This document shows positions 1 through 64,000 of a stretch of DNA of 64,000 bases, in pieces; position 1 is the first letter of the stretch, and every line of letters starts with the position of its first letter. The translations under genes were made by a program, and so were the position numbers. The notes below the pieces were generated by a model. It was not told the DNA's origin and ran no database searches. It was given only the letters and a program-made list of their open reading frames with translations. Source of the stretch: Anaerovibrio lipolyticus LB2005 (lineage in GTDB: Bacteria; Bacillota; Negativicutes; Selenomonadales; Selenomonadaceae); NCBI RefSeq assembly GCF_000621545.1, contig NZ_KK211304.1, forward strand, positions 1 to 64,000, in the 5' to 3' direction.

Positions 1-277
1 CGGGCGTAAGAGATTTGAAGGGAGCTGCTCCTAGTACGAGAGGACCGGAGTGGACGAACCAACGGTGTACCAGTTATGATGCCAGTTGTACAGCTGGGTA
101 GCTGCGTTCGGAAGGGATAAACGCTGAAAGCATCTAAGCGTGAAACCCGCCTTGAGATGAGATCTCTCACAGAGTAATCTGGTAAGACTCCTTATAGACG
201 ATGAGGTAGATAGGCTGGAAGTGGAAGCGTGGTGACATGTGAAGCGGACCAGTACTAATAAGTCGAGGGCTTAACTT
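1..277 (+). rRNA. rrl: 23S rRNA, 3' end (partial)
   Basis: The window opens inside the 3' end of a large-subunit rRNA gene. The conserved sarcin-ricin loop sequence AGTACGAGAGGACC lies near positions 33-46, and the molecule ends at about 277 after the usual GGCTTAACTT-type tail. The 5' part lies outside the window. A 68-base spacer separates it from 5S rRNA, so this is the distal end of an rRNA operon. The exact 3' end is estimated from family knowledge. Confidence 0.95.
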
Positions 278-345
278 AAGCGCTAATTACTAAGATGGTT
301 CTTGTTTCTGTATAGTTTTGAAGGTACAGACCTTCAATAGAATAT

Positions 346-461
346 CCGGTGATGATGGCTATGTGGTCCCACCTGTTCCCATTCCGAACACAGTAGTTAA
401 GCACATAAACGCCGAAAGTACTTGGCTGGAGACGGCCTGGGAGGATAGGAAGTTGCCGGTT
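346..461 (+). rRNA. rrf: 5S rRNA
   Basis: A 116-base sequence with the conserved 5S landmarks: the ACCTGTTCCCATTCCGAACA block at 371-390, the GTTAAGC box at 396-402, and complementary ends (CCGG start, TTGCCGGT end). It follows 23S in the normal 23S-5S order and is followed immediately by a strong intrinsic terminator. A damaged partial copy of this gene lies just downstream. Confidence 0.95.
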
Positions 462-465
462 TGAA

Positions 466-498
466 AAGAGTTATCTCTAATGAGATAGCTCTTTTTTT
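466..498 (+). terminator. Intrinsic terminator of the rRNA operon
   Basis: A 12-bp stem (466-477 pairing with 482-493, one G-U type mismatch) with a short TAAT loop runs into a run of T residues at 492-498. It closes the rRNA operon directly after 5S. Confidence 0.85.
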
Positions 499-517
499 AT
501 TGCTTCTTCAGGACGTC

Positions 518-659
518 TCGGCGTTTATGTGCGACTATAGATTTTTAGCCGAAGTACTTGGCTGGGGGTGAACATGCCGGTGGCATGTTCACCGGAAATA
601 GTTCGACTGTATATCGAACTATTTCCGCGGTCGGCCTAGTACGGTTGGAAGTTGCCGGC
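518..659 (+). pseudogene. Scrambled 5S rRNA remnant with two inserted perfect hairpins
   Basis: Positions 518-532 are an exact inverted copy of 15 bases of the intact 5S gene (401-415). Positions 548-565 repeat 5S bases 411-429 with one base deleted, and 647-658 repeat the 5S 3' end. Between these pieces lie two perfect stem-loops: a 12-bp stem at 567-578/582-593 with loop GGT, and a 13-bp stem at 594-606/614-626 with a 7-base loop. I read this as a broken 5S copy interrupted by a hairpin element of about 60 bp. A functional structured RNA reusing 5S parts is the alternative. There is no coding potential. Confidence 0.6.
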
Positions 660-664
660 AAAAA

Positions 665-850
665 ATGCGGGGCCTGCCATGGGATGTTACATTCATACGT
701 TTCGCTAGTGTCACATCAAGTAGTGTACGGTATTTAATGGATATTGACGGGCTTCGCAGCCGTCAGCCACTTCAATTATACTTCAATTATGTTAGTGTAG
801 ATGCGACATTTGTAGCTCCACATATTCACGTAATCATCCCATGCCACCCG
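665..850. repeat. Imperfect long inverted repeat, about 180 bp
   Basis: The left arm contains CATGGGATGTTAC (678-690) and the right arm contains GTAATCATCCCATG (830-843), nearly its reverse complement. Inner blocks such as GTGTCACATC and GATGCGACAT also pair imperfectly. The centre is a small hairpin, TGACGG/CCGTCA at 745-750/760-765. The arms match only moderately, so this may be a decayed mobile or hairpin element. Outside it, 850-1018 shows nothing more than AT-rich upstream sequence for the next gene. Confidence 0.4.
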
Positions 851-1018
851 TCTTCCGCTGCTGGAGATTGCTGGGAGATACATAACAAAATAATCTAATG
901 TTTTTCGAAAAGATAATTAAATTTAGCAGGAAAATTAAACTAAAACATAGAATAATAAATTTCACATGGTGTTTCGGATGTCCATTCTTTTATTTAGGTG
1001 ATGCAAGGGAGTGGTTAT

Positions 1019-2995
1019 ATGAATGTTAAACAAAAGTTTTTTGCATTGGCTGGTATAGCTGGTCTTATTATGGCTATCGTATCCGGAATCGGCTATTTTA
1101 CAGCTTCCAGTGCTGTTTATGAAACGACTGAGGAAAAGATTGTTTCTATTATCCATGCAGAAAATAACGCTGCGGAGGCCTGGCTGCTACAAAAGGGGCA
1201 GTTGGGTGAAGGCGTTGCTTCTATCCTTACCCAATTGTCGGCTGATCAGGAGGATATGGCTAGAAGTCATGAACTTACTCAGGCCGTAACCAACGATAAA
1301 GAAGTAACTAACCTTATTAATGCCATGGAAGATGGCTATTGCATGGCCCGTACCGGTGGTAATCAGACTGGCCAGTCCGAATGGACAAAGCGCGCTTGGT
1401 ATACTAAGGCCAAGGAAGCTGGAAAGATCATTTTTACAGATCCATATAAATCCAAGACTACTGGTGATATCGTATGTGCTGCTGGTATTCCTTATACCAG
1501 AAAAGGTGCCCCAAGTGGTGTAGTTAGTGTTACTTTCAAAACTGATACCTTGTCAGAATTGGCAAAGAATATTAAATATGATGGACAGGGCAAGGGCATG
1601 ATTATCAATCCTGAGTCTGCACTTATTTTGGCATCTGCTGATGAGAGCGAGAATTTGCAGTCTGCCAATGACAGCCCAATCTTAAAGGCACATCTTGGGG
1701 ATATGGCATCCAACAAGTCCGGTTATTTCATAGATGATATTGACGGTGAGGAAATGGTTATTGCCTATGAGTCTATGCCGGCCACTGGTTGGGTAACAGC
1801 CGTAGCAGTACCTGCAGATTTCGTATTTGCTGATATAGCAAGATTAAAGATGATATACGGCCTCCTTACCATTATTGGTATTGTGCTGATTATGGCTTCC
1901 CTGCTGTTCTTCTCCAATACTGTAGTTAACAGCATTATGGGATTGGTAGGGCATATGAAGGAAATGTCAGAGGGCAATCTTCACCTTGCACCTCTGGAGA
2001 TTAAGTCCAGTGACGAATTTGGTCAGATGGCAGGTCAGTTTAACGCAATGCGGGATAATATTCACGGATTGATTACTCAGATGTCCCGTTCCGCAGAACA
2101 GGTTGCCTCCAGCTCTGAAGAGCTTACTGCCAGCTCCCAGCAGGCAGCTGAGGCAGCAACCCATGTTGCTCAAACTGTTGTGGGGGTTGCTAATGGCATG
2201 GAGAGACAGCTTACAAGTGTTTCCGAAGCCAAGGACAATATAGACAAGGCCTTTGTGGATATTAATGCTATGACGGAAAAAGCCGGTGTAGTTACAGAAA
2301 ATACCGAGAATATGGCTGCTTCTGCAGAGCATGGTGCCCAGCTTATGCGCAATGCCATGGATAAGATGAGCGGTATAGAGGAAAGCGTTTCCCATTCTGC
2401 AGAGGTTGTAAAGAAATTAGGGGAGAATTCCCAGCAGATTGGTGCTATTGTGGAAAGTATTTCCGCCATTGCTGACCAGACTAACCTGTTGGCCCTGAAT
2501 GCAGCTATTGAGGCTGCCCGTGCTGGTGAAGCCGGCCGGGGATTTGCTGTAGTTGCTGAAGAAGTCAGAAAACTGGCTGAACAATCACGGGAGTCTACTG
2601 AGGAAATTAAGAGCCGTATTTCTACTATTCAGTCCGATACTGAAAAGGCTGTAGCCGCCATGGAAACAGGTACCGAAGAGGTTGCTCTGGGTACCCAGGC
2701 TATTCGTGAGGTGGGTGAGCAGTTCAAGGATATTACGGATAGAGTAGCTTCCATAAAGAATGAGATGAATGAAATAAACTCTGCAGTTCAGACGGTTTCC
2801 AAGGGAATGCAGGAAGTTGTAACGGCAGTGGATGAAATCGACACAATTAGCCGAAATACTTCCAAGGAAACCCAGACTATTTCTGCTGCAGCTGAGGAGC
2901 AGTCAGCTTCCAGTGAAGAAATTGCCTCTGCATCCCATTCCTTGTCAAGTCTGGCTGGCAAGCTGCAGGAAGAAACCAGAAGATTCAAATTATAA
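1019..2995 (+). CDS. Methyl-accepting chemotaxis protein with extracellular Cache-type sensor (658 aa)
   Basis: This is a membrane chemoreceptor that passes ligand binding to CheA/CheW. It has an N-terminal transmembrane segment at about residues 8-30 and an extracellular sensor region at about 30-275. That region includes QSEWTKRAWYTKAKEAGK and the FTDPYKSKTTGDIVCAAG stretch, which are typical of dCache_1. A second transmembrane segment lies near 280-300, followed by HAMP and a long cytoplasmic coiled coil. The signalling tip contains the conserved [19 protein letters not shown] chose ATG 1019 because AAGGGAG sits 8 bases upstream; an in-frame ATG at 998 lacks a ribosome site. Two further receptors lie at 12.4-16.3 kb. 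The ligand is unknown. Confidence 0.93.
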   Translation: MNVKQKFFALAGIAGLIMAIVSGIGYFTASSAVYETTEEKIVSIIHAENNAAEAWLLQKGQLGEGVASILTQLSADQEDMARSHELTQAVTNDKEVTNLINAMEDGYCMARTGGNQTGQSEWTKRAWYTKAKEAGKIIFTDPYKSKTTGDIVCAAGIPYTRKGAPSGVVSVTFKTDTLSELAKNIKYDGQGKGMIINPESALILASADESENLQSANDSPILKAHLGDMASNKSGYFIDDIDGEEMVIAYESMPATGWVTAVAVPADFVFADIARLKMIYGLLTIIGIVLIMASLLFFSNTVVNSIMGLVGHMKEMSEGNLHLAPLEIKSSDEFGQMAGQFNAMRDNIHGLITQMSRSAEQVASSSEELTASSQQAAEAATHVAQTVVGVANGMERQLTSVSEAKDNIDKAFVDINAMTEKAGVVTENTENMAASAEHGAQLMRNAMDKMSGIEESVSHSAEVVKKLGENSQQIGAIVESISAIADQTNLLALNAAIEAARAGEAGRGFAVVAEEVRKLAEQSRESTEEIKSRISTIQSDTEKAVAAMETGTEEVALGTQAIREVGEQFKDITDRVASIKNEMNEINSAVQTVSKGMQEVVTAVDEIDTISRNTSKETQTISAAAEEQSASSEEIASASHSLSSLAGKLQEETRRFKL

Positions 2996-3071
2996 AAGTA
3001 AATGGGCTAATAACGGGCTGTGTCTGCGTGCATGGTCCGTTTTAGCTATCTTTTAGGAAGGGGAGATGACA

Positions 3072-4361
3072 ATGTTCCAATGCAGATGGATAAAGAAAGC
3101 GATGGCGGCCGGCGTGGTGCTGGCACTTAGTGCTTCTCTATGCGAGGCTGAAATACCTGTGGATAGGTCTATTCAGCCTGTTCAGCTTTCGGTAAATACC
3201 AAATATTACTGGGATGGAGACAAGGATGGGGACTTGCTTTGGTCCTCAAAAACACTTGTTAGTGTGGTAGGCTCTGAAAAGGGAAAGGGAATATCAGGCC
3301 TTCAGGATAGCCTTTGGCAATATTGCAAAGATGTAAATAAGAAGCACAAGGATATAAGGGAAGGTATACTTGATGCAGCAAAGCAGGAAAAGGCTTTGCG
3401 TAAGGAATATCAGCCTTATGTATTTTATCCCTTTGAGCATTGCACAGATGTATATATTCGCCGGGCTGATACTGTTGCTACTAGTCTATTGGAGTTTTCT
3501 CATACCTATGAAGGTGGGGTACATGGTATGTACGGTGTTCGGGGAAGGAATTTTGATTCCAGGTCCGGCAAAGAATTGAGCCTAAAAGATGTATTCACCG
3601 ATACCAATATGCTTATAGGCGCTATTGAAACTCAGCTTCGTCGGGATTATCCAAACGCTACCTTTATGGAGGAGGGCAGCACTCTGATGGAGGACACGGT
3701 TTCCAGAATGGTATTGGATGAAGTTATCTCTTGGAGCCTTGATCCTTGTGGTGCTACATTCTACTTTAACCCTTATGTTATTGGTTGTTATGCTGAAGGT
3801 ATATTTAATGCCACAATTCTCTATGATGATTATCCAGGGCTGTTTAAAGAAAAATACGCTTCTATGCCAGCCAACTACTGTATGGAGCTGTATCCTTATT
3901 TACCGGTACGTACTGGCTTTGCCGATGGTAGCAGCACAGTTGTTGAGGTGGGAGGTACAGACAGTGGCGTTCGTGTAGTGGCCGGGGGACAGACCTTGGT
4001 GGATAGTGGTTTCAAGGGAGAAGCCCGCCCGGTGTTGGTAAGTCTGGCAGATGGCAGGCGGTATTTATATGTGGATGCGGTGGAAGAAGGAGAACAGTTC
4101 GAGCGTACAAGGGTATATGATATTTCCAGCGGAGCCCCAGTTGCTGTACCTTTTAAGAATTGGCTCAGCCGCCGGGAAAACGTGCCTGCCAACTATAAAA
4201 AGGCAAATTTGGATAAAAATAAGAAAATGGAGAAAAACTTTTATATTATGTCAGACCCAGATGATTTCTTTATGACAGCCTTCAATGAAGAAACTGGCGA
4301 AACATATAAGGAAGTATTTAAGATTGGAGCCGATGGCATCCCGGAACAATTAATTAGATAA
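3072..4361 (+). CDS. Secreted DUF3298/DUF4163-type (RsiV/PdaC-like) protein, 429 aa
   Basis: The N-terminus is a classic signal peptide: basic CRWIKKAMAA, then a hydrophobic run ending at SASLCEA, so the protein is exported. Around residues 140-185 the stretch SHTYEGGVHGMYGVRG, followed by the SGKELSLKDVFTD motif, is characteristic of DUF3298 domains. Those domains occur in extracytoplasmic proteins such as the anti-sigma factor RsiV and some peptidoglycan deacetylases. No deacetylase domain is seen and the C-terminal third is unassigned, so its role is unknown, probably envelope-related. AGGAAGGGG at 3055-3063 fits ATG 3072 better than ATG 3066. It stands alone between a chemoreceptor and the iron locus. 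Confidence 0.7.
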   Translation: MFQCRWIKKAMAAGVVLALSASLCEAEIPVDRSIQPVQLSVNTKYYWDGDKDGDLLWSSKTLVSVVGSEKGKGISGLQDSLWQYCKDVNKKHKDIREGILDAAKQEKALRKEYQPYVFYPFEHCTDVYIRRADTVATSLLEFSHTYEGGVHGMYGVRGRNFDSRSGKELSLKDVFTDTNMLIGAIETQLRRDYPNATFMEEGSTLMEDTVSRMVLDEVISWSLDPCGATFYFNPYVIGCYAEGIFNATILYDDYPGLFKEKYASMPANYCMELYPYLPVRTGFADGSSTVVEVGGTDSGVRVVAGGQTLVDSGFKGEARPVLVSLADGRRYLYVDAVEEGEQFERTRVYDISSGAPVAVPFKNWLSRRENVPANYKKANLDKNKKMEKNFYIMSDPDDFFMTAFNEETGETYKEVFKIGADGIPEQLIR

Positions 4362-4368
4362 AAATAAC

Positions 4369-4397
4369 TGGACTGGATTTGAATAATGGATTATAAT
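4369..4397 (+). promoter_or_regulatory. Promoter of the Fez-like operon
   Basis: A TATAAT -10 box at 4392-4397 lies 17 bp downstream of TGGACT (4369-4374), a 4/6 match to the -35 consensus. It precedes the small membrane protein gene by about 130 bases. The Fur-box-like palindrome overlaps its -10 box, an arrangement that would give iron-dependent repression. Confidence 0.55.
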
Positions 4398-4414
4398 AAT
4401 GATAACAATTATTA
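4394..4414. promoter_or_regulatory. Fur-box-like operator
   Basis: The dyad has arms TAATAAT (4394-4400) and ATTATTA (4408-4414) around a 7-base centre. Aligned at 4395-4413 to the classical Fur box GATAATGATAATCATTATC it matches at 15 of 19 positions. It overlaps the -10 box of the promoter. Binding by Fur is an inference from consensus similarity. Confidence 0.65.
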
Positions 4415-4530
4415 TTTCCACAAAGCCACCAGGTAATAAAATATCTTTAACGTTGAATGTACACTAACAAAAGAGTTACAATTGTGATGAAGTTATTCTT
4501 CATTGTTATATGTTGAAGGAGGAAAATTTA

Positions 4531-4743
4531 ATGTTTCAGAAGACAGATTTTTGGATTGGTTTAGCAGTTGGTGCAGTTGCAGGCATTTTTGGTTATCGTT
4601 TCATGCAGGAGCGTGAGCAGCAGATGGCTGCTATGCAGCAGTCCATGCTTCCAGCAGGTCAGGTTCCTTTGGCAGAGCTTCAGCGTCAGAAGGAAGAGCT
4701 TGAGGACATGATTGCAGCTCAGGAAGCAGCTCAGGCTGAGTAA
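4531..4743 (+). CDS. Small single-pass membrane protein, first gene of the Fez-like operon (70 aa)
   Basis: The protein has one N-terminal membrane helix (about residues 6-24) rich in spaced glycines, GLAVGAVAGIFGYRF, the kind of glycine zipper that packs helices tightly. A Gln/Glu-rich coiled-coil tail (residues 25-70) follows. I recognise no named family. ATG 4531 is preceded by AAGGAGG at 4516-4522 with 8-base spacing; an upstream ATG at 4510 has no ribosome site. It is first in an operon with two HMA2 proteins and a P1B-type ATPase and is followed by a leaky-looking terminator, so it may be made in excess. By position it could be a ferrosome-associated membrane protein comparable to small Fez proteins (inference). 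Confidence 0.65.
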   Translation: MFQKTDFWIGLAVGAVAGIFGYRFMQEREQQMAAMQQSMLPAGQVPLAELQRQKEELEDMIAAQEAAQAE

Positions 4744-4758
4744 TTGCGCGATTTGATT

Positions 4759-4795
4759 GAGGTTGCTTTGGAATATCTGGAGCAACCTCTTTCTT
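4759..4795 (+). terminator. Intraoperon attenuator between the first and second Fez-like genes
   Basis: The stem GAGGTTGCT (4759-4767) pairs perfectly with AGCAACCTC (4781-4789) and is followed by TTTCTTG, a poor T-tract. Partial termination here would raise expression of the first small gene relative to the downstream HMA2 and ATPase genes. Confidence 0.6.
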
Positions 4796-4848
4796 GTTAT
4801 TGAAGATATTTTATTAGGAAACTCGTTGTGCTGTAGGAGTGAAGCAGT

Positions 4849-5355
4849 ATGGATAAAAAGAGTTTTAAAAATACAATTAAGGATATGCCGTTGTCTTTGC
4901 CAATGGGGGTAGCAGCCCTTGGAACTGCAGCCTCCGCATGGCTTGCCAATAAAAGGGTGCATGCTCTGTGTGGTATGGTATGGCTGGGAGTGTCAGCAGT
5001 ACATACATGGCAGCATTACAAAAAGGTAAGACAGGATGCGGCAAAGGTGGTAAATAAAATGGGATTAATGGATGTTTTGAATCTTCCAAAGAGTAAATTG
5101 GATTTGTTTGTACGCTCCGTGGAAGTGTCTTCGTATATACCGGGACGTGTGCGCTTATACAGCAAGGCCCTTATCGGCAATAAAGAAAAGTGCCAGCAGG
5201 TCCTGGAATATCTGCATGGGGTTGGGGAATTGGATGAAGTGAAGGTAAACGAAGTTACCGGTTCTATTTTGATTTTATATACCCCTCAGATATTGCGAGC
5301 CAATAAGGAATTAATTAGGGTGGAGGAATATATCAAAACCCATGTGAGGAGGTAA
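4849..5355 (+). CDS. HMA2-domain membrane protein (Fez-like), 168 aa
   Basis: Two hydrophobic helices (about residues 15-34 and 38-55) are followed by a ferredoxin-fold domain (about 90-160) that resembles heavy-metal-associated domains but lacks CxxC. Instead it carries GRVR (99-102) in the context SSYIPGRVRLYS, and a closing VNEVTGSILILY strand. This GRxR-bearing, cysteine-free form is the HMA2 type found beside P1B-6 ATPases in ferrosome loci. AGGAG at 4836-4840 supports ATG 4849. The stop lies 4 bases before the next gene, which is a paralogous HMA2 protein. Likely role: a membrane component of an iron-storage compartment, inferred from family and context. Confidence 0.68.
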   Translation: MDKKSFKNTIKDMPLSLPMGVAALGTAASAWLANKRVHALCGMVWLGVSAVHTWQHYKKVRQDAAKVVNKMGLMDVLNLPKSKLDLFVRSVEVSSYIPGRVRLYSKALIGNKEKCQQVLEYLHGVGELDEVKVNEVTGSILILYTPQILRANKELIRVEEYIKTHVRR

Positions 5356-5359
5356 CATA

Positions 5360-5971
5360 ATGTCATTTATGTCTGGAATTATGATGGGGGCAGCCATCGG
5401 GCGTAATATCCATGAAATAATTGGCGGTAAAAAACGCTGGAGGAGCAAGGCAAATGGCATGGCAATGGGCAAAAAAAGCAAAGGCAGTTGCTGTGGCAAA
5501 GGTCATGCTAAAGTAGAGGAGTTTGCCTTAGTAAGTAAATTGCCAGGGCGTCGTCGTTATCGGATCCAGGCCTTGGTGAATAATGCTGCTTTAGGTGCTC
5601 TTATTGAAAAGAAGCTTAAAGAGGACAGAAAGGTTTCCAAGGTGGAAATCAATTTTCTCACAGGCAGTCTTTTAATCATCTATAAAAAGGATGACAAGGC
5701 AATGGATTCTCTTATGATGCAGATAAAATCCATGATTCCTGTAAAAAAGGGAAAGGCACCTGTTATTTATGCCACTAATTGGTATAACACCACTGATTCC
5801 CTTAATAATCGTGTAAGATGCCTGACCAGTGGCTGGTTCGATTTATCAACTCTGTTGTCAGTTATCTTTTTGATTCGTGGTATTCGTAAGATGTTGCTAT
5901 TAGGTCAGCGACCATCTGGTCCTACCATGGTATGGTGGGCTCTTCACATGATGAAGGGGTGGAAGTTTTAA
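5360..5971 (+). CDS. Second HMA2-domain membrane protein (Fez-like), 203 aa
   Basis: The N-terminus is a glycine-zipper hydrophobic helix (MSGIMMGAAIGRNIHEIIGG), followed by a Lys/Gly-rich linker with SCCGKGH (residues 43-49) that could bind metal. An HMA2 fold (about 53-130) has GRRRYR at 63-68 and VEINFLTGSLLIIY. The C-terminus holds one or two membrane segments (about 160-200). GAGGAGG lies 7 bases before ATG 5360. Its TAA overlaps the ATG of the ATPase gene (TAATG), so the two are translationally coupled. The duplicated HMA2 proteins with different membrane topology suggest a scaffold or adaptor for the ATPase compartment (inference). Confidence 0.68.
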   Translation: MSFMSGIMMGAAIGRNIHEIIGGKKRWRSKANGMAMGKKSKGSCCGKGHAKVEEFALVSKLPGRRRYRIQALVNNAALGALIEKKLKEDRKVSKVEINFLTGSLLIIYKKDDKAMDSLMMQIKSMIPVKKGKAPVIYATNWYNTTDSLNNRVRCLTSGWFDLSTLLSVIFLIRGIRKMLLLGQRPSGPTMVWWALHMMKGWKF

Positions 5972-8052
5972 TGGCTTTTAAATGTTACAGTATAAAATTG
6001 GGAGCCCGGTTATCCCAGCCTGACAGCAGAATGCTCTGTGTTCGCCTCAGATCTTTTTCGGGAATAGTTTCTGCCGTTGTGTTTGGGACAGAGCTAAAAA
6101 TATGGTACTACGGCATGTTTCCAGCTTCTAAGGTGAATTTGCTGGTGGCCAGTATTATGAAATCCTACAAAAAGCAGGGGGAAGAGCCGGAAATGGCGGA
6201 TTATCGCCGTGAAGCACTTTTATCTTTGGGCAGCTTTATTGCCATGCAGCTTCTCAAAAAGGCTTCACCTGGGGCTTTTGCCAGCGTAAAGCTATTGCGA
6301 AGTGCCCTGATTTTGTATATTGCCCGTAATTTCATAAAAAATGGTGTTACGGGACTGGTAAGGGATAACAGGCCAAATGCGGATACCTTAACAGCGACAG
6401 CAGTGGTGGCCTCAGTATTAGCAGGTAAGCCAGAATCCAGCCTTAGTCTGCTGGCTCTTTCCAATGGTGCGGAAATGCTTACAAGCTATGCGGCTGAAAA
6501 GGCCCGTGGTCATATTTCCGGATTGCTGAATTTGAACCAGCCTTATGTATGGCTGGTGGATAATGGTATTGAGCGAAAGGTTCCAGTAAAGGAAATTAAG
6601 GCTGGGGATATTATTGCAGCCCATACTGGAGAAAAAATCTGTATCGATGGACAGGTGTTGTCGGGTACAGCGGCTATTAACCAGGCCTCCATTACCGGAG
6701 AATCAGCTCCTGCCATGAAGAAAAAGGGATTGCCAGTGTACGCAGGCAGTGTGGTGGAAGCTGGTGAGGTCGTTATCAAGGTAGAAAAGGTGGGGGATGA
6801 TACTTCCCTTGCTCATGTAGTACACTTGGTGGAGGAAGCCCAGACCAGAAGGGCCCCAGTACAGAATTTCGCTGATACTATGGCAAACCTTTTGGTGCCA
6901 ATTTCCTTCCTGGGAGCGGCTATTGTTTATGGTGCCACCAGAGATTGGCAAAGGGTGTTGAACCTTCTCTTTATTGATTTCTCCTGTGGTCTGAAGCTGT
7001 CTACAGCTACAGCGATTTCTGCGGCTATTGGTGCTGCGGCCAAAAAGGGTATATTAGTAAAGGGCGGCAACTATATTGAGGCTTTGGCAGATACTGATAC
7101 AGTGGTTCTGGATAAAACAGGTACCATTACCATAGGTGTGCCTCAGGTATCTTCCATTCTTACAGTGGAGAATGTGGATGAAAAGGAGCTGTTGCTTCTG
7201 GCGGCATCTGCAGAGCATCATTCAGTGCATCCTTTGGCGGTGGCAATTCAAAAGTATGTCAAGGACAAGGAATGGACTGTTCCGCAGCATAAATCCTCCA
7301 AGACTATTGTGGCCAGGGGGATGACTGCGGTTGTACCAGATTTTGAGGAATATAAAGGCGGTGAGGTACTGGTAGGAAGTGCCAAGCTCATGCAGGAGCG
7401 GAAGGTTTCCGGTATGGAGCAGATTACCGTGGAAGACATTACCATGGGCTATATTTATGTTTCCAGAGATGGTAAGCTGTTAGGTGCTATTGGCATCAAG
7501 GATCCTATTCGCCCGTTAATGAAGAAGACCTTAAATCAGATGCGTCGCCATGGTGTGGATGAGGTAGTAATGCTCACCGGTGATTCTAAAGCCGTTGCCA
7601 GCGAAGTGGCAAGGGATATGGATATCGATGCTTATCATGCTGAGGTGCTGCCGGAGGATAAGGCAAACCATGTAATGAAGCTGAAAAAACGTGGAACCGT
7701 TATGATGGTAGGAGATGGCATAAACGATGCACCAGCTCTGGCCTTTGCCCATGTGGGGGTAACCCTGGGAGGCAGACAGACGGATTTGGCGGCTGAATCT
7801 TCAGCAGTGACTATTCGCTCCGAGGATCCTACACGCCTGATTGAGGCTTTGCAGCTGGGACGTCGTACTATGAACCTTATTCACCAGAATTTTACGGCAA
7901 CTATTATGGTAAATTCTGCGGCTATGCTTCTTGGGGCCTTGGGGGTTATAAACCCTCTTTGGTCGGCAGTGATTCATAACACAGCAACTTTAGCTGTGGT
8001 ACTGAACAGTGCCCGTATATTGGCACCAGATAAGAGACGTATTGCCGGATAA
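5971..8052 (+). CDS. P1B-type metal-transporting ATPase, P1B-6/FezB-like (693 aa)
   Basis: This is a metal-translocating P-type ATPase. Visible motifs are TGES (242-245), the phosphorylation site DKTGT (Asp381), the HP motif of P1B pumps (His420-Pro421), TGDS, and GDGINDAP (581-588). The metal-selectivity helix reads DFSCGLKLSTATA (Ser338-Cys339) rather than CPC, so it is not a typical Cu or Zn/Cd exporter. The N-terminus is a degenerate HMA2-like domain without CxxC. ATPases with SC in this position (P1B-6) are the FezB pumps of ferrosomes, which are thought to load iron into membrane-bound granules. The Fur-like operator and the two HMA2 neighbours support this. An ordinary iron exporter is the alternative. 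Start ATG 5971 overlaps the upstream stop. Confidence 0.8.
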   Translation: MAFKCYSIKLGARLSQPDSRMLCVRLRSFSGIVSAVVFGTELKIWYYGMFPASKVNLLVASIMKSYKKQGEEPEMADYRREALLSLGSFIAMQLLKKASPGAFASVKLLRSALILYIARNFIKNGVTGLVRDNRPNADTLTATAVVASVLAGKPESSLSLLALSNGAEMLTSYAAEKARGHISGLLNLNQPYVWLVDNGIERKVPVKEIKAGDIIAAHTGEKICIDGQVLSGTAAINQASITGESAPAMKKKGLPVYAGSVVEAGEVVIKVEKVGDDTSLAHVVHLVEEAQTRRAPVQNFADTMANLLVPISFLGAAIVYGATRDWQRVLNLLFIDFSCGLKLSTATAISAAIGAAAKKGILVKGGNYIEALADTDTVVLDKTGTITIGVPQVSSILTVENVDEKELLLLAASAEHHSVHPLAVAIQKYVKDKEWTVPQHKSSKTIVARGMTAVVPDFEEYKGGEVLVGSAKLMQERKVSGMEQITVEDITMGYIYVSRDGKLLGAIGIKDPIRPLMKKTLNQMRRHGVDEVVMLTGDSKAVASEVARDMDIDAYHAEVLPEDKANHVMKLKKRGTVMMVGDGINDAPALAFAHVGVTLGGRQTDLAAESSAVTIRSEDPTRLIEALQLGRRTMNLIHQNFTATIMVNSAAMLLGALGVINPLWSAVIHNTATLAVVLNSARILAPDKRRIAG

Positions 8053-8069
8053 TTGAATATCAACCCAAA

Positions 8070-8104
8070 AGGGCTTTTCAACGGTTTATCAGTTGGAGAG
8101 CCCT
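8070..8104 (+). terminator. Terminator-like hairpin after the Fez-like operon
   Basis: AGGGCTTTTCAAC (8070-8082) pairs imperfectly with GTTGGAGAGCCCT (8092-8104). The downstream sequence is AT-rich without a clean T-run, so termination may be weak or Rho-assisted. Confidence 0.55.
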
Positions 8105-8218
8105 ATTAATTTGTTAATTCTTTACTATCCATAAAATATGGTGTATGCTATACTTAACTTGAATTGACGTATATCAATAGTCTATAAATATTATTTTATT
8201 ATATAAGGAGTGACGATT

Positions 8219-8563
8219 ATGTCAGTTTTAACAGATACCTTAAAATCCATGGGATGCGGAATTGACGAGGCAATGGCCAGATTTTTGAATAATGAGGCTT
8301 TTTACGAGAAGTGCTTTAAGAAATTTTTGGATGATACTGTTTTTGAGGGCTTAGGGGCAGCTTTGTCCACAAACAGTGTGGAGGATGGCTTTAGCATGGC
8401 CCATAATCTGAAGGGCGTTAGTGCAAATCTTGGTATTACTCCTATGTACGAAATCGTTGCTGCTCTGACTGAGGAGCTGCGTGCCGGTAATATGCCAGCT
8501 GATGCCATGGACAGATACAATGAGATTATTAAGATGCGTGATGATTTAAAGCGTCTGGTGTAA
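8219..8563 (+). CDS. HPt (histidine phosphotransfer) domain protein, 114 aa
   Basis: A single-domain four-helix protein with the phosphotransfer motif AHNLKGVSANLG. The His of the HxLKG box is the predicted phosphorylation site, and helix-rich flanks match the usual Hpt length. It would relay phosphate between a hybrid histidine kinase and a response regulator; neither is nearby, so it is an orphan relay protein. AAGGAG at 8205-8210 lies 8 bases before ATG 8219; a GTG at 8210 overlaps the ribosome site and is unlikely. It sits between the Fez-like operon and tRNA genes with its own upstream region. Confidence 0.85.
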   Translation: MSVLTDTLKSMGCGIDEAMARFLNNEAFYEKCFKKFLDDTVFEGLGAALSTNSVEDGFSMAHNLKGVSANLGITPMYEIVAALTEELRAGNMPADAMDRYNEIIKMRDDLKRLV

Positions 8564-8598
8564 TTTTATTTTCTTGTTTTAAAATATATATAAATTAC

Positions 8599-8627
8599 TT
8601 GACAGTGTCTGTAATTTAGTATATTAT
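8599..8627 (+). promoter_or_regulatory. Promoter of tRNA-Pro/tRNA-Arg
   Basis: TTGACA (8599-8604), a 17-bp spacer and TATTAT (8622-8627) lie about 33 bases before the mature tRNA-Pro. The second tRNA-Pro copy at 24.5 kb has the same -35/-10 pair and spacing. Confidence 0.75.
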
Positions 8628-8660
8628 GTGTTGTGTTGACGCGTTAAGCGAAGACACGAT

Positions 8661-8737
8661 CGGGGCATGGCTCAGTTTGGTAGAGCACCTGGCTTGGGAC
8701 CAGGGGGTCGCAGGTTCGAATCCTGCTGCTCCGACCA
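8661..8737 (+). tRNA. tRNA-Pro (anticodon TGG)
   Basis: A 77-base cloverleaf: acceptor CGGGGCA pairs with TGCTCCG, the anticodon arm is CCTGG-CTTGGGA-CCAGG giving anticodon TGG, the T-loop is GGTTCGAATCC, and CCA is encoded. It is identical to the copy at 24516-24592. Confidence 0.96.
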
Positions 8738-8746
8738 TTTTTATTT

Positions 8747-8823
<77 letters not shown>

Positions 8824-8825
8824 TT

Positions 8826-8847
8826 TGAAACTAACCTCAAAGTCTTG
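8826..8847 (+). repeat. Left direct repeat bounding the tRNA-Arg island (att-like)
   Basis: These 22 bases, 3 bases after tRNA-Arg, are repeated exactly at 12177-12198. The similarity continues through the following terminator stem. The duplicated unit is about 45 bp and brackets a set of accessory genes, as expected when an element inserts next to a tRNA gene. Confidence 0.7.
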
Positions 8848-8872
8848 TGTATCAAGGCTTTGGGGATTTTTT
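8835..8872 (+). terminator. Intrinsic terminator after tRNA-Arg
   Basis: CCTCAAAGTCTTG (8835-8847) pairs with CAAGGCTTTGGGG (8853-8865) around TGTAT, followed by a T-rich tract. Related hairpins recur at 10408-10440 and 12186-12225. Confidence 0.85.
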
Positions 8873-8960
8873 ATTTTCAGGTTAAATCTGAGAATTTGTT
8901 CACATTTGCATTTTTTTAGATTGTATTGCTAAGGAAGTGAAACGAATATGCTAAATAGTA

Positions 8961-8969
8961 TGCTATAAT
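8961..8969 (+). promoter_or_regulatory. Possible extended -10 promoter of the DUF3990 module
   Basis: TGCTATAAT is an extended -10 element (TGN-TATAAT). No good -35 box lies at the expected distance. It is about 75 bases before the DUF3990 start. The rest of 8873-9044 shows nothing else. Confidence 0.35.
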
Positions 8970-9044
8970 AAGGAAAATATAGGATTCGATAATGATATTT
9001 GTGAGTTTGGATGTTTGATGTAGGCAATAAAAGGTATACAGAAA

Positions 9045-9698
9045 ATGGGAAAGATTATTTTATATCACGGAACATCGGATAAGGAAACAAAGCCAACTTA
9101 TGGTTTAGGAAATGATAAGCATGATTACGGGCGTGGTTTTTACTTGACGGAGGACTATGAACTAGCCAAGGAATGGGCGGTATGTCGGCCGAATGAGAAA
9201 AATGGCTGGGTTCATAAATATGAACTGGATACTGATGGACTAAATATACTCGATTTTCAGACAAAAGATATTTTGGCCTGGCTGGCAGAGCTGATGAAGC
9301 ATCGGGACGCTTCTGATACTAAACGTTATCGTATGTTATCAGCCAAGTTCATTGAGAAGTATGGCGTGGACGCATCTGGTTATGATGTTATCAAAGGGTG
9401 GCGTGCGAATGCGTCGTACTTCTATATTGCGAAGGAGTTTGTCAGAGATAATGTTGATGTAGATATACTGGAAGAACTCTTATCTTTAGGAGGCTTGGGT
9501 ATTCAATATTGTATTAAGACCGAGAAGGCTTACTCCAAGTTGCGGGAATTTGATTCAGAAATGAGTGCTGTGGATTATGCTGAGTTTAACAAGAGATACA
9601 ATTTGAGAGATGCCACTGCCAGAAGAAAAATGCGGGAGCTTGTTGACTCTGACGCCAATACGGTTACAAAGGTTTTCAGTACATTGCTTGAGAGGTGA
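9045..9698 (+). CDS. DUF3990 protein, ADP-ribosyltransferase-like (217 aa)
   Basis: The N-terminal half matches DUF3990. LYHGTSDKET near residue 7 and DYGRGFYLTEDYELAKEWA at about 27-45 resemble the His and Tyr motifs of PARP/toxin-type ADP-ribosyltransferases (the HG-T and G-G-Y-T blocks). The substrate is unknown. It overlaps or abuts a second gene (stop at 9698, next start 9704) and a third encoding a UPF0175-type small protein, so the three form one unit. Toxin-antitoxin or defence activity is plausible but inferred. The ribosome site is weak (AAAGG about 12 bases upstream). It lies in the tRNA-Arg island. Confidence 0.72.
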   Translation: MGKIILYHGTSDKETKPTYGLGNDKHDYGRGFYLTEDYELAKEWAVCRPNEKNGWVHKYELDTDGLNILDFQTKDILAWLAELMKHRDASDTKRYRMLSAKFIEKYGVDASGYDVIKGWRANASYFYIAKEFVRDNVDVDILEELLSLGGLGIQYCIKTEKAYSKLREFDSEMSAVDYAEFNKRYNLRDATARRKMRELVDSDANTVTKVFSTLLER

Positions 9699-9703
9699 TG
9701 GGA

Positions 9704-10114
9704 ATGCACGCATATGCGAAGGATTACTTAAATGACGTTGTAGAAAATCAGGGAAAGCTGTTTGATTTAGTAGCGCAGAATTATCCAGACAAGGATACAA
9801 AGGATTTTATAAGAGCCTATATGCTGAGCAAGACTAGAAAAAGTATTGATGAAGCACAGGCTTATGTGAATACCATGAATGCCGAGAGCCTTTGGGAGTA
9901 TTTTCAGGAAAATGATAAGTATGAGCTTAAAGACGGCAAAGCCATGGAAGGGTTCATGCCCGACTGGCTGGGTGAGTTTTATGCTTATTATCAGTGGTAT
10001 TACAATATGTCCAGTACCGAGGTGCTGGATAAAGTCCCTATTGAATTCCTGATGAAAGCCTATAGTGGGCTGCATGACTTAGAGCTTGAGCTGGCGGTTC
10101 AAAAGGTTGGATGA
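9704..10114 (+). CDS. Hypothetical protein between DUF3990 and UPF0175 genes (136 aa)
   Basis: I do not recognise this family with confidence. It is a soluble, helix-rich, acidic protein with a Trp/Tyr-rich stretch (MPDWLGEFYAYYQWYYNMSS) at about 86-105 and no signal or membrane segment. AGAGGTGA at 9691-9698 lies 5 bases before ATG 9704; a GTG at 9695 would overlap the previous stop. The tight coupling to the ADP-ribosyltransferase-like gene and the 6-base gap to the UPF0175 gene indicate joint function, for example as a partner or neutraliser of the DUF3990 protein (inference only). Confidence 0.65.
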   Translation: MHAYAKDYLNDVVENQGKLFDLVAQNYPDKDTKDFIRAYMLSKTRKSIDEAQAYVNTMNAESLWEYFQENDKYELKDGKAMEGFMPDWLGEFYAYYQWYYNMSSTEVLDKVPIEFLMKAYSGLHDLELELAVQKVG

Positions 10115-10120
10115 GCTACT

Positions 10121-10372
10121 ATGTGCCAAATAGTGATAAATATACCAGATGAAGTGTTATATGACACTTGCATGAATCGCAGAGACGCCGAGCAAATGGT
10201 AAAACGGGCCACAGCTTTGTATTGCTATGTGAACCATCACGTTTCTATCGGGTATTGTGCTGAAATAGCCGGTATGTCGATAGAGGATTTTATGATTTTT
10301 CTGGGGGAACACAAGGTATCTGTATTTAATTATGCTGAAGATGAAATACAAGAAGATTTTGATAATGCTTGA
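10121..10372 (+). CDS. UPF0175-like small helix-turn-helix protein, putative antitoxin (83 aa)
   Basis: A short protein whose C-terminal half, GYCAEIAGMSIEDFMIFLGE followed by HKVSVFNY, matches the UPF0175 pattern. This family is a compact HTH/ribbon-helix-like group often paired with toxins. The N-terminus starts MCQIVINIPDEV, as in many UPF0175 proteins. It is the third gene of the DUF3990 unit and ends before a terminator-like hairpin. A role as the DNA-binding antitoxin or regulator of the module is inferred from family habits and position. Confidence 0.68.
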   Translation: MCQIVINIPDEVLYDTCMNRRDAEQMVKRATALYCYVNHHVSIGYCAEIAGMSIEDFMIFLGEHKVSVFNYAEDEIQEDFDNA

Positions 10373-10407
10373 AAAAGGAAAAGTGACAGCCAAATATTGT
10401 AATATTG

Positions 10408-10440
10408 CCTCAAGGACTTGCATACAAGGCTTTGGGGTGT
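10408..10440 (+). terminator. Third, diverged copy of the tRNA-Arg-type terminator
   Basis: CCTCAAGGACTTG, CATAC, AAGGCTTTGGGG, then TGTTTTGTTTT. It resembles the hairpins at 8835 and 12186 more closely than chance and splits the island into a DUF3990 module and an AbiE module. Pairing is weaker than in the other two copies. Confidence 0.55.
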
Positions 10441-10482
10441 TTTGTTTTCTGAGGGTAGGTATTAATAAATATTATACAAAAA

Positions 10483-10511
10483 TTGACGCATATATGTAAA
10501 AAATGTATAAT
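10483..10511 (+). promoter_or_regulatory. Promoter of the AbiE-like pair
   Basis: TTGACG (10483-10488), 17 bp, TATAAT (10506-10511), then AGGTGGTGA before ATG 10535. It is close to consensus; AbiEi-type antitoxins usually repress their own promoter. Confidence 0.75.
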
Positions 10512-10534
10512 AACCTAAAAGGTGGTGATAAACT

Positions 10535-11164
10535 ATGTTACTGGCGGAGTTACGGGAAAAATATGAAGATAACGAACCTATTTATCTTGAGGATGCGATG
10601 AAGGTATTAGGAGTTACGTCTTCTTATTGCAGAATATTGATGTCAAAGTGGGTAAAAAATAACCAGCTCAAACGCTTTGAAAGAGGGGTATATTATTTCC
10701 CTAAGGCATCAAAGCTGTTTGGAGAAGCTGCATTTGATACTCAGAAGGTTATAAAGGATAAGTACCTTGGCACTAAGGAAAAGCCTTTGGGTTATTACGC
10801 AGATTTCACGTTAGCCAACATGGTTGGGATCACCACACAGGTTCCAGCCAAAACAATAATTGTTACAAATAATGAGAGAGGTGAACGGCGTCGGGAAGTA
10901 AAGATAGGAAACCAAAAATTGCTTATCAGCCGTCCCAAAAAGCTTATAAACAAAGATAATGTTATGGCTCTGATGTTGCTGGATTTAGTATCTGTCGCCA
11001 ATAAATACTCGGAACTTAGCAGAAAAGAAACGATAGAAATAGTTAAGAGATTCGCTGTCAATGCCAAGGTTACATGGCGGCAGATCAAGGACAATATTGA
11101 TGCCTATCCGACCAGAGTGAGTCAGGAACTGATAAAAATGGAGATTTATGATGTACTTGCATGA
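10535..11164 (+). CDS. AbiEi-type antitoxin / transcriptional regulator (209 aa)
   Basis: An N-terminal winged-helix region (about residues 1-60) includes LEDAMKVLGVTSSYCRILMS and the wing FERGVYYFPK. It is followed by the DUF6088/AbiEi-like C-terminal domain (GYYADFTLANMVGITTQVP, then IIVTNNERGERR). These proteins are antitoxins of type IV AbiE systems and act as autorepressors. The gene overlaps the downstream AbiEii gene by 14-17 bases. Together with the consensus promoter upstream this is a complete toxin-antitoxin operon in the island. Abortive infection is the family's known role; activity here is inferred. Confidence 0.85.
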   Translation: MLLAELREKYEDNEPIYLEDAMKVLGVTSSYCRILMSKWVKNNQLKRFERGVYYFPKASKLFGEAAFDTQKVIKDKYLGTKEKPLGYYADFTLANMVGITTQVPAKTIIVTNNERGERRREVKIGNQKLLISRPKKLINKDNVMALMLLDLVSVANKYSELSRKETIEIVKRFAVNAKVTWRQIKDNIDAYPTRVSQELIKMEIYDVLA

Positions 11165-12053
11165 AGATAAAGATATATTTATAGATGCTGTTCAAAAGAC
11201 GCGTGAAGAGACCGGCATAGAGCCGGCTATTATCGAGAAGGATTACTATGTGTCTATGATGTTGAGATTGCTTGCAGCATCCAATATTGGCTTCGTATTT
11301 AAGGGCGGAACCTCTTTATCCAAGGCATATAAAGTTATTGAGCGATTCTCAGAAGATATTGACCTAACAGTTACAACGAAGCCAACCCAGGGACAGCGCA
11401 TAAAGATGGTTGATACTGTACTGGAGTGTGCAAAACAACTTCGCTTGAGGATAGTCAATCCGGCTCAGCTTCGTCACAGGGGTCAGTTTAATAAGTTTAT
11501 TTTTGAATATGATTCTGTATTTAGAAAATCAGTCATCAGTCCACAGATTATAGTGGAGATATTTGTGACTTTGTTGGCTTTTCCAACGGAAGAGAAGATG
11601 ATTAGCTCTTTTGTAGGGGAAACTGTAGAGAAATACAATAATGGGGCGGCTTTGGAATATAATCTATTGGCATTTACTATGCCAGTACAGGATATACGAA
11701 GGACCTTTATTGATAAAGTTTTTGCATTGTGCGATTACTATCTTGAAGGTAAATCAGAAAGGTATTCCCGCCATATTTATGATATTAATCAGATTCTGAC
11801 AAAGATACCATTGGCTGATATAAGTCGACAGTTAGTTGATGAAGTTTGTCAGGAACGTCTGAAGGATAGTCGTTGCTTGTCTGTTAAAGAAGGTATGAAT
11901 CCAAGTGCTTTGCTTACTGAGATTGTCGAAAAGGACTTCTTTAAAGACGATTATAATGATAAGACGGAAAAGCTACTATATAAATTTATACCTTATGACC
12001 AAGTCATAGAGTCTATAAAGGAAATTATAAAAAGTGGTGTTTTTACGTCGTAG
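11151..12053 (+). CDS. AbiEii-type nucleotidyltransferase toxin (about 300 aa)
   Basis: The nucleotidyltransferase signature is clear: FKGGTSLSKAY at about residues 49-59, then RFSEDIDLTVTT at about 64-75. These are the GGT-S-K and (S)EDIDL metal/nucleotide motifs of the AbiEii/AbiGii toxin family. ATG 11148 and ATG 11151 are adjacent in frame; GGAG at 11140-11143 favours 11151 (7 bases). The start lies inside the antitoxin gene, so the pair is translationally coupled. It is the last gene of the island, followed by the right-hand repeat and terminator. Confidence 0.9.
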   Translation: MYLHEDKDIFIDAVQKTREETGIEPAIIEKDYYVSMMLRLLAASNIGFVFKGGTSLSKAYKVIERFSEDIDLTVTTKPTQGQRIKMVDTVLECAKQLRLRIVNPAQLRHRGQFNKFIFEYDSVFRKSVISPQIIVEIFVTLLAFPTEEKMISSFVGETVEKYNNGAALEYNLLAFTMPVQDIRRTFIDKVFALCDYYLEGKSERYSRHIYDINQILTKIPLADISRQLVDEVCQERLKDSRCLSVKEGMNPSALLTEIVEKDFFKDDYNDKTEKLLYKFIPYDQVIESIKEIIKSGVFTS

Positions 12054-12131
12054 AGATGTATTCCAATACGAGTAACATATACAGAACCTTCCCATAAATA
12101 TACATAGCTTTTTTAGAGTGAGCCTCGAAGC

Positions 12132-12154
12132 TTTGTACCCCAATTTGTCCCCCA
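12132..12154. repeat. Tandem 11-bp repeat next to the island's right boundary
   Basis: TTTGTACCCCA (12132-12142) and TTTGTCCCCCA (12144-12154) match at 10 of 11 bases with a 12-base period. They lie 22 bases inside the right direct repeat. Short direct repeats beside an att core are typical of integrase arm sites, but no integrase gene is present. Confidence 0.45.
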
Positions 12155-12176
12155 ACAGCAAAATAAAGAATAGAAA

Positions 12177-12198
12177 TGAAACTAACCTCAAAGTCTTG
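12177..12198 (+). repeat. Right direct repeat bounding the tRNA-Arg island (att-like)
   Basis: An exact 22-base repeat of 8826-8847, again leading into a terminator stem. The two copies enclose 3.3 kb of accessory genes. Confidence 0.7.
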
Positions 12199-12225
12199 AA
12201 TGTCAAGGCTTTGAGGACTTTTTTT
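12186..12225 (+). terminator. Intrinsic terminator at the island's right end
   Basis: CCTCAAAGTCTTG (12186-12198) pairs with CAAGGCTTTGAGG (12204-12216), one wobble, followed by a T-run at 12219-12225. It duplicates the tRNA-Arg terminator. Confidence 0.85.
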
Positions 12226-12311
12226 ATTTCCCGTAGAAAAATAAAGGATATATTTGTTGTACTAATATTTGTGAAGAGACATTAATTATTTGTTAAAAAT
12301 AATGAATATAA

Positions 12312-12341
12312 ATAAAGGATTTTAGCCATACATGTAGAACT
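12312..12341 (+). promoter_or_regulatory. Shared upstream box of chemoreceptor 2
   Basis: This 30-base block matches 14495-14524, upstream of the next chemoreceptor, at 24 of 30 positions. It sits 33 bases before the start codon. It begins ATAAAGGA and ends near TAGAACT. It does not fit sigma-70 or the classical sigma-28 consensus cleanly; it may be a motility-type promoter or a regulator site. Confidence 0.4.
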
Positions 12342-12374
12342 ATCCATTATACACATTCTAAAGGAGGTTATTGT

Positions 12375-14348
12375 ATGGGCATTAAAAAGAAGTTTCAAAT
12401 TTTAGCCATGGGTGTCGGTATCTTGCTTGCCGTAGTATCCATGATTGGTTTTATTATTTCTGATTCCAATCTGCAATCAAGTGTAGAAGCAGAGCTTACT
12501 GCAGTGGTAAGCCATGAATCTGCTGAGCTTGATGGCTGGTTTAAGGAAAAGGCAACCTCCGCTACCTATGCGGCAAACCTTATGTCATCATTTAAAGGAG
12601 ATAAAGCGCGTATCGAGTCGATCGATTCCTTGTCACTTATTTCTTCCGACAAGGATATTCTTGATTTAAATATTGGTACAGAAGATGATTATTTTGCATC
12701 TTTTTATGGCGGCAATATGACTGGCAAATTAATACCAAAGCAGCGTCCTTGGTATAATGATGCCAAGAATGCCGGCAAGACGGTATTTACCGAGCCTTAT
12801 GTGGACAAAAATACTGGCAAGCTGGTAGTTTCCGTTGTTTCTCCATTTAATGGTACCAGTGGCTTCTATGGCGCTCTCTGTACTGATATTGCACTGGATA
12901 TTGTTAGTGAACGCGCCAAGGCAGCAAAGTATCGTGGTGAGACAGGACAGGGTATCGTTATCGATACTGCTGGCAATATTCTTGGTACTGCCGGCAACGA
13001 AGAGATTATGTCTGATATCCGCAAGGTAAAGGGCATAGGAGAGCATTTTGATGAAATGCTGAAGAATGATACTGGCTTCTTCCTCTACGAAAATGATGAA
13101 GGAAAGCAGGTATTTGGTTACAAGAAAATGCCATGCAATGGCTGGGTATTTGGCTTGTCCGTTCCTTATGATTATGTCTATGCACCAATTACTAACTTGA
13201 AGATTGCCTTTGGTATTCTTACTGTTGTTGGCTTCTTGATCGTTGTTGCAATGTGCCTGAAGTTTGCTGATACTATCACAACTCCAATCGTTGCATTGAA
13301 GGATCATGCTGATCAGTTGGCCCATGGTAACCTTAGACTTAAAGATATTGTGAAAACTTCCAACGATGAAATTGGATCCTTGGTAACGGCCTTTAACACT
13401 ATGAGGGCGCATCTTGCCAAGCTCATCAGTTCAATGGCTACTACCGCTGAGCAGGTTGCAGCATCTTCTGAGGAGCTTACCGCCAACGCCCAGCAGAGTG
13501 CAGAGTCCTCTGTACACACTGCTGAAACCGTTTCTCAGGTAAGTGTTAATATGGATCAGCAGATTTCTGATGTTAATACGGCTAAGGTCAGCGTAGACAG
13601 CGTATATGACGATATTAAGCTCATGACAAACAAGACCAACGAAGCATCAGATGCCTCCAGGGATGCAGCTCAGGCTGCTGAAGAGGGCGCAGCACTTATG
13701 AGAGCAGCTATGGAGAAGATTGGCTCCTTGGAGGGCAGTGTTCTTCAGTCTGCTGAGGTTGTAAAGGAACTGGGTGAGAACTCCAAGCAAATTGGCCAGA
13801 TTGTAGAAGCTATTTCTTCCATTGCAGAACAGACCAATCTGTTGTCTCTCAATGCAGCTATCGAGGCAGCCCGTGCCGGTGAACAGGGCCGTGGCTTTGC
13901 AGTAGTAGCTGAAGAGGTTAGAAAGCTGGCTACCGAATCCAAGGAATCTGCTGAACAGATTAAGGCCAGGATTGCTTCAATTCAGGAAAATACCGATAGA
14001 GCAGTGGCTTCGATGGAACAGGGTACCAGAGAGGTTGAACAGGGCACTAAGGCCATCCGTGAGGTTGGTACCCAGTTCACTGAAATCATGAACAAGGTTA
14101 ATGGCATTGGTGATTCCATGAAGGAAATCAACAATTCCGTACAGACAGTTTCTACTGGTGCTACTCAGATCGTTCAGGCCGTAGATGCTATTGATTCTGT
14201 CAGCAAGCAGACTGCTGAGCACATGAACATGATTGCTGGAACTACCGAGCAACAATCTGCGTCCAATGAAGAAATTGCCGCAGCATCTCATGCTCTTGCC
14301 AAGATGGCAACAGATATGAGCTCTATGGTTGGCGAATTCCAGGTGTAA
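12375..14348 (+). CDS. Methyl-accepting chemotaxis protein 2, Cache-type (657 aa)
   Basis: Same architecture as the receptor at 1.0 kb: membrane segment at about residues 8-30, a Cache-like extracellular domain with [20 protein letters not shown] near residue 119-138, a second membrane segment at about 278-298, HAMP, then a signalling coiled coil with [27 protein letters not shown] at 12361-12367 lies 7 bases before ATG 12375. The sensor differs in detail from receptor 1, so the ligand probably differs. It is followed by its own terminator and then a third receptor with a similar upstream box. Confidence 0.93.
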
Positions 14349-14389
14349 ATACCTTTGTAAAGCAAATTTAAGATAAAAGCCTAAACTTA

Positions 14390-14422
14390 AAATCCCCTTG
14401 ATCACAACGGTCAGGGGGATTT
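14390..14422 (+). terminator. Intrinsic terminator after chemoreceptor 2
   Basis: AAATCCCCTTGA (14390-14401) pairs with TCAGGGGGATTT (14411-14422) around CACAACGG; a short T-rich stretch follows. Confidence 0.75.
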
Positions 14423-14494
14423 GATTTTAGAAGTTTGAAAAATTTTTAGTATTTGGAATACGAGTTTATAATTTTTAGATAAAAATAAATAAAT

Positions 14495-14524
14495 ATAAAG
14501 GACTTTAGTTATAAATATAGAATT
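14495..14524 (+). promoter_or_regulatory. Shared upstream box of chemoreceptor 3
   Basis: Counterpart of the block at 12312-12341 (24/30 identical), 38 bases before the start codon. Conservation between two separately terminated genes suggests a common regulatory signal rather than recent duplication of the whole region. Confidence 0.4.
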
Positions 14525-14562
14525 ACTCAGTAGGTGAATGTGGAAAGAAAGAGGGGATGTAT

Positions 14563-16278
14563 ATGAACTTTTTTTACAATTTAAAGATGGTGTACAAAAT
14601 ATTGACCCTTGTGGTTATTGCCGCCATTGGTATGGCTCTTATCGGCTATCGTGGCTATTCCACCATATCTGAATCCCGTGATTCCCTGGAGATTATTTAT
14701 CAGAAAAATATGCAGCAGCTTTACTGTATAGGCGAGATAAAGTATATGCTCCGTGATATGCAATCCAGAGGTGCACTTTCCTTGTCTGCCAAGGATCAGA
14801 AACGTATTGATGATCTGAAGAATGACCAAAAGGAAATTCGTGCAAGTTTTGAGGAAAACTGGAAACTGTATCAGCAGGCTACAGCGGGAACTGAGGCTGA
14901 AAAAGGCAATGCGGCTATTCAAGATAAGTGGAATGTTTTTTGTGGCACAATTGATCAGGTAGTAGCTCTGGCCCAGGATAACAAGAAGGACGAAGGTGCT
15001 ACTTATCTTAGCAAGAATGCCGGCGATGCAACCAAGCAGCTGCGTTTATTGTTGGAGGCTCAGCAAAAGCAGGCCCAGGAAAATTCCCAGGCCCTTTTTG
15101 AGAAGATGGAAAGTGATGCGACTTCAGCCAGCAGGATGATGGTGTTATTCAGTGTTGCTGCTTTGATTGCCCTGTTTGCTTTCTCAATGCTGATCATTAA
15201 AGCAATTACTGGCCCGTTGAACAGAATGGTGGAAACCTGCCGTCGTATGGGTGATGGCGATTTCCGCATTACTCCTCGTACCATAACCACTACTGATGAA
15301 ATCGGTGAGTTGGCAGATACCGTATGTATTATGCGTGAAAACCTTAATAAGCTTATGCGTCAGGCAAGCTCCAGTGCTGAACAGATTGCCGCTGCTGGTG
15401 AAGAATTAACCGCCAGTGCCCAGCAGTCAGCCCAGGCCTCTACTCAGGTGGCTCAGTCCGTTACTGATGCTGCCGGTGCAGTGCAGATACAGCAGGGAGC
15501 TATTGAGTCCAGTACACGGGCAGTTAGCAACATTAATGATTCCGTGTCTGCCATTGATAATCAGTCAAATAATGTGGCCTCCAGAGCAGATTCTGCAGCA
15601 AAGTCTGCGGCTCAGGGCTTAAAATCCATTGAAGAGACCATTCAGCAGATTCATAATGGCGCTGTTGGTGTCCAGGATTCTTCAGAAATCGTGGATAGGC
15701 TGGGAGAAAGCTCTCAGGAGATTGGTACTATCGTAGAAACTATTTCCGGCATAGCTGAGCAGACCAATTTGCTGGCTCTTAATGCGGCTATTGAGGCTGC
15801 TCGTGCTGGGGAACATGGTCGTGGCTTTGCGGTAGTAGCTGAGGAGGTCCGCAAGCTGGCCGAGCAGTCCGGCGAAGCAGCTCAGAAGATTACCCAGCTC
15901 ATTACGGGGATTCAGCAGGAAACCCAGCAGGCGGTTACTTCTATGCAGAAGGGCAGAGCTACAGTGGATGCCGGTGCTGAGTCTGTGGCTAATCTGCGAC
16001 AGAATTTTATAGAAATAGAGTCACTGGTAAATGAAGTTACCCAGGAAGTTAAGCAAATGAGTCAGGCTGTTCATTCAGCTACTTCCGATACAGAGAATAT
16101 CACTACGCAGGTGGACAATATCGATAAGCAGGGACGTGCGGTTTCCGACGAAATGCAGACTGTTTCGGCTGCTACAGAGGAGCAGTCAGCATCTGCCAGC
16201 GAAATTGCCACTGCCAGTGAATCCTTGTCAAGATTGGCTGAAGACCTGCAGCATTCGTTGCACCAGTTTAAATTTTAA
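14563..16278 (+). CDS. Methyl-accepting chemotaxis protein 3, four-helix-bundle sensor (571 aa)
   Basis: A shorter chemoreceptor whose extracellular domain is of the 4HB_MCP type: membrane helix at about residues 8-28 ([20 protein letters not shown]), a helical sensor at about 30-185 with [18 protein letters not shown], and a second membrane helix at about 188-208. HAMP follows, then the methyl-accepting/signalling region containing [23 protein letters not shown] 14563 is 6 bases after GAGGGG (14551-14556); an in-frame ATG at 14557 directly abuts that site. It follows receptor 2 but is separately terminated. Confidence 0.93.
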
Positions 16279-16319
16279 TTGAGTGCAGCATGGAGCATGA
16301 CTTAAATAAATAAACTATC

Positions 16320-16362
16320 ATAACCCCAGAGTCAAATCATATTGGCTTTGGGGTTATTATTT
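16320..16362 (+). terminator. Intrinsic terminator after chemoreceptor 3
   Basis: ATAACCCCAGAG (16320-16331) pairs with CTTTGGGGTTAT (16346-16357), followed by TATTTTG. Confidence 0.8.
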
Positions 16363-16431
16363 TGCTAAAAAGGTATTTGAAGATGAAGGTCGAATATATC
16401 AAAGTGATAAGATTATTATGGAGGTGCTATG

Positions 16432-17658
16432 ATGTTTACAATTTTAAGACATATTATAAGGACGACAGTGACTGCAATGATGTTGGCAGTTGTGCTGGTG
16501 GCATTGTCATCAGGAGAAGCATTGGCAAAGGACAGTACCTTCTATACCAGTAATGGGTATCGGCTTGAGGTTCCCAACAAGTATAAGGATGATTTATTGA
16601 CGACTACAATTTTTGATAAGTACGAGGGGACGCTGTTCTCTGTATCAGAAAAGAAATCTGTGGAGGAGAGCAGGGCAGCTGGTATGCGCTATGATGGTAT
16701 GGGCTGGCTGTTCAGTATCGGCAAGATTAATGAAAAACAATTAAATGAAATGCTTTGTTATGATATGTCCGGCGTGGAAATTTTTGCCAAGGATATATCT
16801 GGTATGTACTATGTATTCAGACACCCAACGGATGTGCGTTATCATAGGTCTACTATAGAGGAAATGAAAGAGGACCAGGCTAAGTGGACTGAATTGGTAC
16901 AGTGGGGCTATAAATATGTAAGGGATGAATTCGTTAAGAATAATCCTGGGTTAGTGTCAGTAGCTTTTAATAATGATGAGGTTATGGATAGTTGGCGCAA
17001 TGCCATGGCAAATTATAAGGGATACACTGAAGGTATTTACGAGCCATCTCCAGCTTGGGTACAGCAGCTTACTGAGGCACAAAAGGCAAAGCAGCTTTTT
17101 GTGGTGGCTGGCATAGGGGATACCACTGCCTGGGTTTCTATGCACGAAAGGGATTGGGATGGTAACTGGAAAGAGATAATGACAACTCCTGGCATTATTG
17201 GGAAAAATGGTTTGGGTAAAAATAAGGAAGGGGATGGCAGGACTCCTGTAGGAACCTTCCGCTTCAATGCTGCCTTTGGCATTGCACCTGATCCTGGTTG
17301 CGCTATCCCTTATCGTCAAGTGGATGAAAATATATATTGGTCCGGAGATGTTCGTCCGGGCATGAAATATAATGAAATGGTGGATATCCGAAGCCTGCCA
17401 GACTTGGATAAGGAGAGCAGTGAACGTATAGTGGATTATAATCCTCAATATCTTTACTGTATGAATATCAGCTATAATGCTGAGGGCCTTCCGGGGGCAG
17501 GGTCGGCTATATTCCTCCATTCCTTTGGACCACAAAAGCCATATACTGGTGGGTGTGTAGCTATTCCATTGGACAAAATGGAATTTGTAATGAAGCATGT
17601 TCAGCCAGATTGTGTGGTAGTAATTAATTCCTTGGAAAAGCTGGGTGGTAGCCTTTAA
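16432..17658 (+). CDS. Secreted L,D-transpeptidase, YkuD domain (about 408 aa)
   Basis: A signal peptide (residues 1-32, cleavage likely after SGEALA) directs export. The C-terminal third is a YkuD L,D-transpeptidase with the catalytic block FLHSFGPQKPYTGGCVAIP: His then the nucleophile Cys in the TGGCV motif. These enzymes make 3-3 peptidoglycan cross-links or attach proteins to peptide stems in the periplasm. The N-terminal domain (about 33-200) is unassigned and may position the substrate. GGAGGT at 16420-16425 is 6 bases before ATG 16432 and 3 before ATG 16429; either may be used. Confidence 0.85.
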   Translation: MFTILRHIIRTTVTAMMLAVVLVALSSGEALAKDSTFYTSNGYRLEVPNKYKDDLLTTTIFDKYEGTLFSVSEKKSVEESRAAGMRYDGMGWLFSIGKINEKQLNEMLCYDMSGVEIFAKDISGMYYVFRHPTDVRYHRSTIEEMKEDQAKWTELVQWGYKYVRDEFVKNNPGLVSVAFNNDEVMDSWRNAMANYKGYTEGIYEPSPAWVQQLTEAQKAKQLFVVAGIGDTTAWVSMHERDWDGNWKEIMTTPGIIGKNGLGKNKEGDGRTPVGTFRFNAAFGIAPDPGCAIPYRQVDENIYWSGDVRPGMKYNEMVDIRSLPDLDKESSERIVDYNPQYLYCMNISYNAEGLPGAGSAIFLHSFGPQKPYTGGCVAIPLDKMEFVMKHVQPDCVVVINSLEKLGGSL

Positions 17659-17688
17659 GGCTCATGTTGTGTGTAAGTAGGAGTGAGT

Positions 17689-18207
17689 ATGGTGTTTTTG
17701 CAGCCTAATATAAAAAGGCGGGACATGATAAATTGTGCCTTGTGTGATAATGCACCCTGCGATGAGGCGTGTCCGTCCGGTATTAACCCAGGTGAAAAGC
17801 TGAGAGAAATATGGTTGGGAGGCGAGCATCATGCGGTGTCCTTTTTGCCGGAAACGGATGCTTGTGCAGCTTGTGATGCTCCATGTGAAAAGGCCTGTGT
17901 TCGCCCGGGTCTGGTGCCTATAAAAGGGCTGATTACCCGTCTCAGAAATGAAGTAAAGCCAGTGATAACAAAGGAGCAGCTGGCTGATGAAAGCATTTTG
18001 CAGACGGATATTTGTGGTATACCTTTGGAAAATCCATTTTTGCTATCTTCCTCCGTTGTGGGCAGCAATTATGATATGTGTGCCAGAGCTTTTGAGGCAG
18101 GATGGGCTGGGGTTTCCTTTAAAACGATATGCAATTCACTTGTGCTTGCTGGTATGCCCAGCCGGAGCAATAGAATCCTCCGGGAAAAGGGTAAAGAAAT
18201 GAAATAA
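17689..18207 (+). pseudogene. Truncated PreA/dihydropyrimidine dehydrogenase-like iron-sulfur protein (172 aa)
   Basis: The N-terminus has two cysteine clusters, CALCDNAPCDEACPSG and CAACDAPCEKACVRPG. They resemble the 4Fe-4S-binding regions of PreT/GltD-type oxidoreductases. It continues into the start of a PreA-type flavin TIM barrel (NPFLLSSSVVGSNYDM, then FEAGWAGVSFKTI). The barrel is normally about 300 residues, but the frame ends after roughly 55 of them with an unrelated Lys-rich tail, so the catalytic FMN domain is missing. I interpret it as a 3'-truncated gene; a retained Fe-S carrier is possible. TAGGAG at 17678-17683 supports ATG 17689. Confidence 0.65.
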
Positions 18208-18215
18208 TTTAGATT

Positions 18216-18257
18216 AGCCATCCCTCTTGGAGTTATCATGGGCCAAGGAGGATGGCT
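18216..18257 (+). terminator. Strong hairpin downstream of the PreA-like fragment
   Basis: AGCCATCCCTCTTGG (18216-18230) pairs with CCAAGGAGGATGGCT (18243-18257), two mismatches. There is no T-run after it, so it may stabilise RNA ends or be a weak terminator before the AAA-protease gene. Confidence 0.45.
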
Positions 18258-18302
18258 TATCAGTTGAATAAAGGACAATATTGTACCCAAGGGGGGATTA
18301 TT

Positions 18303-21152
18303 ATGAAGCGAAACAAGAAAAAAGAGCTGGTGGAGCTATCCAAGAATACCAAGACCCTTTACCAGACGTTATGTGCCAATATTAAGGGGCAGGATGCAGC
18401 CATACATTATTTCGTTCAGGGAATTTTTAAGGGCCAGTTTATTCCTGAATCATCGGGGCAGACACTTCATAATATTTTCCTGCTATCGGGGCCTCCTGGC
18501 ATTGGCAAGTCCCGTTTGGCCCATATTACGGCAGATGTACTGAAGCGCAGTATTTTGGAAATTAATCTGGATATGAACGCGGCGGAAACCTTTGCCAAGG
18601 ATTTGGTTAATACCGTAAGCGGTAGCAAAAAGGCTGGCAGGATTACAAAATTCGTGGAGGAAAATCCCAGCGGCATTTTGCTGCTGAAAAATATAGAAAA
18701 GGCCAGTCCAAAGGTGGTTTCTGCTATAAGCCAGATCATTGAAACGGGCCGTGTGGTGGATGCCTCTACGGGAAAGTCGATATCCTTTGGGGAGAGTATT
18801 ATTATTTTTACTACCCATGTAGGGGCGGAGCTGTATCTAAATGACAATCTTGGCTCCATGCTGCCTAAATCCGTGATTTTGGGCTCCTTTGCCAAGGAGC
18901 TGGAAGAATCTGATTTTCCGATTATTTTCTTCTACGAATATTTTAATAATGAAAATATTATTTTCTTCAAGGACATGGCGGTTAACCATTTGCTTGAGCT
19001 CATGGAGCAGAGCTTTTTTGACTTTGCCAATGAAATTAAAAATGAGTATGGCTATGATATGGATTTGGACCCGGATATGCTGAATCTGTGCCTGTTTAAT
19101 CAGTGTGATATGATTGATGCCAATTCTGTATTGCCTCTAAGCAGGGCATTTCTTAAAAATGAATTTTATGAATTAAGCCGTCATCTGGCACCAGATGCTC
19201 TTACAAAAATCCAGAAAATTATTTTCACGGTGGAGTGTCCTGAGGTGGAGAGCCCTATGGCCACTTTGTTTAATTATAAGGAAAAGCCTCAGGTGATGCT
19301 GGTGGCAGACAGGGAAAAATATAAATGTCTGCTGGAAAATGAATTTATAGATTACATTTTTGTCACCAGTATCGATGAAGCGGTGAAAACCCTTTCTAAT
19401 ACTATTCTTTCCTTTGTGGTGGTGGACCTTATGGAAGGAGTGGAGGACAGGGGATTTAATGTGCTGAGCCTGGATGATGAGGTATCGGTAGGTCTTGGCG
19501 TTTTTGAAATTGTTCGTGAGAATCTTCCCACCCTGCCAGTTTATCTCATTAAGCACGACAACATTACTTTGGCGGATTACTTTACTTTTATGCAGAAGGG
19601 GGCCAGAGGGACGGTGGATCTTTCCGTGGACCGTGAACACGCCCAGGCTGAGATGCTGCTGGTTGCACGGGATACCCTTATTCAGAAGAACTATGATGCC
19701 CTTCAACGGGAGGATTTAATAGTAAAATATAACACGGCTCAGCAGCTTTCTGATGATGGTAAGACAGCTGAAGTAATTTTCTATGATTTTGATTTTGAAA
19801 CCCTGAAGGGACCAGATCCAGTGGATGAGTATCTTGAGGAAGAGAAGGAGCCACGGTATTTTGATGATATAGTGGGAGGTACCAGTGCTAAAGAGGATTT
19901 AAAATATCTGAAGGAGTATTTGGTTAATCCTGAGGCCTTTGTGATGAAATATCACAGTGTGCCAGGGGGAGTTCTGCTCTTTGGTTCCGCTGATGCAGGG
20001 AAGGTTTCTCTGGCCAGGGCGTTGGCTACTGAGGCGGAAGCAAGTCTGTTGATGATAACCCCATCAAGATTGGCTGACCTTACCCCTGAGGGGGCCTGCC
20101 AGTTATTAAAGGACCTTTTTGAAAAGGCCATTCGTGAGGCACCAGCGGTTATTCTGATAGAGAAGTTTGACCTGTTGATAAAGGCCTGCGGACTGGGGGC
20201 TGTAAGAACATTTATCAATGGTATCAAGGACATAAAAAATTGTGGTTCGCCAGTGCTGTTTGTGGGAACGATGAACTGGTCCCATTCAACTGTTTCTGAT
20301 GAAAATTCTGAGTTGGATCCGGAGCTGCTGCACCTTTTGGAGCACAAGATATATGTTCGTTTGCCTGACCGTGATGAACGTATTGCTGGTATCAAGAAAG
20401 CCCTAAACAATAAAGGAATAACAACAATTCCTGATACCATTATCAATAATATTGCAGATCGTGTTTTTGGACATAGTATAGCGGATATTAATGATTTTAT
20501 TTCCTTGGCTACCCGTATGGCCTTAAAGCAGCAAAAAGAGGTGGACAGTGATATTCTTTCAGACGCCCTTGACGAGCTGACATTTGGTCAAAAGCATGAT
20601 TGGGAGGAGATTAACTATTTTGCCACTGCAGTGCACGAGGCGGGACATGCTTATCTCCTGTGGCTTACCGGTGAACAGTCATCCTTTGTAACTATTGTGG
20701 GCCGGGAGGAATACGGTGGCTACACCAAGCCAAAGGTAAATGAAAAAATCTCCAAGAACTACAATCGTCAGTGGTATGTTGACAAGATACGTGTTAGCTT
20801 GGCGGGACGTGCAGCTGAGGTGGTTTTCTTCGGGGAAAAGGAAGGGGTCAATGCCGGTATCAGCGGCGATTTGGAAAATGCTACTGTTCATGCTGTTCTG
20901 ATGGTTAATAATCTAGGTATGGGTAAACAGCTTCGGGCCTATATACCATTGGAAACCCTTTCTGTAAGTCCAGCGGCGGTGAAGGTTTATGAAGAAGCAA
21001 ATGAAATAATACAGCAGGAATACGAAAACACCTTGAAAATTGTAAAAAAAGGCAAGAAAGCTATTAAGGCACTGGCAGACAAGCTGGTGGAGAAATATCA
21101 GCTTACAGGTCCTGAAATAGACGAAATTTTTGCCAAGTTTAAGAAGGCATAG
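18303..21152 (+). CDS. Chimeric AAA/receiver-like/FtsH-like AAA-M41 metalloprotease (949 aa)
   Basis: An unusual soluble relative of FtsH. Residues about 20-200 form a Clp-type AAA domain: intact Walker A GPPGIGKS (63-70), but the Walker B acidic pair is replaced (LLLKNIEKA). About 328-455 looks like a receiver fold, with VVVDLM and a closing KGARGTVDL. From about 515 an FtsH-type AAA domain follows with a weakened Walker A, GSADAGKV (561-568), and VILIEKFD at Walker B. The M41 peptidase has HEAGH (778-782) and the third zinc-ligand block AGISGDLENAT, so the protease centre looks intact. There are no N-terminal membrane helices, unlike FtsH. AAGGGGGG before ATG 18303 sets the start; an in-frame ATG at 18252 lies in a hairpin. 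Confidence 0.8.
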   Translation: MKRNKKKELVELSKNTKTLYQTLCANIKGQDAAIHYFVQGIFKGQFIPESSGQTLHNIFLLSGPPGIGKSRLAHITADVLKRSILEINLDMNAAETFAKDLVNTVSGSKKAGRITKFVEENPSGILLLKNIEKASPKVVSAISQIIETGRVVDASTGKSISFGESIIIFTTHVGAELYLNDNLGSMLPKSVILGSFAKELEESDFPIIFFYEYFNNENIIFFKDMAVNHLLELMEQSFFDFANEIKNEYGYDMDLDPDMLNLCLFNQCDMIDANSVLPLSRAFLKNEFYELSRHLAPDALTKIQKIIFTVECPEVESPMATLFNYKEKPQVMLVADREKYKCLLENEFIDYIFVTSIDEAVKTLSNTILSFVVVDLMEGVEDRGFNVLSLDDEVSVGLGVFEIVRENLPTLPVYLIKHDNITLADYFTFMQKGARGTVDLSVDREHAQAEMLLVARDTLIQKNYDALQREDLIVKYNTAQQLSDDGKTAEVIFYDFDFETLKGPDPVDEYLEEEKEPRYFDDIVGGTSAKEDLKYLKEYLVNPEAFVMKYHSVPGGVLLFGSADAGKVSLARALATEAEASLLMITPSRLADLTPEGACQLLKDLFEKAIREAPAVILIEKFDLLIKACGLGAVRTFINGIKDIKNCGSPVLFVGTMNWSHSTVSDENSELDPELLHLLEHKIYVRLPDRDERIAGIKKALNNKGITTIPDTIINNIADRVFGHSIADINDFISLATRMALKQQKEVDSDILSDALDELTFGQKHDWEEINYFATAVHEAGHAYLLWLTGEQSSFVTIVGREEYGGYTKPKVNEKISKNYNRQWYVDKIRVSLAGRAAEVVFFGEKEGVNAGISGDLENATVHAVLMVNNLGMGKQLRAYIPLETLSVSPAAVKVYEEANEIIQQEYENTLKIVKKGKKAIKALADKLVEKYQLTGPEIDEIFAKFKKA

Positions 21153-21232
21153 TATAATTACAGGTGTTGAGGACACTGGTTGGACAAGCTTTGTTTAATT
21201 TTATGGCCAGGTTCTACAGAAAGGTGCTTTGT

Positions 21233-21505
21233 ATGTCAGAAAAAGAAAAATACCTTCAGATTCGCAGGGAAGCCATGTGGACCGGCATAACCCTATTGAT
21301 TTTGATTGTCTTTTGGGTGTTGGCCGGATTCGGTCTGGCTGGTGTGGATATTAAGGTTTTTGGACTGCCGCTTTGGGCTGTTGCCGGAACCTTCGGCGTG
21401 TGGATTTTTGCCATGGTTTTGGTAAAGCTGCTTACTACCTTTGTTTTCAAGGACATTGATTTGGAAACAGATGGTAATCCTTCCCGAAAGGGGGGACAGC
21501 CATGA
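21233..21505 (+). CDS. yhdT: YhdT-like small membrane protein (DUF997), partner of PanF (90 aa)
   Basis: A short protein with two membrane helices (about residues 15-37 and 45-68) and the start KYLQIRREAMWTGITLLIL typical of DUF997/YhdT. Such proteins are encoded directly before the sodium/pantothenate symporter gene, as here, where the stop codon overlaps the panF ATG (ATGA). AAAGGTG about 7 bases upstream supports ATG 21233 over the longer frame from 21164. Its biochemical role is unproven; an accessory subunit is assumed from constant linkage. Confidence 0.8.
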   Translation: MSEKEKYLQIRREAMWTGITLLILIVFWVLAGFGLAGVDIKVFGLPLWAVAGTFGVWIFAMVLVKLLTTFVFKDIDLETDGNPSRKGGQP

Positions 21506-22986
21506 ATGGCGATATAAGTCAGCTTTTACCTCTTTTAGGTTATATGGCCTTTATGATTGGTATCAGCTTCTATGTACGTCATCAGCAGCAGTCAGGGTTG
21601 ATGAATAATTTTGTCAAGACCTACTTCATTGGCAATCGGGACTTGGGTGGATTTGTTCTTGCCATGACTACTGTTGCCACCTATAGCTCCGTAAGCTCCT
21701 TTGTCGGCGGGCCTGGCGTGGCTTGGAATGTGGGCTTTGGCTGGGTTTATATGGCTGTGGTTCAGGTAACTGCGGTATTTTTGGTGCTGGGCATATTCGG
21801 CAAGCGGGTGGCATTGCTGGCCAGCAAGTTTAATGCAGTAACGGTGGTTGATATTATTCGCCATCGGTATAAGTCGGATTTATTGGCAGAGATTTCTGCA
21901 TTTATTATAGTTTTGTTCTTTTGTGCTACTATGGTTGCCCAGTTTGTGGGTGGTGCCAAGCTATTTGAAGCGGTGACCGGGTATAGCTATGTGACGGGAT
22001 TGATTCTTTTTGGTGCCATGGTAGTGGTATATACCACCATTGGTGGCTTTAGGGCAGTGGCCATTACGGATACCTGCTGTGCTGTAATGATGATGATTGG
22101 CATTATGATGCTGGTATATTTTGTCCTTCAGGCCGGTGGCGGCTATGACAGTATTGTGGCCCATTTGGAAACAAATCGTCCCGATATGTTGGAGCCTCTT
22201 TCCGGAGGCAAGATGCCTTATGGCTTGTATCTTACCCAGTGGATTTTGGTGGGTATCTGTACTATTGCACTGCCACAGTCTGTGGTAAGGGGATTGGCTT
22301 TCAAGAACAATAAAAGTCTGGTTAGAGCCATGCTTATTGGCACTTTCGTGGTAGGCTTTATGAATATTGGTGTAAATCTCACTGGTATTCTGGGACAGGG
22401 AGTGATGACGGGGGCTCCTGCTGATTATGGCGGAACTGACAGCATTATTCCGCGCATCGTGGTAACGGCAATGCCAGCCACTTTGGCAAGTATTGCGATA
22501 ATTGGTCCCCTTTCTGCCAGCATTTCCACCATCAGCAGTTTGCTGTTGGTAGGCTCGTCAGCAATTATTAAGGATATTTATCTCCATCGTCAGGAGCGAA
22601 AGGGCAATAAGCCCGGCGATGGCAAGCTGCGTATCTTGTCCATGTTGGCAACGGCAGTCATTGGCGCTATAGTATTTTTTATTGCTATGACACCGCCAAG
22701 CCTTATTTGGCTTATTAATATGTTTGCTTTTGGAGGTCTGGAAACTGCTTTCTTCTGGACACTTTTGCTGGGGCTTTATTGGCCAAGGGCAAATAAGACC
22801 GGAGCCATGCTTTCTATGGTTGGCGGTACGGTGCTTTATTGTCTCGCCCAGGGCATGGGCTTTAAGATTATGGGGCTTCACCAGATTACCATCGGTATTA
22901 CCGTTTCATTGATTTTGTTCTTGATAGGTTCTTACGTGGGTAAGCCTGAGGATAAAGAAACTTTAGGGGATTTTTTCCCTGAATAG
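21502..22986 (+). CDS. panF: Sodium/pantothenate symporter PanF (494 aa)
   Basis: A sodium:solute symporter (SSS) family protein with about 13 hydrophobic helices. The NFVKTYFIGNRDLGGFVLAM start, the TVATYSSVSSFVGGPGVAW segment and the internal MTGAPADYGGTDSIIPRIV are typical of PanF. It imports pantothenate, the coenzyme A precursor, with Na+. It is coupled by ATGA overlap to the YhdT-like gene and preceded by GGGGGG. Length is normal. Substrate assignment rests on family resemblance and the YhdT neighbour. Confidence 0.9.
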   Translation: MNGDISQLLPLLGYMAFMIGISFYVRHQQQSGLMNNFVKTYFIGNRDLGGFVLAMTTVATYSSVSSFVGGPGVAWNVGFGWVYMAVVQVTAVFLVLGIFGKRVALLASKFNAVTVVDIIRHRYKSDLLAEISAFIIVLFFCATMVAQFVGGAKLFEAVTGYSYVTGLILFGAMVVVYTTIGGFRAVAITDTCCAVMMMIGIMMLVYFVLQAGGGYDSIVAHLETNRPDMLEPLSGGKMPYGLYLTQWILVGICTIALPQSVVRGLAFKNNKSLVRAMLIGTFVVGFMNIGVNLTGILGQGVMTGAPADYGGTDSIIPRIVVTAMPATLASIAIIGPLSASISTISSLLLVGSSAIIKDIYLHRQERKGNKPGDGKLRILSMLATAVIGAIVFFIAMTPPSLIWLINMFAFGGLETAFFWTLLLGLYWPRANKTGAMLSMVGGTVLYCLAQGMGFKIMGLHQITIGITVSLILFLIGSYVGKPEDKETLGDFFPE

Positions 22987-23031
22987 GGGAATTTAAATTT
23001 ATTTTTAAAAGGAAAAGGGGTAGATAAGAAA

Positions 23032-24432
23032 ATGTTGGATGCGTTAATTGGAGAAATCTCTAACTTCATGTATGGCAAGCTGTTGATTGTCATGATTCTG
23101 GGCGTAGGCTTTTATTACACACTACGGACCAGATTTGTCCAGATTCGTCTTTTCGGGGAGACGTTGAAGGTTATCATGGAGAAGAAAGAGGGACAGAAGG
23201 TATCATCCTTCCAGGCTTTGATGGTTTCCACTGCTTCCAGAGTTGGTACTGGTAACATCATTGGTGTTTCCACAGCACTGTGTCTGGGCGGCTTTGGTTC
23301 CATGTTTTGGATGTGGCTGGCTGCATTTTTGGGTGGCGGAGCTGCATTCGTGGAGAGCACATTGGCTCAGGTGTATAAGAAGCGCGGTGAACATGCCAGC
23401 TATGGCGGCCCGGCCTATTATATTGAGAGTGCCCTTCATAACAGATTTGTGGCAATTATCTTTGCATTGGCACTGATTTGTACTTATGGTATTGGTTTTA
23501 ATATGCTGTGTGCATATAACCTCCAGTCTACATTCTCTGGATTCACATTCTACAACCCGGACACCACACCATGGGTTATTGGTGGCATTCTGGCAGTTCT
23601 TGTAGGATGGTGCATCTTTGGTGGTGGTCGCAGAATTATCAAGGCTACTTCCGCATTGGTTCCTCTCATGGGCCTTATTTATGTTGTGGTAGCATTAATC
23701 GTGGTGGTTATGAACATTGGCCTTTTGCCAAGTGTTTTTGATACCATCTTCACTCAGGCTTTTGATTTTGAAGCAATTTTTGGTGGCTTCACTGGTTCCT
23801 GCGTAATGTTTGGTATTAAGCGCGGTTTGTTCTCCAATGAGGCAGGTGTAGGTTCTGCACCAAATGCCGCAGCTGCCGCAGATGTTTCTCATCCTGTAAA
23901 GCAGGGCCTTGTTCAGATGTTCTCCGTATTTATTGATACTATGATTCTCTGTACTGCTACTGCTTTCCTTTGCATGAGTTCCGGTGTGGCTCCTACCAAG
24001 GAATTGGCTGGTGCCCCATTCGTTCAGGCATCTCTTGATGCAACTCTGGGTTCCGGGGCTGGTGTGTTCTTAACTATTTCCATGCTGCTCTTTGCGTTTA
24101 CTACCTTGCTGGGTAATCTTTATTATGTAGATAATTGTCTGGCTTATGTAAACGGCAAGGTGCCTGGTAAGCTGTTTATGACCGTTTATCGTACATTTGC
24201 TGCACTGGTTATTTTTGTAGGTGCTGGTCTCAGTATGGATCTTCTGTGGAATCTGGCCGACGTGCTTATGGGCTGCATGGCCATCATCAACCTGCCTGTA
24301 ATCGTTATCCTGGGCAGTAAGGCAATGGCATGTCTCAGAGATTATGAAAGCCAGAGAAATGCAGGGAAGGATCCTGTATTCTATGCCAGGGATATTGGAA
24401 TTACAGATAGCCTTGATTATTGGCAAAAGTAA
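23032..24432 (+). CDS. Sodium:alanine/glycine symporter, AGCS family (466 aa)
   Basis: An inner-membrane amino-acid carrier with about 10-11 helices. AGCS landmarks are visible: FQALMVSTASRVGTGNIIGV (about 63-82), GGGAAFVESTLAQVYKKR, YGGPAYYIE, and GIKRGLFSNEAGVGSAPNAA (the conserved SNEAG-GS block). It cotransports alanine or glycine with Na+ (or H+). AAAAGGGG about 10 bases upstream of ATG 23032 serves as ribosome site. It follows panF after 45 bases and could share its transcript; the next gene is a tRNA with its own promoter. Confidence 0.92.
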   Translation: MLDALIGEISNFMYGKLLIVMILGVGFYYTLRTRFVQIRLFGETLKVIMEKKEGQKVSSFQALMVSTASRVGTGNIIGVSTALCLGGFGSMFWMWLAAFLGGGAAFVESTLAQVYKKRGEHASYGGPAYYIESALHNRFVAIIFALALICTYGIGFNMLCAYNLQSTFSGFTFYNPDTTPWVIGGILAVLVGWCIFGGGRRIIKATSALVPLMGLIYVVVALIVVVMNIGLLPSVFDTIFTQAFDFEAIFGGFTGSCVMFGIKRGLFSNEAGVGSAPNAAAAADVSHPVKQGLVQMFSVFIDTMILCTATAFLCMSSGVAPTKELAGAPFVQASLDATLGSGAGVFLTISMLLFAFTTLLGNLYYVDNCLAYVNGKVPGKLFMTVYRTFAALVIFVGAGLSMDLLWNLADVLMGCMAIINLPVIVILGSKAMACLRDYESQRNAGKDPVFYARDIGITDSLDYWQK

Positions 24433-24456
24433 TAAAATAAAAAGTTATAAAATTTG

Positions 24457-24485
24457 TTGACAAGCGATGGAGATTGTAGTATTAT
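24457..24485 (+). promoter_or_regulatory. Promoter of the second tRNA-Pro
   Basis: TTGACA (24457-24462), 17-bp spacer, TATTAT (24480-24485). Box sequences and spacing are identical to the promoter at 8599-8627, and both tRNA leaders contain TGTTGACGCG. Confidence 0.75.
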
Positions 24486-24515
24486 TATCAATGTTGACGC
24501 GACAACGGTCAGCAA

Positions 24516-24592
24516 CGGGGCATGGCTCAGTTTGGTAGAGCACCTGGCTTGGGACCAGGGGGTCGCAGGTTCGAATCCTGCTGCTCCGACCA
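24516..24592 (+). tRNA. tRNA-Pro (anticodon TGG), second copy
   Basis: Identical over 77 bases to 8661-8737, with anticodon TGG and encoded CCA. It stands alone here, without a tRNA-Arg partner. Confidence 0.96.
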
Positions 24593-24599
24593 TTGCATT

Positions 24600-24632
24600 T
24601 AAAGCTGGATTTTCGAATCCAGCTTTTTTATT
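24600..24632 (+). terminator. Terminator after tRNA-Pro
   Basis: AAAGCTGGATT pairs with AATCCAGCTTT around TTCG, followed by a T-run. From here to nifJ the sequence is AT-rich and contains the nifJ promoter. Confidence 0.88.
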
Positions 24633-24783
24633 TTTCCTTTTTAATCACATAATTAAATTTATCTATATCAGTATAAATAAGAAATATTTGTCTGATGATT
24701 ATTGACGATAAAATGAAATTTTGTTCAAAATAATTTTATTTTCTTTTCATTTGTGCGAAAATAAAAAGAAAAAGGCGTTTTGT

Positions 24784-24812
24784 TTTACAAAAGAATATGT
24801 TAGATGTATAAT
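24784..24812 (+). promoter_or_regulatory. Promoter of nifJ
   Basis: TTTACA (24784-24789), 17 bp, TATAAT (24807-24812). The predicted leader is about 90 bases. No clear redox-regulator (Rex) palindrome was found. Confidence 0.75.
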
Positions 24813-24911
24813 GAATTTGTAAAACATTTATAAGGAAATTGTTATAGATGTTATTGTTACTTGATTGGTATTCGGGTAAATTTCGTGTTATGAGAGGAGA
24901 GTTAATCAAGT

Positions 24912-27900
24912 ATGGGCAAGAAAATGAAGACTATGGATGGTAATACAGCTGCGGCTTATGTGTCTTACGCATTTACCGATGTGGCTGCTATCTATCCTAT
25001 CACCCCATCTTCACCAATGGCAGAGCATGTTGATGAGATGGCTGCAAAGGGGCAGAAGAACCTTTTTGGTCAGAAGGTACGCATTGTTGAGTTGCAATCC
25101 GAGGCTGGTGCTGCAGGTGCAGTTCACGGTTCCTTGCAGGCTGGTGCTTTGACCACCACATACACTGCTTCTCAGGGTATGCTGCTGATGATTCCAAATA
25201 TGTATAAGATTTCCGGCGAGATGCTCCCAGGTGTATTCCATGTATCTGCTCGTGCACTGGCTACTTCTTCACTGAATATTTTCGGTGATCATCAGGATGT
25301 TATGGCTGCACGTCAGACTGGTGTGGCTATGCTGGCAGAATCCTCTGTACAGGAAGTAATGGATTTGGCTGCTGTAGCACATTTGGTTGCTATCAAGGGC
25401 AAGATTCCTTTCCTGAACTTCTTTGATGGTTTCCGCACTTCCCATGAGATTCAGAAGATTGAACTGGTTGATTATGATGATCTGGCCAAGATTCTTGACT
25501 GGGATGCAGTAAATGCTTTCCGTCGTAACGCTCTGAATCCTGACCATCCTGTAATTCGTGGTACTGCTCAGAATGATGATATTTATTTCCAGGGCCGTGA
25601 GGCTGTAAACAAAGCCTATGATGCTTTGCCAGAGCTCGTGGAAGAGGCTATGGGCCAGATGGCCAAGATTACCGGCCGTGAGCATCATATTTTTGATTAC
25701 TATGGTGCCAAGGATGCTGAGCGCGTAGTAATCGCTATTGGTTCCATTAACCAGACACTTCAGGAGTGTGTTGATTTCCTCAACGCTAAGGGTGAGAAGG
25801 TTGGTGCGGTTGCAGTTCATCTCTTCCGTCCATTCTCCGTAGACCATTTCCTGAAGGCTATTCCATCTACTGTAGAAAAGATTGCAGTTCTCGACCGTAC
25901 CAAGGAGCCTGGTGCTCTTGGTGAGCCACTGTATCAGGATGTTCGTACTGCATTCTATGCAAGCCATCGTCATCCACTGATCGTTGGCGGCCGTTATGGC
26001 TTAGGTGGTAAGGATGTAACTCCTACCCAGGTTCTCGGCGTATTTGAGGAACTGAAGAAGGATGCACCTAAGAATGGCTTTACCATTGGTATTGTTGATG
26101 ATCTTTCCAATACATCTCTTGCTCCATATCCAGAGCATGTTAACCTCACTCCAGAAGGAACCACTGCTTGTAAGTTCTGGGGTCTCGGTTCCGATGGTAC
26201 TGTAGGTGCCAACAAGTCTGCTATTAAGATTATCGGTGATAAGACTGATTTGTATGCTCAGGCATACTTCGCTTATGACTCCAAGAAGTCCGGTGGTATT
26301 ACCATGTCCCACCTGCGTTTTGGTAAGTCCCCAATCGCTTCTCCATATCTTATTGATAATGCAAACTTTATTTCCTGCTCCCAGCAGTCTTATGTAAATA
26401 AGTATGACCTTTTGGCAGGCTTACAGCCAGGCGGTACTTTCCTGCTTAATACACTTTGGTCTGACGATGAGCTGTCTGAGAAGCTGCCTGCTTCCATGAA
26501 GCGCTACATTGCCAAGAACAATATTAAGTTCTACACTGTAAATGCTGTTAAGATTGCTCAGGATCTGGGCCTTGGCGGACGTTTCAATATGGTAATGCAG
26601 TCTGCATTCTTCAAACTGGCTGATATTATTCCACTTCAGAAGGCTGTTGGCTATCTGAAGGATGCTATTGTAACTTCTTACGGCAAGAAGGGCCAGAATA
26701 TCGTAGATATGAACAATGGCGCTGTTGATGCCGGTATTGATGCACTTCATCTTGTAAATGTTCCTGCTGACTGGGCTGATGCAAAGGATGCCAAGGAAGA
26801 ATGCAAGTCTGATGTTCCAGCTTACGTTAAGGAGATTCTGGAGCCAGTTAACCGTCAGGAGGGTAACAAGATTACTGTTAAGCAGATGGCTGCCCATGCA
26901 GATGGTACCTTCCCATCCGGCACTGCTGCTTATGAGAAGCGCGGTATTGCAATTAACGTTCCTGAATGGGATGTTACCAAGTGTATTGAGTGTAATCAGT
27001 GCGCATTTGTTTGCCCACATGCTGCAATTCGTCCAGTTCTCACAACTGATGAGGAAAAGGATGCTGCACCAGAGGGCTTTACTTCCAAGCCAGCTCTTGG
27101 CACCAAGGGCCTGAACTTCACTATGGCTATTTCTGCTCTTGACTGCTCTGGCTGTGGCAACTGTGCTATTGTATGCCCTGCCAAGGAGAAGGCTCTTGTT
27201 ATGAAGCCTATCGCTACTCAGATTGACAAGCAGGCTGTATTCGATTATGGTGTGAAGGTTAGCCCTAAGACTAACCCTATGAAGAAGACCACTGTTAAGG
27301 GTTCTCAGTTTGAGACTCCTTGCCTTGAATTCTCCGGCGCTTGCGCAGGTTGCGGCGAGACTCCATACGCTAAGCTCATTACTCAGCTCTTCGGCGGCCG
27401 CATGATGGTAGCTAACGCTACAGGCTGTTCCTCCATTTGGGGTGCATCTGCTCCTGCAATGCCATACACCAAGAATGCTTGGGGCCATGGTCCTGCTTGG
27501 GCTAACTCCCTCTTTGAGGACAACGCAGAGTATGGTCTTGGTATGTTCCTCGGTGTTAAGGCTGTTCGCGAGGCCTTGGCAGCAGACGTTACTGCAGCTA
27601 TTGAGTCCGGCAAGCTGTCCGTTGCATTAAAGGATGCAATGATTGACTGGAAGGACAACATGAACTGTGGTGAGGGTACCCGTGAGCGTTCACTGAATCT
27701 GATTGGTGCTCTTGAAGCTGAGAAGGGTGACGATCCACTTCTCAACAAGATTTATGATAACCGTGACTTCATGGTTAAGCGTTCCCAGTGGATCTTCGGC
27801 GGCGACGGCTGGGCTTACGATATTGGCTACGGCGGTCTGGACCACGTATTGGCTTCCGGCGAGGATGTAAATGTATTCGTATTCGATACTGAGGTATACT

Positions 27901-28433
27901 CCAATACTGGCGGTCAGGCTTCCAAGGCTACTCCTACCGCTGCCATTGCACAGTTTGCTGCAACTGGTAAGAAGACCAAGAAAAAGGATCTGGGCATGAT
28001 GGCTATGTCCTATGGCTATGTATATGTAGCACAGGTTAACATGGGTGCCGACAAGAATCAGGTTCTGAAGGCTATTACAGAGGCTGAGGCTTATCCAGGA
28101 CCATCCCTTATCATTGGTTATGCTCCTTGTATCAACCATGGTATCAAGATTGGTATGGGCAAGTCCCAGATGGAAGCAGCCCGTGCTGTTGAATGTGGTT
28201 ATTGGGCTAACTATCGTTATAACCCAGAGCTGGTTGGCACTGACAAGAACCCATTCACCCTTGATTCCAAGGAGCCAGACTTTGGCAAGTTCCAGGATTA
28301 CCTCATGGGCGAGGTTCGCTACAACAGCTTGAAGCGTGCATTCCCAGAGGCTGCTGAGGCTCTCTTCGAGAAGACTCAGAAGGATGCTGAAACCAGACTC
28401 GCTAACTACAAGAGACTGGCTGGTAAAGAGTAA
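24912..28433 (+). CDS. nifJ: Pyruvate:ferredoxin (flavodoxin) oxidoreductase (1173 aa)
   Basis: The one-subunit enzyme that converts pyruvate and CoA to acetyl-CoA and CO2 while reducing ferredoxin, central to anaerobic fermentation. The order is complete: domain I (from KTMDGNTAAAYVSYAFTDVA), domain II transketolase-like, the gamma-type domain, two ferredoxin-like 4Fe-4S clusters (CIECNQCAFVCP and CSGCGNCAIVCP at about 690-760), a further Cys set (CAGCGETPYAKL), and the TPP-binding region (GGDGWAYDIGYGGLDH). Length is typical. GAGAGGAGAG lies upstream of ATG 24912. Strongly biased codon use fits very high expression. Own promoter and terminator: monocistronic. Confidence 0.97.
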   Translation: MGKKMKTMDGNTAAAYVSYAFTDVAAIYPITPSSPMAEHVDEMAAKGQKNLFGQKVRIVELQSEAGAAGAVHGSLQAGALTTTYTASQGMLLMIPNMYKISGEMLPGVFHVSARALATSSLNIFGDHQDVMAARQTGVAMLAESSVQEVMDLAAVAHLVAIKGKIPFLNFFDGFRTSHEIQKIELVDYDDLAKILDWDAVNAFRRNALNPDHPVIRGTAQNDDIYFQGREAVNKAYDALPELVEEAMGQMAKITGREHHIFDYYGAKDAERVVIAIGSINQTLQECVDFLNAKGEKVGAVAVHLFRPFSVDHFLKAIPSTVEKIAVLDRTKEPGALGEPLYQDVRTAFYASHRHPLIVGGRYGLGGKDVTPTQVLGVFEELKKDAPKNGFTIGIVDDLSNTSLAPYPEHVNLTPEGTTACKFWGLGSDGTVGANKSAIKIIGDKTDLYAQAYFAYDSKKSGGITMSHLRFGKSPIASPYLIDNANFISCSQQSYVNKYDLLAGLQPGGTFLLNTLWSDDELSEKLPASMKRYIAKNNIKFYTVNAVKIAQDLGLGGRFNMVMQSAFFKLADIIPLQKAVGYLKDAIVTSYGKKGQNIVDMNNGAVDAGIDALHLVNVPADWADAKDAKEECKSDVPAYVKEILEPVNRQEGNKITVKQMAAHADGTFPSGTAAYEKRGIAINVPEWDVTKCIECNQCAFVCPHAAIRPVLTTDEEKDAAPEGFTSKPALGTKGLNFTMAISALDCSGCGNCAIVCPAKEKALVMKPIATQIDKQAVFDYGVKVSPKTNPMKKTTVKGSQFETPCLEFSGACAGCGETPYAKLITQLFGGRMMVANATGCSSIWGASAPAMPYTKNAWGHGPAWANSLFEDNAEYGLGMFLGVKAVREALAADVTAAIESGKLSVALKDAMIDWKDNMNCGEGTRERSLNLIGALEAEKGDDPLLNKIYDNRDFMVKRSQWIFGGDGWAYDIGYGGLDHVLASGEDVNVFVFDTEVYSNTGGQASKATPTAAIAQFAATGKKTKKKDLGMMAMSYGYVYVAQVNMGADKNQVLKAITEAEAYPGPSLIIGYAPCINHGIKIGMGKSQMEAARAVECGYWANYRYNPELVGTDKNPFTLDSKEPDFGKFQDYLMGEVRYNSLKRAFPEAAEALFEKTQKDAETRLANYKRLAGKE

Positions 28434-28489
28434 TAAATCACTATTTTGCTAATTTGCTAATTTGCTATACTAACCCCTAGAAATATTTT

Positions 28490-28528
28490 GGAGCACTGAT
28501 CAGATACGTTGACAGTGCTCCCTTTTTT
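28490..28528 (+). terminator. Intrinsic terminator of nifJ
   Basis: GGAGCACTG (28490-28498) pairs perfectly with CAGTGCTCC (28513-28521), followed by a run of T at 28523-28528. Confidence 0.88.
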
Positions 28529-28554
28529 GCATTTGTTTGCTGAGATGGTATAGT

Positions 28555-28584
28555 TTGGACTTTCCTTCCATAATATGATAAAAT
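28555..28584 (+). promoter_or_regulatory. Possible promoter of the def-fmt operon
   Basis: TTGGAC (28555-28560), 18 bp, TAAAAT (28579-28584), 35 bases before the def start. Confidence 0.5.
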
Positions 28585-28618
28585 TAGACGGATATAGAGA
28601 AATAGGAGGGTGTTATAG

Positions 28619-29086
28619 TTGGCACTGTTAGATATAGTAAAAGCTGGTGATCCTGTTTTAAAACAGGTTGCCGCTCCAATAGAGAAGGTTGACAGCAAAA
28701 TTAGAAAGCTGATGGAAAATATGGCTGAGACCATGTATAAGGCTGATGGAGTCGGTTTGGCCGCGCCACAGGTGGGTCAGTCCATACGTTTGGTGGTAAT
28801 TGATGTTGGTGACGACAATGGCCTGGTGGAAATGGTGAATCCTGTGATTACACGTCGTGAGGGCACCGAGATCGGCCAGGAGGGATGCCTAAGTGTGCCA
28901 AATGTATTTGGCGATGTGGAACGTGCGGAGAAGGTTAGCGTTGATTACCTTAACCGTTGGGGCAAGAAAAAGCATCTTACAGCAAAGGGCCTTATGGCAC
29001 GCTGCATTCAGCATGAGCTGGATCATTTGGAGGGTACATTGTTTATTGATGTGGCCAAGACCATTAAGCAGGGAGAAAACAAATGA
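28619..29086 (+). CDS. def: Peptide deformylase (155 aa)
   Basis: It removes the formyl group from the N-terminal Met of new proteins. The three metal-site motifs are present: GVGLAAPQVGQ (motif 1), EGCLSVP (motif 2, metal-binding Cys), and QHELDHLEG (motif 3, HExxH). The start is a TTG at 28619, with AGGAGGG at 28604-28610 spaced 8 bases, giving the usual MALLDIVKAGDPVL N-terminus. It overlaps fmt by ATGA, so removal and addition of formyl groups are co-expressed. Confidence 0.95.
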   Translation: MALLDIVKAGDPVLKQVAAPIEKVDSKIRKLMENMAETMYKADGVGLAAPQVGQSIRLVVIDVGDDNGLVEMVNPVITRREGTEIGQEGCLSVPNVFGDVERAEKVSVDYLNRWGKKKHLTAKGLMARCIQHELDHLEGTLFIDVAKTIKQGENK

Positions 29087-30015
29087 GCAAATTAAAAACT
29101 GTTTTTATGGGAACTCCGGACTTTGCCGTTGGTTGTCTGGAGGTAATGCAGGAAAAGACGGAAGTGCTTACCGTTATTACACAGCCTGACCGTCCAAAGG
29201 GGAGAGGTCAGAAAATGACACCTTCTCCAGTAAAGGTTAAGGCACTGGAATATGGTTTGCCTGTTTGGCAGCCAGAGAAAATAAAGACAGCTGATTGTGT
29301 GGCAAGGTTAAAGGAGTTAAATCCTGATCTTATTGTGGTGGTAGCCTTTGGTCAAATCCTTTCCCAGGAGGTTTTGGACATTCCCCGCCTGGGCTGCGTA
29401 AATGTTCATGCTTCTTTGTTGCCTAGATATCGTGGTGCGGCACCTATTCATTGGTCCATTATTAACGGGGAAACTGAAACTGGCGTAACCACCATGATGA
29501 TGGATGCGGGCCTTGATACCGGAGATATGCTTCTTAAGAGTAAAATAGAGATTACACCGGATATGACTACAGAGGAGCTTCACGATAAGCTGGCGGTTAT
29601 GGGCAGCAAATTGTTGGCAGATACTGTTGATGGGCTTATGGCTGGGACTATCACTCCGGAAAAACAGGATGACAGCCTTACTAACTACGCTTCCATGCTT
29701 ACCAAGGAAACCGGTCATATCGACTGGACCAAGTCTGCCCAGGAGGTTCACAATCTCGTGCGTGGCCTTAACTCCTGGCCAGTGGCCTGGACCTTGTTGG
29801 ACGGCAAAAACTACAAGGTGTGGAGCACCAAGGTGAGAAATGATAAGTCCGGTAATCCGGGTGAGGTGCTGGAGCTTACCAAAAAGAGCTTTATTGTTGC
29901 TGCAGGCAAGGGGGCTGTGGAAATCACAGAGATTCAGCCACCTAGTAAAAAACGCATGTCAGCAGGTGATTTTGTTCGGGGAAATGGCGTAAAAGCTGGA
30001 TTGATTTTTAATTAA
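29083..30015 (+). CDS. fmt: Methionyl-tRNA formyltransferase (310 aa)
   Basis: It formylates initiator Met-tRNA using 10-formyl-tetrahydrofolate. The N-terminal catalytic domain carries VFMGTPDFAVGCLE and the signature NVHASLLPRYRGAAPIHW (Asn-His catalytic block), then GDMLLKSKIEI. The C-terminal OB-like domain (about 205-310) includes the VRGLNSWPVAWT motif. Length is standard. The start ATG overlaps the def stop. An initiator tRNA-Met gene lies in this window at 49.2 kb. Confidence 0.96.
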   Translation: MSKLKTVFMGTPDFAVGCLEVMQEKTEVLTVITQPDRPKGRGQKMTPSPVKVKALEYGLPVWQPEKIKTADCVARLKELNPDLIVVVAFGQILSQEVLDIPRLGCVNVHASLLPRYRGAAPIHWSIINGETETGVTTMMMDAGLDTGDMLLKSKIEITPDMTTEELHDKLAVMGSKLLADTVDGLMAGTITPEKQDDSLTNYASMLTKETGHIDWTKSAQEVHNLVRGLNSWPVAWTLLDGKNYKVWSTKVRNDKSGNPGEVLELTKKSFIVAAGKGAVEITEIQPPSKKRMSAGDFVRGNGVKAGLIFN

Positions 30016-30039
30016 TGTTGTTTTCCCAGAGGATAAGTT

Positions 30040-30840
30040 ATGAAATACACGGTAAAAAAGGCTAAGAAGCGACTTTTCATCAGTCTTTTGTGCATAACCT
30101 ATATTATTATGCTGATAATATGTGCAGGAGTCTGGTTTATAACCCTTCCTGGTCTTAATAATATAAATCCTCATCTGGCCCCTGCCTTTGCGGCGGCTAT
30201 GATAGGAATCCTGTTCCTTATTGGTTTTGGCATTTTGGGAATGGTGTTTGGCATAAAAGGTTGGCCATTGCCAACTATTTTTAAAAAGCAGACCTATACC
30301 CTTTTGAATGTCCTTTATTATATTGTTATTTCGGCAGGAAAAATCGTTGGGATTGATCGTCGGCGCATAGAGGCATCCTATGTGGCAGTGAGTAATACCA
30401 TTGTAGGTAATCGTCATTTAAAGGTGCCGGCTGACAGACTGTTAGTGGTGACACCCCACTGCTTGCAGCTGAGCACTTGTCCCCATAAGATAACTACGGA
30501 TCCCAATAATTGCAAGCGTTGTGGTGGTTGTAATATTGGAGATTTGGTAACCTTGGCTGAAGAAATCGGCTTTCATTTTTTCGTGGTAACGGGGGGAACC
30601 CTGGCCCGTCAAAAGGTTATGGAAATAAGACCACAGGCGGTTGTGGCTGTGGCCTGCGAGCGAGATTTGGCCAGCGGTATCCAGGATGTATACCCTATTC
30701 CTTCAGTAGGTGTTATGAATATTCGCCCTAATGGTCCATGCTTCAATACTAAGGTAGATGTTGAGGAGTTCAAAAGGGTCATTATGGATATTATAGATTT
30801 GCCTGCGTCTGATGCTGTCAGCCAGGAAAAGGAGAATTAA
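30040..30840 (+). CDS. DUF116 membrane protein (266 aa)
   Basis: Two N-terminal membrane helices (about 12-38 and 48-70) are followed by a cytosolic DUF116 domain. That domain has a cysteine set, CPHKITTDPNNCKRCGGCNI (about 148-167), suggesting an iron-sulfur or metal site, and VAVACERDLASGIQD. The function is unknown. In Firmicutes this family is commonly encoded between fmt and rsmB, exactly as here; its stop is immediately followed by the rsmB ATG. A role linked to translation or rRNA modification is sometimes assumed from context only. Confidence 0.85.
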   Translation: MKYTVKKAKKRLFISLLCITYIIMLIICAGVWFITLPGLNNINPHLAPAFAAAMIGILFLIGFGILGMVFGIKGWPLPTIFKKQTYTLLNVLYYIVISAGKIVGIDRRRIEASYVAVSNTIVGNRHLKVPADRLLVVTPHCLQLSTCPHKITTDPNNCKRCGGCNIGDLVTLAEEIGFHFFVVTGGTLARQKVMEIRPQAVVAVACERDLASGIQDVYPIPSVGVMNIRPNGPCFNTKVDVEEFKRVIMDIIDLPASDAVSQEKEN

Positions 30841-32169
30841 ATGGATAAAGCACGTGAAACGGCTTTGAAAATTATAAATGCGGTCCATGAACAGGAGGCT
30901 TATGCCAATGTAGCTCTGGCCAAGGAGCTACGCAAGGGCGGTCTTAGTGATATGGACCGTCGTTTTGTTACTGAGCTTGTTTATGGTACCGTAAAGGCAG
31001 GGGAAACTCTGGACTGGATTATCAGAAAGTATATTAATCGTCCCATAAGCAAGGTTAGCCCGATTATAAGGGATATTTTGCGCATGGGCGTTTATCAGCT
31101 TAAATACATGGATAAGGTGCCTGACTCCGCTGCTTGCAATGAGTCTGTGGAGCTGGCTAAGCGTTTTGGACATGCGGGGGTTGCCAAATTTGTCAATGGT
31201 GTAATGCGTACCATGGTAAGAGAGCCGGAAAAGGGGGCATTTCCAGAGGGAAAGGGCAATGCCACTGTTCAGTTGGCCCTTACGGAGCAGCATCCGGAGT
31301 GGCTGGTTCGCCGTTGGATTAAGGAATTTGGCTATGATGAGGCGGCAAAGCTGTGTGCATTTAATAATCAGCAGGCACCGCTTTCTGTACGGGCCAATAC
31401 ACTGAAGACAAACCGTTCAGAGCTTATGCTTCAGCTTATTTCAGTGGGGGTGGATTGTCAGCAGTCTGTCTTCACTCCAGAGGGAGTTATTATTAATTCC
31501 CATGGCTCCCTTGATGATTTGCAGGTGCTTCAGGATGGTTATTGCCAGGTCCAGGATGAAAGCTCCATGCTGGTGGCCCATGTGGTGGATCCGCAGCCGG
31601 GGGAGCTGGTATTGGATGTGTGCAGTGCTCCGGGAGGAAAAACTACCCACATGGCAGCCATGATGGAAAATCGTGGACGCATTGTGGCCTGTGATATTTA
31701 TGATCATAAGCTGGAAAGAGTCAGAAGCAATGCAGAGCGCCTTGGTATCACCATTATTGATCCAATGCTTATTGATGCAAGGGAAATCTGGCAGGAATTT
31801 CCACAAGAGGCAGACAGGGTTTTGGTGGATGCACCGTGCTCTGGCTTGGGAGTTCTCAGAAGAAAGCCTGATTCCAGATGGCGTAAATCTCCTGAGCTTA
31901 TAAAGGAGCTGCCTAAGCTGCAGCTGGAAATTCTCAGAAGTGCTGCTGCAGCAGTAAAGCCGGGGGGACTTTTGGTGTATAGTACCTGTACTATAGCTCA
32001 CGAGGAAAATCAGGATGTGGTTAAGGCATTTTTGGAAAAGGCCAAGGAATTTACTCTGGAAAATGCCGGGGAGAGACTACCTGTACCAAGAGATGATGAA
32101 ATGGTTCAGCTGTATCCTCAGCGTGATGGTACAGACGGATTCTTTATTTCATGTATGAGGAGAAAATAA
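30841..32169 (+). CDS. rsmB: 16S rRNA m5C967 methyltransferase RsmB (442 aa)
   Basis: An SAM-dependent RNA cytosine-5 methyltransferase. An N-terminal NusB-like RNA-binding domain (about 1-140; RFVTELVYGTVKAGETLDWI) precedes a Rossmann catalytic domain. The SAM-binding block is LDVCSAPGGKTTHMAAMMEN, followed by VDAPCSGLGVLRRKPD (first catalytic Cys) and VYSTCTIAHEENQDVV (second Cys). Length is typical. It abuts the DUF116 gene and is 6 bases before rlmN, within one operon of translation-related genes. Confidence 0.95.
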   Translation: MDKARETALKIINAVHEQEAYANVALAKELRKGGLSDMDRRFVTELVYGTVKAGETLDWIIRKYINRPISKVSPIIRDILRMGVYQLKYMDKVPDSAACNESVELAKRFGHAGVAKFVNGVMRTMVREPEKGAFPEGKGNATVQLALTEQHPEWLVRRWIKEFGYDEAAKLCAFNNQQAPLSVRANTLKTNRSELMLQLISVGVDCQQSVFTPEGVIINSHGSLDDLQVLQDGYCQVQDESSMLVAHVVDPQPGELVLDVCSAPGGKTTHMAAMMENRGRIVACDIYDHKLERVRSNAERLGITIIDPMLIDAREIWQEFPQEADRVLVDAPCSGLGVLRRKPDSRWRKSPELIKELPKLQLEILRSAAAAVKPGGLLVYSTCTIAHEENQDVVKAFLEKAKEFTLENAGERLPVPRDDEMVQLYPQRDGTDGFFISCMRRK

Positions 32170-32175
32170 ATCATC

Positions 32176-33216
32176 ATGGTTAATATTTTCGGCAAAACAT
32201 TGGAGGAGCTTACAGAGCTTCTTACGGAATGGGGATTGCCAAAGTTCCGCGGCAAGCAGCTGGCGGATTGGATGTACAAGAAAAGCGTTACTGATTTTAA
32301 TGAAATGCAAAATCTTCCTAAGAGTATGAGGGAAAAGCTGGCGACGGAGTGCGTGATTGACCGTGCTGCCAGGGTGGATCAGCTGGATTCTGCCGACGGC
32401 AGAACATCCAAGTTTCTCCTTAATTTCTCTGATGGGGTAGGGGTGGAAACGGTGCTTATGCGCCAGCCCTACGGAAACAGTATTTGTGTTTCCTCTCAGG
32501 CGGGGTGCAATATGGGCTGTGCCTTTTGTGCTTCAACTCTTCACGGCATGGTCCGTGACCTTACTGCGGGAGAGATGCTGGCCCAGACCTATTACATAAA
32601 TGATATGCTGTCAAAGACCGGGGAAAAGGTAGATACCATAGTTATTATGGGTTCTGGTGAGCCACTGACTAATTATGATAATGTTCTAAAATATATAAGA
32701 TTGCTCCATGAGGATTATTGTCTTGGAATGAGCTACCGCAGTGTAACCTTATCCACCTCTGGTATTGTTCCCAACATTTATCGTTTGGCCCAGGAGGAGA
32801 TACCAGTTAATCTCTCAATTTCCCTACACGCACCAGAGAACAGCCTTCGCTCGGAGCTTATGCCCATTAATCGCAAGTATCCTATGGCTGATGTGGTAAA
32901 GGCCGGAGGGGATTATGGTGAAAAGACCCATCGCCGGGTTACCTATGAGTACATTCTTATAGATGGAGTAAATGATAATGCCAAGCAGGCCAAGGAATTG
33001 GTGGAGCTGCTGAAGGGACAGCTGGCCTCGGTAAATTTGATACCTATAAATCCCGTTGTGGAACGGAATTGGAATCGTCCCTCCCCGGAGAGAATAGATT
33101 TCTTTGAGAAGTATTTGGCCAAGCACCATATTACGGTAACAGTTCGTCGGGAAATGGGGAATGATATTCAGGCTGCCTGCGGACAGTTGAGAAACAGACA
33201 TCTGGATAATGGCTGA
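32176..33216 (+). CDS. rlmN: 23S rRNA/tRNA (adenine-C2)-methyltransferase RlmN (346 aa)
   Basis: A radical SAM enzyme that methylates C2 of A2503 in 23S rRNA and A37 in some tRNAs. The cluster motif is CNMGCAFCAS (CxxxCxxC) at about 112-121. The family blocks GSGEPLTNYDNVLKYIRLL and LSISLHAPENSLRSELMP are present. The C-terminal catalytic Cys lies in DIQAACGQLRN. Length is normal. It closes the def-to-rlmN group; an 87-base gap with a promoter precedes the FHA genes. Confidence 0.96.
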   Translation: MVNIFGKTLEELTELLTEWGLPKFRGKQLADWMYKKSVTDFNEMQNLPKSMREKLATECVIDRAARVDQLDSADGRTSKFLLNFSDGVGVETVLMRQPYGNSICVSSQAGCNMGCAFCASTLHGMVRDLTAGEMLAQTYYINDMLSKTGEKVDTIVIMGSGEPLTNYDNVLKYIRLLHEDYCLGMSYRSVTLSTSGIVPNIYRLAQEEIPVNLSISLHAPENSLRSELMPINRKYPMADVVKAGGDYGEKTHRRVTYEYILIDGVNDNAKQAKELVELLKGQLASVNLIPINPVVERNWNRPSPERIDFFEKYLAKHHITVTVRREMGNDIQAACGQLRNRHLDNG

Positions 33217-33244
33217 GATAGCTGATTTTATGCGGATTATCTTA

Positions 33245-33273
33245 TTTACTTGTATAGATTTAAGATGTAAAAT
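33245..33273 (+). promoter_or_regulatory. Promoter of the FHA-PP2C-RodA-PBP-PknB operon
   Basis: TTTACT (33245-33250), 17 bp, TAAAAT (33268-33273), followed by AGGAGG at 33291-33296 before ATG 33304. This allows separate control of the phosphorylation and cell-wall block. Confidence 0.55.
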
Positions 33274-33303
33274 TAAGACTAGTAAGGCTTAGGAGGGACT
33301 ATT

Positions 33304-34059
33304 ATGTCTATAGGAAATCTGGAGTCTTTTCTGGAAAAAAAGATAGAGGGATTTTTTAATCGCAAGCTGAGCTCTGTCCTGGAACCAACTGAGGTCATAA
33401 AGCAGCTGGAGCGAGAAATAATCAGAAAAAGGCGCAAGAGTCAGACGGGTCTGATTGTGCCTAATTTTTATTATGTGGAAATGGCCCCTGATGATTATCA
33501 GCGTCTCTGTGCCCGTCGCTTTCTTGATGAGCTTTATGTCATGGTGGAAAAGATGATTATTTCCAATGACTGTTTTATGGATGGGCAGCTGGAAATTACT
33601 CTGAATGCCAATGAGGAGTTCAAGAAGGGCACCTGCGAGGTGAAGGGAACCTTTGTGGATGACAGCTACGGAGAAATGGAACAGCCAATTGAGGTGCCTG
33701 AGTGCCATACCATTGTGCTGAACAAATCAGAATTCAAGCCGCCTCTTAACCTGCCGGTGGAGCACAAGACAGTAAGTCTGCTGGCAATAGAGGGGCCTGA
33801 TATAGATTCATATTTGGAGTTTGGAGAAAAGCAGATATATATCGGCAGAAGGGTTAATAACGATTTTATTCTTACTGATACCAATGCTTCCAGAGTCCAT
33901 GCTTTTATAACCTATGAAAGGCATCGTCATATATTGTATGACGCCGAAAGTCTTAATGGCACCTTTGTAAATGGACAAATGGTAGTGTCACCACAGCTCC
34001 TTCATACCGGGGATGAAATTCGGATTGGTGAGACGGTGCTGGTGTATGAGGTGATTTGA
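33304..34059 (+). CDS. FhaA-like protein: DUF3662 plus FHA domain (251 aa)
   Basis: The N-terminal half (about 1-115) is a DUF3662 domain beginning IGNLESFLEKKIEGFFNRK, as in mycobacterial FhaA. The C-terminal FHA domain (about 170-250), with IYIGRRVNNDFILTD, SRVHAFI and LNGTFVNG, binds phosphothreonine. The Gly-Arg, Ser-Arg-x-His and Asn-Gly signature residues of the FHA pocket are all visible. It is probably a substrate or adaptor of the PASTA kinase encoded five genes downstream, linking phosphorylation to peptidoglycan synthesis (inference from the actinobacterial counterpart). AGGAGG lies 7 bases before the start. Confidence 0.85.
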   Translation: MSIGNLESFLEKKIEGFFNRKLSSVLEPTEVIKQLEREIIRKRRKSQTGLIVPNFYYVEMAPDDYQRLCARRFLDELYVMVEKMIISNDCFMDGQLEITLNANEEFKKGTCEVKGTFVDDSYGEMEQPIEVPECHTIVLNKSEFKPPLNLPVEHKTVSLLAIEGPDIDSYLEFGEKQIYIGRRVNNDFILTDTNASRVHAFITYERHRHILYDAESLNGTFVNGQMVVSPQLLHTGDEIRIGETVLVYEVI

Positions 34060-34060
34060 T

Positions 34061-34516
34061 ATGCAGGGAACTGCAATAGTAATTAAGACGTTGGGCATTG
34101 CCCTTCAATATGGGTTGCTTCTATTATTACTGTATTTTGTCTACAAGCTGATGAAGTTTATGAAAAAGGATAGTCAGCATGTGGTGGAAGATATATACGC
34201 AGTTACGGAAATTTCCAATGTGGAAGCGGTGCTGACAGTGCTGGAGGCTGCTGATCAGAGTATGGTGGGACAGCGGTTTGCCTTTTCCAATCATATCAGT
34301 ATTGGACGGGGGAACGATAACGACATCGTATTAAATGATAGCTTTGCTTCACATCATCATGCGGAAATAGCCCTTTTGAATAACCTGTATGTAATAGAGG
34401 ATATGGGCAGCGTAAATAAAACCTATGTGAATAACGAGCCTATCACCGGGCGTCAGTATCTGCAGTCCGGGGATTTGATTTCTGTAGGCTCTGCTACATT
34501 TGAGTTCGGGAGGTGA
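34061..34516 (+). CDS. FhaB-like membrane-anchored FHA protein (151 aa)
   Basis: One N-terminal membrane helix (about residues 10-30, ALQYGLLLLLLYFVYKLMKF) is followed by a cytosolic FHA domain (about 70-150) with ISIGRGNDNDIVLND, SFASHHHAEI and NKTYVNNEP. This is the layout of actinobacterial FhaB/FipA. It starts 1 base after the FhaA-like stop and overlaps the start of the PP2C gene. It probably recruits phosphorylated partners to the membrane near RodA/PBP. Confidence 0.85.
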   Translation: MQGTAIVIKTLGIALQYGLLLLLLYFVYKLMKFMKKDSQHVVEDIYAVTEISNVEAVLTVLEAADQSMVGQRFAFSNHISIGRGNDNDIVLNDSFASHHHAEIALLNNLYVIEDMGSVNKTYVNNEPITGRQYLQSGDLISVGSATFEFGR

Positions 34517-34521
34517 TAGAT

Positions 34522-35235
34522 TTGTTAAAGGTTAGTCAGGCTACTGATATCGGCTTAGTGAGAGAGCTAAATGAAGACAGCATTTTAGTCGGGCCTAAGG
34601 ATGTATTTGTGGTAGCCGATGGTATGGGTGGTCATGTGGCCGGTGAAATAGCCAGCCATATTTTTACGGCAACTGTGGAAAACAAACTGTCATCTGAGGA
34701 CACTATCCTTGATCAGGACGGCCTTCGTTATTTGGTTATTGATGGCAATGATGCCATCTTTGAATGTACCCAAGAAAATCCTGAAAGAAGTGGTATGGGT
34801 ACTACCGCTACCCTACTTCACATTGAGGAGAAATCAGCATTTTGGGCCCATGTGGGGGATAGCAGATTATATCGTCTCAGAAATGGTGAGCTTAAGCAGA
34901 TAACCAGCGACCATACCTATGTGGCTGAGCTTTTGGCCAATGGCAGCATTTCTGCCGATGAGGCCAAGGACCATCCCAACAAGAATATGCTTTTAAGAGC
35001 AGTGGGTGTAGACCCTGTGGTAAAGGTGGATACCGGTGAATTGGCACTGCAGAACGGCGATGTATTTCTTTTATGTTCCGATGGTCTTACCAATATGGTG
35101 ACATTGCCTGATATTCAGGCGACTCTTGATAACGGGGATTGCCAGGACAAGGCGGCAGCATTGGTGGAGCAGGCCAAGGCTGGCGGTGGTTTGGACAATA
35201 TCTCAGCAATAGTGGTGGAATATAATGAAAACTAA
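34522..35235 (+). CDS. PP2C-family Ser/Thr protein phosphatase (237 aa)
   Basis: It reverses phosphorylation by the PASTA kinase. PP2C metal-site motifs are in order: ELNEDSILV, FVVADGMGGHVAGE, GMGTTATLL, HVGDSRLYRLR, ITSDHTYV, LCSDGLTNMV and GGLDNISAIVVE. The likely start is TTG 34522, since GGGAGGTGA (34508-34516) is well placed and this gives the usual MLKVSQATDIGLVRELNEDS N-terminus; GTG 34513 lies inside that ribosome site. It overlaps the next gene by 11 bases. Confidence 0.92.
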   Translation: MLKVSQATDIGLVRELNEDSILVGPKDVFVVADGMGGHVAGEIASHIFTATVENKLSSEDTILDQDGLRYLVIDGNDAIFECTQENPERSGMGTTATLLHIEEKSAFWAHVGDSRLYRLRNGELKQITSDHTYVAELLANGSISADEAKDHPNKNMLLRAVGVDPVVKVDTGELALQNGDVFLLCSDGLTNMVTLPDIQATLDNGDCQDKAAALVEQAKAGGGLDNISAIVVEYNEN

Positions 35236-36484
35236 AAGCCTGCTTTTGGTGGCAGTTGATTTTTTGATTATGTTTGCTGGTTTGGGAATTATAATGCTGA
35301 ACCAGTATCCAAATATAGATTATTCACCTGTTCCCTGGGCGTTGGGGGCGGCTGTTATGGGGATTGTCATTCAGCTGTTCCTTGTTAAGGGAAGGTATAG
35401 CAGCGATATATGGATATTTCCCATGGTGCTGTTTTTTTCAAGCTTGGGCATAATTATGCTGGCAAGGCTGAAGCCTATACTGTGTGTGCCTCAGCTAAGA
35501 TGGCTGATGATTGGCATGGTTGTAATGCTGGGAGTTTTGTATTTCTCCCGTCAGCTTAAAAATATGATGCAGTATCAGTATATTTTGGGAATATGTACTT
35601 TGGTGGTATTGTGTCTTTCCCTGCTTTTCGGTGTGGAAATCGGCGGCAGCAAGAACTGGTTGGTACTGGGACCTATTTCTGTCCAGCCTTCAGAGTTTGG
35701 CAAAATACTGCTGGTACTGTTTCTGGCGGCCTTTCTTTCTGACCATGGGGAAATGCTGAATGCGGCAAAACGTAAATTTCTCTTTCTTGATTTGCCGCCA
35801 ATAAGATTTATTGCTCCTCTTTTGGTTATTTGGGGCATCGCTATCCTTATGTTTGTAGTTCAGCGTGATTTGGGCTCAGCCCTGTTGTTCTTCTGTATGG
35901 CAGTGTTTATGACCTATATGGGGACCGGCAGTAAATCCTATGTGTTTATAGCTATGCTGTTTTTCGGTCTGGGAGCTGCAGTCAGCTATGCTTTTTTCTC
36001 CCATGTGCAGGTCCGCTTTAACATTTGGCTTGATCCTTGGGCAGATCCAGCAGGGCAGGCATATCAGGTGGTTCAGTCCCTGTTTGCTTTTGCTGCTGGT
36101 GGTGTTTGGGGCACGGGCTTTACACATGGTCATCCAGGCCTTATACCAGAGGTTCATACGGATTTTATTTTCTCGGCTGTGGCTGAGGAGTTGGGGCTTT
36201 TAGGCTGTACCGTGATTATGATGGTATATGTGATGCTTTTTTATCGTGGTATTATGATTGCCATGAACTGCAAAAAGGAGCTTCACACACTGGTAGCCGC
36301 GGGCTTTTCCATAGCTCTCTTCACCCAGGCCTTTATCATTATCGCTGGTGTCACAAAATTTCTGCCTCTTACGGGCATTACTCTGCCATTTATTAGCTAT
36401 GGCGGCAGTTCCATGGTATCAGGCTTTATTATGATAGGTCTTTTATTGTCATTATCAAAGAAGGAAAAGGTTCATGGGGCATAA
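35225..36484 (+). CDS. SEDS-family peptidoglycan polymerase, FtsW/RodA type (419 aa)
   Basis: A multi-pass membrane glycosyltransferase that polymerises lipid II. Ten or so hydrophobic helices and SEDS signature blocks are visible: GSKNWLVLGPISVQPSEFGK (about 139-158), VQRDLGSALLFF, TDFIFSAVAEELGLLG, and GITLPFISYGGSSMVSGFIM. It overlaps the class B PBP gene by 11 bases, the standard pairing in which the PBP activates the polymerase. The coupling with kinase and phosphatase resembles rodA-pbpA-pknB of Actinobacteria. I cannot tell elongation from division use. Confidence 0.93.
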   Translation: MKTKSLLLVAVDFLIMFAGLGIIMLNQYPNIDYSPVPWALGAAVMGIVIQLFLVKGRYSSDIWIFPMVLFFSSLGIIMLARLKPILCVPQLRWLMIGMVVMLGVLYFSRQLKNMMQYQYILGICTLVVLCLSLLFGVEIGGSKNWLVLGPISVQPSEFGKILLVLFLAAFLSDHGEMLNAAKRKFLFLDLPPIRFIAPLLVIWGIAILMFVVQRDLGSALLFFCMAVFMTYMGTGSKSYVFIAMLFFGLGAAVSYAFFSHVQVRFNIWLDPWADPAGQAYQVVQSLFAFAAGGVWGTGFTHGHPGLIPEVHTDFIFSAVAEELGLLGCTVIMMVYVMLFYRGIMIAMNCKKELHTLVAAGFSIALFTQAFIIIAGVTKFLPLTGITLPFISYGGSSMVSGFIMIGLLLSLSKKEKVHGA

Positions 36485-37871
36485 AGATATAAAAAAATAT
36501 ATTCTGCATTGCAGTCTTTTTATGATGGCATGCTTCCTGTGTCTTTTTGGATATATTGTTTACTTGCAGGTTATCGCGGCACCATCCTTGGCGGCAAATC
36601 CTATGAACCGTCGTGGCAATGCGGCATTAGATATAACAAGGGGAGCAATCCTCGACATAAATGGACGGGAGCTGGCAAAAAGCTCTCAGCCGGGAGAAAG
36701 AAGCTACCCTTATGGTGAAATAATGGCACCAGTAACAGGGTATCTTGGAGAGGCCATAGGCAGTGATGGTATTGAGTCTGTGGCAGGCAATGATCTTACA
36801 GGTCAGTCACAGCAGCTACAGATGTTGGGGCCAATAGGCCAGGCCATGCAGTCAACCCAGGGCAATAATGTGAAGCTGACGGTGGATGCAGACATTCAGC
36901 AATTGGCCTATGAGGCATTGGGCAGCCATAGGGGGGCTGTGTTGGTTATGAATGCAGAGACTGGAGCCATAATTGCCATGGTGAGCAAGCCTACTGTAGA
37001 TCCTACAGATGTGGAGAGCAACTGGAAAAGTCTCACAGCAAGGGAAGACAGTCCACTCCTAAACAGAGCTACCCAAGGTCTTTATCCTCCGGGCTCCACC
37101 ATTAAGGTGCTGATAGCTGATGCAGCCCTTGATGAAAAAGTTACTGACTTAAATGAGAAGTTCAACTGCAACGGCAAATTGCAGATTGGCAATGAATATA
37201 TAGGCGAAAGTCACGGGGCAGTTCATGGTAACAATCTTACCTTGAAGGATGCTCTTACAGAATCCTGTAATGTTACCTTTGGTACCCTGGCTATGCGAAT
37301 GCATGGAAAAGGGTTGGAGAGTGCCTTTGAAAGATTTGGTTTTACCACTCCGATTAACAGCGAGTTTAATGAAAGCAAATGCCATTTGCCAAAGTTTTCA
37401 TCCCTTGGTGATGGGGATACGGCCCAGGTTGGTATCGGTCAGGGGGAGACATTGGTAACACCTCTGCGGATGGCAATGCTGGCCAGTGCTTATGTTAATC
37501 ATGGCAAGATTATGGTTCCATATCTTGTGGAGGAAGTGATTTCTCCTGTAGGGCTGGTAATAAGAAAAGCCTCTCCGTCGAAATGGATGGATGTTACCTC
37601 TGAAAAGCGTGCCAACATAATTGGCGGCTTTATGGAGAATGTTGTAACCAATGGTACTGGTGGGGCAGCGGCAGTGCCCGGTGTCCGGGTTATTGGCAAA
37701 ACCGGTACTGCAGAAAATTCCCAAGGGGCAGACCACGGCTGGTTTATTGGCGCAGCTGAGCTTCCAAAGGGGAAAATAGCCTTTTGCATAATTGTTGAAA
37801 ATAGTGGTGGCGGTGGAACCGTAGCGGCTCCTATCGCCCGTCAGATAATTACAGCTTTGAAAGACAGGTAG
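36474..37871 (+). CDS. Class B penicillin-binding protein, transpeptidase (465 aa)
   Basis: A membrane-anchored D,D-transpeptidase. It has an N-terminal helix (about 9-32), a short linker domain, then the catalytic domain. The active-site SxxK is STIK (Ser208-Lys211) in YPPGSTIKV; the SxN motif is SCN in DALTESCNVTFG; KTG appears in VIGKTGTAENS. At 465 residues it is short for FtsI or MrdA and resembles actinobacterial PbpA. It overlaps the SEDS polymerase gene and is 11 bases before the PASTA kinase. Confidence 0.92.
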   Translation: MGHKDIKKYILHCSLFMMACFLCLFGYIVYLQVIAAPSLAANPMNRRGNAALDITRGAILDINGRELAKSSQPGERSYPYGEIMAPVTGYLGEAIGSDGIESVAGNDLTGQSQQLQMLGPIGQAMQSTQGNNVKLTVDADIQQLAYEALGSHRGAVLVMNAETGAIIAMVSKPTVDPTDVESNWKSLTAREDSPLLNRATQGLYPPGSTIKVLIADAALDEKVTDLNEKFNCNGKLQIGNEYIGESHGAVHGNNLTLKDALTESCNVTFGTLAMRMHGKGLESAFERFGFTTPINSEFNESKCHLPKFSSLGDGDTAQVGIGQGETLVTPLRMAMLASAYVNHGKIMVPYLVEEVISPVGLVIRKASPSKWMDVTSEKRANIIGGFMENVVTNGTGGAAAVPGVRVIGKTGTAENSQGADHGWFIGAAELPKGKIAFCIIVENSGGGGTVAAPIARQIITALKDR

Positions 37872-37882
37872 GAGGATATGGC

Positions 37883-39685
37883 ATGATAGAGCGCGTTTTA
37901 GCAAGACGTTATGAAATTCAGGAACATATCGGTGGCGGCGGCATGGCTGATGTATACAGAGCCCATGATAAGCTGTTGGACCGTGCTGTTGCTGTAAAAA
38001 TCCTTCATGCGCAGTTTGCCAATGATGCTGAATTCATAGAGAAATTCCATCGTGAGGCCAAGGGTGCAGCCAAGCTCACCCATCAGAATATCGTTAATAT
38101 ATATGATGTAGGGGAAGATGAAGGCAGTCATTTTATTGTTATGGAATATGTGGCTGGCAAAACCCTCAAGGAATATATTCAGGAAAAGGGCTATCTGGAG
38201 CCGGAGGAGGCTGCCCGCATAGCCAAGGAATTGGCCTGTGCCCTGGAGGCTGCCCACAAGAATGATTTGGTGCATTGTGACATTAAGCCCCATAACATTT
38301 TGATTATGGATGATGGTCACATTAAGGTTACTGATTTCGGTATTGCCAGAGCAGTTTCTTCTTCCACAATGACCTATGGGGGAAATGTAATGGGGTCTGT
38401 CCATTATTTCTCTCCTGAACAGGCTAAGGGCACTGCTATTACCACTAAGTCAGATGTATATTCTCTTGGCGTGGTGCTGTATGAGATGCTTACCGGCACA
38501 TTGCCATACAACGGCGAAACCTCTGTCAGCATTGCACTGAAGCATTTGCAGGAGGAGCCGGTACCTATTCGTCAGATTAAACCATCTGTTCCAGCGGTTT
38601 TGGAGGCCATTGTACAGAAGGCAATGAACAAGGATCCTATGTTGCGGCCTACCAGCACAGATATGTACATGGATCTGGAGCAGGCTCTGTCCATGATTCA
38701 GGGCAAATCCACTGGGTCAATCGTGAATGCACCGCAGCCACAAAATGATCCTTTCGCAACCCAGGTTATTCCACGGGTTACTCCTGATATGATTCAGCAG
38801 AATCAGCCTCAGCAGTACAGCTCTCAGGATTATGATTACGATTATGATGGTGATTACGATGATTCCGGAGAGGAAGATGAGGGGTCCTTCAAGAAAATGA
38901 TTAAGTCCAAAAAGTTTGTATTTGGCTTGGTCTTGATTTTGATATTGGGATTCTTTGCAGGGTCCTTCCTTTCCTTTGGAAATTTCTGGAGCTCCGTAGA
39001 GGTGGAGGTTCCGGATGTGGTAGGGCGTCAGGTGGAGATTGCCCGTGAAATGCTGGAGGAAAAGAATCTGCGTGTTAAGATAGCAGAAACCTATGATGCT
39101 AATGTTCCGGCTGGACAGGTTGTATCCCAGTACCCTGAGGCGGGAATTATGGTTAAGGAGCAGCGCCAGGTAACCATTTATATCAGCAAGGGCGGCGAAG
39201 AGCTGACTATGCCGGACTTAAAGGGGATGTCACGTTCAAATGCTGAAGCCAAGCTGAATAAAATGGGGCTTAAAATAGGCGCAGTTTACGAGGAAGAAGC
39301 CGATGAACCGGCAGGAACGGTTTTGAAGCAGGATCCAGCTAATGGCTCCAAGGTTACCAAGGGGCAGACCGTAGACTTTACTGTCAGCAAGGGACCTAAG
39401 AAGACTGGAGTGACCATTCCGGATTATACTGGTATGTCTGTGGATAGTGTTAAATCCAATTTGGCAGCAAATAAGCTGAAGCTCGGCACTGTTACGGAAA
39501 AGACGAGTTCCCAGTCAAGGGGCACCGTTATTGGGCAGTCACCGGCAGCAGGGTCTGAGGTAAAGGAAGGCGGTGCTGTAAATATTATTGTTTCCAGCGG
39601 ACAGGCTACCTCAACTACTACCAAGCCAACAGATCCAGGGAAGAAAACCCAGAAAACATCTCCGGAAGAGGTTGTAAAACCATAG
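37883..39685 (+). CDS. PASTA-domain Ser/Thr protein kinase, PrkC/PknB type (600 aa)
   Basis: The cytosolic kinase domain (about 9-270) has the Gly loop IGGGGMADVYRAHD, VAVKIL, and the catalytic loop HCDIKPHNIL. In that loop the usual HRD is HCD, so it is a non-RD kinase. DFGIARAVSSSTMTYGGNVM forms the DFG and activation segment with candidate Ser/Thr autophosphorylation sites. An acidic Asp/Tyr-rich linker (about 310-335) and one membrane helix (about 345-367) follow. Three extracellular PASTA repeats (about 370-575) bind muropeptides or lipid II. Last of the FHA-PP2C-SEDS-PBP cluster. Confidence 0.95.
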   Translation: MIERVLARRYEIQEHIGGGGMADVYRAHDKLLDRAVAVKILHAQFANDAEFIEKFHREAKGAAKLTHQNIVNIYDVGEDEGSHFIVMEYVAGKTLKEYIQEKGYLEPEEAARIAKELACALEAAHKNDLVHCDIKPHNILIMDDGHIKVTDFGIARAVSSSTMTYGGNVMGSVHYFSPEQAKGTAITTKSDVYSLGVVLYEMLTGTLPYNGETSVSIALKHLQEEPVPIRQIKPSVPAVLEAIVQKAMNKDPMLRPTSTDMYMDLEQALSMIQGKSTGSIVNAPQPQNDPFATQVIPRVTPDMIQQNQPQQYSSQDYDYDYDGDYDDSGEEDEGSFKKMIKSKKFVFGLVLILILGFFAGSFLSFGNFWSSVEVEVPDVVGRQVEIAREMLEEKNLRVKIAETYDANVPAGQVVSQYPEAGIMVKEQRQVTIYISKGGEELTMPDLKGMSRSNAEAKLNKMGLKIGAVYEEEADEPAGTVLKQDPANGSKVTKGQTVDFTVSKGPKKTGVTIPDYTGMSVDSVKSNLAANKLKLGTVTEKTSSQSRGTVIGQSPAAGSEVKEGGAVNIIVSSGQATSTTTKPTDPGKKTQKTSPEEVVKP

Positions 39686-39713
39686 TTATTTTGAAAATGT
39701 AAAGGATATATAA

Positions 39714-40610
39714 ATGCCAACAGGTCAGGTTATAAAAACATATAACGGATTTTATTATGTGCTTGAAGATGGCAGGGAGCTTACTCAGAATCCGGAGCTA
39801 TTGTCCTGCCGCCTTCGTGGCAGAATAAAAAGAATAAAGGGCTCCGTGGTGACCGGGGATATGGTGGAATATGAGCTTTTGGGTGATGGTACTGGCGTTA
39901 TTGAAAAACGGCTGCCCAGAAAAACACTTCTCCATAGACCTTCTGTTGCCAATATTGATCAGGTGATCATAACCTTTGCAGTTAAGGAGCCGGATATTAA
40001 CTCGCTGTTGCTAAACCGTTTTTTGGTACTGGCAGAGTGGTCAGATATCCCAGAGATTGTAATTTGTCTTAATAAAACTGATTTATTGCCTGCTTCTGCT
40101 GAGGAGTTTGTTAAGCCTTATGTGGATGCAGGTTATAGAGTTATTTTTGCCTCAGCTCATGAAAAGCAGGGAATCGAGGAAATCAGGGAATTGCTGAAGG
40201 GAAAGGTTACTGCCTTTGCGGGACCTTCTGGCGTGGGAAAATCATCTCTCCTTAATGCCATTGACAGTAATTTATCTCTTACCACGGGGGTTATATCTGA
40301 AAAGATAAAGCGGGGGAAGCACACCACAAGAGCGGCCTGCTTGCTGCCAGTAGCCAGCGGCGGCATCGTAGTGGATACTCCGGGCTTTAGTGCGGCAGAG
40401 CTGGAGCACCTTGACAAAAATCTTTTGGCTGGTTATTTCCCTGAGTTCAGACCATTAATAGAAAAGTGCTATTATAATACATGTACCCATAGCCATGAAC
40501 CCGACTGCGGTATAAAAAATGCCCTGGCAGAGGGAATTGTCAGTCAGGAGCGCTATGATGCGTATTTGAATATATTGCAAAGTATTTTAGAAAGAAAGAA
40601 GGCATATTGA
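39714..40610 (+). CDS. rsgA: Ribosome small-subunit GTPase RsgA (298 aa)
   Basis: A circularly permuted GTPase in 30S assembly. An N-terminal OB fold (about 1-65) precedes the G domain with motif order NKTD (G4, about 121), then GPSGVGKSSLLNAID (G1, about 171-185) and DTPGF (G3). A C-terminal zinc finger carries CYYNTCTHSHEPDCGIK. Length is normal. It follows pknB by 28 bases and overlaps rpe. The pknB-rsgA-rpe order is common in Firmicutes. Confidence 0.95.
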   Translation: MPTGQVIKTYNGFYYVLEDGRELTQNPELLSCRLRGRIKRIKGSVVTGDMVEYELLGDGTGVIEKRLPRKTLLHRPSVANIDQVIITFAVKEPDINSLLLNRFLVLAEWSDIPEIVICLNKTDLLPASAEEFVKPYVDAGYRVIFASAHEKQGIEEIRELLKGKVTAFAGPSGVGKSSLLNAIDSNLSLTTGVISEKIKRGKHTTRAACLLPVASGGIVVDTPGFSAAELEHLDKNLLAGYFPEFRPLIEKCYYNTCTHSHEPDCGIKNALAEGIVSQERYDAYLNILQSILERKKAY

Positions 40611-41260
40611 TGACTAAGGTTGCGCCATCAATTTTATCTGCTGATTTTGCCAATTTGGCTCAGGAGGTTGAAAAGGTTATTACAGCAGGCGCTGATTATG
40701 TACATATAGATGTTATGGATGGCACCTTTGTGCCTGAAATTACTTTAGGTGCCTTGATTGTAAAGGCTATTCGTCCTGTTACGGATGCTGTATTTGACGT
40801 ACATCTCATGGTAGAGCATCCGGATACTCAAATTGAGTCCTTTGCCAAAGCAGGTGCGGATATTATTACCTTCCATGTGGAGGCTGCAAAACATCCTCAT
40901 AGAGTATTGCAGGCCATTAAGTCTGCTGGCTGTAAGGCTGGTATATGCCTTAATCCAGGGACTCCTCTTTCAATGGTTGAGGAGCTGTTGGATGATCTGG
41001 ATTTGATTGTTATTATGTCCGTAAATCCAGGCTATGGTGGACAGAAGTTTATTCCTAATTCATTGGATAAAATTGCCCGTTTAAAGGCGATGCTTACCAA
41101 GGTCGGAAGCAAGGCCGAGATTGAGGTGGACGGCGGTGTTACCGTGGACAACTGCAAGGCACTGGCAGAGGCCGGGGCCGATGTATTGGTGGCTGGTTCA
41201 GCGGTATATAAGGCACAGGATATAACTGAGGCTATACGTAAACTGCATTGCGTCGGGTAA
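40610..41260 (+). CDS. rpe: Ribulose-phosphate 3-epimerase (216 aa)
   Basis: It interconverts ribulose-5-phosphate and xylulose-5-phosphate in the pentose phosphate pathway. TIM-barrel motifs are present: APSILSADFANLAQEVE, HIDVMDGTFVPEITLG, FDVHLMVEHP, VMSVNPGYGGQKFIP, and VDGGVTVDN. Start ATG 40610 overlaps the rsgA stop (TGATG); the TTG at 40607 is unnecessary. Length is standard. Confidence 0.95.
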   Translation: MTKVAPSILSADFANLAQEVEKVITAGADYVHIDVMDGTFVPEITLGALIVKAIRPVTDAVFDVHLMVEHPDTQIESFAKAGADIITFHVEAAKHPHRVLQAIKSAGCKAGICLNPGTPLSMVEELLDDLDLIVIMSVNPGYGGQKFIPNSLDKIARLKAMLTKVGSKAEIEVDGGVTVDNCKALAEAGADVLVAGSAVYKAQDITEAIRKLHCVG

Positions 41261-41276
41261 GGAGGGCGTTTACATA

Positions 41277-41960
41277 ATGGAAAAAGCAGTTGTTTTACTT
41301 TCTGGTGGTCTTGATTCTACCGTATGTATGGCTGTGGCCAAATCAAAGGGGATGGAGGTTTATCCCATCAGCTTCAACTACCATCAGAGACATAATATTG
41401 AGTTGGAGAGTGCTAAAAAGGTTGCCAAATTCTATGGCGTGAAAAAGCACCTTATTATAGAAACTAATATGGAGGAAATTGGAGGCTCTGCCCTTACAGA
41501 CAGTCAGATAGAGGTTCCGGACGGAGATTTTCAGCATGGGGCAGAGGATATTCCAGTTACCTATGTTCCTGCCCGTAACATGATTTTTCTCAGCTATGCC
41601 ATGGCTTATGCTGAGGTTATTGGGGCAGACCATGTATATATTGGTGTGAATGCAGTGGATTATTCCGGCTATCCGGACTGCCGTCCAGAATTTATCGGTA
41701 GCTTCCAGAAAACTGCAAATCTGGCTACTAAGGCGGGGACTGCCGATGGACGTAATATTAAGATAGAAACCCCTTTGCAGGACCTTTCTAAGAAGGAAAT
41801 AGTTCAGCTGGGAAGTAAACTGGGTGCCCCATTGCAGTTTACCCATAGCTGTTACAAGGGCGGAGAGAAGGCCTGTGGTGTCTGCGACAGCTGTAAGCTG
41901 AGACTTCGTGGATTTGCAGAGGCTGGTGTAGTTGACCCGGTTGAGTATGAAAATATGTAA
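41277..41960 (+). CDS. queC: 7-cyano-7-deazaguanine (preQ0) synthase QueC (227 aa)
   Basis: An ATP-dependent enzyme that makes preQ0 for queuosine tRNA modification. The PP-loop is VVLLSGGLDSTVCMAVAKSK; the family block YVPARNMIFLSYAMAYAEV and the C-terminal zinc site CYKGGEKACGVCDSCKLR are visible. Preceded by GGAGGG. The next gene, 12 bases on, encodes GTP cyclohydrolase FolE2, which could supply the first precursor. QueD and QueE are not nearby. Confidence 0.95.
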   Translation: MEKAVVLLSGGLDSTVCMAVAKSKGMEVYPISFNYHQRHNIELESAKKVAKFYGVKKHLIIETNMEEIGGSALTDSQIEVPDGDFQHGAEDIPVTYVPARNMIFLSYAMAYAEVIGADHVYIGVNAVDYSGYPDCRPEFIGSFQKTANLATKAGTADGRNIKIETPLQDLSKKEIVQLGSKLGAPLQFTHSCYKGGEKACGVCDSCKLRLRGFAEAGVVDPVEYENM

Positions 41961-41971
41961 TAGGTGTATTT

Positions 41972-42760
41972 ATGAAGGACGTACAAAATAGTGCAGATAC
42001 CCGCGGTATTGCCATTCAGAAGGTGGGTATCAGGGATGCGCATCTTCCTCTTTTGATAAAAACAAAGGAGGGGGACTACCAGCAGGTTTTGGCAAATATT
42101 AGCTTTACAGTTTCACTGCCAATGGAATACAAGGGGACTCACATGAGTCGGTTTCAGGAGATTCTGAACAAATGGACTCGTTTGCCAATTGCAGAGGAGG
42201 AAATGGCTGATATTTTGCAAGAGGCTATGGATAAATTACAGGCGGAGACAGCGGCTATCCATATTGAATTTAAATATTTTGTGGATCGATTTGCCCCAGT
42301 TAGTAAGAGAAAATCAGTTTTGGACGTGGACTGCTTCTTTGATGGTGTTATGGAAAGAGAACAGCCATTGCAGTTTACTTTGGGTGTGAAGGTTCCATAT
42401 ACTTCCCTTTGTCCTTGCAGCAAGGAAATTTCTGAATACGGAGCCCATAATCAGCGTGGTGTTATGGACGTAAGGGTTTCCTTCGATGATGAACATGAAT
42501 GTATTCTCATTGAGGATTTGGTAGCTCTTATGGAGCAGCAGGGCTCATGTCAGGTTTATCCGCTGCTAAAGCGTGAGGACGAGAAATTCGTCACGGAAAA
42601 GGCTTATGACAATCCAAAATTCGTTGAGGATATTTTAAGAGATGGCGTGATTGCCCTTCGTCAGCTTGAAGGCATCAAATGGTTCGCTCTGGACTGCGAT
42701 AATTTTGAAAGCATTCACAACCACAGCGCTTATGCCAGTCATGAGGAGTTTGTGGAATAG
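41972..42760 (+). CDS. folE2: GTP cyclohydrolase I type B, FolE2 (262 aa)
   Basis: It converts GTP to dihydroneopterin triphosphate for folate and queuosine. The FolE2-specific block YTSLCPCSKEISEYGAHNQR (about 145-164) contains the metal-binding Cys, and the N-terminus has VGIRDAHLPLLIKTK. FolE2 can use metals other than zinc, unlike FolE. Length is normal. Paired with queC, 12 bases apart. Confidence 0.95.
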   Translation: MKDVQNSADTRGIAIQKVGIRDAHLPLLIKTKEGDYQQVLANISFTVSLPMEYKGTHMSRFQEILNKWTRLPIAEEEMADILQEAMDKLQAETAAIHIEFKYFVDRFAPVSKRKSVLDVDCFFDGVMEREQPLQFTLGVKVPYTSLCPCSKEISEYGAHNQRGVMDVRVSFDDEHECILIEDLVALMEQQGSCQVYPLLKREDEKFVTEKAYDNPKFVEDILRDGVIALRQLEGIKWFALDCDNFESIHNHSAYASHEEFVE

Positions 42761-42769
42761 AGGTAGAAT

Positions 42770-42798
42770 TTGGCACGAAAGAAAGCAAATGGTATAAT
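42770..42798 (+). promoter_or_regulatory. Promoter upstream of the UPF0104 gene
   Basis: TTGGCA (42770-42775), 17 bp, TATAAT (42793-42798), 30 bases before the start codon. Confidence 0.65.
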
Positions 42799-42828
42799 AG
42801 TGCTGATTTCTTTTTAAGGAGTTGCTGA

Positions 42829-43848
42829 ATGAATAAGGTTTATGGGCGTATACTAGGCTTATTCCTATTGGTTTTGGTAATATCCAGTGCCGTAATTTAT
42901 TTTACGGTGGACATTAATACCATTACCAATTTATATATGTTCCAGCCCTGGTCCGTTGGTTTGGCAATATTGGCCATGGCCATAGGTCTTGTATTGGATG
43001 GAACCAGATTAATGCACATGGTAAAAATATCTGGGGAAAATATTACCTTGAAGCAGGCTGTACAAGTGGTTTTTGGTAACTATTTTTTGGCCATGCTGGG
43101 TCCTGGCGCCGCTGCTGGTGCCATAGCACAGGTGATGTTTCTGCGCAGGGCCGGAGTTCCTGGAGGAAAGGCCGCTGTGTTGGCGTTGGTCCGTACGGTG
43201 GTTTCCATATTTTTCCTGGCCTGCTGTCTGCCTTTTATATTCCTTCATGACGAGGGGATATTGCCAGGTGTTTCCAATGCGGTAATGGTTTATGTTGCTG
43301 GTACTGTAACTGTTTTAATGCTGGTGGCAGCCTATGGTATTCGCAGAAATGCATTTGATTATTTAGCGGTGAAAATTGCCAGAAAGCTATCCAAAAAGTG
43401 GAGCAGAAAATTTGTGGACATGTACAGAGATAGCAAGTCTGCCATAATTTTGCTGGCGTCATCACCCAAATCTATGATTCGGGTTTTCTTTGAATCTGGT
43501 TTAAGTCTGATTTTTATTTACATGGTGGTCCCTTTCCTTATGCTTGGATTGGGTGCTACTGTGGACTGGCTTACGGTAATGGGACGCATGATGTTTTTGA
43601 ATATCCTGCTTTATTTTTCTCCTACCCCGGGAGGTTCTGGTATTGCAGAGGGTGGTTTCGTATATCTCTTTAGTGAAAGTGTACCATCTGGTACAGTAGG
43701 TATTCTTGCTGTATCATGGCGTTTTATTGCAGAGTATTTGCCATTTTTTGTGGGCCTGTATTATACCATTACAGTATTTGGCAAACATGTGCTGGACAAG
43801 GATTTGGATGAGGATGATCCAAATTCCATTAAAGTTATTGATAAGTAA
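42829..43848 (+). CDS. UPF0104/LPG synthase transmembrane-family protein (339 aa)
   Basis: An integral membrane protein with about 7-8 helices of the lysylphosphatidylglycerol-synthase TM (flippase-like) family. It has QAVQVVFGNYFLAMLGPGAA (about 75-94) and the conserved block LLYFSPTPGGSGIAEGGFVY (about 263-282). It lacks the soluble aminoacyl-transfer domain of MprF, so lipid flipping or another envelope function is likelier than lipid lysinylation. The substrate is unknown. AAGGAG lies upstream of ATG 42829. Confidence 0.85.
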   Translation: MNKVYGRILGLFLLVLVISSAVIYFTVDINTITNLYMFQPWSVGLAILAMAIGLVLDGTRLMHMVKISGENITLKQAVQVVFGNYFLAMLGPGAAAGAIAQVMFLRRAGVPGGKAAVLALVRTVVSIFFLACCLPFIFLHDEGILPGVSNAVMVYVAGTVTVLMLVAAYGIRRNAFDYLAVKIARKLSKKWSRKFVDMYRDSKSAIILLASSPKSMIRVFFESGLSLIFIYMVVPFLMLGLGATVDWLTVMGRMMFLNILLYFSPTPGGSGIAEGGFVYLFSESVPSGTVGILAVSWRFIAEYLPFFVGLYYTITVFGKHVLDKDLDEDDPNSIKVIDK

Positions 43849-43928
43849 TGTATATCAGTCTATAGCCGTGTTTGTTATAGGCTGATTTATTTATATGATA
43901 TTAATGGGTGCTATGCGATGTGAAGTGT

Positions 43929-45095
43929 ATGGAGAAATATGTATCTAAAGAAATAATTGCAGGCATCATAAATTTTGCCCTGATTCTTGTAAATATTATG
44001 GTGGTTACCATCATGTGGCAGAAAGCCGGTGTACCCTTTAATGGAGCATATACGGCAGTTGTGCTGAGCTCTGTTCTTGGAACAATGGTGGCTGTATATT
44101 ATAAGACGGCAGTGGCAGTGGCTCCCGGAATAGTGGTTAACAGCGTTTTATGCTATGATTTGGTTATTTGTCAGGGCTATACCTGGCAGGAGGCCATGAC
44201 AGTGCCTTTTTTGGCTGGGCTGCTAATATTATTTTTGGTTTATGCCAATCTTCATCATAAGCTGATATCCATTTTGCCCAAGTATCTGGAAACAGTAATT
44301 CCTGCGTCTTTGGGAATCCTGCTTATTTATAGAGGACTTGTAATGGGACGGCTGGTTATTGGAGATCCGTTTCAAGTATCAGCCATGGGAAGTCTGAATG
44401 ATCCTTTGGTTATAATTACTATTGTAAGCTTTGTGGCTGTAATGATTTTTCTGAGTAGCAAAAAAACACAGGGATTGGCTGTAGGTTTGTTGGTGGCTCT
44501 GGTAATGGCATTTATTAATGGCTATGTTGAAATCCCTGCATATATCTTTTCAGTGCCGGAGGGCTTTACAGATACGGCAGCTCAGATTAATTTTGACAGA
44601 TTTTTCGAGCTGTTGGCTTCAGTAGCAGTTGTTTTCCTTGTATTGCTCTTTGATGGGCTGGCTGTAGCCAAGACCATGGGGGAAAATGAGGCGAAGCTGC
44701 TGAGAATTAATGGCCTTGGAGCTCTGCTGGGAGGGCTGTTTTCAGGAGGAGCCATGAGTGTGGCCGAGGTTTCTGCTGTCGGTGGTTATGGCAGTGATAA
44801 CCCCGCAAAAATCTCTAAGGTTACAGTAATATTGCTGATATTATTACTGTTTTGTGGTCCTATGATGATGGGGCTTAAGGATTATCCGGTAATTTTTGCC
44901 GCATCTGTAATTGGAGCAGGCTGCTATTTGCTGTCAGATTTGAAATTTTTACCAATTAATGATAATATATCAGTCTTGGCAGGAGTTTTTACTCTGATGC
45001 TGGTTCCCCTTTGGGGGAGTCTTACGTCAGGAATAGGCTTTGGGCTTGTTCTGTACTATACTTTAAAGATGGTAAATGGCATCAGAAAAAGATAA
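43929..45095 (+). CDS. NCS2/AzgA-like purine permease family protein (388 aa)
   Basis: A membrane transporter of about 12 helices. AGIINFALILVNIMVVTIMW near the start, AVYYKTAVAVAPGIVVNSVL and PASLGILLIYRGLVMG resemble the AzgA branch of NCS2 nucleobase carriers (adenine, guanine, hypoxanthine). It is shorter than typical AzgA and several family motifs are blurred, for example AVAPGIVVNS where most have AxAPGMGLNA, so the substrate is uncertain. The start is weakly defined: ATG 43929 is likeliest; a GTG at 43908 is the alternative. Confidence 0.72.
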   Translation: MEKYVSKEIIAGIINFALILVNIMVVTIMWQKAGVPFNGAYTAVVLSSVLGTMVAVYYKTAVAVAPGIVVNSVLCYDLVICQGYTWQEAMTVPFLAGLLILFLVYANLHHKLISILPKYLETVIPASLGILLIYRGLVMGRLVIGDPFQVSAMGSLNDPLVIITIVSFVAVMIFLSSKKTQGLAVGLLVALVMAFINGYVEIPAYIFSVPEGFTDTAAQINFDRFFELLASVAVVFLVLLFDGLAVAKTMGENEAKLLRINGLGALLGGLFSGGAMSVAEVSAVGGYGSDNPAKISKVTVILLILLLFCGPMMMGLKDYPVIFAASVIGAGCYLLSDLKFLPINDNISVLAGVFTLMLVPLWGSLTSGIGFGLVLYYTLKMVNGIRKR

Positions 45096-45133
45096 AATAA
45101 GAATGTTAAAATGGAAATTGGGAGGTCTTTGGG

Positions 45134-45925
45134 GTGTTTTTAAAAGGTAATTGTGCCCGTTTTTTATTTGCCATGGGTGTGCTGGCAGTGTTAAGCTGTG
45201 GCAGTGCAACAGAGGCAAAGTCTATTGCTGATAGTAATGCAGAGCCTGTTAAGAAAACCACAGTTTCTACAGAGAGAACATATAATAATGGTAAAACAAA
45301 GGTGGTTACCGACAAGAGCAGTTCAACTGAGAAGAAAAAGAGCTTTGCTGAAAGAATAGAGGAGATACTTCATCCTACACCTGTGGAGCAGCCAGAGGTC
45401 GTATTGCCAACCTCATCCGATGAAATGAATATTATGGGCAGTCCTGTGGCAACTCGGGAGCAGTGTGTAAGATACCTTTTGAAGAACAATCCAAATCCGC
45501 TCCTTAATACCACTCCGGAGGAATTGGTAAACTTTTATTATGAAGAGGCTTCCTTGGAGGGCATACGTCCTGATATCGCCTTTGCACAAGCTCTGAAGGA
45601 AACAGGCTTTTTCAGCTATGGAGGTACCGTTATTCCGGCTCAAAATAATTATTGCGGTCTGGGAACCACTAGTGCCACAGTAAAGGGAGCCTTTTTCGAG
45701 TCCCCACGGGTGGGGGTAAGGGCCCATATTCAGCATCTGTTGGCCTATGTTTCCACCAAGAATCCGGCTACTCCGGTGGTGGATCCACGTTATTCCCTGG
45801 TAAGGGGCGTTTATGGTAGCAATACCCTTAACCAGTGGCAGGACCTTAATGGTCGCTGGGCTGTACCAGGAGTTGGTTACGGCCAAAGTATTTTAGATTA
45901 TTATCATGCAATTTTAAATTCATGA
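45134..45925 (+). CDS. Secreted glucosaminidase-domain peptidoglycan hydrolase (263 aa)
   Basis: A signal peptide (about 1-28, ending SATEAKS) and a charged, low-complexity linker (about 30-95) precede a glucosaminidase-type lysozyme fold (about 110-260). It has the catalytic-Glu region IAFAQALKETGFFSYGG, NNYCGLG, and the FESPRVGVRAHIQHLLAY block. It would cut peptidoglycan glycan strands in the envelope. The start is GTG 45134 with GGAGGT at 45121-45126, 7 bases away. The Cys in VLAVLSCGS may allow lipid attachment, but the context is not a clean lipobox. Confidence 0.83.
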   Translation: MFLKGNCARFLFAMGVLAVLSCGSATEAKSIADSNAEPVKKTTVSTERTYNNGKTKVVTDKSSSTEKKKSFAERIEEILHPTPVEQPEVVLPTSSDEMNIMGSPVATREQCVRYLLKNNPNPLLNTTPEELVNFYYEEASLEGIRPDIAFAQALKETGFFSYGGTVIPAQNNYCGLGTTSATVKGAFFESPRVGVRAHIQHLLAYVSTKNPATPVVDPRYSLVRGVYGSNTLNQWQDLNGRWAVPGVGYGQSILDYYHAILNS

Positions 45926-45972
45926 TTAATATATAGTAATTTTTAAAACAGTATAGAGAGGATTTTTTTACA

Positions 45973-47595
45973 ATGATTTCAACAAGTGGTGTTACACTCC
46001 AGTTCGGTAAGCGCGTGCTCTTTAAGGATGTTTCCATTAAGTTTACTCCGGGAAACTGCTATGGCGTTATTGGTGCCAACGGTGCTGGTAAATCCACCTT
46101 TCTGAAGCTGCTTTCCGGCGATATTGAGCCTACCAAGGGTTCCATAGATATTACTCCTGGTGAGCGCATGTCCGTACTGAAGCAGGACCATTTTGCCTTT
46201 GACCAGTATGATGTTATCCGTACAGTTATTATGGGTAACCAGCATCTGGTAGATATTATGGAAGAAAAGGACGCAATTTATGCTAAGCCTGATTTCTCCG
46301 ATGAAGATGGTATTCGTGCCGGCGAACTGGAAGCAGAATTCGCCGAGCTTAACGGCTGGGATGCAGAGGCTGATGCGGCAAAGCTGTTAAATGGACTTGG
46401 CATCCATGAGGAGCATCACAACAAGATGATGTCCGAAATGGATCCAGATCTGAAGGTGCGTGTCCTCTTGGCCCAGGCTCTGTTCGGAAATCCGGATATT
46501 CTTCTTCTTGACGAGCCTACCAACCATTTGGATTTGGAATCCATTAAGTGGTTGGAGGACTTCCTGGCAGACTTTGAAAATACTGTTATTGTAGTATCCC
46601 ATGACCGTCACTTCCTAAATCAGGTATGTACACATATTGCAGATGTGGACTTTGGCAAGATTCAGCTTTACGTTGGTAACTATGATTTCTGGTATCATTC
46701 CAGCCAGTTGGCTTTGCAGATGGCCAAGGATGCCAACAAGAAGAAGGAAGAAAAAATCAAGGAATTACAGACCTTTATTGCCCGCTTTGCGGCTAACGCG
46801 TCCAAGTCCAAGCAGGCTACTTCCCGTAAGAAGCTGCTGGAGAAGATTACCCTTGACGACATTAAGCCATCTTCCCGCCGTTATCCATATATTGCCTTCA
46901 CCCCTGACCGCGAGGCTGGTGATCAGCTGTTGATAGTTGAGGGTATTTCCAAGACTATTGAGGGTGAGAAGGTTCTTGATAATGTAAGCTTTACCCTGAA
47001 GAAGGGAGATAAGGTGGCGTTTACTGGCCCTAATAGTGCTGGTAAGACTGCATTGTTCCAGATTCTCATGGGGGAAATGGAACCAGATGAGGGTACCTTT
47101 AAGTGGGGCGTTACCACTACTCAGGCATATTTGCCAAATGACAACACCAAGTATTTCGAGGGCTGCGAACTGAGCTTGACCGATTGGCTTCGTCAGTATT
47201 CCAAGGATCCGGATGAATCCTTTGTTCGTGGTTTCCTGGGACGCATGCTGTTCAGTGGCGAGGAGAGCTTGAAGAAGGCCTCTGTTATCTCCGGTGGTGA
47301 GAAGGTTCGTTGTATGCTGTCCAAAATGATGCTCAGTGGTGCCAACGTTCTTTTGATGGATGAGCCTACCAACCATCTTGATCTGGAATCCATTACCGCC
47401 CTTAATGATGGCCTTATTGCCTTTAAGGGTACCTTGCTCTTTACATCCCATGACCATGAGTTTGTACAGACTATAGCTGATCGTATTATAGAGCTTACTC
47501 CAGGTGGTGTATTTGATAAGTTTACTACTTATGATGACTTCCTTGCTGATGAGGAGCTCCAGAAGCGTCTGGCTGCACAGTACGAAAATAAATAA
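45973..47595 (+). CDS. ABC-F family ATPase, YbiT/YkpA-like (540 aa)
   Basis: A soluble ribosome-associated ATPase with two ABC domains. Domain 1 has Walker A GANGAGKST and LLLDEPTNHLDLESIKWLE; domain 2 has GPNSAGKTALF, the signature VISGGEKVRCMLSK and LLMDEPTNHLDLES. A charged helical linker (about 245-305) lies between them. In domain 1 the LSGG-type signature is lost (SEMDPDLKVRVLLAQALF), a trait I associate with the YbiT/YkpA group. ABC-F proteins act at the ribosomal E site to relieve stalling. A G+C-rich hairpin follows. Confidence 0.9.
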   Translation: MISTSGVTLQFGKRVLFKDVSIKFTPGNCYGVIGANGAGKSTFLKLLSGDIEPTKGSIDITPGERMSVLKQDHFAFDQYDVIRTVIMGNQHLVDIMEEKDAIYAKPDFSDEDGIRAGELEAEFAELNGWDAEADAAKLLNGLGIHEEHHNKMMSEMDPDLKVRVLLAQALFGNPDILLLDEPTNHLDLESIKWLEDFLADFENTVIVVSHDRHFLNQVCTHIADVDFGKIQLYVGNYDFWYHSSQLALQMAKDANKKKEEKIKELQTFIARFAANASKSKQATSRKKLLEKITLDDIKPSSRRYPYIAFTPDREAGDQLLIVEGISKTIEGEKVLDNVSFTLKKGDKVAFTGPNSAGKTALFQILMGEMEPDEGTFKWGVTTTQAYLPNDNTKYFEGCELSLTDWLRQYSKDPDESFVRGFLGRMLFSGEESLKKASVISGGEKVRCMLSKMMLSGANVLLMDEPTNHLDLESITALNDGLIAFKGTLLFTSHDHEFVQTIADRIIELTPGGVFDKFTTYDDFLADEELQKRLAAQYENK

Positions 47596-47605
47596 GCGTT
47601 GTATT

Positions 47606-47630
47606 GGCTCCCCCAATTTGGGGGAGCTAT
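47606..47630 (+). terminator. Hairpin after the ABC-F gene
   Basis: GGCTCCCCCAA pairs with TTGGGGGAGCT with almost no loop. There is no T-run, so it is a weak or bidirectional terminator at best. Confidence 0.5.
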
Positions 47631-47657
47631 CTGTATATATGTATATGAGGGATTATT

Positions 47658-48950
47658 ATGAAATTATTTGAAGAATTAAGCGTTTCACAGCCCCTCTGTG
47701 ATGCTTTAAAGAAAATCGGTATAAGAGAGGCCACTCCAGTCCAGGAGCAGGCTATTCCGGCTCTCAGAAACGGCCGTGACACTATTGTTCAGGCCCAGAC
47801 CGGTACAGGAAAGACCCTGGCCTTTTTGCTGCCTTTATATGACAAGATTAAGACACAGGCGGATAATGTTCAGACTTTGATTATCACTCCTACCCGTGAG
47901 CTTACTATTCAGATTTCCAAGGTAGCGGCAATATTGGATAAGGCCACTGGTGTACGTTCCTTGGCAATTTACGGCGGTCAGGATATTGAGCGCCAGAAGC
48001 ATAAGCTGGGTCGTGATCCCCACGTTATTATTGGTACTCCGGGGAGAATTCTGGATCATCTTCGCCGTCGCACATTAAATTTTTCCACCACCAACAAAAT
48101 AGTTCTCGACGAGGCGGATGAAATGCTTCGCCGTGGCTTCATTGAGGATGTGGAAACCATACTTTCCACCATGGCCAAGGACAGGCAGATTATGTTGTTT
48201 TCCGCCACTATGCCCGATCGTATCAAATCCCTGGCCCATCGCTATATGGTCCAGGTTCAGCACGTTGAGATAAAGGCGGAGCATATCACCTTGGACACCA
48301 TTAAACAGCGCGTGGTGGATACCATGGAAACATCCAAATTGGACAAGCTCTGTGAGCTTATTAATGAGGAGCAGCCATATTTGGCCATGGTCTTCTGCTC
48401 TACCCGTACACGGGTGTCCCAGGTGGCTATGACATTGGCCAAGCGGGGCTATCTGGCAGACGAGCTGCATGGTGAGCTTAGCCAGCTTCAACGTACCAAC
48501 GTGTTAAAAAAATTCCGTCAGGCTAAGCTCCAGATTTTGGTTACCACTGATATAGCAGCCCGCGGACTGGATATTGAGGGAGTAACTCATGTATTTAACT
48601 ATGATATTCCTCAGGATACCGAAAGCTATATACACCGCATTGGTCGTACGGGACGTGCAGGCCAGCAGGGTGTAGCCATTACCTTTGTAAATGCCCGCCA
48701 ATATAATATGCTGAGAAAAATCGAGGCTGGCATAAAAAATCACATTACCAAGGATATTTCTGGCAGAAGCTTGGCATCCCGTATAAAAAGAGAAAAACGG
48801 GAAAAGGAGCTTGCACTGAAAAAGCAGCAGGCTGAAAAACAACAGGCAAAAAAAGCAAAAAGCAAGTATGCAAATAGAAAGGGAAGTACCCACAAAGGCC
48901 GTAATGACAGGTCTCGCAGGCTTCGTGACAGGGCAAAAAGAAAAAAATAA
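47658..48950 (+). CDS. DEAD-box ATP-dependent RNA helicase (430 aa)
   Basis: All core motifs are present: Q motif TPVQEQAIP, AQTGTGKT (I), PTREL (Ia), GTPGRILDH (Ib), VLDEADEML (II), FSATMP (III), VFCSTRTR (IV), TTDIAARGLDIEGV (V) and HRIGRTGRAG (VI). The C-terminal tail (about 370-430) is Lys/Arg/Gln-rich, suiting RNA binding. Similar to CshA/RhlE types in ribosome assembly or mRNA turnover; the subtype is uncertain. Standing 130 bases before a tRNA cluster and the ribosomal-protein operon. Confidence 0.93.
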   Translation: MKLFEELSVSQPLCDALKKIGIREATPVQEQAIPALRNGRDTIVQAQTGTGKTLAFLLPLYDKIKTQADNVQTLIITPTRELTIQISKVAAILDKATGVRSLAIYGGQDIERQKHKLGRDPHVIIGTPGRILDHLRRRTLNFSTTNKIVLDEADEMLRRGFIEDVETILSTMAKDRQIMLFSATMPDRIKSLAHRYMVQVQHVEIKAEHITLDTIKQRVVDTMETSKLDKLCELINEEQPYLAMVFCSTRTRVSQVAMTLAKRGYLADELHGELSQLQRTNVLKKFRQAKLQILVTTDIAARGLDIEGVTHVFNYDIPQDTESYIHRIGRTGRAGQQGVAITFVNARQYNMLRKIEAGIKNHITKDISGRSLASRIKREKREKELALKKQQAEKQQAKKAKSKYANRKGSTHKGRNDRSRRLRDRAKRKK

Positions 48951-48970
48951 TAAAAAAATAAAAAAAGTGC

Positions 48971-48999
48971 TTTACAAACTCAAAATAAGATGATAGTAT
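48971..48999 (+). promoter_or_regulatory. Possible promoter of the tRNA cluster
   Basis: TTTACA (48971-48976), 17 bp, TAGTAT (48994-48999). The -10 is weak. A 7-bp hairpin follows at about 49027-49048, before the first tRNA. Confidence 0.45.
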
Positions 49000-49079
49000 A
49001 TATACCTGTCAGCGGGAAACACAAAAGACGCACTGATAGAGGTGCATCGGAGTGATAACCGCCACCAAGTGAAGATACT

Positions 49080-49164
49080 GGGTAGGTGCCCGAGTGGTTA
49101 AAGGGAACGGACTGTAAATCCGTCGCCGTAGGCTACGATGGTTCGAATCCATCCCTGCCCACCA
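49080..49164 (+). tRNA. tRNA-Tyr (anticodon GTA)
   Basis: An 85-base class II tRNA with a long variable arm, acceptor GGGTAGG/CCTGCCC (one G-U pair), anticodon loop CTGTAAA, and encoded CCA. Confidence 0.95.
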
Positions 49165-49183
49165 TTTTATATCTTCAGAATAT

Positions 49184-49259
<76 letters not shown>

Positions 49260-49271
49260 AAAGCTTGGTAT

Positions 49272-49347
<76 letters not shown>

Positions 49348-49354
49348 TATATAT

Positions 49355-49431
49355 GGCTGCGTAGCTCAGTTGGCTAGAGCATTCGGTTCATACCCGGAGT
49401 GTCAGGAGTTCAAATCTCTTCGCAGCCACCA
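49355..49431 (+). tRNA. tRNA-Met, elongator (anticodon CAT)
   Basis: A 77-base cloverleaf: acceptor GGCTGCG/CGCAGCC, anticodon arm TTCGG-TTCATAC-CCGGA, encoded CCA. The fully paired acceptor end makes it an elongator; tRNA-Ile with modified CAT cannot be fully excluded from sequence alone. Confidence 0.88.
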
Positions 49432-49443
49432 ACTACTAAATTT

Positions 49444-49468
49444 AGCCCCTTAATAAAGGGGTTTTATT
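49444..49468 (+). terminator. Terminator of the tRNA cluster
   Basis: AGCCCCTT pairs with AAGGGGTT around AATA, followed by TTATTTA. Confidence 0.8.
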
Positions 49469-49517
49469 TATGCCATAAATGAAATGTCCTTCATTTTTAT
49501 TTTAATGAGCTTGTCTG

Positions 49518-49546
49518 TTGACACTCAGAATATATTATGATAAATT
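49518..49546 (+). promoter_or_regulatory. Promoter of rpmG-secE-nusG
   Basis: TTGACA (49518-49523), 17 bp, TAAATT (49541-49546), 57 bases before the rpmG start. Confidence 0.65.
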
Positions 49547-49602
49547 ATGTTAGTGACATTTTGTTAAGTGTACATAATTTTCAATAGTAAGGAGTGCATA
49601 CG

Positions 49603-49752
49603 ATGCGCAATGCGGTTACGTTGGCCTGCACTGAGTGCAAGAGTCGCAACTATCAGACCAACAAAAACAAGAAGAACGATCCAGATAGAATCGAATTCAA
49701 CAAGTATTGCAAGTTCTGCAAGAAGCACACACTGCACAAGGAAACCAAATAA
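49603..49752 (+). CDS. rpmG: 50S ribosomal protein L33 (49 aa)
   Basis: A tiny basic ribosomal protein of the zinc-binding type. It begins [19 protein letters not shown], and a second cysteine pair lies in [14 protein letters not shown]; both CxxC pairs are intact. It is the first gene of the rpmG-secE-nusG-rplKAJL-rpoBC cluster, as in many Firmicutes. AAGGAGTG at 49589-49596 supports ATG 49603. Confidence 0.95.
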
Positions 49753-49791
49753 TTAGCAGTAGAGTGTAAGGGTTGCAATATTAGACAGGAT

Positions 49792-50025
49792 GTGAATGCA
49801 TTGACGAACGAGAAAGCGTCAGCAGTTCAGACGAAGTCTTCAGGTTTTAACCCTATGCAGTTTTTGCGTGAAGTTTCGGCTGAAATGAAAAAGGTATCCT
49901 GGTCCACTAAGGAGGAGCTGGGCAGATATACTGTTGTGGTATCCATAACGGTTTTCATTGTATGCTCTCTGATTTGGATATGCGATACGTTCTTTACAAG
50001 GTTGTTTAATCTAATTTTACGTTAA
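49792..50025 (+). CDS. secE: Preprotein translocase subunit SecE (77 aa)
   Basis: A small single-helix subunit of the SecYEG channel. The conserved amphipathic segment FLREVSAEMKKVSWSTKEEL precedes one membrane helix (about 49-68, VVVSITVFIVCSLIWICDTF). No ATG fits; GTG 49792 or TTG 49801 may start it, with AGGA at 49787-49790. Position between rpmG and nusG is canonical. Confidence 0.93.
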   Translation: MNALTNEKASAVQTKSSGFNPMQFLREVSAEMKKVSWSTKEELGRYTVVVSITVFIVCSLIWICDTFFTRLFNLILR

Positions 50026-50038
50026 GACTGGAGGGTAG

Positions 50039-50053
50039 GGATGCTGGGCATCC
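50039..50053 (+). promoter_or_regulatory. Hairpin between the ribosome site and start of nusG
   Basis: GGATGC-TGG-GCATCC folds perfectly. The good ribosome site GGAGGG lies before it (50030-50035) and ATG 50060 after it, 24 bases apart in the linear sequence. Folding would bring the two to about normal spacing, so the hairpin may set initiation efficiency. Confidence 0.45.
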
Positions 50054-50059
50054 AAGTGT

Positions 50060-50608
50060 ATGGAATCTGAAAAGAAGCTTGAAAGACATTGGTATGCTGT
50101 ACATACCTATTCTGGATACGAAAATAAGGTTAAGTCCAATCTTGAGAGAAAAGTTAGTTCCTTGGGATTGGAAGACAAAATCTTCAATGTGCTTGTTCCT
50201 GTAAAGGATGAGATCGAAAAGAAGAACGGCGTCGAAAAAGTAATCAAGAGAAAGCTTTTCCCTGGTTATGTATTTGTCGAGATGATTGTCAACGAAAAGA
50301 CATGGTTCGACGTTAGAAATACTGACGGCGTTACTGGATTTGTTGGTTCCGGTACAGATCCTACACCTATCGGTGAAGCAGAGATGGAAAACATCCTCAG
50401 CAAGATGGGAATGGGCGAAGCCAAGGTTATTGTCAACATTGATGTTGAGGTTGGCGAAGTCATTAAAATCAAATCCGGTTCATTTGAAAATTACGCAGCA
50501 AAGGTTGTTTCCGTGGACAACGAGAAGGGCAAGGTTAAGGCTCTTATCGACATGTTCGGTCGTGAAACTCCTGTTGAACTTGATTTTGATCAGGTAGAGA
50601 AAAGCTGA
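50060..50608 (+). CDS. nusG: Transcription termination/antitermination factor NusG (182 aa)
   Basis: An RNA polymerase-associated elongation factor. The NGN domain starts RHWYAVHTYSGYENKVKSNL and includes FPGYVFVEM; the C-terminal KOW domain (about 127-180) has VGEVIKIKSGSFENYAAKVV. Length is typical. It lies 34 bases after secE and 26 before rplK, the standard order. Confidence 0.96.
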   Translation: MESEKKLERHWYAVHTYSGYENKVKSNLERKVSSLGLEDKIFNVLVPVKDEIEKKNGVEKVIKRKLFPGYVFVEMIVNEKTWFDVRNTDGVTGFVGSGTDPTPIGEAEMENILSKMGMGEAKVIVNIDVEVGEVIKIKSGSFENYAAKVVSVDNEKGKVKALIDMFGRETPVELDFDQVEKS

Positions 50609-50634
50609 TTTCCTTTTAAGGAGGTGTATATAAG

Positions 50635-51060
50635 ATGGCAAAGAAAGTTGCAAAGATGGTAAAGTTGCAGGTTGAGGCTGCTAAGGCTACTCCAGCTCCT
50701 CCAGTAGGTCCTGCTCTTGGTCAGGCTGGTGTTAACATCATGGCTTTCGTTAAGGAATTTAACGAGAGAACTGCTAAGCAGGCTGGTCTCATCATTCCAG
50801 TAGAGATTACTGTATTTGAGGATAGATCCTTTACCTTTATCACTAAGACTCCTCCAGCTGCTGTACTTCTGAAGAAGGCTGCAGGTCTGGCAAAGGCTTC
50901 TGGTGAACCAAACAAGAACAAGGTTGCAAAGCTGCCTCGCGCAAAGGCTCAGGAGATTGCTGAGTCCAAGATGGCAGATTTGAACGCTGCAAGCATTGAG
51001 GCTGCTACTCGTATGATCGAGGGTACTGCTCGCAGCATGGGTATCGAAATCGTTGACTAA
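50635..51060 (+). CDS. rplK: 50S ribosomal protein L11 (141 aa)
   Basis: An L7/L12-stalk base protein binding the GTPase-associated r[23 protein letters not shown] and [15 protein letters not shown] are diagnostic; the C-terminal domain ends [21 protein letters not shown] at 50618-50626 is 8 bases before ATG 50635. Very biased codon use. Confidence 0.97.
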
Positions 51061-51075
51061 TAATTGATTTCGTGC

Positions 51076-51105
51076 TCGTGGGAGGAAAATCCGTTATTAC
51101 CACGA
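51076..51105 (+). promoter_or_regulatory. Hairpin in the rplK-rplA gap
   Basis: TCGTGG (51076-51081) pairs with CCACGA (51100-51105), enclosing GAGGAAAATCC. It lies just before the rplA ribosome site and could be the mRNA target for feedback by L1, whose mRNA sites often mimic rRNA (inference). Confidence 0.35.
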
Positions 51106-51121
51106 AGGGAGAAATTTTAAA

Positions 51122-51805
51122 ATGGCAAAAGCAGGTAAGAAGTATCAGGACGCTGTAAAGCTTCTTGAGACTGGTAAAGTTTACACTGTTGAGGAAGCTG
51201 TTGATCTCGTAAAGAAGACTGCAACTGCAAAGTTCGACGAGACTATTGAGCTTCATGTACGCTTAGGCGTTGATCCTAAGTATGCAGATCAGCAGGTTCG
51301 TGGCGCAATCGTGCTGCCACATGGTACTGGTAAGTCCAAGCGCGTATTAGTATTTGCTAAGGGCGCAAAGGTTGAAGAGGCAGAGGCTGCAGGTGCAGAC
51401 TTTGTTGGCTCCGACGAAATCGTAACTAAGATCCAGGGTGGCTGGACTGACTTTGATGTCGCTGTAGCTACTCCAGATATGATGGGTACTGTTGGTCGTC
51501 TTGGTAAAATCCTCGGTCCTAGAGGCTTGATGCCAAACCCTAAACTCGGTACTGTAACTATGGATCTTGGCAAGGCAATCAGCGAAATCAAGGCTGGTAA
51601 GGTTGAATACCGTACTGATAAGGCTGGTAATGTTCATTGCCCTATCGGCAAGGCTTCCTTCGATGCTAACAAGCTCGTAGAGAACCTCAATGCTTTGATG
51701 GATACATTAATTAGAGTAAAACCGGCTGCTGCAAAGGGTCAGTATATCCGCTCTGTCACCATTAGCTCCACTATGGGCCCTGGTGTTCCAGTAGTACATG
51801 CTTGA
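51122..51805 (+). CDS. rplA: 50S ribosomal protein L1 (227 aa)
   Basis: An L1-stalk protein at the ribosomal E site and usual autoregulator of the L11-L1 unit. Domain I begins [20 protein letters not shown]; domain II has [20 protein letters not shown], the family hallmark; the end [12 protein letters not shown] is typical. AAGGGAG precedes ATG 51122. Full length. Confidence 0.97.
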
Positions 51806-51834
51806 TTTTTTGTGGGCTGTATAATAAAATAGTC

Positions 51835-51982
51835 TATGGCTGTAGACAGCAGGTATGGAGCTTCGGCTTCATTTAAAGGAGACGCCTGCCGAGGCCGGAT
51901 GCTTACGCATGAATATGCGGCTTCCGGTAAATCAGCCGGAGGCCGTTTTTGCTCTTTATATTATAAAAAAGGAGGTGTATTC
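51835..51982 (+). ncRNA. L10 leader (ribosomal protein autoregulatory RNA)
   Basis: A 148-base structured leader before rplJ, with several stems and the GGAGACGCCTGCCGAGGCCGG-type core of L10 leaders, where the L10(L12)4 complex binds. It ends in an intrinsic terminator (51918-51950), suggesting attenuation. The long in-frame extension of rplJ across it is not coding. Confidence 0.8.
51918..51950 (+). terminator. Attenuator terminator at the end of the L10 leader
   Basis: CGGCTTCCGG (51918-51927) pairs with CCGGAGGCCG (51936-51945), one wobble, followed by TTTTT. Confidence 0.75.
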
Positions 51983-52531
51983 ATGGCTGTTACAGAACAG
52001 AAGAAGGCAATTGTTGCTAACTTAAAAGAAATTCTCACTAGCTCCAAGGGTGCTGTCATCACTTCTTACAAGGGACTGACTGTTGCTCAGGATACTGCAC
52101 TGCGTGTAGAACTCCGTAAGGCTGGTGTTACCTACCATGTAATCAAAAACACAATGACTCGTATTGCTGCCAAGGAGGCAGGTCTCGATGATATGATTCC
52201 ATTCCTCGAGGGTACTACTGCTATGGCATATTCTGCTGACGATGCAGTTGCTCCTGCAAAGGTTATCAGCGAGTTCATTAAGAAGAACAACCTGGCTGAA
52301 GAGGAAAAGCTCGTAGTCAAGGGTGGTATCGTTGAGGGTAAGGTAGTAAGTGCTGACGAAGTTAAGGCTATCGCTTCTCTGCCTTCCAGAGAGATCCTCA
52401 TCGGCAAGCTGCTGGGCAGCATGCAGGCTCCAGTTTCCAACACTGTTGGTATCATGGGCAACATGGTTCGCAGCATCGTCAATGTGCTTGACGCTATTCG
52501 CAAGCAGAAGGAAGAGCAGGCATCCGCTTAA
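51983..52531 (+). CDS. rplJ: 50S ribosomal protein L10 (182 aa)
   Basis: The stalk protein that anchors L7/L12 dimers and binds its own leader. The N-terminal block AVTEQKKAIVANLKEILTSS, SYKGLTVAQDTALRVELRKA and YHVIKNTMTRIAAKEAG are typical; the C-terminal helix carries the L7/L12 sites. AAAGGAGGTG lies 7 bases before ATG 51983, which excludes the longer frame starting at 51836. Confidence 0.97.
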   Translation: MAVTEQKKAIVANLKEILTSSKGAVITSYKGLTVAQDTALRVELRKAGVTYHVIKNTMTRIAAKEAGLDDMIPFLEGTTAMAYSADDAVAPAKVISEFIKKNNLAEEEKLVVKGGIVEGKVVSADEVKAIASLPSREILIGKLLGSMQAPVSNTVGIMGNMVRSIVNVLDAIRKQKEEQASA

Positions 52532-52592
52532 TCTGACCGCTGCTTAAAATATTTAAAAAAGAAATTAATGTTAAAAATTGGAGGAAATAAAA

Positions 52593-52961
52593 ATGACTAA
52601 CGAAGAAATTTTAGAGGCAATTGGTAACTTGACTGTTCTTGAGCTTTCCGAGCTCGTAAAGGCTGCTGAGGAGAAGTTCGGCGTATCCGCTGCTGCTCCT
52701 GTAGCTGTAGCTGCTGCTGCTCCTGCTGAGGGTGGCGCTGCTGGTGAGAAGTCCGAGTTCGACGTAATCCTGAAGGATGCTGGCGCTGGCAAGATCAACG
52801 TAATCAAGGCTGTTCGTGAGGCTACTGGTCTCGGCCTGAAGGAAGCAAAGGCTCTGGTTGACGGTGCTCCTGCTGCTGTTAAGGAAGGTCTGTCCAAGGC
52901 TGACGCTGAGGCTCTTAAGGGTTCCCTCGAGGCCGCTGGTGCAACTGTAGAGCTGAAGTAA
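52593..52961 (+). CDS. rplL: 50S ribosomal protein L7/L12 (122 aa)
   Basis: The multicopy stalk protein that recruits translational GTPases. It has an N-terminal dimerisation domain, an Ala-rich hinge, and a C-terminal domain with [20 protein letters not shown] and [13 protein letters not shown] 52593 has GGAGGAA 9 bases upstream. Confidence 0.97.
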
Positions 52962-52998
52962 TTTCTGCTTTATTGATAGCTTCTAAGTAAAACATAAG

Positions 52999-53036
52999 GC
53001 TGTGGAAAATGAGCAATCATTTTTCACAGCTTTTTT
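52999..53036 (+). terminator. Terminator between rplL and rpoB
   Basis: GCTGTGGAAAATG (52999-53011) pairs with CATTTTTCACAGC (53018-53030), one wobble, then a T-run. It can separate ribosomal-protein from rpoBC transcription. Confidence 0.85.
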
Positions 53037-53057
53037 GTTTTTGTATAGGTATTTTCC

Positions 53058-53086
53058 TTGACATGTATAATATATATTGGTAAAAT
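53058..53086 (+). promoter_or_regulatory. Promoter of rpoBC
   Basis: TTGACA (53058-53063), 17 bp, TAAAAT (53081-53086). The predicted rpoB leader is about 215 bases, with stems CTACAG/CTGTAG (53093-53113) and GTGAC-TTCG-GTCAC (53116-53129), then a small ORF. Confidence 0.75.
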
Positions 53087-53167
53087 AAATTGCTACAGGT
53101 TAAAAGACTGTAGTAGTGACTTCGGTCACCAAGAAAATAGTAAATAAGTTCGTGCAAGGGGTATTAA

Positions 53168-53239
53168 ATGGATTCATCAGGTGTTTTCGGACATTTGGCA
53201 ATGCGTCGTGTGGTTTTAGCCCATGAAGAGGTGTTGTGA
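53168..53239 (+). CDS. Possible 23-codon leader peptide ORF upstream of rpoB
   Basis: ATG 53168 with AAGGGG at 53156-53161, spacing 6, opens a 23-codon frame ending TGA at 53239. The peptide begins MDSSGVFGHLAMRRVV. It lies in the long rpoB leader after two hairpins, about 70 bases before rpoB. It resembles no known peptide. Translation could couple to rpoBC expression, or it could be a chance frame; such a short ORF is weak evidence by itself. Confidence 0.35.
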   Translation: MDSSGVFGHLAMRRVVLAHEEVL

Positions 53240-53308
53240 ATCTGTTTATTTTTCGTGTGCGGATTTTTTGTCATTTTTGTTATTTTTAGCTAAGGAGTGA
53301 AGTTCTTA

Positions 53309-56300
53309 ATGTTTCATCCTGTGCCGGTAGGCAAACGAACCAGGTATAGCTATGCCAAGATCAAAGAAGTTATGGAGATGCCACACCTTCTTGACATTCA
53401 GAGAAAGTCCTATGAATGGTTTATTGGCGATGTAGAAAAGGGTACCAAGGGCGCTGGCCTTATGGAAATCTTCGAGGATATTTCCCCTATTACCGATTTC
53501 CAGAACAAGATTGAATTAAGACTGTTGGATTACTCTCTGGGCGAGCCAAAATACGGCTTGGAGGAGAGCAAGGAAAGAGATGCAACCTATTCTGCACCTC
53601 TTCGTGTAAAAGTTCGTCGTATTAACAAGGAAAATGGTGAGTTCCATGACAGCGAAATCTTCATGGGTGACTTCCCTCTGATGACTGACTCCGGTACATT
53701 TGTTATCAACGGTGCAGAGCGTGTTATCGTAAGCCAGCTGGTACGTTCCCCAGGTGCTTACTATGGTGTCACCGTGGATTCCTCTGGTAAGTCCCTGTTC
53801 AATGCTACAGTTATCCCTAACCGTGGCGCTTGGATTGAGCTTGAAACTGATACCAACGATGTTATTTCTGTTCGTATTGATAGAACCCGTAAGCTGCCTG
53901 TAACTGTTTTCCTGCGAGCTCTTGATTTCATTAACAAGGCTGAAATCGCAAGAAACCAGCAGATTGCCGATGGCACTGCAAGTGCCGCTGAAACAGGCCG
54001 TAACGAGGATCACATCGAGGTGCTGACCTCTGATTTGTCCTTCGGAACCAAGGATGAAATTTTGGCACTCTTCAACAATGACCCTGCAATCGTTGCAACC
54101 CTTGAGCGTGATGCTACTGAGGGCATGGATGGCAGAACCATTGAAGAAGTAGCTTTAGATGAGATTTATAAGAGACTTCGTCAGGGCGAGCCATTTAACG
54201 TAGATAATGCCCGCTCTATGCTCCGCAGCTTGTTCTTTGATAAGAAGCGTTATGATTTGGCTACTGTTGGCCGTCATAAGATTACCAAGAAATTGGGCTG
54301 GAAGCATCGTCTGGTAGGCCAGGTTCTGGCTGAGCCATTGGTAAATCAGGAGACTGGTGAGGTCGTAGTACCAGCTAATGAGCTGATTACCCAGGATTTG
54401 ATTGATGAGATTTCCGATGATCAGGAGAAGGGTATTTTTGGCGAAGGCAAGGCTATTATCGTTCAGGTTAAGCTGAATGATGAGGGTGACCTGCTGGATA
54501 TGATTTGCTCCCCAACTCTCATTGATAAAAAGCGCACCATTGCTGTAAACGATATTATTGCATCCATCAGCTATCTGCTGAATCTGATGCATGGCGTTGG
54601 CCGTACTGATGATATCGACCATTTGGGTAACCGCCGTGTTCGTTCTGTAGGTGAATTGCTGCAGAATCAGTTCCGTATCGGTCTTACCCGTATGGAGCGC
54701 GTAGTTCGTGAGCGTATGTCTACTCAGGAGGACATTTCTGCAGTACAGAACCTCATTAATATTCGCCCAGTTGTGGCAGCAATTAAGGAATTCTTCGGTT
54801 CCTCCCAGCTGTCTCAGTTCATGGATCAGCATAACCCATTGGCAGAGCTTACTCACAAGCGTCGTCTGTCTGCCCTTGGCCCTGGTGGTTTGTCCAGAGA
54901 GCGTGCCGGTTTCGAGGTTCGAGACGTACATAACTCCCATTACGGTCGTATGTGTCCTATTGAGACCCCAGAAGGTCCAAACATCGGTCTGATTGGTTCT
55001 CTGTCCAATTACGCCCGTATCAACAAGTATGGTTTTATGGAGACCCCATATCGCCGTATTGACAAGGAAAACAAGCGCGTTACCAATGATGTTAAGTACA
55101 TCACTGCTGACGCTGAGGATACTTTGGTTATTGCTCAGGCCAACGAACCATTGGATGAAAATGACTGGTTCGTAAATGAGCGTGTAGTAGCCCGTGTTCA
55201 CGAGGAGACCACTGAGGTTCGCCGTGAAAAGGTTGACTACATGGACGTATCACCTAAGCAGGTGGTTTCCATTGCAACTGCCATGATTCCATTCCTGGAA
55301 AACGATGATGCTAACCGCGCACTGATGGGTGCCAACATGCAGCGTCAGGCAGTTCCGCTTCTCCGTACCCAGGCTCCACTGGTTGGTACTGGTATGGAGT
55401 ACAAGGCTGCGTGCGACTCCGGTGTTATGATTTTGGCTAAGCATGCCGGTGTGGTTGATTCCGTAAGTGCAGACAAGATTGTTATCCGCACTGAGGACGG
55501 CGATTTCGATGAGTACAAGCTCCAGAAGTTTATGCGTTCCAACCAGGGCACCTGCATTAACCAGCTCCCTATCGTATTTAAGGGTGATGTGGTAGAGGCG
55601 AAGCAGCCTATAGCTGATGGTCCTGCTACTGACCATGGTGAGCTGGCATTGGGCTACAACATTATCGTTGCATATATGCCATGGGAAGGTTACAACTACG
55701 AGGATGCTATTCTTCTTAGTGAAAACCTCGTTAAGAGAGATATTTATACCTCCATTCATATTGAGGAATATGACTGCGAGGCTCGTGATACCAAGCTGGG
55801 ACCTGAGGAAATTACCCGTGATATTCCAAATGTTTCCGAGGAAAATCTGAAGGATTTGGACGAAAACGGTATTATCCGCATTGGTGCAGAGGTTAGAACC
55901 GGCGATATTCTGGTAGGTAAGGTAACTCCAAAGGGAGAAACTGAGCTGTCTGCCGAGGAGCGCCTCCTTCGTGCTATCTTTGGTGAGAAGGCCCGTGAGG
56001 TTCGCGATACTTCCTTGAGAGTTCCTCATGGTGAGGCTGGTAAGATTGTTGACGTAAAGGTGTACAGCCGTGAGAACAATGATGAGCTGAACCCTGGCGT
56101 AAACAATATGGTTCGCGTATACATTGCCCAGAAGCGTAAGATTTCTGTAGGTGATAAGATGTCCGGTCGTCATGGTAACAAGGGTGTCGTTTCCCGTATC
56201 ATGCGTGAGGAGGATATGCCATTCCTTCCAGATGGTACTCCAGTAGATGTAGTTCTGAACCCATTGGGCGTACCTTCCCGTATGAACATTGGTCAGATTC

Positions 56301-57136
56301 TGGAAACTCATTTGGGTATGGCTGTTAGAAATATCGGTACTCAGATTAAGAACGGTGACCCTACAGTTGAGAAGCGTCTCCGTGCTATTGGTTATGATTT
56401 TGACAAGTATGGCATGCCTAAGTCTGACAAGGCTGGCGTTCATATTGCAACTCCAGTATTCGATGGTGCCCGTGAGAAGGATGTATTCGATACTATTCGT
56501 GCTTCCGGCATGGATGAGGATGCCAAGACTGTTCTTTACGATGGCCGTACTGGTGAGCCTTTCAAAAATAAGGTTACTGTTGGTTGCGTATACATGCTGA
56601 AGCTGCATCATCTGGTTGATGATAAGATTCATGCCCGTTCCGTTGGTCCTTACTCCTTAGTTACCCAGCAGCCTCTGGGTGGTAAGGCACAGTTCGGTGG
56701 TCAGCGTTTCGGTGAGATGGAGGTTTGGGCACTGGAGGCTTATGGTGCTGCTTACACCCTGCAGGAGATTCTGACTGTTAAGTCCGATGATGTTGTGGGT
56801 CGTGTTAAGACCTATGAGTCCATTGTTAAGGGTGAGAATATCCCTGAGCCAGGCGTACCAGAGTCCTTCAAGGTTCTCATCAAGGAGCTCCAGAGTATCG
56901 GTCTGGATATTAAGGTTCAGGATGAGAATGCCAACGAGATTATGGTTCAGGACGATGAGGAAGACATCAGAGATGCAGCCAACGAGCTGGATGTTGATGT
57001 AAATGGTGTAGATGATTCCGGCAATGTGGCAGCACCTTCCGATGAGTATACGGAGGATGATGCTGAAGCAGCGGATGACTATTCTGATACTGACTTAATC
57101 GTTGACGTTAATGCCGATAATTTTGACAATGAATAA
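53309..57136 (+). CDS. rpoB: DNA-directed RNA polymerase subunit beta (1275 aa)
   Basis: The second largest subunit of the core enzyme. The rifampicin region is recognisable ([20 protein letters not shown] then [20 protein letters not shown]), as are [14 protein letters not shown] and the C-terminal [20 protein letters not shown]. The rif-pocket residues look like the susceptible type. The C-terminus ends in a long acidic Asp/Glu tail (about 1215-1275), longer than in Bacillus. AAGGAG at 53292-53297 favours ATG 53309; the GTG at 53297 overlaps it. The stop overlaps an ATG in the rpoC start region. Confidence 0.97.
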
Positions 57137-57156
57137 TGGAAGGGAGTGACACGCCC

Positions 57157-60100
57157 TTGTTGGATGTAAATAACTTTGATTCAATGCGTATAGGTCTGGC
57201 GTCTCCTGATAAGATCAGAGAGTGGTCTTACGGTGAGGTTACCAAGCCAGAAACTATTAACTATCGTACTTTAAAGCCAGAGACCTCCGGCCTGTTCTGT
57301 GAGCGTATCTTTGGACCAACCCGCGATTGGGAATGTCATTGCGGTAAGTATAAGAGAATTCGCCATAAGGGTACTATCTGCGAGCGTTGCGGTGTTGAAG
57401 TAACCCGTGCCAAGGTTCGTCGTGAGAGAATGGGTCACATTGAATTGGCTGCCCCTGTATCTCACATCTGGTACTTTAAGGGTATTCCAAGCCGTCTGGG
57501 CCTTGTTTTGGATATTGCTCCAAGAGCCCTGGAAAAGGTTTTATATTTTGCCTCTTATATTGTAATTGACCCAGGTACTACTGAGCTCAGCAAGAAGCAG
57601 CTTCTCAGCGAGAAGGAGTACAGCGAGTATCGCAGCAAGTATTCCTCTGCCGCTTTCAAGGTAGGTATGGGTGCTGAGGCCATCAAGGAGCTGCTGGTTG
57701 AAATGGAAGCAGATCTCCCTGAGGATCAGCAGAAGCCAGAGGAGGGCATTATCAGCCGTCTTGATCTTTTGCATCAGGAGCTGACCAATGAGCTGAAGAC
57801 TGTAACCAGCCAGCAGCGCCGCCTCAAGGCAATTCGTCGTCTGGAGGTTGTTGAGGCATTCCGTAAGTCCGGCAACAAGCCTTCTTGGATGATTATGGAT
57901 GTGGTTCCAGTTATTCCACCAGAGCTGCGTCCAATGGTACAGCTGGATGGCGGTCGTTTTGCAACCTCCGATCTCAATGACCTGTATCGTCGTGTAATTA
58001 ACAGAAATAACCGCTTGAAGCGCCTTTTGGAGCTTCATGCACCAGATATTATTGTCCGTAACGAGAAGCGTATGCTTCAGGAGGCTGTTGACGCCCTTAT
58101 TGATAATGGTCGTCGTGGCCGTCCAGTTACCGGTCCTGGTAACCGCCCTCTGAAGTCCTTGTCCGATATGCTTAAGGGTAAGCAGGGTCGTTTCCGTCAG
58201 AACCTCCTCGGTAAGCGCGTAGACTACTCTGGTCGTTCCGTTATTGTAGTAGGTCCTGAGCTGAAGCTCCATCAGTGCGGTCTTCCTAAGGAGATGGCTC
58301 TGGAGCTCTTTAAGCCATTCGTTATGAAGCGTCTGGTTTCCGATGGTATTGCCCATAACATCAAGTCCGCAAAGCGCATGGTAGAGCGTGCCAAGGATGA
58401 GGTTTGGGATGTACTGGAAGGCGTAATCAAGGAGCATCCAGTTCTTCTGAACCGTGCACCTACACTGCATCGTCTTGGTATTCAGGCCTTCGAGCCAGTC
58501 CTTACTGAGGGTCGTGCACTGAAGCTGCATCCATTGGCATGTACTGCATACAACGCCGACTTCGATGGTGACCAGATGGCTATCCATCTTCCACTGTCCG
58601 CTGAGGCGCAGGCCGAGGCCCGTGTGCTGATGCTGGCAGCTAACCACATCCTTGCTCCTAAGGATGGTGGCCCTATCATCGTTCCTTCCCAGGATATGGT
58701 TCTTGGTTCCTACTATCTGACTGCTGTAAGAAATTCCAGCCAGGGCAGACCTATCGTAGGTGAGGGCAAAATCTTCACTGGTATCAACGAGGCACTGCTT
58801 GCTTATCAGCATCAGGAGCTGGATATTCAGGCTGAGATTAAGGTCCGCATGAAGGATGTTGATGAGGATGGCAATGTAGTTAAGGATTATGGTCTGGTTC
58901 GGACTTCTCTGGGCCGTATGATTTTTAATGAGACACTGCCAAAGGCTGTTCGTCAGTTCAGCCAGGACAAGAAGACCGGTGAATGGTCTCTTGGTATGCT
59001 CATGAACAAGAAACAGCTGGGCAAGCTGGTTGACATCTGCTTCAAGACTCTTGGTGCCAGCGAAACAGCAGTTGTTATTGATAATGTTAAGAATTTGGGT
59101 TACCACTATGCTTGTATCGCTGGTATGACCGTTGCTATCTCTGATATCAAGGTTCCAGAGAAGAAGCAGGCTCTGTTGGATGAGGCAGAGGCTAAGGTTA
59201 AGAAGACCCAGCGCCAGTTTGAGCGTGGTCTCATCAGTGATGAGGAGCGTTACAAGAAGGTCTGCAAGGTTTGGGACGATGCCACTAACCTGGTTGCCGA
59301 TGCAATGTATGACAACTATGCAGATAACGAGCCATTTAACCCAATTTACATGATGGCTGACTCCGGTGCCCGCGGTAACAAGTCCCAGATGCGTCAGCTG
59401 GCTGGTATGCGTGGTCTGATGGCTGATCCATCCGGTAAGACCATCGAAATTCCAATTACCGCTAACTTCCGTGAGGGCCTGTCCGTATCCGATTACTTCA
59501 TTTCTTCCCATGGTGCCAGAAAGGGTTTGGCGGATACTGCACTTAGAACCGCTGACTCCGGTTATCTTACCCGTCGTCTGGTTGATGTTGCTCAGGACGT
59601 TATCGTTCGTGAGGAAGACTGCGACGTTGTAGGTATTAACCTGATTCGCGAGCGTGCTAAGCTGGCAGAGTCTGCTGCTGCAGCAGTTGAGCAGCTGAAG
59701 GAAACTCTGGTGGGTCGTATTCTGGCTTCTGATGTTATCAGCCCAGAGACTGCCGAGGTTATTGTTGAAAAGGGTGTAACTCTTGATGAGGAAATCCTTA
59801 AGACCATTGGTGAGGCCGGTGTGGCAGAGATTACCCTCCGCGGTTCTTCTTCCAACAGCGATGCTGCTATTACCAATGCCGCAGCTACTGACACTGTTAA
59901 GCTCGGTGCTCCTGATGAAAATATCAGAAAGTCCATCAAGTCCGCAATGGTAGCAGAGATGATGGGCAAGGATACAACAGCAGCTGTTGTTGATAGCCAG
60001 GGCGTTGAAATCGTTCCTGCTGGTGTACCTCTCACTGAGGAGTACATTGAGGCTGTTCTTTCTAGCGATGCCAAGGAAGTTAAGGTCCGCAACAATAACA

Positions 60101-61263
60101 TCCGTGGTATTGAGGTTGAAGCTATTGTTGAGGGCAGCGGCGTTATTGAGCCACTCAAGGATCGTATCGTTGGCCGTGTACTGGCTGAGGATATTATTAA
60201 TCCTGAGACTGGCGAAAAGGTTGCTTCCATTAATGACGATATTGATGAGAAGCTGGCTGATGAAATCGTTAAGGTTCGTAACAAGGTATCCATCCGCAGC
60301 GTACTGACCTGTAAGTCTCAGTATGGTGTCTGCATCAAGTGCTATGGCCGTGATCTGGCTAATGCAACCAAGGTTAATGTGGGTGAGGCTGTTGGTATTA
60401 TCGCAGCTCAGTCCATCGGTGAGCCTGGTACACAGCTGACAATGCGTACATTCCACTCCGGTGGTGTCGCAGGCGGCGACGATATTACCCAGGGTCTGCC
60501 ACGTGTCGAGGAATTGTTCGAGGCACGTAAGCCTAAGCATAATGCCATCATCGCTGAAATCGAGGGTGACGTTACCGTTACCGAGAAGGATAAAATCTTC
60601 ACCGTTACCATCACTCCTAAGGAAGGCAAGGAGAAGGCCAAGGAATACGTTCTGCCATTTAACTCCCGTCTTGCTACCAGAGATGGTGACCATATCATGC
60701 CTGGTGACAAGCTCACTGAGGGTTCCATTAACCCACATGATATTCTCCGTGTCTGTGGGCTGAAGGAAACCCAGAACTACCTCGTATATGAGGTACAGAA
60801 GGTTTACAAGCAGCAGGGTGTTGGTATCAACGATAAGCATATTGAGGTTATGGTTCGTCAGATGCTCCACAAGGTTCGTATCGAGGCTTATGGTGGCACC
60901 GACTTCCTGCCAGGTGAATATGTTGACATCAACAGCTTTGAGGCTGCCAATACCAAGGCTATTGCTGAGGGTAAGGAGCCAGCTGTTGCTAAGCCAATTC
61001 TCCTTGGTATCACCAAGGCTGCACTGGCAACTGATTCATTCTTGTCTGCCGCATCCTTCCAGGAGACTACTCGTGTCCTGACTGATGCTGCTATCAAGGG
61101 TAAGGTTGATCCACTTCTTGGTCTGAAGGAAAATGTTATCATTGGTAAGCTGATTCCGGCTGGTACTGGTATGGGCTGCTATCGTAACATCAAGGTGGTT
61201 TATGAAAATGAACCGGAGCAGGCTGTAGAGGCAGAGGCTGAAGCAGAAGCAGCTGCTGAATAA
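57157..61263 (+). CDS. rpoC: DNA-directed RNA polymerase subunit beta' (about 1368 aa)
   Basis: The largest core subunit. The N-terminal zinc finger ([20 protein letters not shown]), the catalytic Mg site [10 protein letters not shown], the trigger-loop region and the second zinc site (RSVLTC to CIKCYGRD) are all present. Between about residues 850 and 1048 it carries three related segments of about 45-50 residues (VGRILASDV..., MVAEMMGKD..., VGRVLAEDI...) where most Firmicutes have one. The C-terminus is Ala/Glu-rich. TTG 57157 fits AAGGGA at 57140-57145; ATG 57136, overlapping the rpoB stop, is the alternative start. Confidence 0.96.
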
Positions 61264-61285
61264 GTAAAAGAAAGCAATAAAATAA

Positions 61286-61332
61286 GGAGTTGTGAGTTGG
61301 AACCCTGCGGGGTCCACTCACAACTCTTTTTT
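61286..61332. terminator. Bidirectional terminator between rpoC and the XRE gene
   Basis: GAGTTGTGAG pairs with CTCACAACTC, followed by a T-run on the + strand; A-rich sequence on the other side lets it also serve the converging XRE gene. Confidence 0.85.
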
Positions 61333-61342
61333 TGTTAAATGT

Positions 61343-61687
61343 TCACTTTACATAGCGGTATTCTCTGGTGACAGTGCTAAGCACCGCATCACGGCCCCTG
61401 TCGTCCAGCTCACGGAATTTTTGTAAAAGGGCTATTTCATCACTGGATAGCTCCAGCGCAGCTGTATGCTCCTGATGAGGGATAGACAGCAGCGTATCTG
61501 CCGAAATGTCAAAATAAATGGCGATGTCCCGTATCTCTTCATCTCTGGCCGACCGCAATCCTCTTTCTATACGGTTCAGAACGCTTTGATGCATGTCAAT
61601 GGCCTTTGCCAGCTCTCCTTGCTGTATTTTGTATGTTTGTCTTAGCTCAACTATTTGGTCGCCTATGGATATGTGATTATTTTTCAT
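61343..61687 (-). CDS. XRE-family HTH transcriptional regulator (114 aa)
   Basis: The only clear - strand gene. The N-terminal HTH_3 domain (about 8-62) contains IGDQIVELRQTYKIQQGELA, the recognition region HQSVLNRIERG and the turn FDISADTLLSIP; a short helical tail with DDRGRDAVL follows. AAGGAGG lies 8 bases upstream of ATG 61687 (an in-frame TTG at 61693 is too close). Palindromes TTGCTA-AAA-TAGCAA lie on the divergent side and upstream of the flagellin gene, so it probably controls both itself and motility. Similar to SinR/Xre-type repressors; target assignment is inferred. Confidence 0.88.
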   Translation of the reverse strand: MKNNHISIGDQIVELRQTYKIQQGELAKAIDMHQSVLNRIERGLRSARDEEIRDIAIYFDISADTLLSIPHQEHTAALELSSDEIALLQKFRELDDRGRDAVLSTVTREYRYVK

Positions 61688-61723
61688 ACTCAAAACCTCC
61701 TTACAAAGATGAAAAATAATTTT

Positions 61724-61738
61724 TTGCTAAAATGTAAA
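61724..61738. promoter_or_regulatory. Operator half-site next to the XRE gene
   Basis: TTGCTAAAATGTAAA: the left half matches the XRE palindrome exactly and the right half is degenerate. It sits 37 bases before the regulator's start, suitable for autoregulation. Confidence 0.4.
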
Positions 61739-61745
61739 AAAACTC

Positions 61746-61774
61746 TTGACTTTGCTAAAATAGCAATCTATAAT
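61746..61774 (+). promoter_or_regulatory. Consensus promoter reading toward the flagellin gene
   Basis: TTGACT (61746-61751), exactly 17 bp, TATAAT (61769-61774). The spacer starts with the full 15-bp palindrome (61752-61766), so a bound regulator would block RNA polymerase. A transcript from here would have a leader of about 230 bases before the flagellin start. Confidence 0.7.
61752..61766. promoter_or_regulatory. XRE operator 1, inside the promoter spacer
   Basis: TTGCTAAAATAGCAA, a perfect dyad (TTGCTA/TAGCAA), lying wholly between the -35 and -10 boxes. Confidence 0.7.
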
Positions 61775-61785
61775 GACAATAGAGG

Positions 61786-61800
61786 TTGCTAGAACAGCAA
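61786..61800. promoter_or_regulatory. XRE operator 2, near the transcription start
   Basis: TTGCTAGAACAGCAA, matching operator 1 at 13 of 15 positions, 34 bases (about three helical turns) downstream of it, on the same face of the DNA. Confidence 0.65.
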
Positions 61801-61939
61801 TTTATAATAAACATATCCCGAAGGAAAAACAGTACAGCTAATATAAAAACACTGGGGAAGCAATATAAATAGGCACTTCCGTTTATCAAATGTTGATACA
61901 GCACGCTGCTTTATATTTGGGATAGGTCTGTTATAAAAT

Positions 61940-61954
61940 TTGCTAAAATAGCAA
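61940..61954. promoter_or_regulatory. XRE operator 3, upstream of flagellin
   Basis: TTGCTAAAATAGCAA, identical to operator 1, 57 bases before the flagellin start codon and directly ahead of the TAAA box at 61959-61962. Confidence 0.65.
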
Positions 61955-61958
61955 AATA

Positions 61959-61985
61959 TAAACATTCGGCAGGGAAGCCGGATAA
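61959..61985 (+). promoter_or_regulatory. Sigma-28-like element or leader hairpin of flagellin
   Basis: Two readings overlap. TAAA (61959-61962), 14 bases, GCCGGATAA (61977-61985) resembles the sigma-28 consensus TAAA-N15-GCCGATAA with a one-base insertion. The same bases form a 7-bp hairpin ATTCGGC/GCCGGAT (61964-61983) with loop AGGGAA, which resembles a CsrA-binding loop, 13 bases before the ribosome site. Confidence 0.45.
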
Positions 61986-62011
61986 ATGTAAATTTCAAGG
62001 AGGAATATATT

Positions 62012-64000
62012 ATGTCTATGGTAGTAAAAAACAATGTAAATGCTCTGAACACCCTGAATGTACTGAACAAGAACCAGTCGGCTTTAGCCAAGAGCCTTCA
62101 GAAGGTTTCTTCCGGCATGAAAATCAACAGCGCTGCTGATGATGCTTCTGGTTATGCAATTTCCGAGCGCATGAGAGTTCAGATTCGTTCTCTGGATCAG
62201 GCAAATGCCAATACCCAGAACGGCAGCTCCATGATGAGGACTGCTGAGGGTGCTGTAAGCTCCACTGTGGAAATCCTCAAGACCTTAAAGGAAAAAGCGA
62301 TCAGCGCAGCAAATGATTCAAACACTGACAATGACCGCCTTACCATTCAGAAGGAATTGGATCAGTCAATTGACCAGATTAATGATAATGCCAATGTAAC
62401 CTTTAACGGCAAGTACCTGTTGGATGGTTCCAAGAATAACAAGGGCGAGGCCACCTTTACTGCATTGACCAATCAGAATTTGGACAAGAGCACCACTGCC
62501 GATACAAAGCTAACCGCATTGAAGGCCCGCAATGGAGACTCTCTGGAACTTACTGAAACTGACCAGATTACGGTATCTTATGTTCAGGCGGGTAAGACCT
62601 ACTCTGCTACCTTCCAGGTGGGTGACAAGACCTTGCAGGACATCTTCAACGAAGCAGAAAATATTGACAAGGATAGTCAGATTTTTGCTACTTCTTCCAA
62701 CGAAGCTGTTCAGAAGGCCAGTGGTGTAACTAATGCTTCCACCTCGGCCGCCGAGAACAAGGCTATTGATTACTTGAAGAATCAATTAGCTACAGGCGGC
62801 GTGGATATTAAGGACGCAGCGGGTGCGTCGATTACTACAGTAACTGCCGATGGTGGAACTGTTACCCTTGCTGATGCTAATGACTATGGCGACGAAGAAG
62901 GTGCTCTCCACAAGGCAGTAAGAGAAGCTCAGAAGGCTGTCGATAAGGCAACTGCAGCCGTGGGTACGTATACTTCTGGAGCAACCACCAACAGTGGCAC
63001 TGCAGGTACTCTCGGTGCTGCGTTAGAAAAAGCTGGCATTTCCTGGGATGGTTCAGCAGCTTCCTTGAATACTGCTAACATGGAAGAAAAATTGCAGGCC
63101 GCTTATGCGGACCCAACAAATGATGGATTAAAGGAAGCAGTAGCTGCTTATAGAGAATCTGTCAAGGATTTGGATGTTGCTCAGGAGCAGCAGGTAAATG
63201 CCAATGCAGATTACGTCAAAGCAAGTGATCAGCTGGAAGCATTGACTAAAAATCAGGCTGTAAGCAGTGCTCAGGATTCTGTAAAGGCATTGCATGGTGC
63301 ATTAGAGACTGTCATGTCTGCTAAGATTGATGATGCCACTACTAATGCAAAATTGGCTTATAAAGATGTTGTTCTCAAGGATGATGGTACTGTTGACGCC
63401 ACTAAGTCAACTGATCATGCAGCGGCCAGCACCACCGCCGATCTGAGAGAGGCTATGAAAAAGGCTTTCTCTGCAGCATTGGACAGTGTTGAAGCTTTGG
63501 GTAAAGACGCTGGAGCAACGAATGCAATAGCAGTATTTAAGGGTGGAGCCGACGGTGATGCAGCTTTGCTGTCTAACACGGATATAGCTTCTTACAAGAG
63601 TGCTATTGGTGCTGTAGCCACTGCAAAAACAGCCTTGGCAAATGATACAGCCTCAGGCTCCAAGAATGCTGATGGTACTAATCGGACCATTAAAGATGCC
63701 CTAAAATCAGCTCAGGAGGAAGTTGTTTCTAAGTTCAACGGTCCTCAGCTGATGACTGGTGCTAATGTTGGTATCAATGGTGCTGGTCATGTCGTTACCA
63801 CCGCTAGTGGTGAAAACGCTATAACTGTTACTGCCAACGCATCTGGTATAGCTGGACAGATTTCCGGCCTTAATATCCGCATTGCTGATGCGCAGGGCAA
63901 TTTGAAGAAATCCGCTGAAGCATCACTGGACGCTTTTGAGGAAACCGTTCGTGCCCAGAACAAGTCTGATGACAATGCCATCAATCTGCAGGTTGGTGCC
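62012..64000 (+). CDS. Flagellin with very large variable region (partial, at least 663 aa)
   Basis: The filament subunit. The N-terminal D0/D1 region (1-135) is classic: MVVKNNVNALNTLNVLNKNQ, LQKVSSGMKINSAADDASGY, then ERMRVQIRSLDQANANTQNG. A surface-exposed, Ala/Lys/Asp/Thr-rich region of roughly 500 residues follows, with helical and coiled-coil character (AVREAQKAVDKATAAV). The C-terminal D1 is just starting (NAINLQVGA) when the window ends, so the full protein is probably over 750 residues. AAGGAGG lies 8 bases before ATG 62012. The frame is open to the window edge. XRE operators and a sigma-28-like element lie upstream. Confidence 0.93.
   Translation, partial: MSMVVKNNVNALNTLNVLNKNQSALAKSLQKVSSGMKINSAADDASGYAISERMRVQIRSLDQANANTQNGSSMMRTAEGAVSSTVEILKTLKEKAISAANDSNTDNDRLTIQKELDQSIDQINDNANVTFNGKYLLDGSKNNKGEATFTALTNQNLDKSTTADTKLTALKARNGDSLELTETDQITVSYVQAGKTYSATFQVGDKTLQDIFNEAENIDKDSQIFATSSNEAVQKASGVTNASTSAAENKAIDYLKNQLATGGVDIKDAAGASITTVTADGGTVTLADANDYGDEEGALHKAVREAQKAVDKATAAVGTYTSGATTNSGTAGTLGAALEKAGISWDGSAASLNTANMEEKLQAAYADPTNDGLKEAVAAYRESVKDLDVAQEQQVNANADYVKASDQLEALTKNQAVSSAQDSVKALHGALETVMSAKIDDATTNAKLAYKDVVLKDDGTVDATKSTDHAAASTTADLREAMKKAFSAALDSVEALGKDAGATNAIAVFKGGADGDAALLSNTDIASYKSAIGAVATAKTALANDTASGSKNADGTNRTIKDALKSAQEEVVSKFNGPQLMTGANVGINGAGHVVTTASGENAITVTANASGIAGQISGLNIRIADAQGNLKKSAEASLDAFEETVRAQNKSDDNAINLQVGA

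Follow-up and report, generated by a model that had tools for sequence, protein, structure and literature searches.

A gene of Anaerovibrio lipolyticus LB2005 encodes a 949-residue protein that combines, in this order, a Clp-D2-like AAA module (AAA1), a receiver-fold domain, an FtsH-like AAA module (AAA2), and an M41 metallopeptidase domain. Pfam searches place AAA_2 at residues 59-180 (E 4.3e-14), AAA at 557-685 (E 1.1e-16), and Peptidase_M41 at 774-942 (E 1.3e-22). The protease centre is kept and the working residues of both motors are lost, which suggests a soluble FtsH relative that would not spend ATP. Judging from the sequences, we see an even chance that the protein acts in the cytosol of one Anaerovibrio lineage as a zinc protease of the FtsH type (M41), derived from a tandem AAA+ machine, in which both AAA+ modules serve as non-hydrolysing scaffolds. 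The initial annotation of this DNA had described a soluble protein with these four elements, each of which held under Pfam, predicted fold, or hydropathy.

The gene (18303-21152, forward strand, as are all features given below; 949 codons and a stop) forms a single reading frame in the window, i.e., the 64,000-nucleotide stretch of DNA that was analyzed. An in-frame start at 18252, giving a longer ORF, is unsupported; we prefer the start at 18303 because ortholog similarity begins only at this methionine and because AGGGGGG, a probable ribosome binding site (18290-18296), lies just 5' of its ATG. A check of phylogenetic spread covered 380 genomes of the class; 10 of them carry the gene, and each of these belongs to the 16 genomes of Anaerovibrio, a genus with rumen bacteria. 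These ten orthologs include the window's own copy; the other nine share 64-99% identity with it, and the ORF is therefore not a chance one. On a tree of the ordinary FtsH covering 15 of the 16 genus genomes, a single change explains the presence of the gene. It is free of stops in nine full-length orthologs and in one that is split across two contigs, and its full-length dN/dS is 0.026-0.106 in six of seven pairs, those where it was computable. The M41 domain has the lowest dN of four regions in all seven pairs, with one ortholog (L012) giving only part of M41. The gene is real and under strong purifying selection. Its neighbors point to no pathway. An operon with panF was considered and rejected. 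A promoter-like site (11/12) lies at the gene end (21130-21158), but it is weak evidence, the scan having yielded nine such sites in total compared with 6.9 (sd 2.4) in shuffles.

The M41 domain (residues 774-942; 20622-21128) scores 81 bits in Pfam against a cut-off of 29.9 and matches FtsH in the PDB. Its HEAGH zinc site (778-782; 20634-20648) is present in all ten orthologs, and Asp856 (20868-20870), within the GDLENAT motif at residues 855-861, in all nine that are readable at this position. In the alignment, Asp856 falls on the FtsH residue that serves as third zinc ligand. Both observations bear out the earlier description of an intact protease centre, as far as this can be predicted from conserved residues.

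The two AAA modules present the opposite picture. AAA1 (residues 20-316; 18360-19250) includes a small domain and matches the second AAA modules of ClpC, ClpE, and ClpB in the PDB, with AAA_2 scoring 53.3 bits against a cut-off of 27. Its Walker A motif, GPPGIGKS (63-70; 18489-18512), conforms to GxxxxGK[ST] in nine of ten orthologs, the exception being GPPKIGKA in L012. However, its Walker B reads LLKN instead of hhDE, with the acidic D-E pair replaced by K-N (129-130; 18687-18692) in every ortholog, and the arginine finger is likewise absent in all ten. The Hsp100/Clp hallmark residues, namely an intact Walker B and arginine finger, were thus found in none of them. ATP sensing, raised in the initial annotation, may be possible in AAA1, its Walker A being the one feature that speaks for it.

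AAA2 (residues 519-765; 19857-20597) is a module of the FtsH/p97 class, matching Pfam AAA and the FtsH structure 2ce7 (Z 22.0, rmsd 3.0, 239 aligned). An ortholog residue table shows a degenerate Walker A, GSADAGKV (561-568; 19983-20006), with the threonine replaced by valine or alanine in all ten orthologs, and a Walker B of LIEK rather than hhDE, in which E-K (620-621; 20160-20165) takes the place of D-E and the catalytic glutamate is lysine or glutamine throughout. The pore loop reads T-P-E (594-596; 20082-20090) in place of F-V-G, and the arginine-finger region, HLLEH (677-681; 20331-20345), contains no arginine; the loss of arginine fingers and pore aromatic extends to 10/10 orthologs. 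The functional FtsH AAA, defined by Walker A/B and by the arginine fingers in a second region of homology, was accordingly found in none of the ten. Retained features are the GK (10/10), an acidic side chain where Walker B has its aspartate (10/10; nine Glu and one Asp), and the sensor 1 asparagine (9/10). The claims that both Walker B motifs are altered and that the second Walker A is weak are therefore correct for the whole ortholog set.

The missing membrane anchor was also confirmed by hydropathy. No transmembrane segment was found, the best 19-residue Kyte-Doolittle mean being 1.60 for residues 616-634 inside AAA2, compared with a maximum of 2.49 in the genome's own FtsH. Domain searches did not return a plain known family either; the FtsH model TIGR01241 (NCBIfam) scores 148.7 bits against a cut-off of 600. 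A full-length model had a mean pLDDT of 57.5, with only 10 near sequences available, and the M41 part fell below 45, such that the geometry of this domain rests on sequence homology. Among the 50 matches listed in a VIA fold search of this model were AAA proteins, one domain filling the listing.

For the middle region, the receiver fold that had been proposed was found in a predicted model and in its matches. The domain (residues 329-460; 19287-19682) was modeled as (beta-alpha)5, with ten-residue pLDDT means of 87-91 over residues 327-376 and 85-91 over 397-456, dropping to 63-69 in the loop at 377-396. The matches listed in fold searches include receiver and response-regulator structures; the 50 VIA matches listed (Z 13.2-14.9) are response regulators by title or, in a few cases, by structure name. 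Sequence searches fell below significance, including a PDB profile search (best match NtrC1 receiver, E 0.12) and hhalign (probability 1.1%, E 0.048). Among five members scanned, only L012 matched Pfam Response_reg, at 13.4 bits (E 0.087) against a gathering score of 30.2. The receiver identification thus depends on the modeled structure and on the folds that it matches. A beta-hairpin linker (470-515; 19710-19847) leads from this domain to AAA2, with strands predicted in both models and at low confidence in the receiver-region model.

The suggestion that the receiver regulates the protease was weakened by its residues. In its favor, Asp375 (19425-19427), which aligns with the receiver phospho-acceptor, is invariant in 10/10 orthologs. 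In contrast, the beta5 lysine position is an invariant leucine (Leu440), Lys, Arg, or Gln stands in place of the beta4 Thr/Ser in seven of seven rows, and the aspartate itself is lysine in a distant relative (G521, below). Hence two of the three positions of the phosphotransfer set that could be paired, through a weak alignment, are replaced.

The relative in G521, a distant genome of the same phylum, carries AAA1, receiver, and AAA2 in the same order with motor residues intact. Compared one against one, it shares 26% identity with the Anaerovibrio protein over 813 columns (E 2e-71). Its contig is 4.4 kb long and ends before any M41 domain, in a genome that is 79% complete; a search of that genome for an M41 domain yielded one match, in the ordinary FtsH, and Clp_N is hinted at (12.7 bits against a cut-off of 20.7). 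The contig is likely native rather than contamination: its GC content is 54%, and its tetranucleotide correlations, 0.84 and 0.82 with the two longest sampled stretches and 0.59-0.82 with eight shorter contigs, fall inside the spread shown by the other contigs. That G521 keeps both domain order and motor residues suggests that the Anaerovibrio protein is probably a tandem AAA+ machine that lost its motors and kept its protease. This proposed ancestry hangs on one sequence, since there is a single relative, on one short contig of an incomplete genome, with its protease domain unseen. The receiver does lie between the AAA modules as first described, but this order, found once outside the genus with intact motor residues, is better understood as an older shared architecture than as a splicing event.

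Wider searches yielded few additional relatives. A profile of the middle region built from Anaerovibrio rows only (A4) matched 10 of 380 class genomes, all of one genus, and three of 398 in a phylum sample (the window's own, G014, and G521). With G521 added (A5), it matched one of four genomes in that organism's class, G521 itself, and 0/17, 0/4, and 0/72 in three other classes, sets that hold no known positive and whose emptiness shows nothing. The G521 protein as query matched eight of 398 phylum genomes at E <=1e-54, with G521 and G014 matching across the fusion and the other six over residues 715-973 at most, i.e., the FtsH AAA alone; two candidates were scored per listed genome, such that a weak fusion could escape. 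In a scan of named genomes, six of seven loci were Anaerovibrio; the seventh, from a Lachnospiraceae MAG, matched at 27% in the FtsH part. No plasmid or phage record covered 80% of the query, and no plasmid matched the G521 middle region. In viral contigs, none of the stretches found with query A2 encoded a relative, and none of 80 loci (the best 80 of 597) matching the G521 protein matched the A5 middle region at E <=10, compared with four of four control loci. Five viral matches reaching 917-932 were Clp-type frames or a frame with two AAA matches in reverse order. We found no description of a Clp AAA-receiver-FtsH AAA architecture in the titles and opening abstract lines of the open-licence PMC papers listed, though one may be in print elsewhere.

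Known systems share parts of this design. The AAA2-M41 part aligns collinearly with FtsH (TIGR01241; PDB 4ww0, 2ce7) over approximately 430 residues (E 8.7e-38 to 4ww0), including HEXXH and the aspartate ligand position; unlike FtsH, the Anaerovibrio protein lacks membrane anchor and motor residues and gains a Clp-like AAA and a receiver. The literature describes FtsH proteases as machines that depend on ATP and are anchored in the membrane (PMC9020784). AAA1 and its small domain resemble the second module of ClpC, ClpB, and ClpA (ClpC 506-798, E 5.3e-18), but AAA1 retains neither Walker B nor the arginine finger, and its pore segment is three columns shorter than in the genome's own ClpB-type protein, a gap common to G521. 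LonC (MtaLonC), an ATP-independent Lon-like protease, is described as lacking ATPase activity, binding six nucleotides per hexamer, and degrading unfolded substrates (PMC3391209). It pairs a dead ATPase with a live protease, a combination predicted here from sequence, but the protease type differs; scanning Pfam to E 1 found no Lon (S16) protease family. RssB is described as a response-regulator relative that steers ClpXP (PMC7226468); here, the receiver fold is part of the protease's own chain, and phosphotransfer residues are missing from it. Klebsiella plasmids carry clpK and ftsH side by side as separate proteins, and nothing was found linking their origin to the Anaerovibrio fusion.

If the Anaerovibrio protein is a non-hydrolysing zinc protease, its AAA modules would still form a ring enclosing the M41 sites, and any bound nucleotide would sit in AAA1 in a structural role. 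The pseudo-receiver and AAA1 may bind a substrate or partner and gate access, and unfolded, peptide, or partner-delivered substrates would be cleaved without ATP hydrolysis. The protease would act beside the genome's ordinary membrane FtsH, in a working mode like that of LonC built on FtsH. Against this explanation, AAA2 without a pore aromatic would offer no obvious route for threading substrates. A compatible sub-case, unlikely in itself, is that AAA1 binds ATP and turns the M41 ring on or off by energy state, with no hydrolysis involved; the Walker A kept in nine orthologs despite the universal loss of Walker B favors it, whereas the altered Walker A of L012 does not. The Walker B aspartate has an established role in Mg-ATP binding, which the lysine at this position may impair. 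It is very unlikely that the protein is still driven by ATP as an unfoldase-protease, with non-canonical residues performing the catalysis, since the GK, acidic Walker B residue, and sensor 1 asparagine of AAA2 are outweighed by the loss of catalytic glutamate, arginine fingers, and pore aromatic in all orthologs.

A partner could supply what is missing. The genome's own FtsH (full M41 match, 255.9 bits) and a protein that we take to be of ClpB type both carry standard motor residues, and the Anaerovibrio protein might assemble with FtsH or Clp as a subunit that regulates the ring or adds protease to it, with hydrolysis and arginine fingers provided by the partner. Plant FtsHi, FtsH relatives with one activity lost, are described in complexes (PMC8197885) and lend this idea precedent; however, the Anaerovibrio protein has two AAA tiers and no membrane anchor, a geometry that would sit oddly in a hexamer shared with FtsH, and we regard such mixed rings as rather unlikely. 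Loss of motor residues would also fit a binding platform that retains HEXXH but no longer functions in proteolysis, which is improbable given that M41 has the lowest dN in every pair and all three zinc positions are kept. The many lost motifs might even recall a pseudogene or decaying fusion, a reading that the stop-free orthologs and low dN/dS make scarcely credible.

The favored reading, a zinc protease on non-hydrolysing scaffolds, makes the Anaerovibrio protein the mirror image of the plant FtsHi pseudo-proteases: these kept AAA and lost HEXXH, whereas here an M41 centre is kept under strong selection with both motors apparently dead. To our knowledge, conversion to an energy-independent protease would be the first in the FtsH lineage. 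More tentatively, at somewhat short of even chances, the sequences may represent a class of intracellular protease that is new: a soluble AAA+/M41 machine with two tiers, existing in one form with intact motors, of which G521 (its M41 unseen) gives a hint, and, in Anaerovibrio, in another that abandoned ATP hydrolysis in both tiers and turned into a receiver-gated, energy-independent zinc protease. The two forms together make it testable what an AAA ring contributes to M41 besides ATP hydrolysis. As a separate observation, matches to defence systems in PADLOC fall in the AAA parts of the protein.

The gene at 18303-21152 on the forward strand of the window encodes a protein of 949 amino acids that joins two AAA modules to a zinc peptidase. 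Its start is assigned to the ATG at 18303, closely preceded by AGGGGGG; an in-frame ATG at 18252 was rejected, since the sequence common to the orthologs begins at the methionine encoded at 18303. Pfam places AAA_2, AAA, and Peptidase_M41 domains at residues 59-180, 557-685, and 774-942, respectively. PDB sequence matches to the N-terminal 316 residues were the second AAA modules of ClpC, ClpE, and ClpB, while the C-terminal 439 residues matched FtsH, with p97/Cdc48 also matching their AAA part. No transmembrane segment was found in the protein. These results confirm the soluble Clp-like AAA, FtsH-like AAA, and M41 combination described in the initial annotation.

Judged by its residues, the protein looks to have two dead motors and a live protease. 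We tabulated key positions in ten orthologs, aligned with the FtsH and Clp proteins of the window's genome, the latter read as ClpB-type. In the N-terminal module (AAA1), Walker A is intact in nine of ten orthologs, the Walker B D-E is K-N in all ten, and the arginine-finger position holds N, G, or D. In the FtsH-like module (AAA2), all ten orthologs have V or A for the final T of Walker A, E or D followed by K or Q for the Walker B D-E, T-P-E for the pore F-V-G, and no Arg in the arginine-finger region. The altered Walker B motifs and weak second Walker A proposed previously are thus borne out across the orthologs, as is the intact protease centre: HEXXH is retained in 10/10 and the Asp ligand position in all nine readable orthologs. 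Both reference proteins have standard residues at the aligned places, with FtsH sensor 1 falling in an alignment gap. However, AAA2 keeps GK in every ortholog and the sensor-1 Asn in 9/10, which counts against complete motor loss. Relative to the ClpB-type protein, AAA1 lacks three columns in its pore segment; this is no sign of decay, because the distant relative G521 has the same gap.

The middle domain was not recognizable as a receiver by sequence alone, with searches remaining below significance. We therefore rely on a structure model of residues 317-517, built from nine sequences (mean pLDDT 73.5; ten-residue means of 87-91 for residues 327-376, 63-69 for 377-396, and 85-91 for 397-456), which has the strand-helix order (beta-alpha)5. 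Foldseek returned 324 matches at E ≤ 0.001 (best 1.3e-6); the best 50 of these mostly bear receiver or response-regulator titles, the exceptions being seven 6oec rows, 3bre, and 3grc. Among the 50 VIA-align matches listed (Z 13.2-14.9, rmsd 1.9-4.4, 112-150 aligned residues), all are response regulators by title or, for some, by names that we take to denote them. The model thus supports the predicted receiver fold between the AAA modules. Asp375, aligned with the phospho-acceptor, is invariant in the ten orthologs, but the receiver Lys position is an invariant Leu440, the Thr/Ser position is Lys, Arg, or Gln, and the Asp position is Lys in G521; the domain is therefore probably a pseudo-receiver. 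The earlier interpretation as a regulated, perhaps ATP-sensing protease is partly supported: the domain make-up and kept zinc site stand, whereas the receiver Lys and Thr/Ser positions are replaced.

Outside the genus, a middle-region profile matched only G521 among 398 genomes of the phylum (E 1e-5). The match lies inside a 974-aa frame that runs off the end of a 4.4-kb contig; alignment of this frame to the window protein spans 813 columns (26% identity, E 2e-71 in a one-against-one comparison). The receiver regions by themselves reach 36.2 bits, whereas the highest of 1000 shuffles gave 26.2. The motor residues of this relative are intact, with GPPGVGKT and FDEIEKAH in AAA1, GPPGTGKT, FIDEIDA, and RFDR in AAA2, and Trp at the FtsH pore Phe position. 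A search of its genome (79% complete, 4% contaminated), whose composition the contig fits, found one M41 match, in an ordinary FtsH; any M41 domain of the fusion would lie beyond the contig end. Most simply, these sequences would make the Anaerovibrio protein a derived form of a tandem AAA machine in which the motors have died, although with one relative the evidence on ancestry is thin. Divergent to the G521 gene, a frame read as sensor-histidine-kinase-like (stretch L051, 3166-4401) is cut by the contig end.

Named loci encoding the protein belong only to Anaerovibrio: A. lipolyticus DSM 3074, UBA3726, strains JC8 and RM50, and two MAGs. The window protein shares 98-99% identity with the A. 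lipolyticus proteins. These hosts are rumen bacteria. Carriers make up 10 of 16 genomes of the genus, one ortholog being split across two contigs; in the other six, matches were to FtsH or Clp parts only and the fusion was not found. Across the class, the middle-region profile matched 10 of 380 genomes, the same ten carriers. In a tree built from the ordinary FtsH of 15 genus members (all but G004), presence of the gene requires a single change (branch support 99/98; 0/500 shuffles as low). The non-carrier side also takes in four rows from other genera, and one long row sits close to the carriers. Carriers and non-carriers may therefore not form sister groups, and a single gain is indistinguishable from a single loss. 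The same FtsH division suggests that the genus may be two lineages. Full-length dN/dS was 0.026-0.106 in six of seven ortholog pairs and undefined in one with saturated dS; M41 had the lowest dN of four regions in 7/7 pairs, with the L012 ortholog contributing only the M41 start.

The protein belongs among the AAA+ proteases, with a putative function in ATP-hydrolysis-free proteolysis. It would form a soluble ring whose AAA tiers serve as structure; the pseudo-receiver, AAA1, or a partner would set access to the M41 sites, and unfolded or delivered substrates would be cleaved without ATP hydrolysis. In LonC, the parallel that is worked out best, the Walker B Glu, the two sensors, and the arginine finger have been lost; each hexamer binds six nucleotides, and unfolded substrates are degraded whereas well-folded ones are not (PMC3391209). 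Plant FtsHi is the mirror case, having lost HEXXH and kept an intact AAA module (PMC8197885), whereas the window protein keeps HEXXH and loses AAA residues. RssB is an example of an AAA+ protease being steered by a relative of response regulators (PMC7226468). Six Klebsiella plasmid records (H1-H6) have ftsH and clpK annotated close together; Clp-type AAA and FtsH are thus also neighbours there, unfused.

The neighbouring genes point to no substrate. Upstream lie a gene read as L,D-transpeptidase-like (no NCBIfam match) and a short Pre-like gene; downstream are a gene read as yhdT (NCBIfam match below cut-off), panF, and agcS, the last two and the PreA match being NCBIfam assignments. The order gene-yhdT-panF recurs in five of six named Anaerovibrio loci (exception L037) and in L011 of a more distant group; it is absent from the examined stretch of L010, and L012 stops at a contig edge. 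The Pre-like gene (17683-18207) encodes 174 aa, with a PreA-like match spanning residues 106-155; it looks truncated in the window genome, its counterparts in L033, L034, and L035 being 501-502 aa. A promoter-like site, TTGCCA-17-TATAAT (21130-21158; an 11/12 consensus match only), lies at the gene end, ahead of yhdT-panF. Elsewhere in the window, a 1109-aa open reading frame on the reverse strand (57541-60870) is antisense to a 1375-aa frame (57136-61263).
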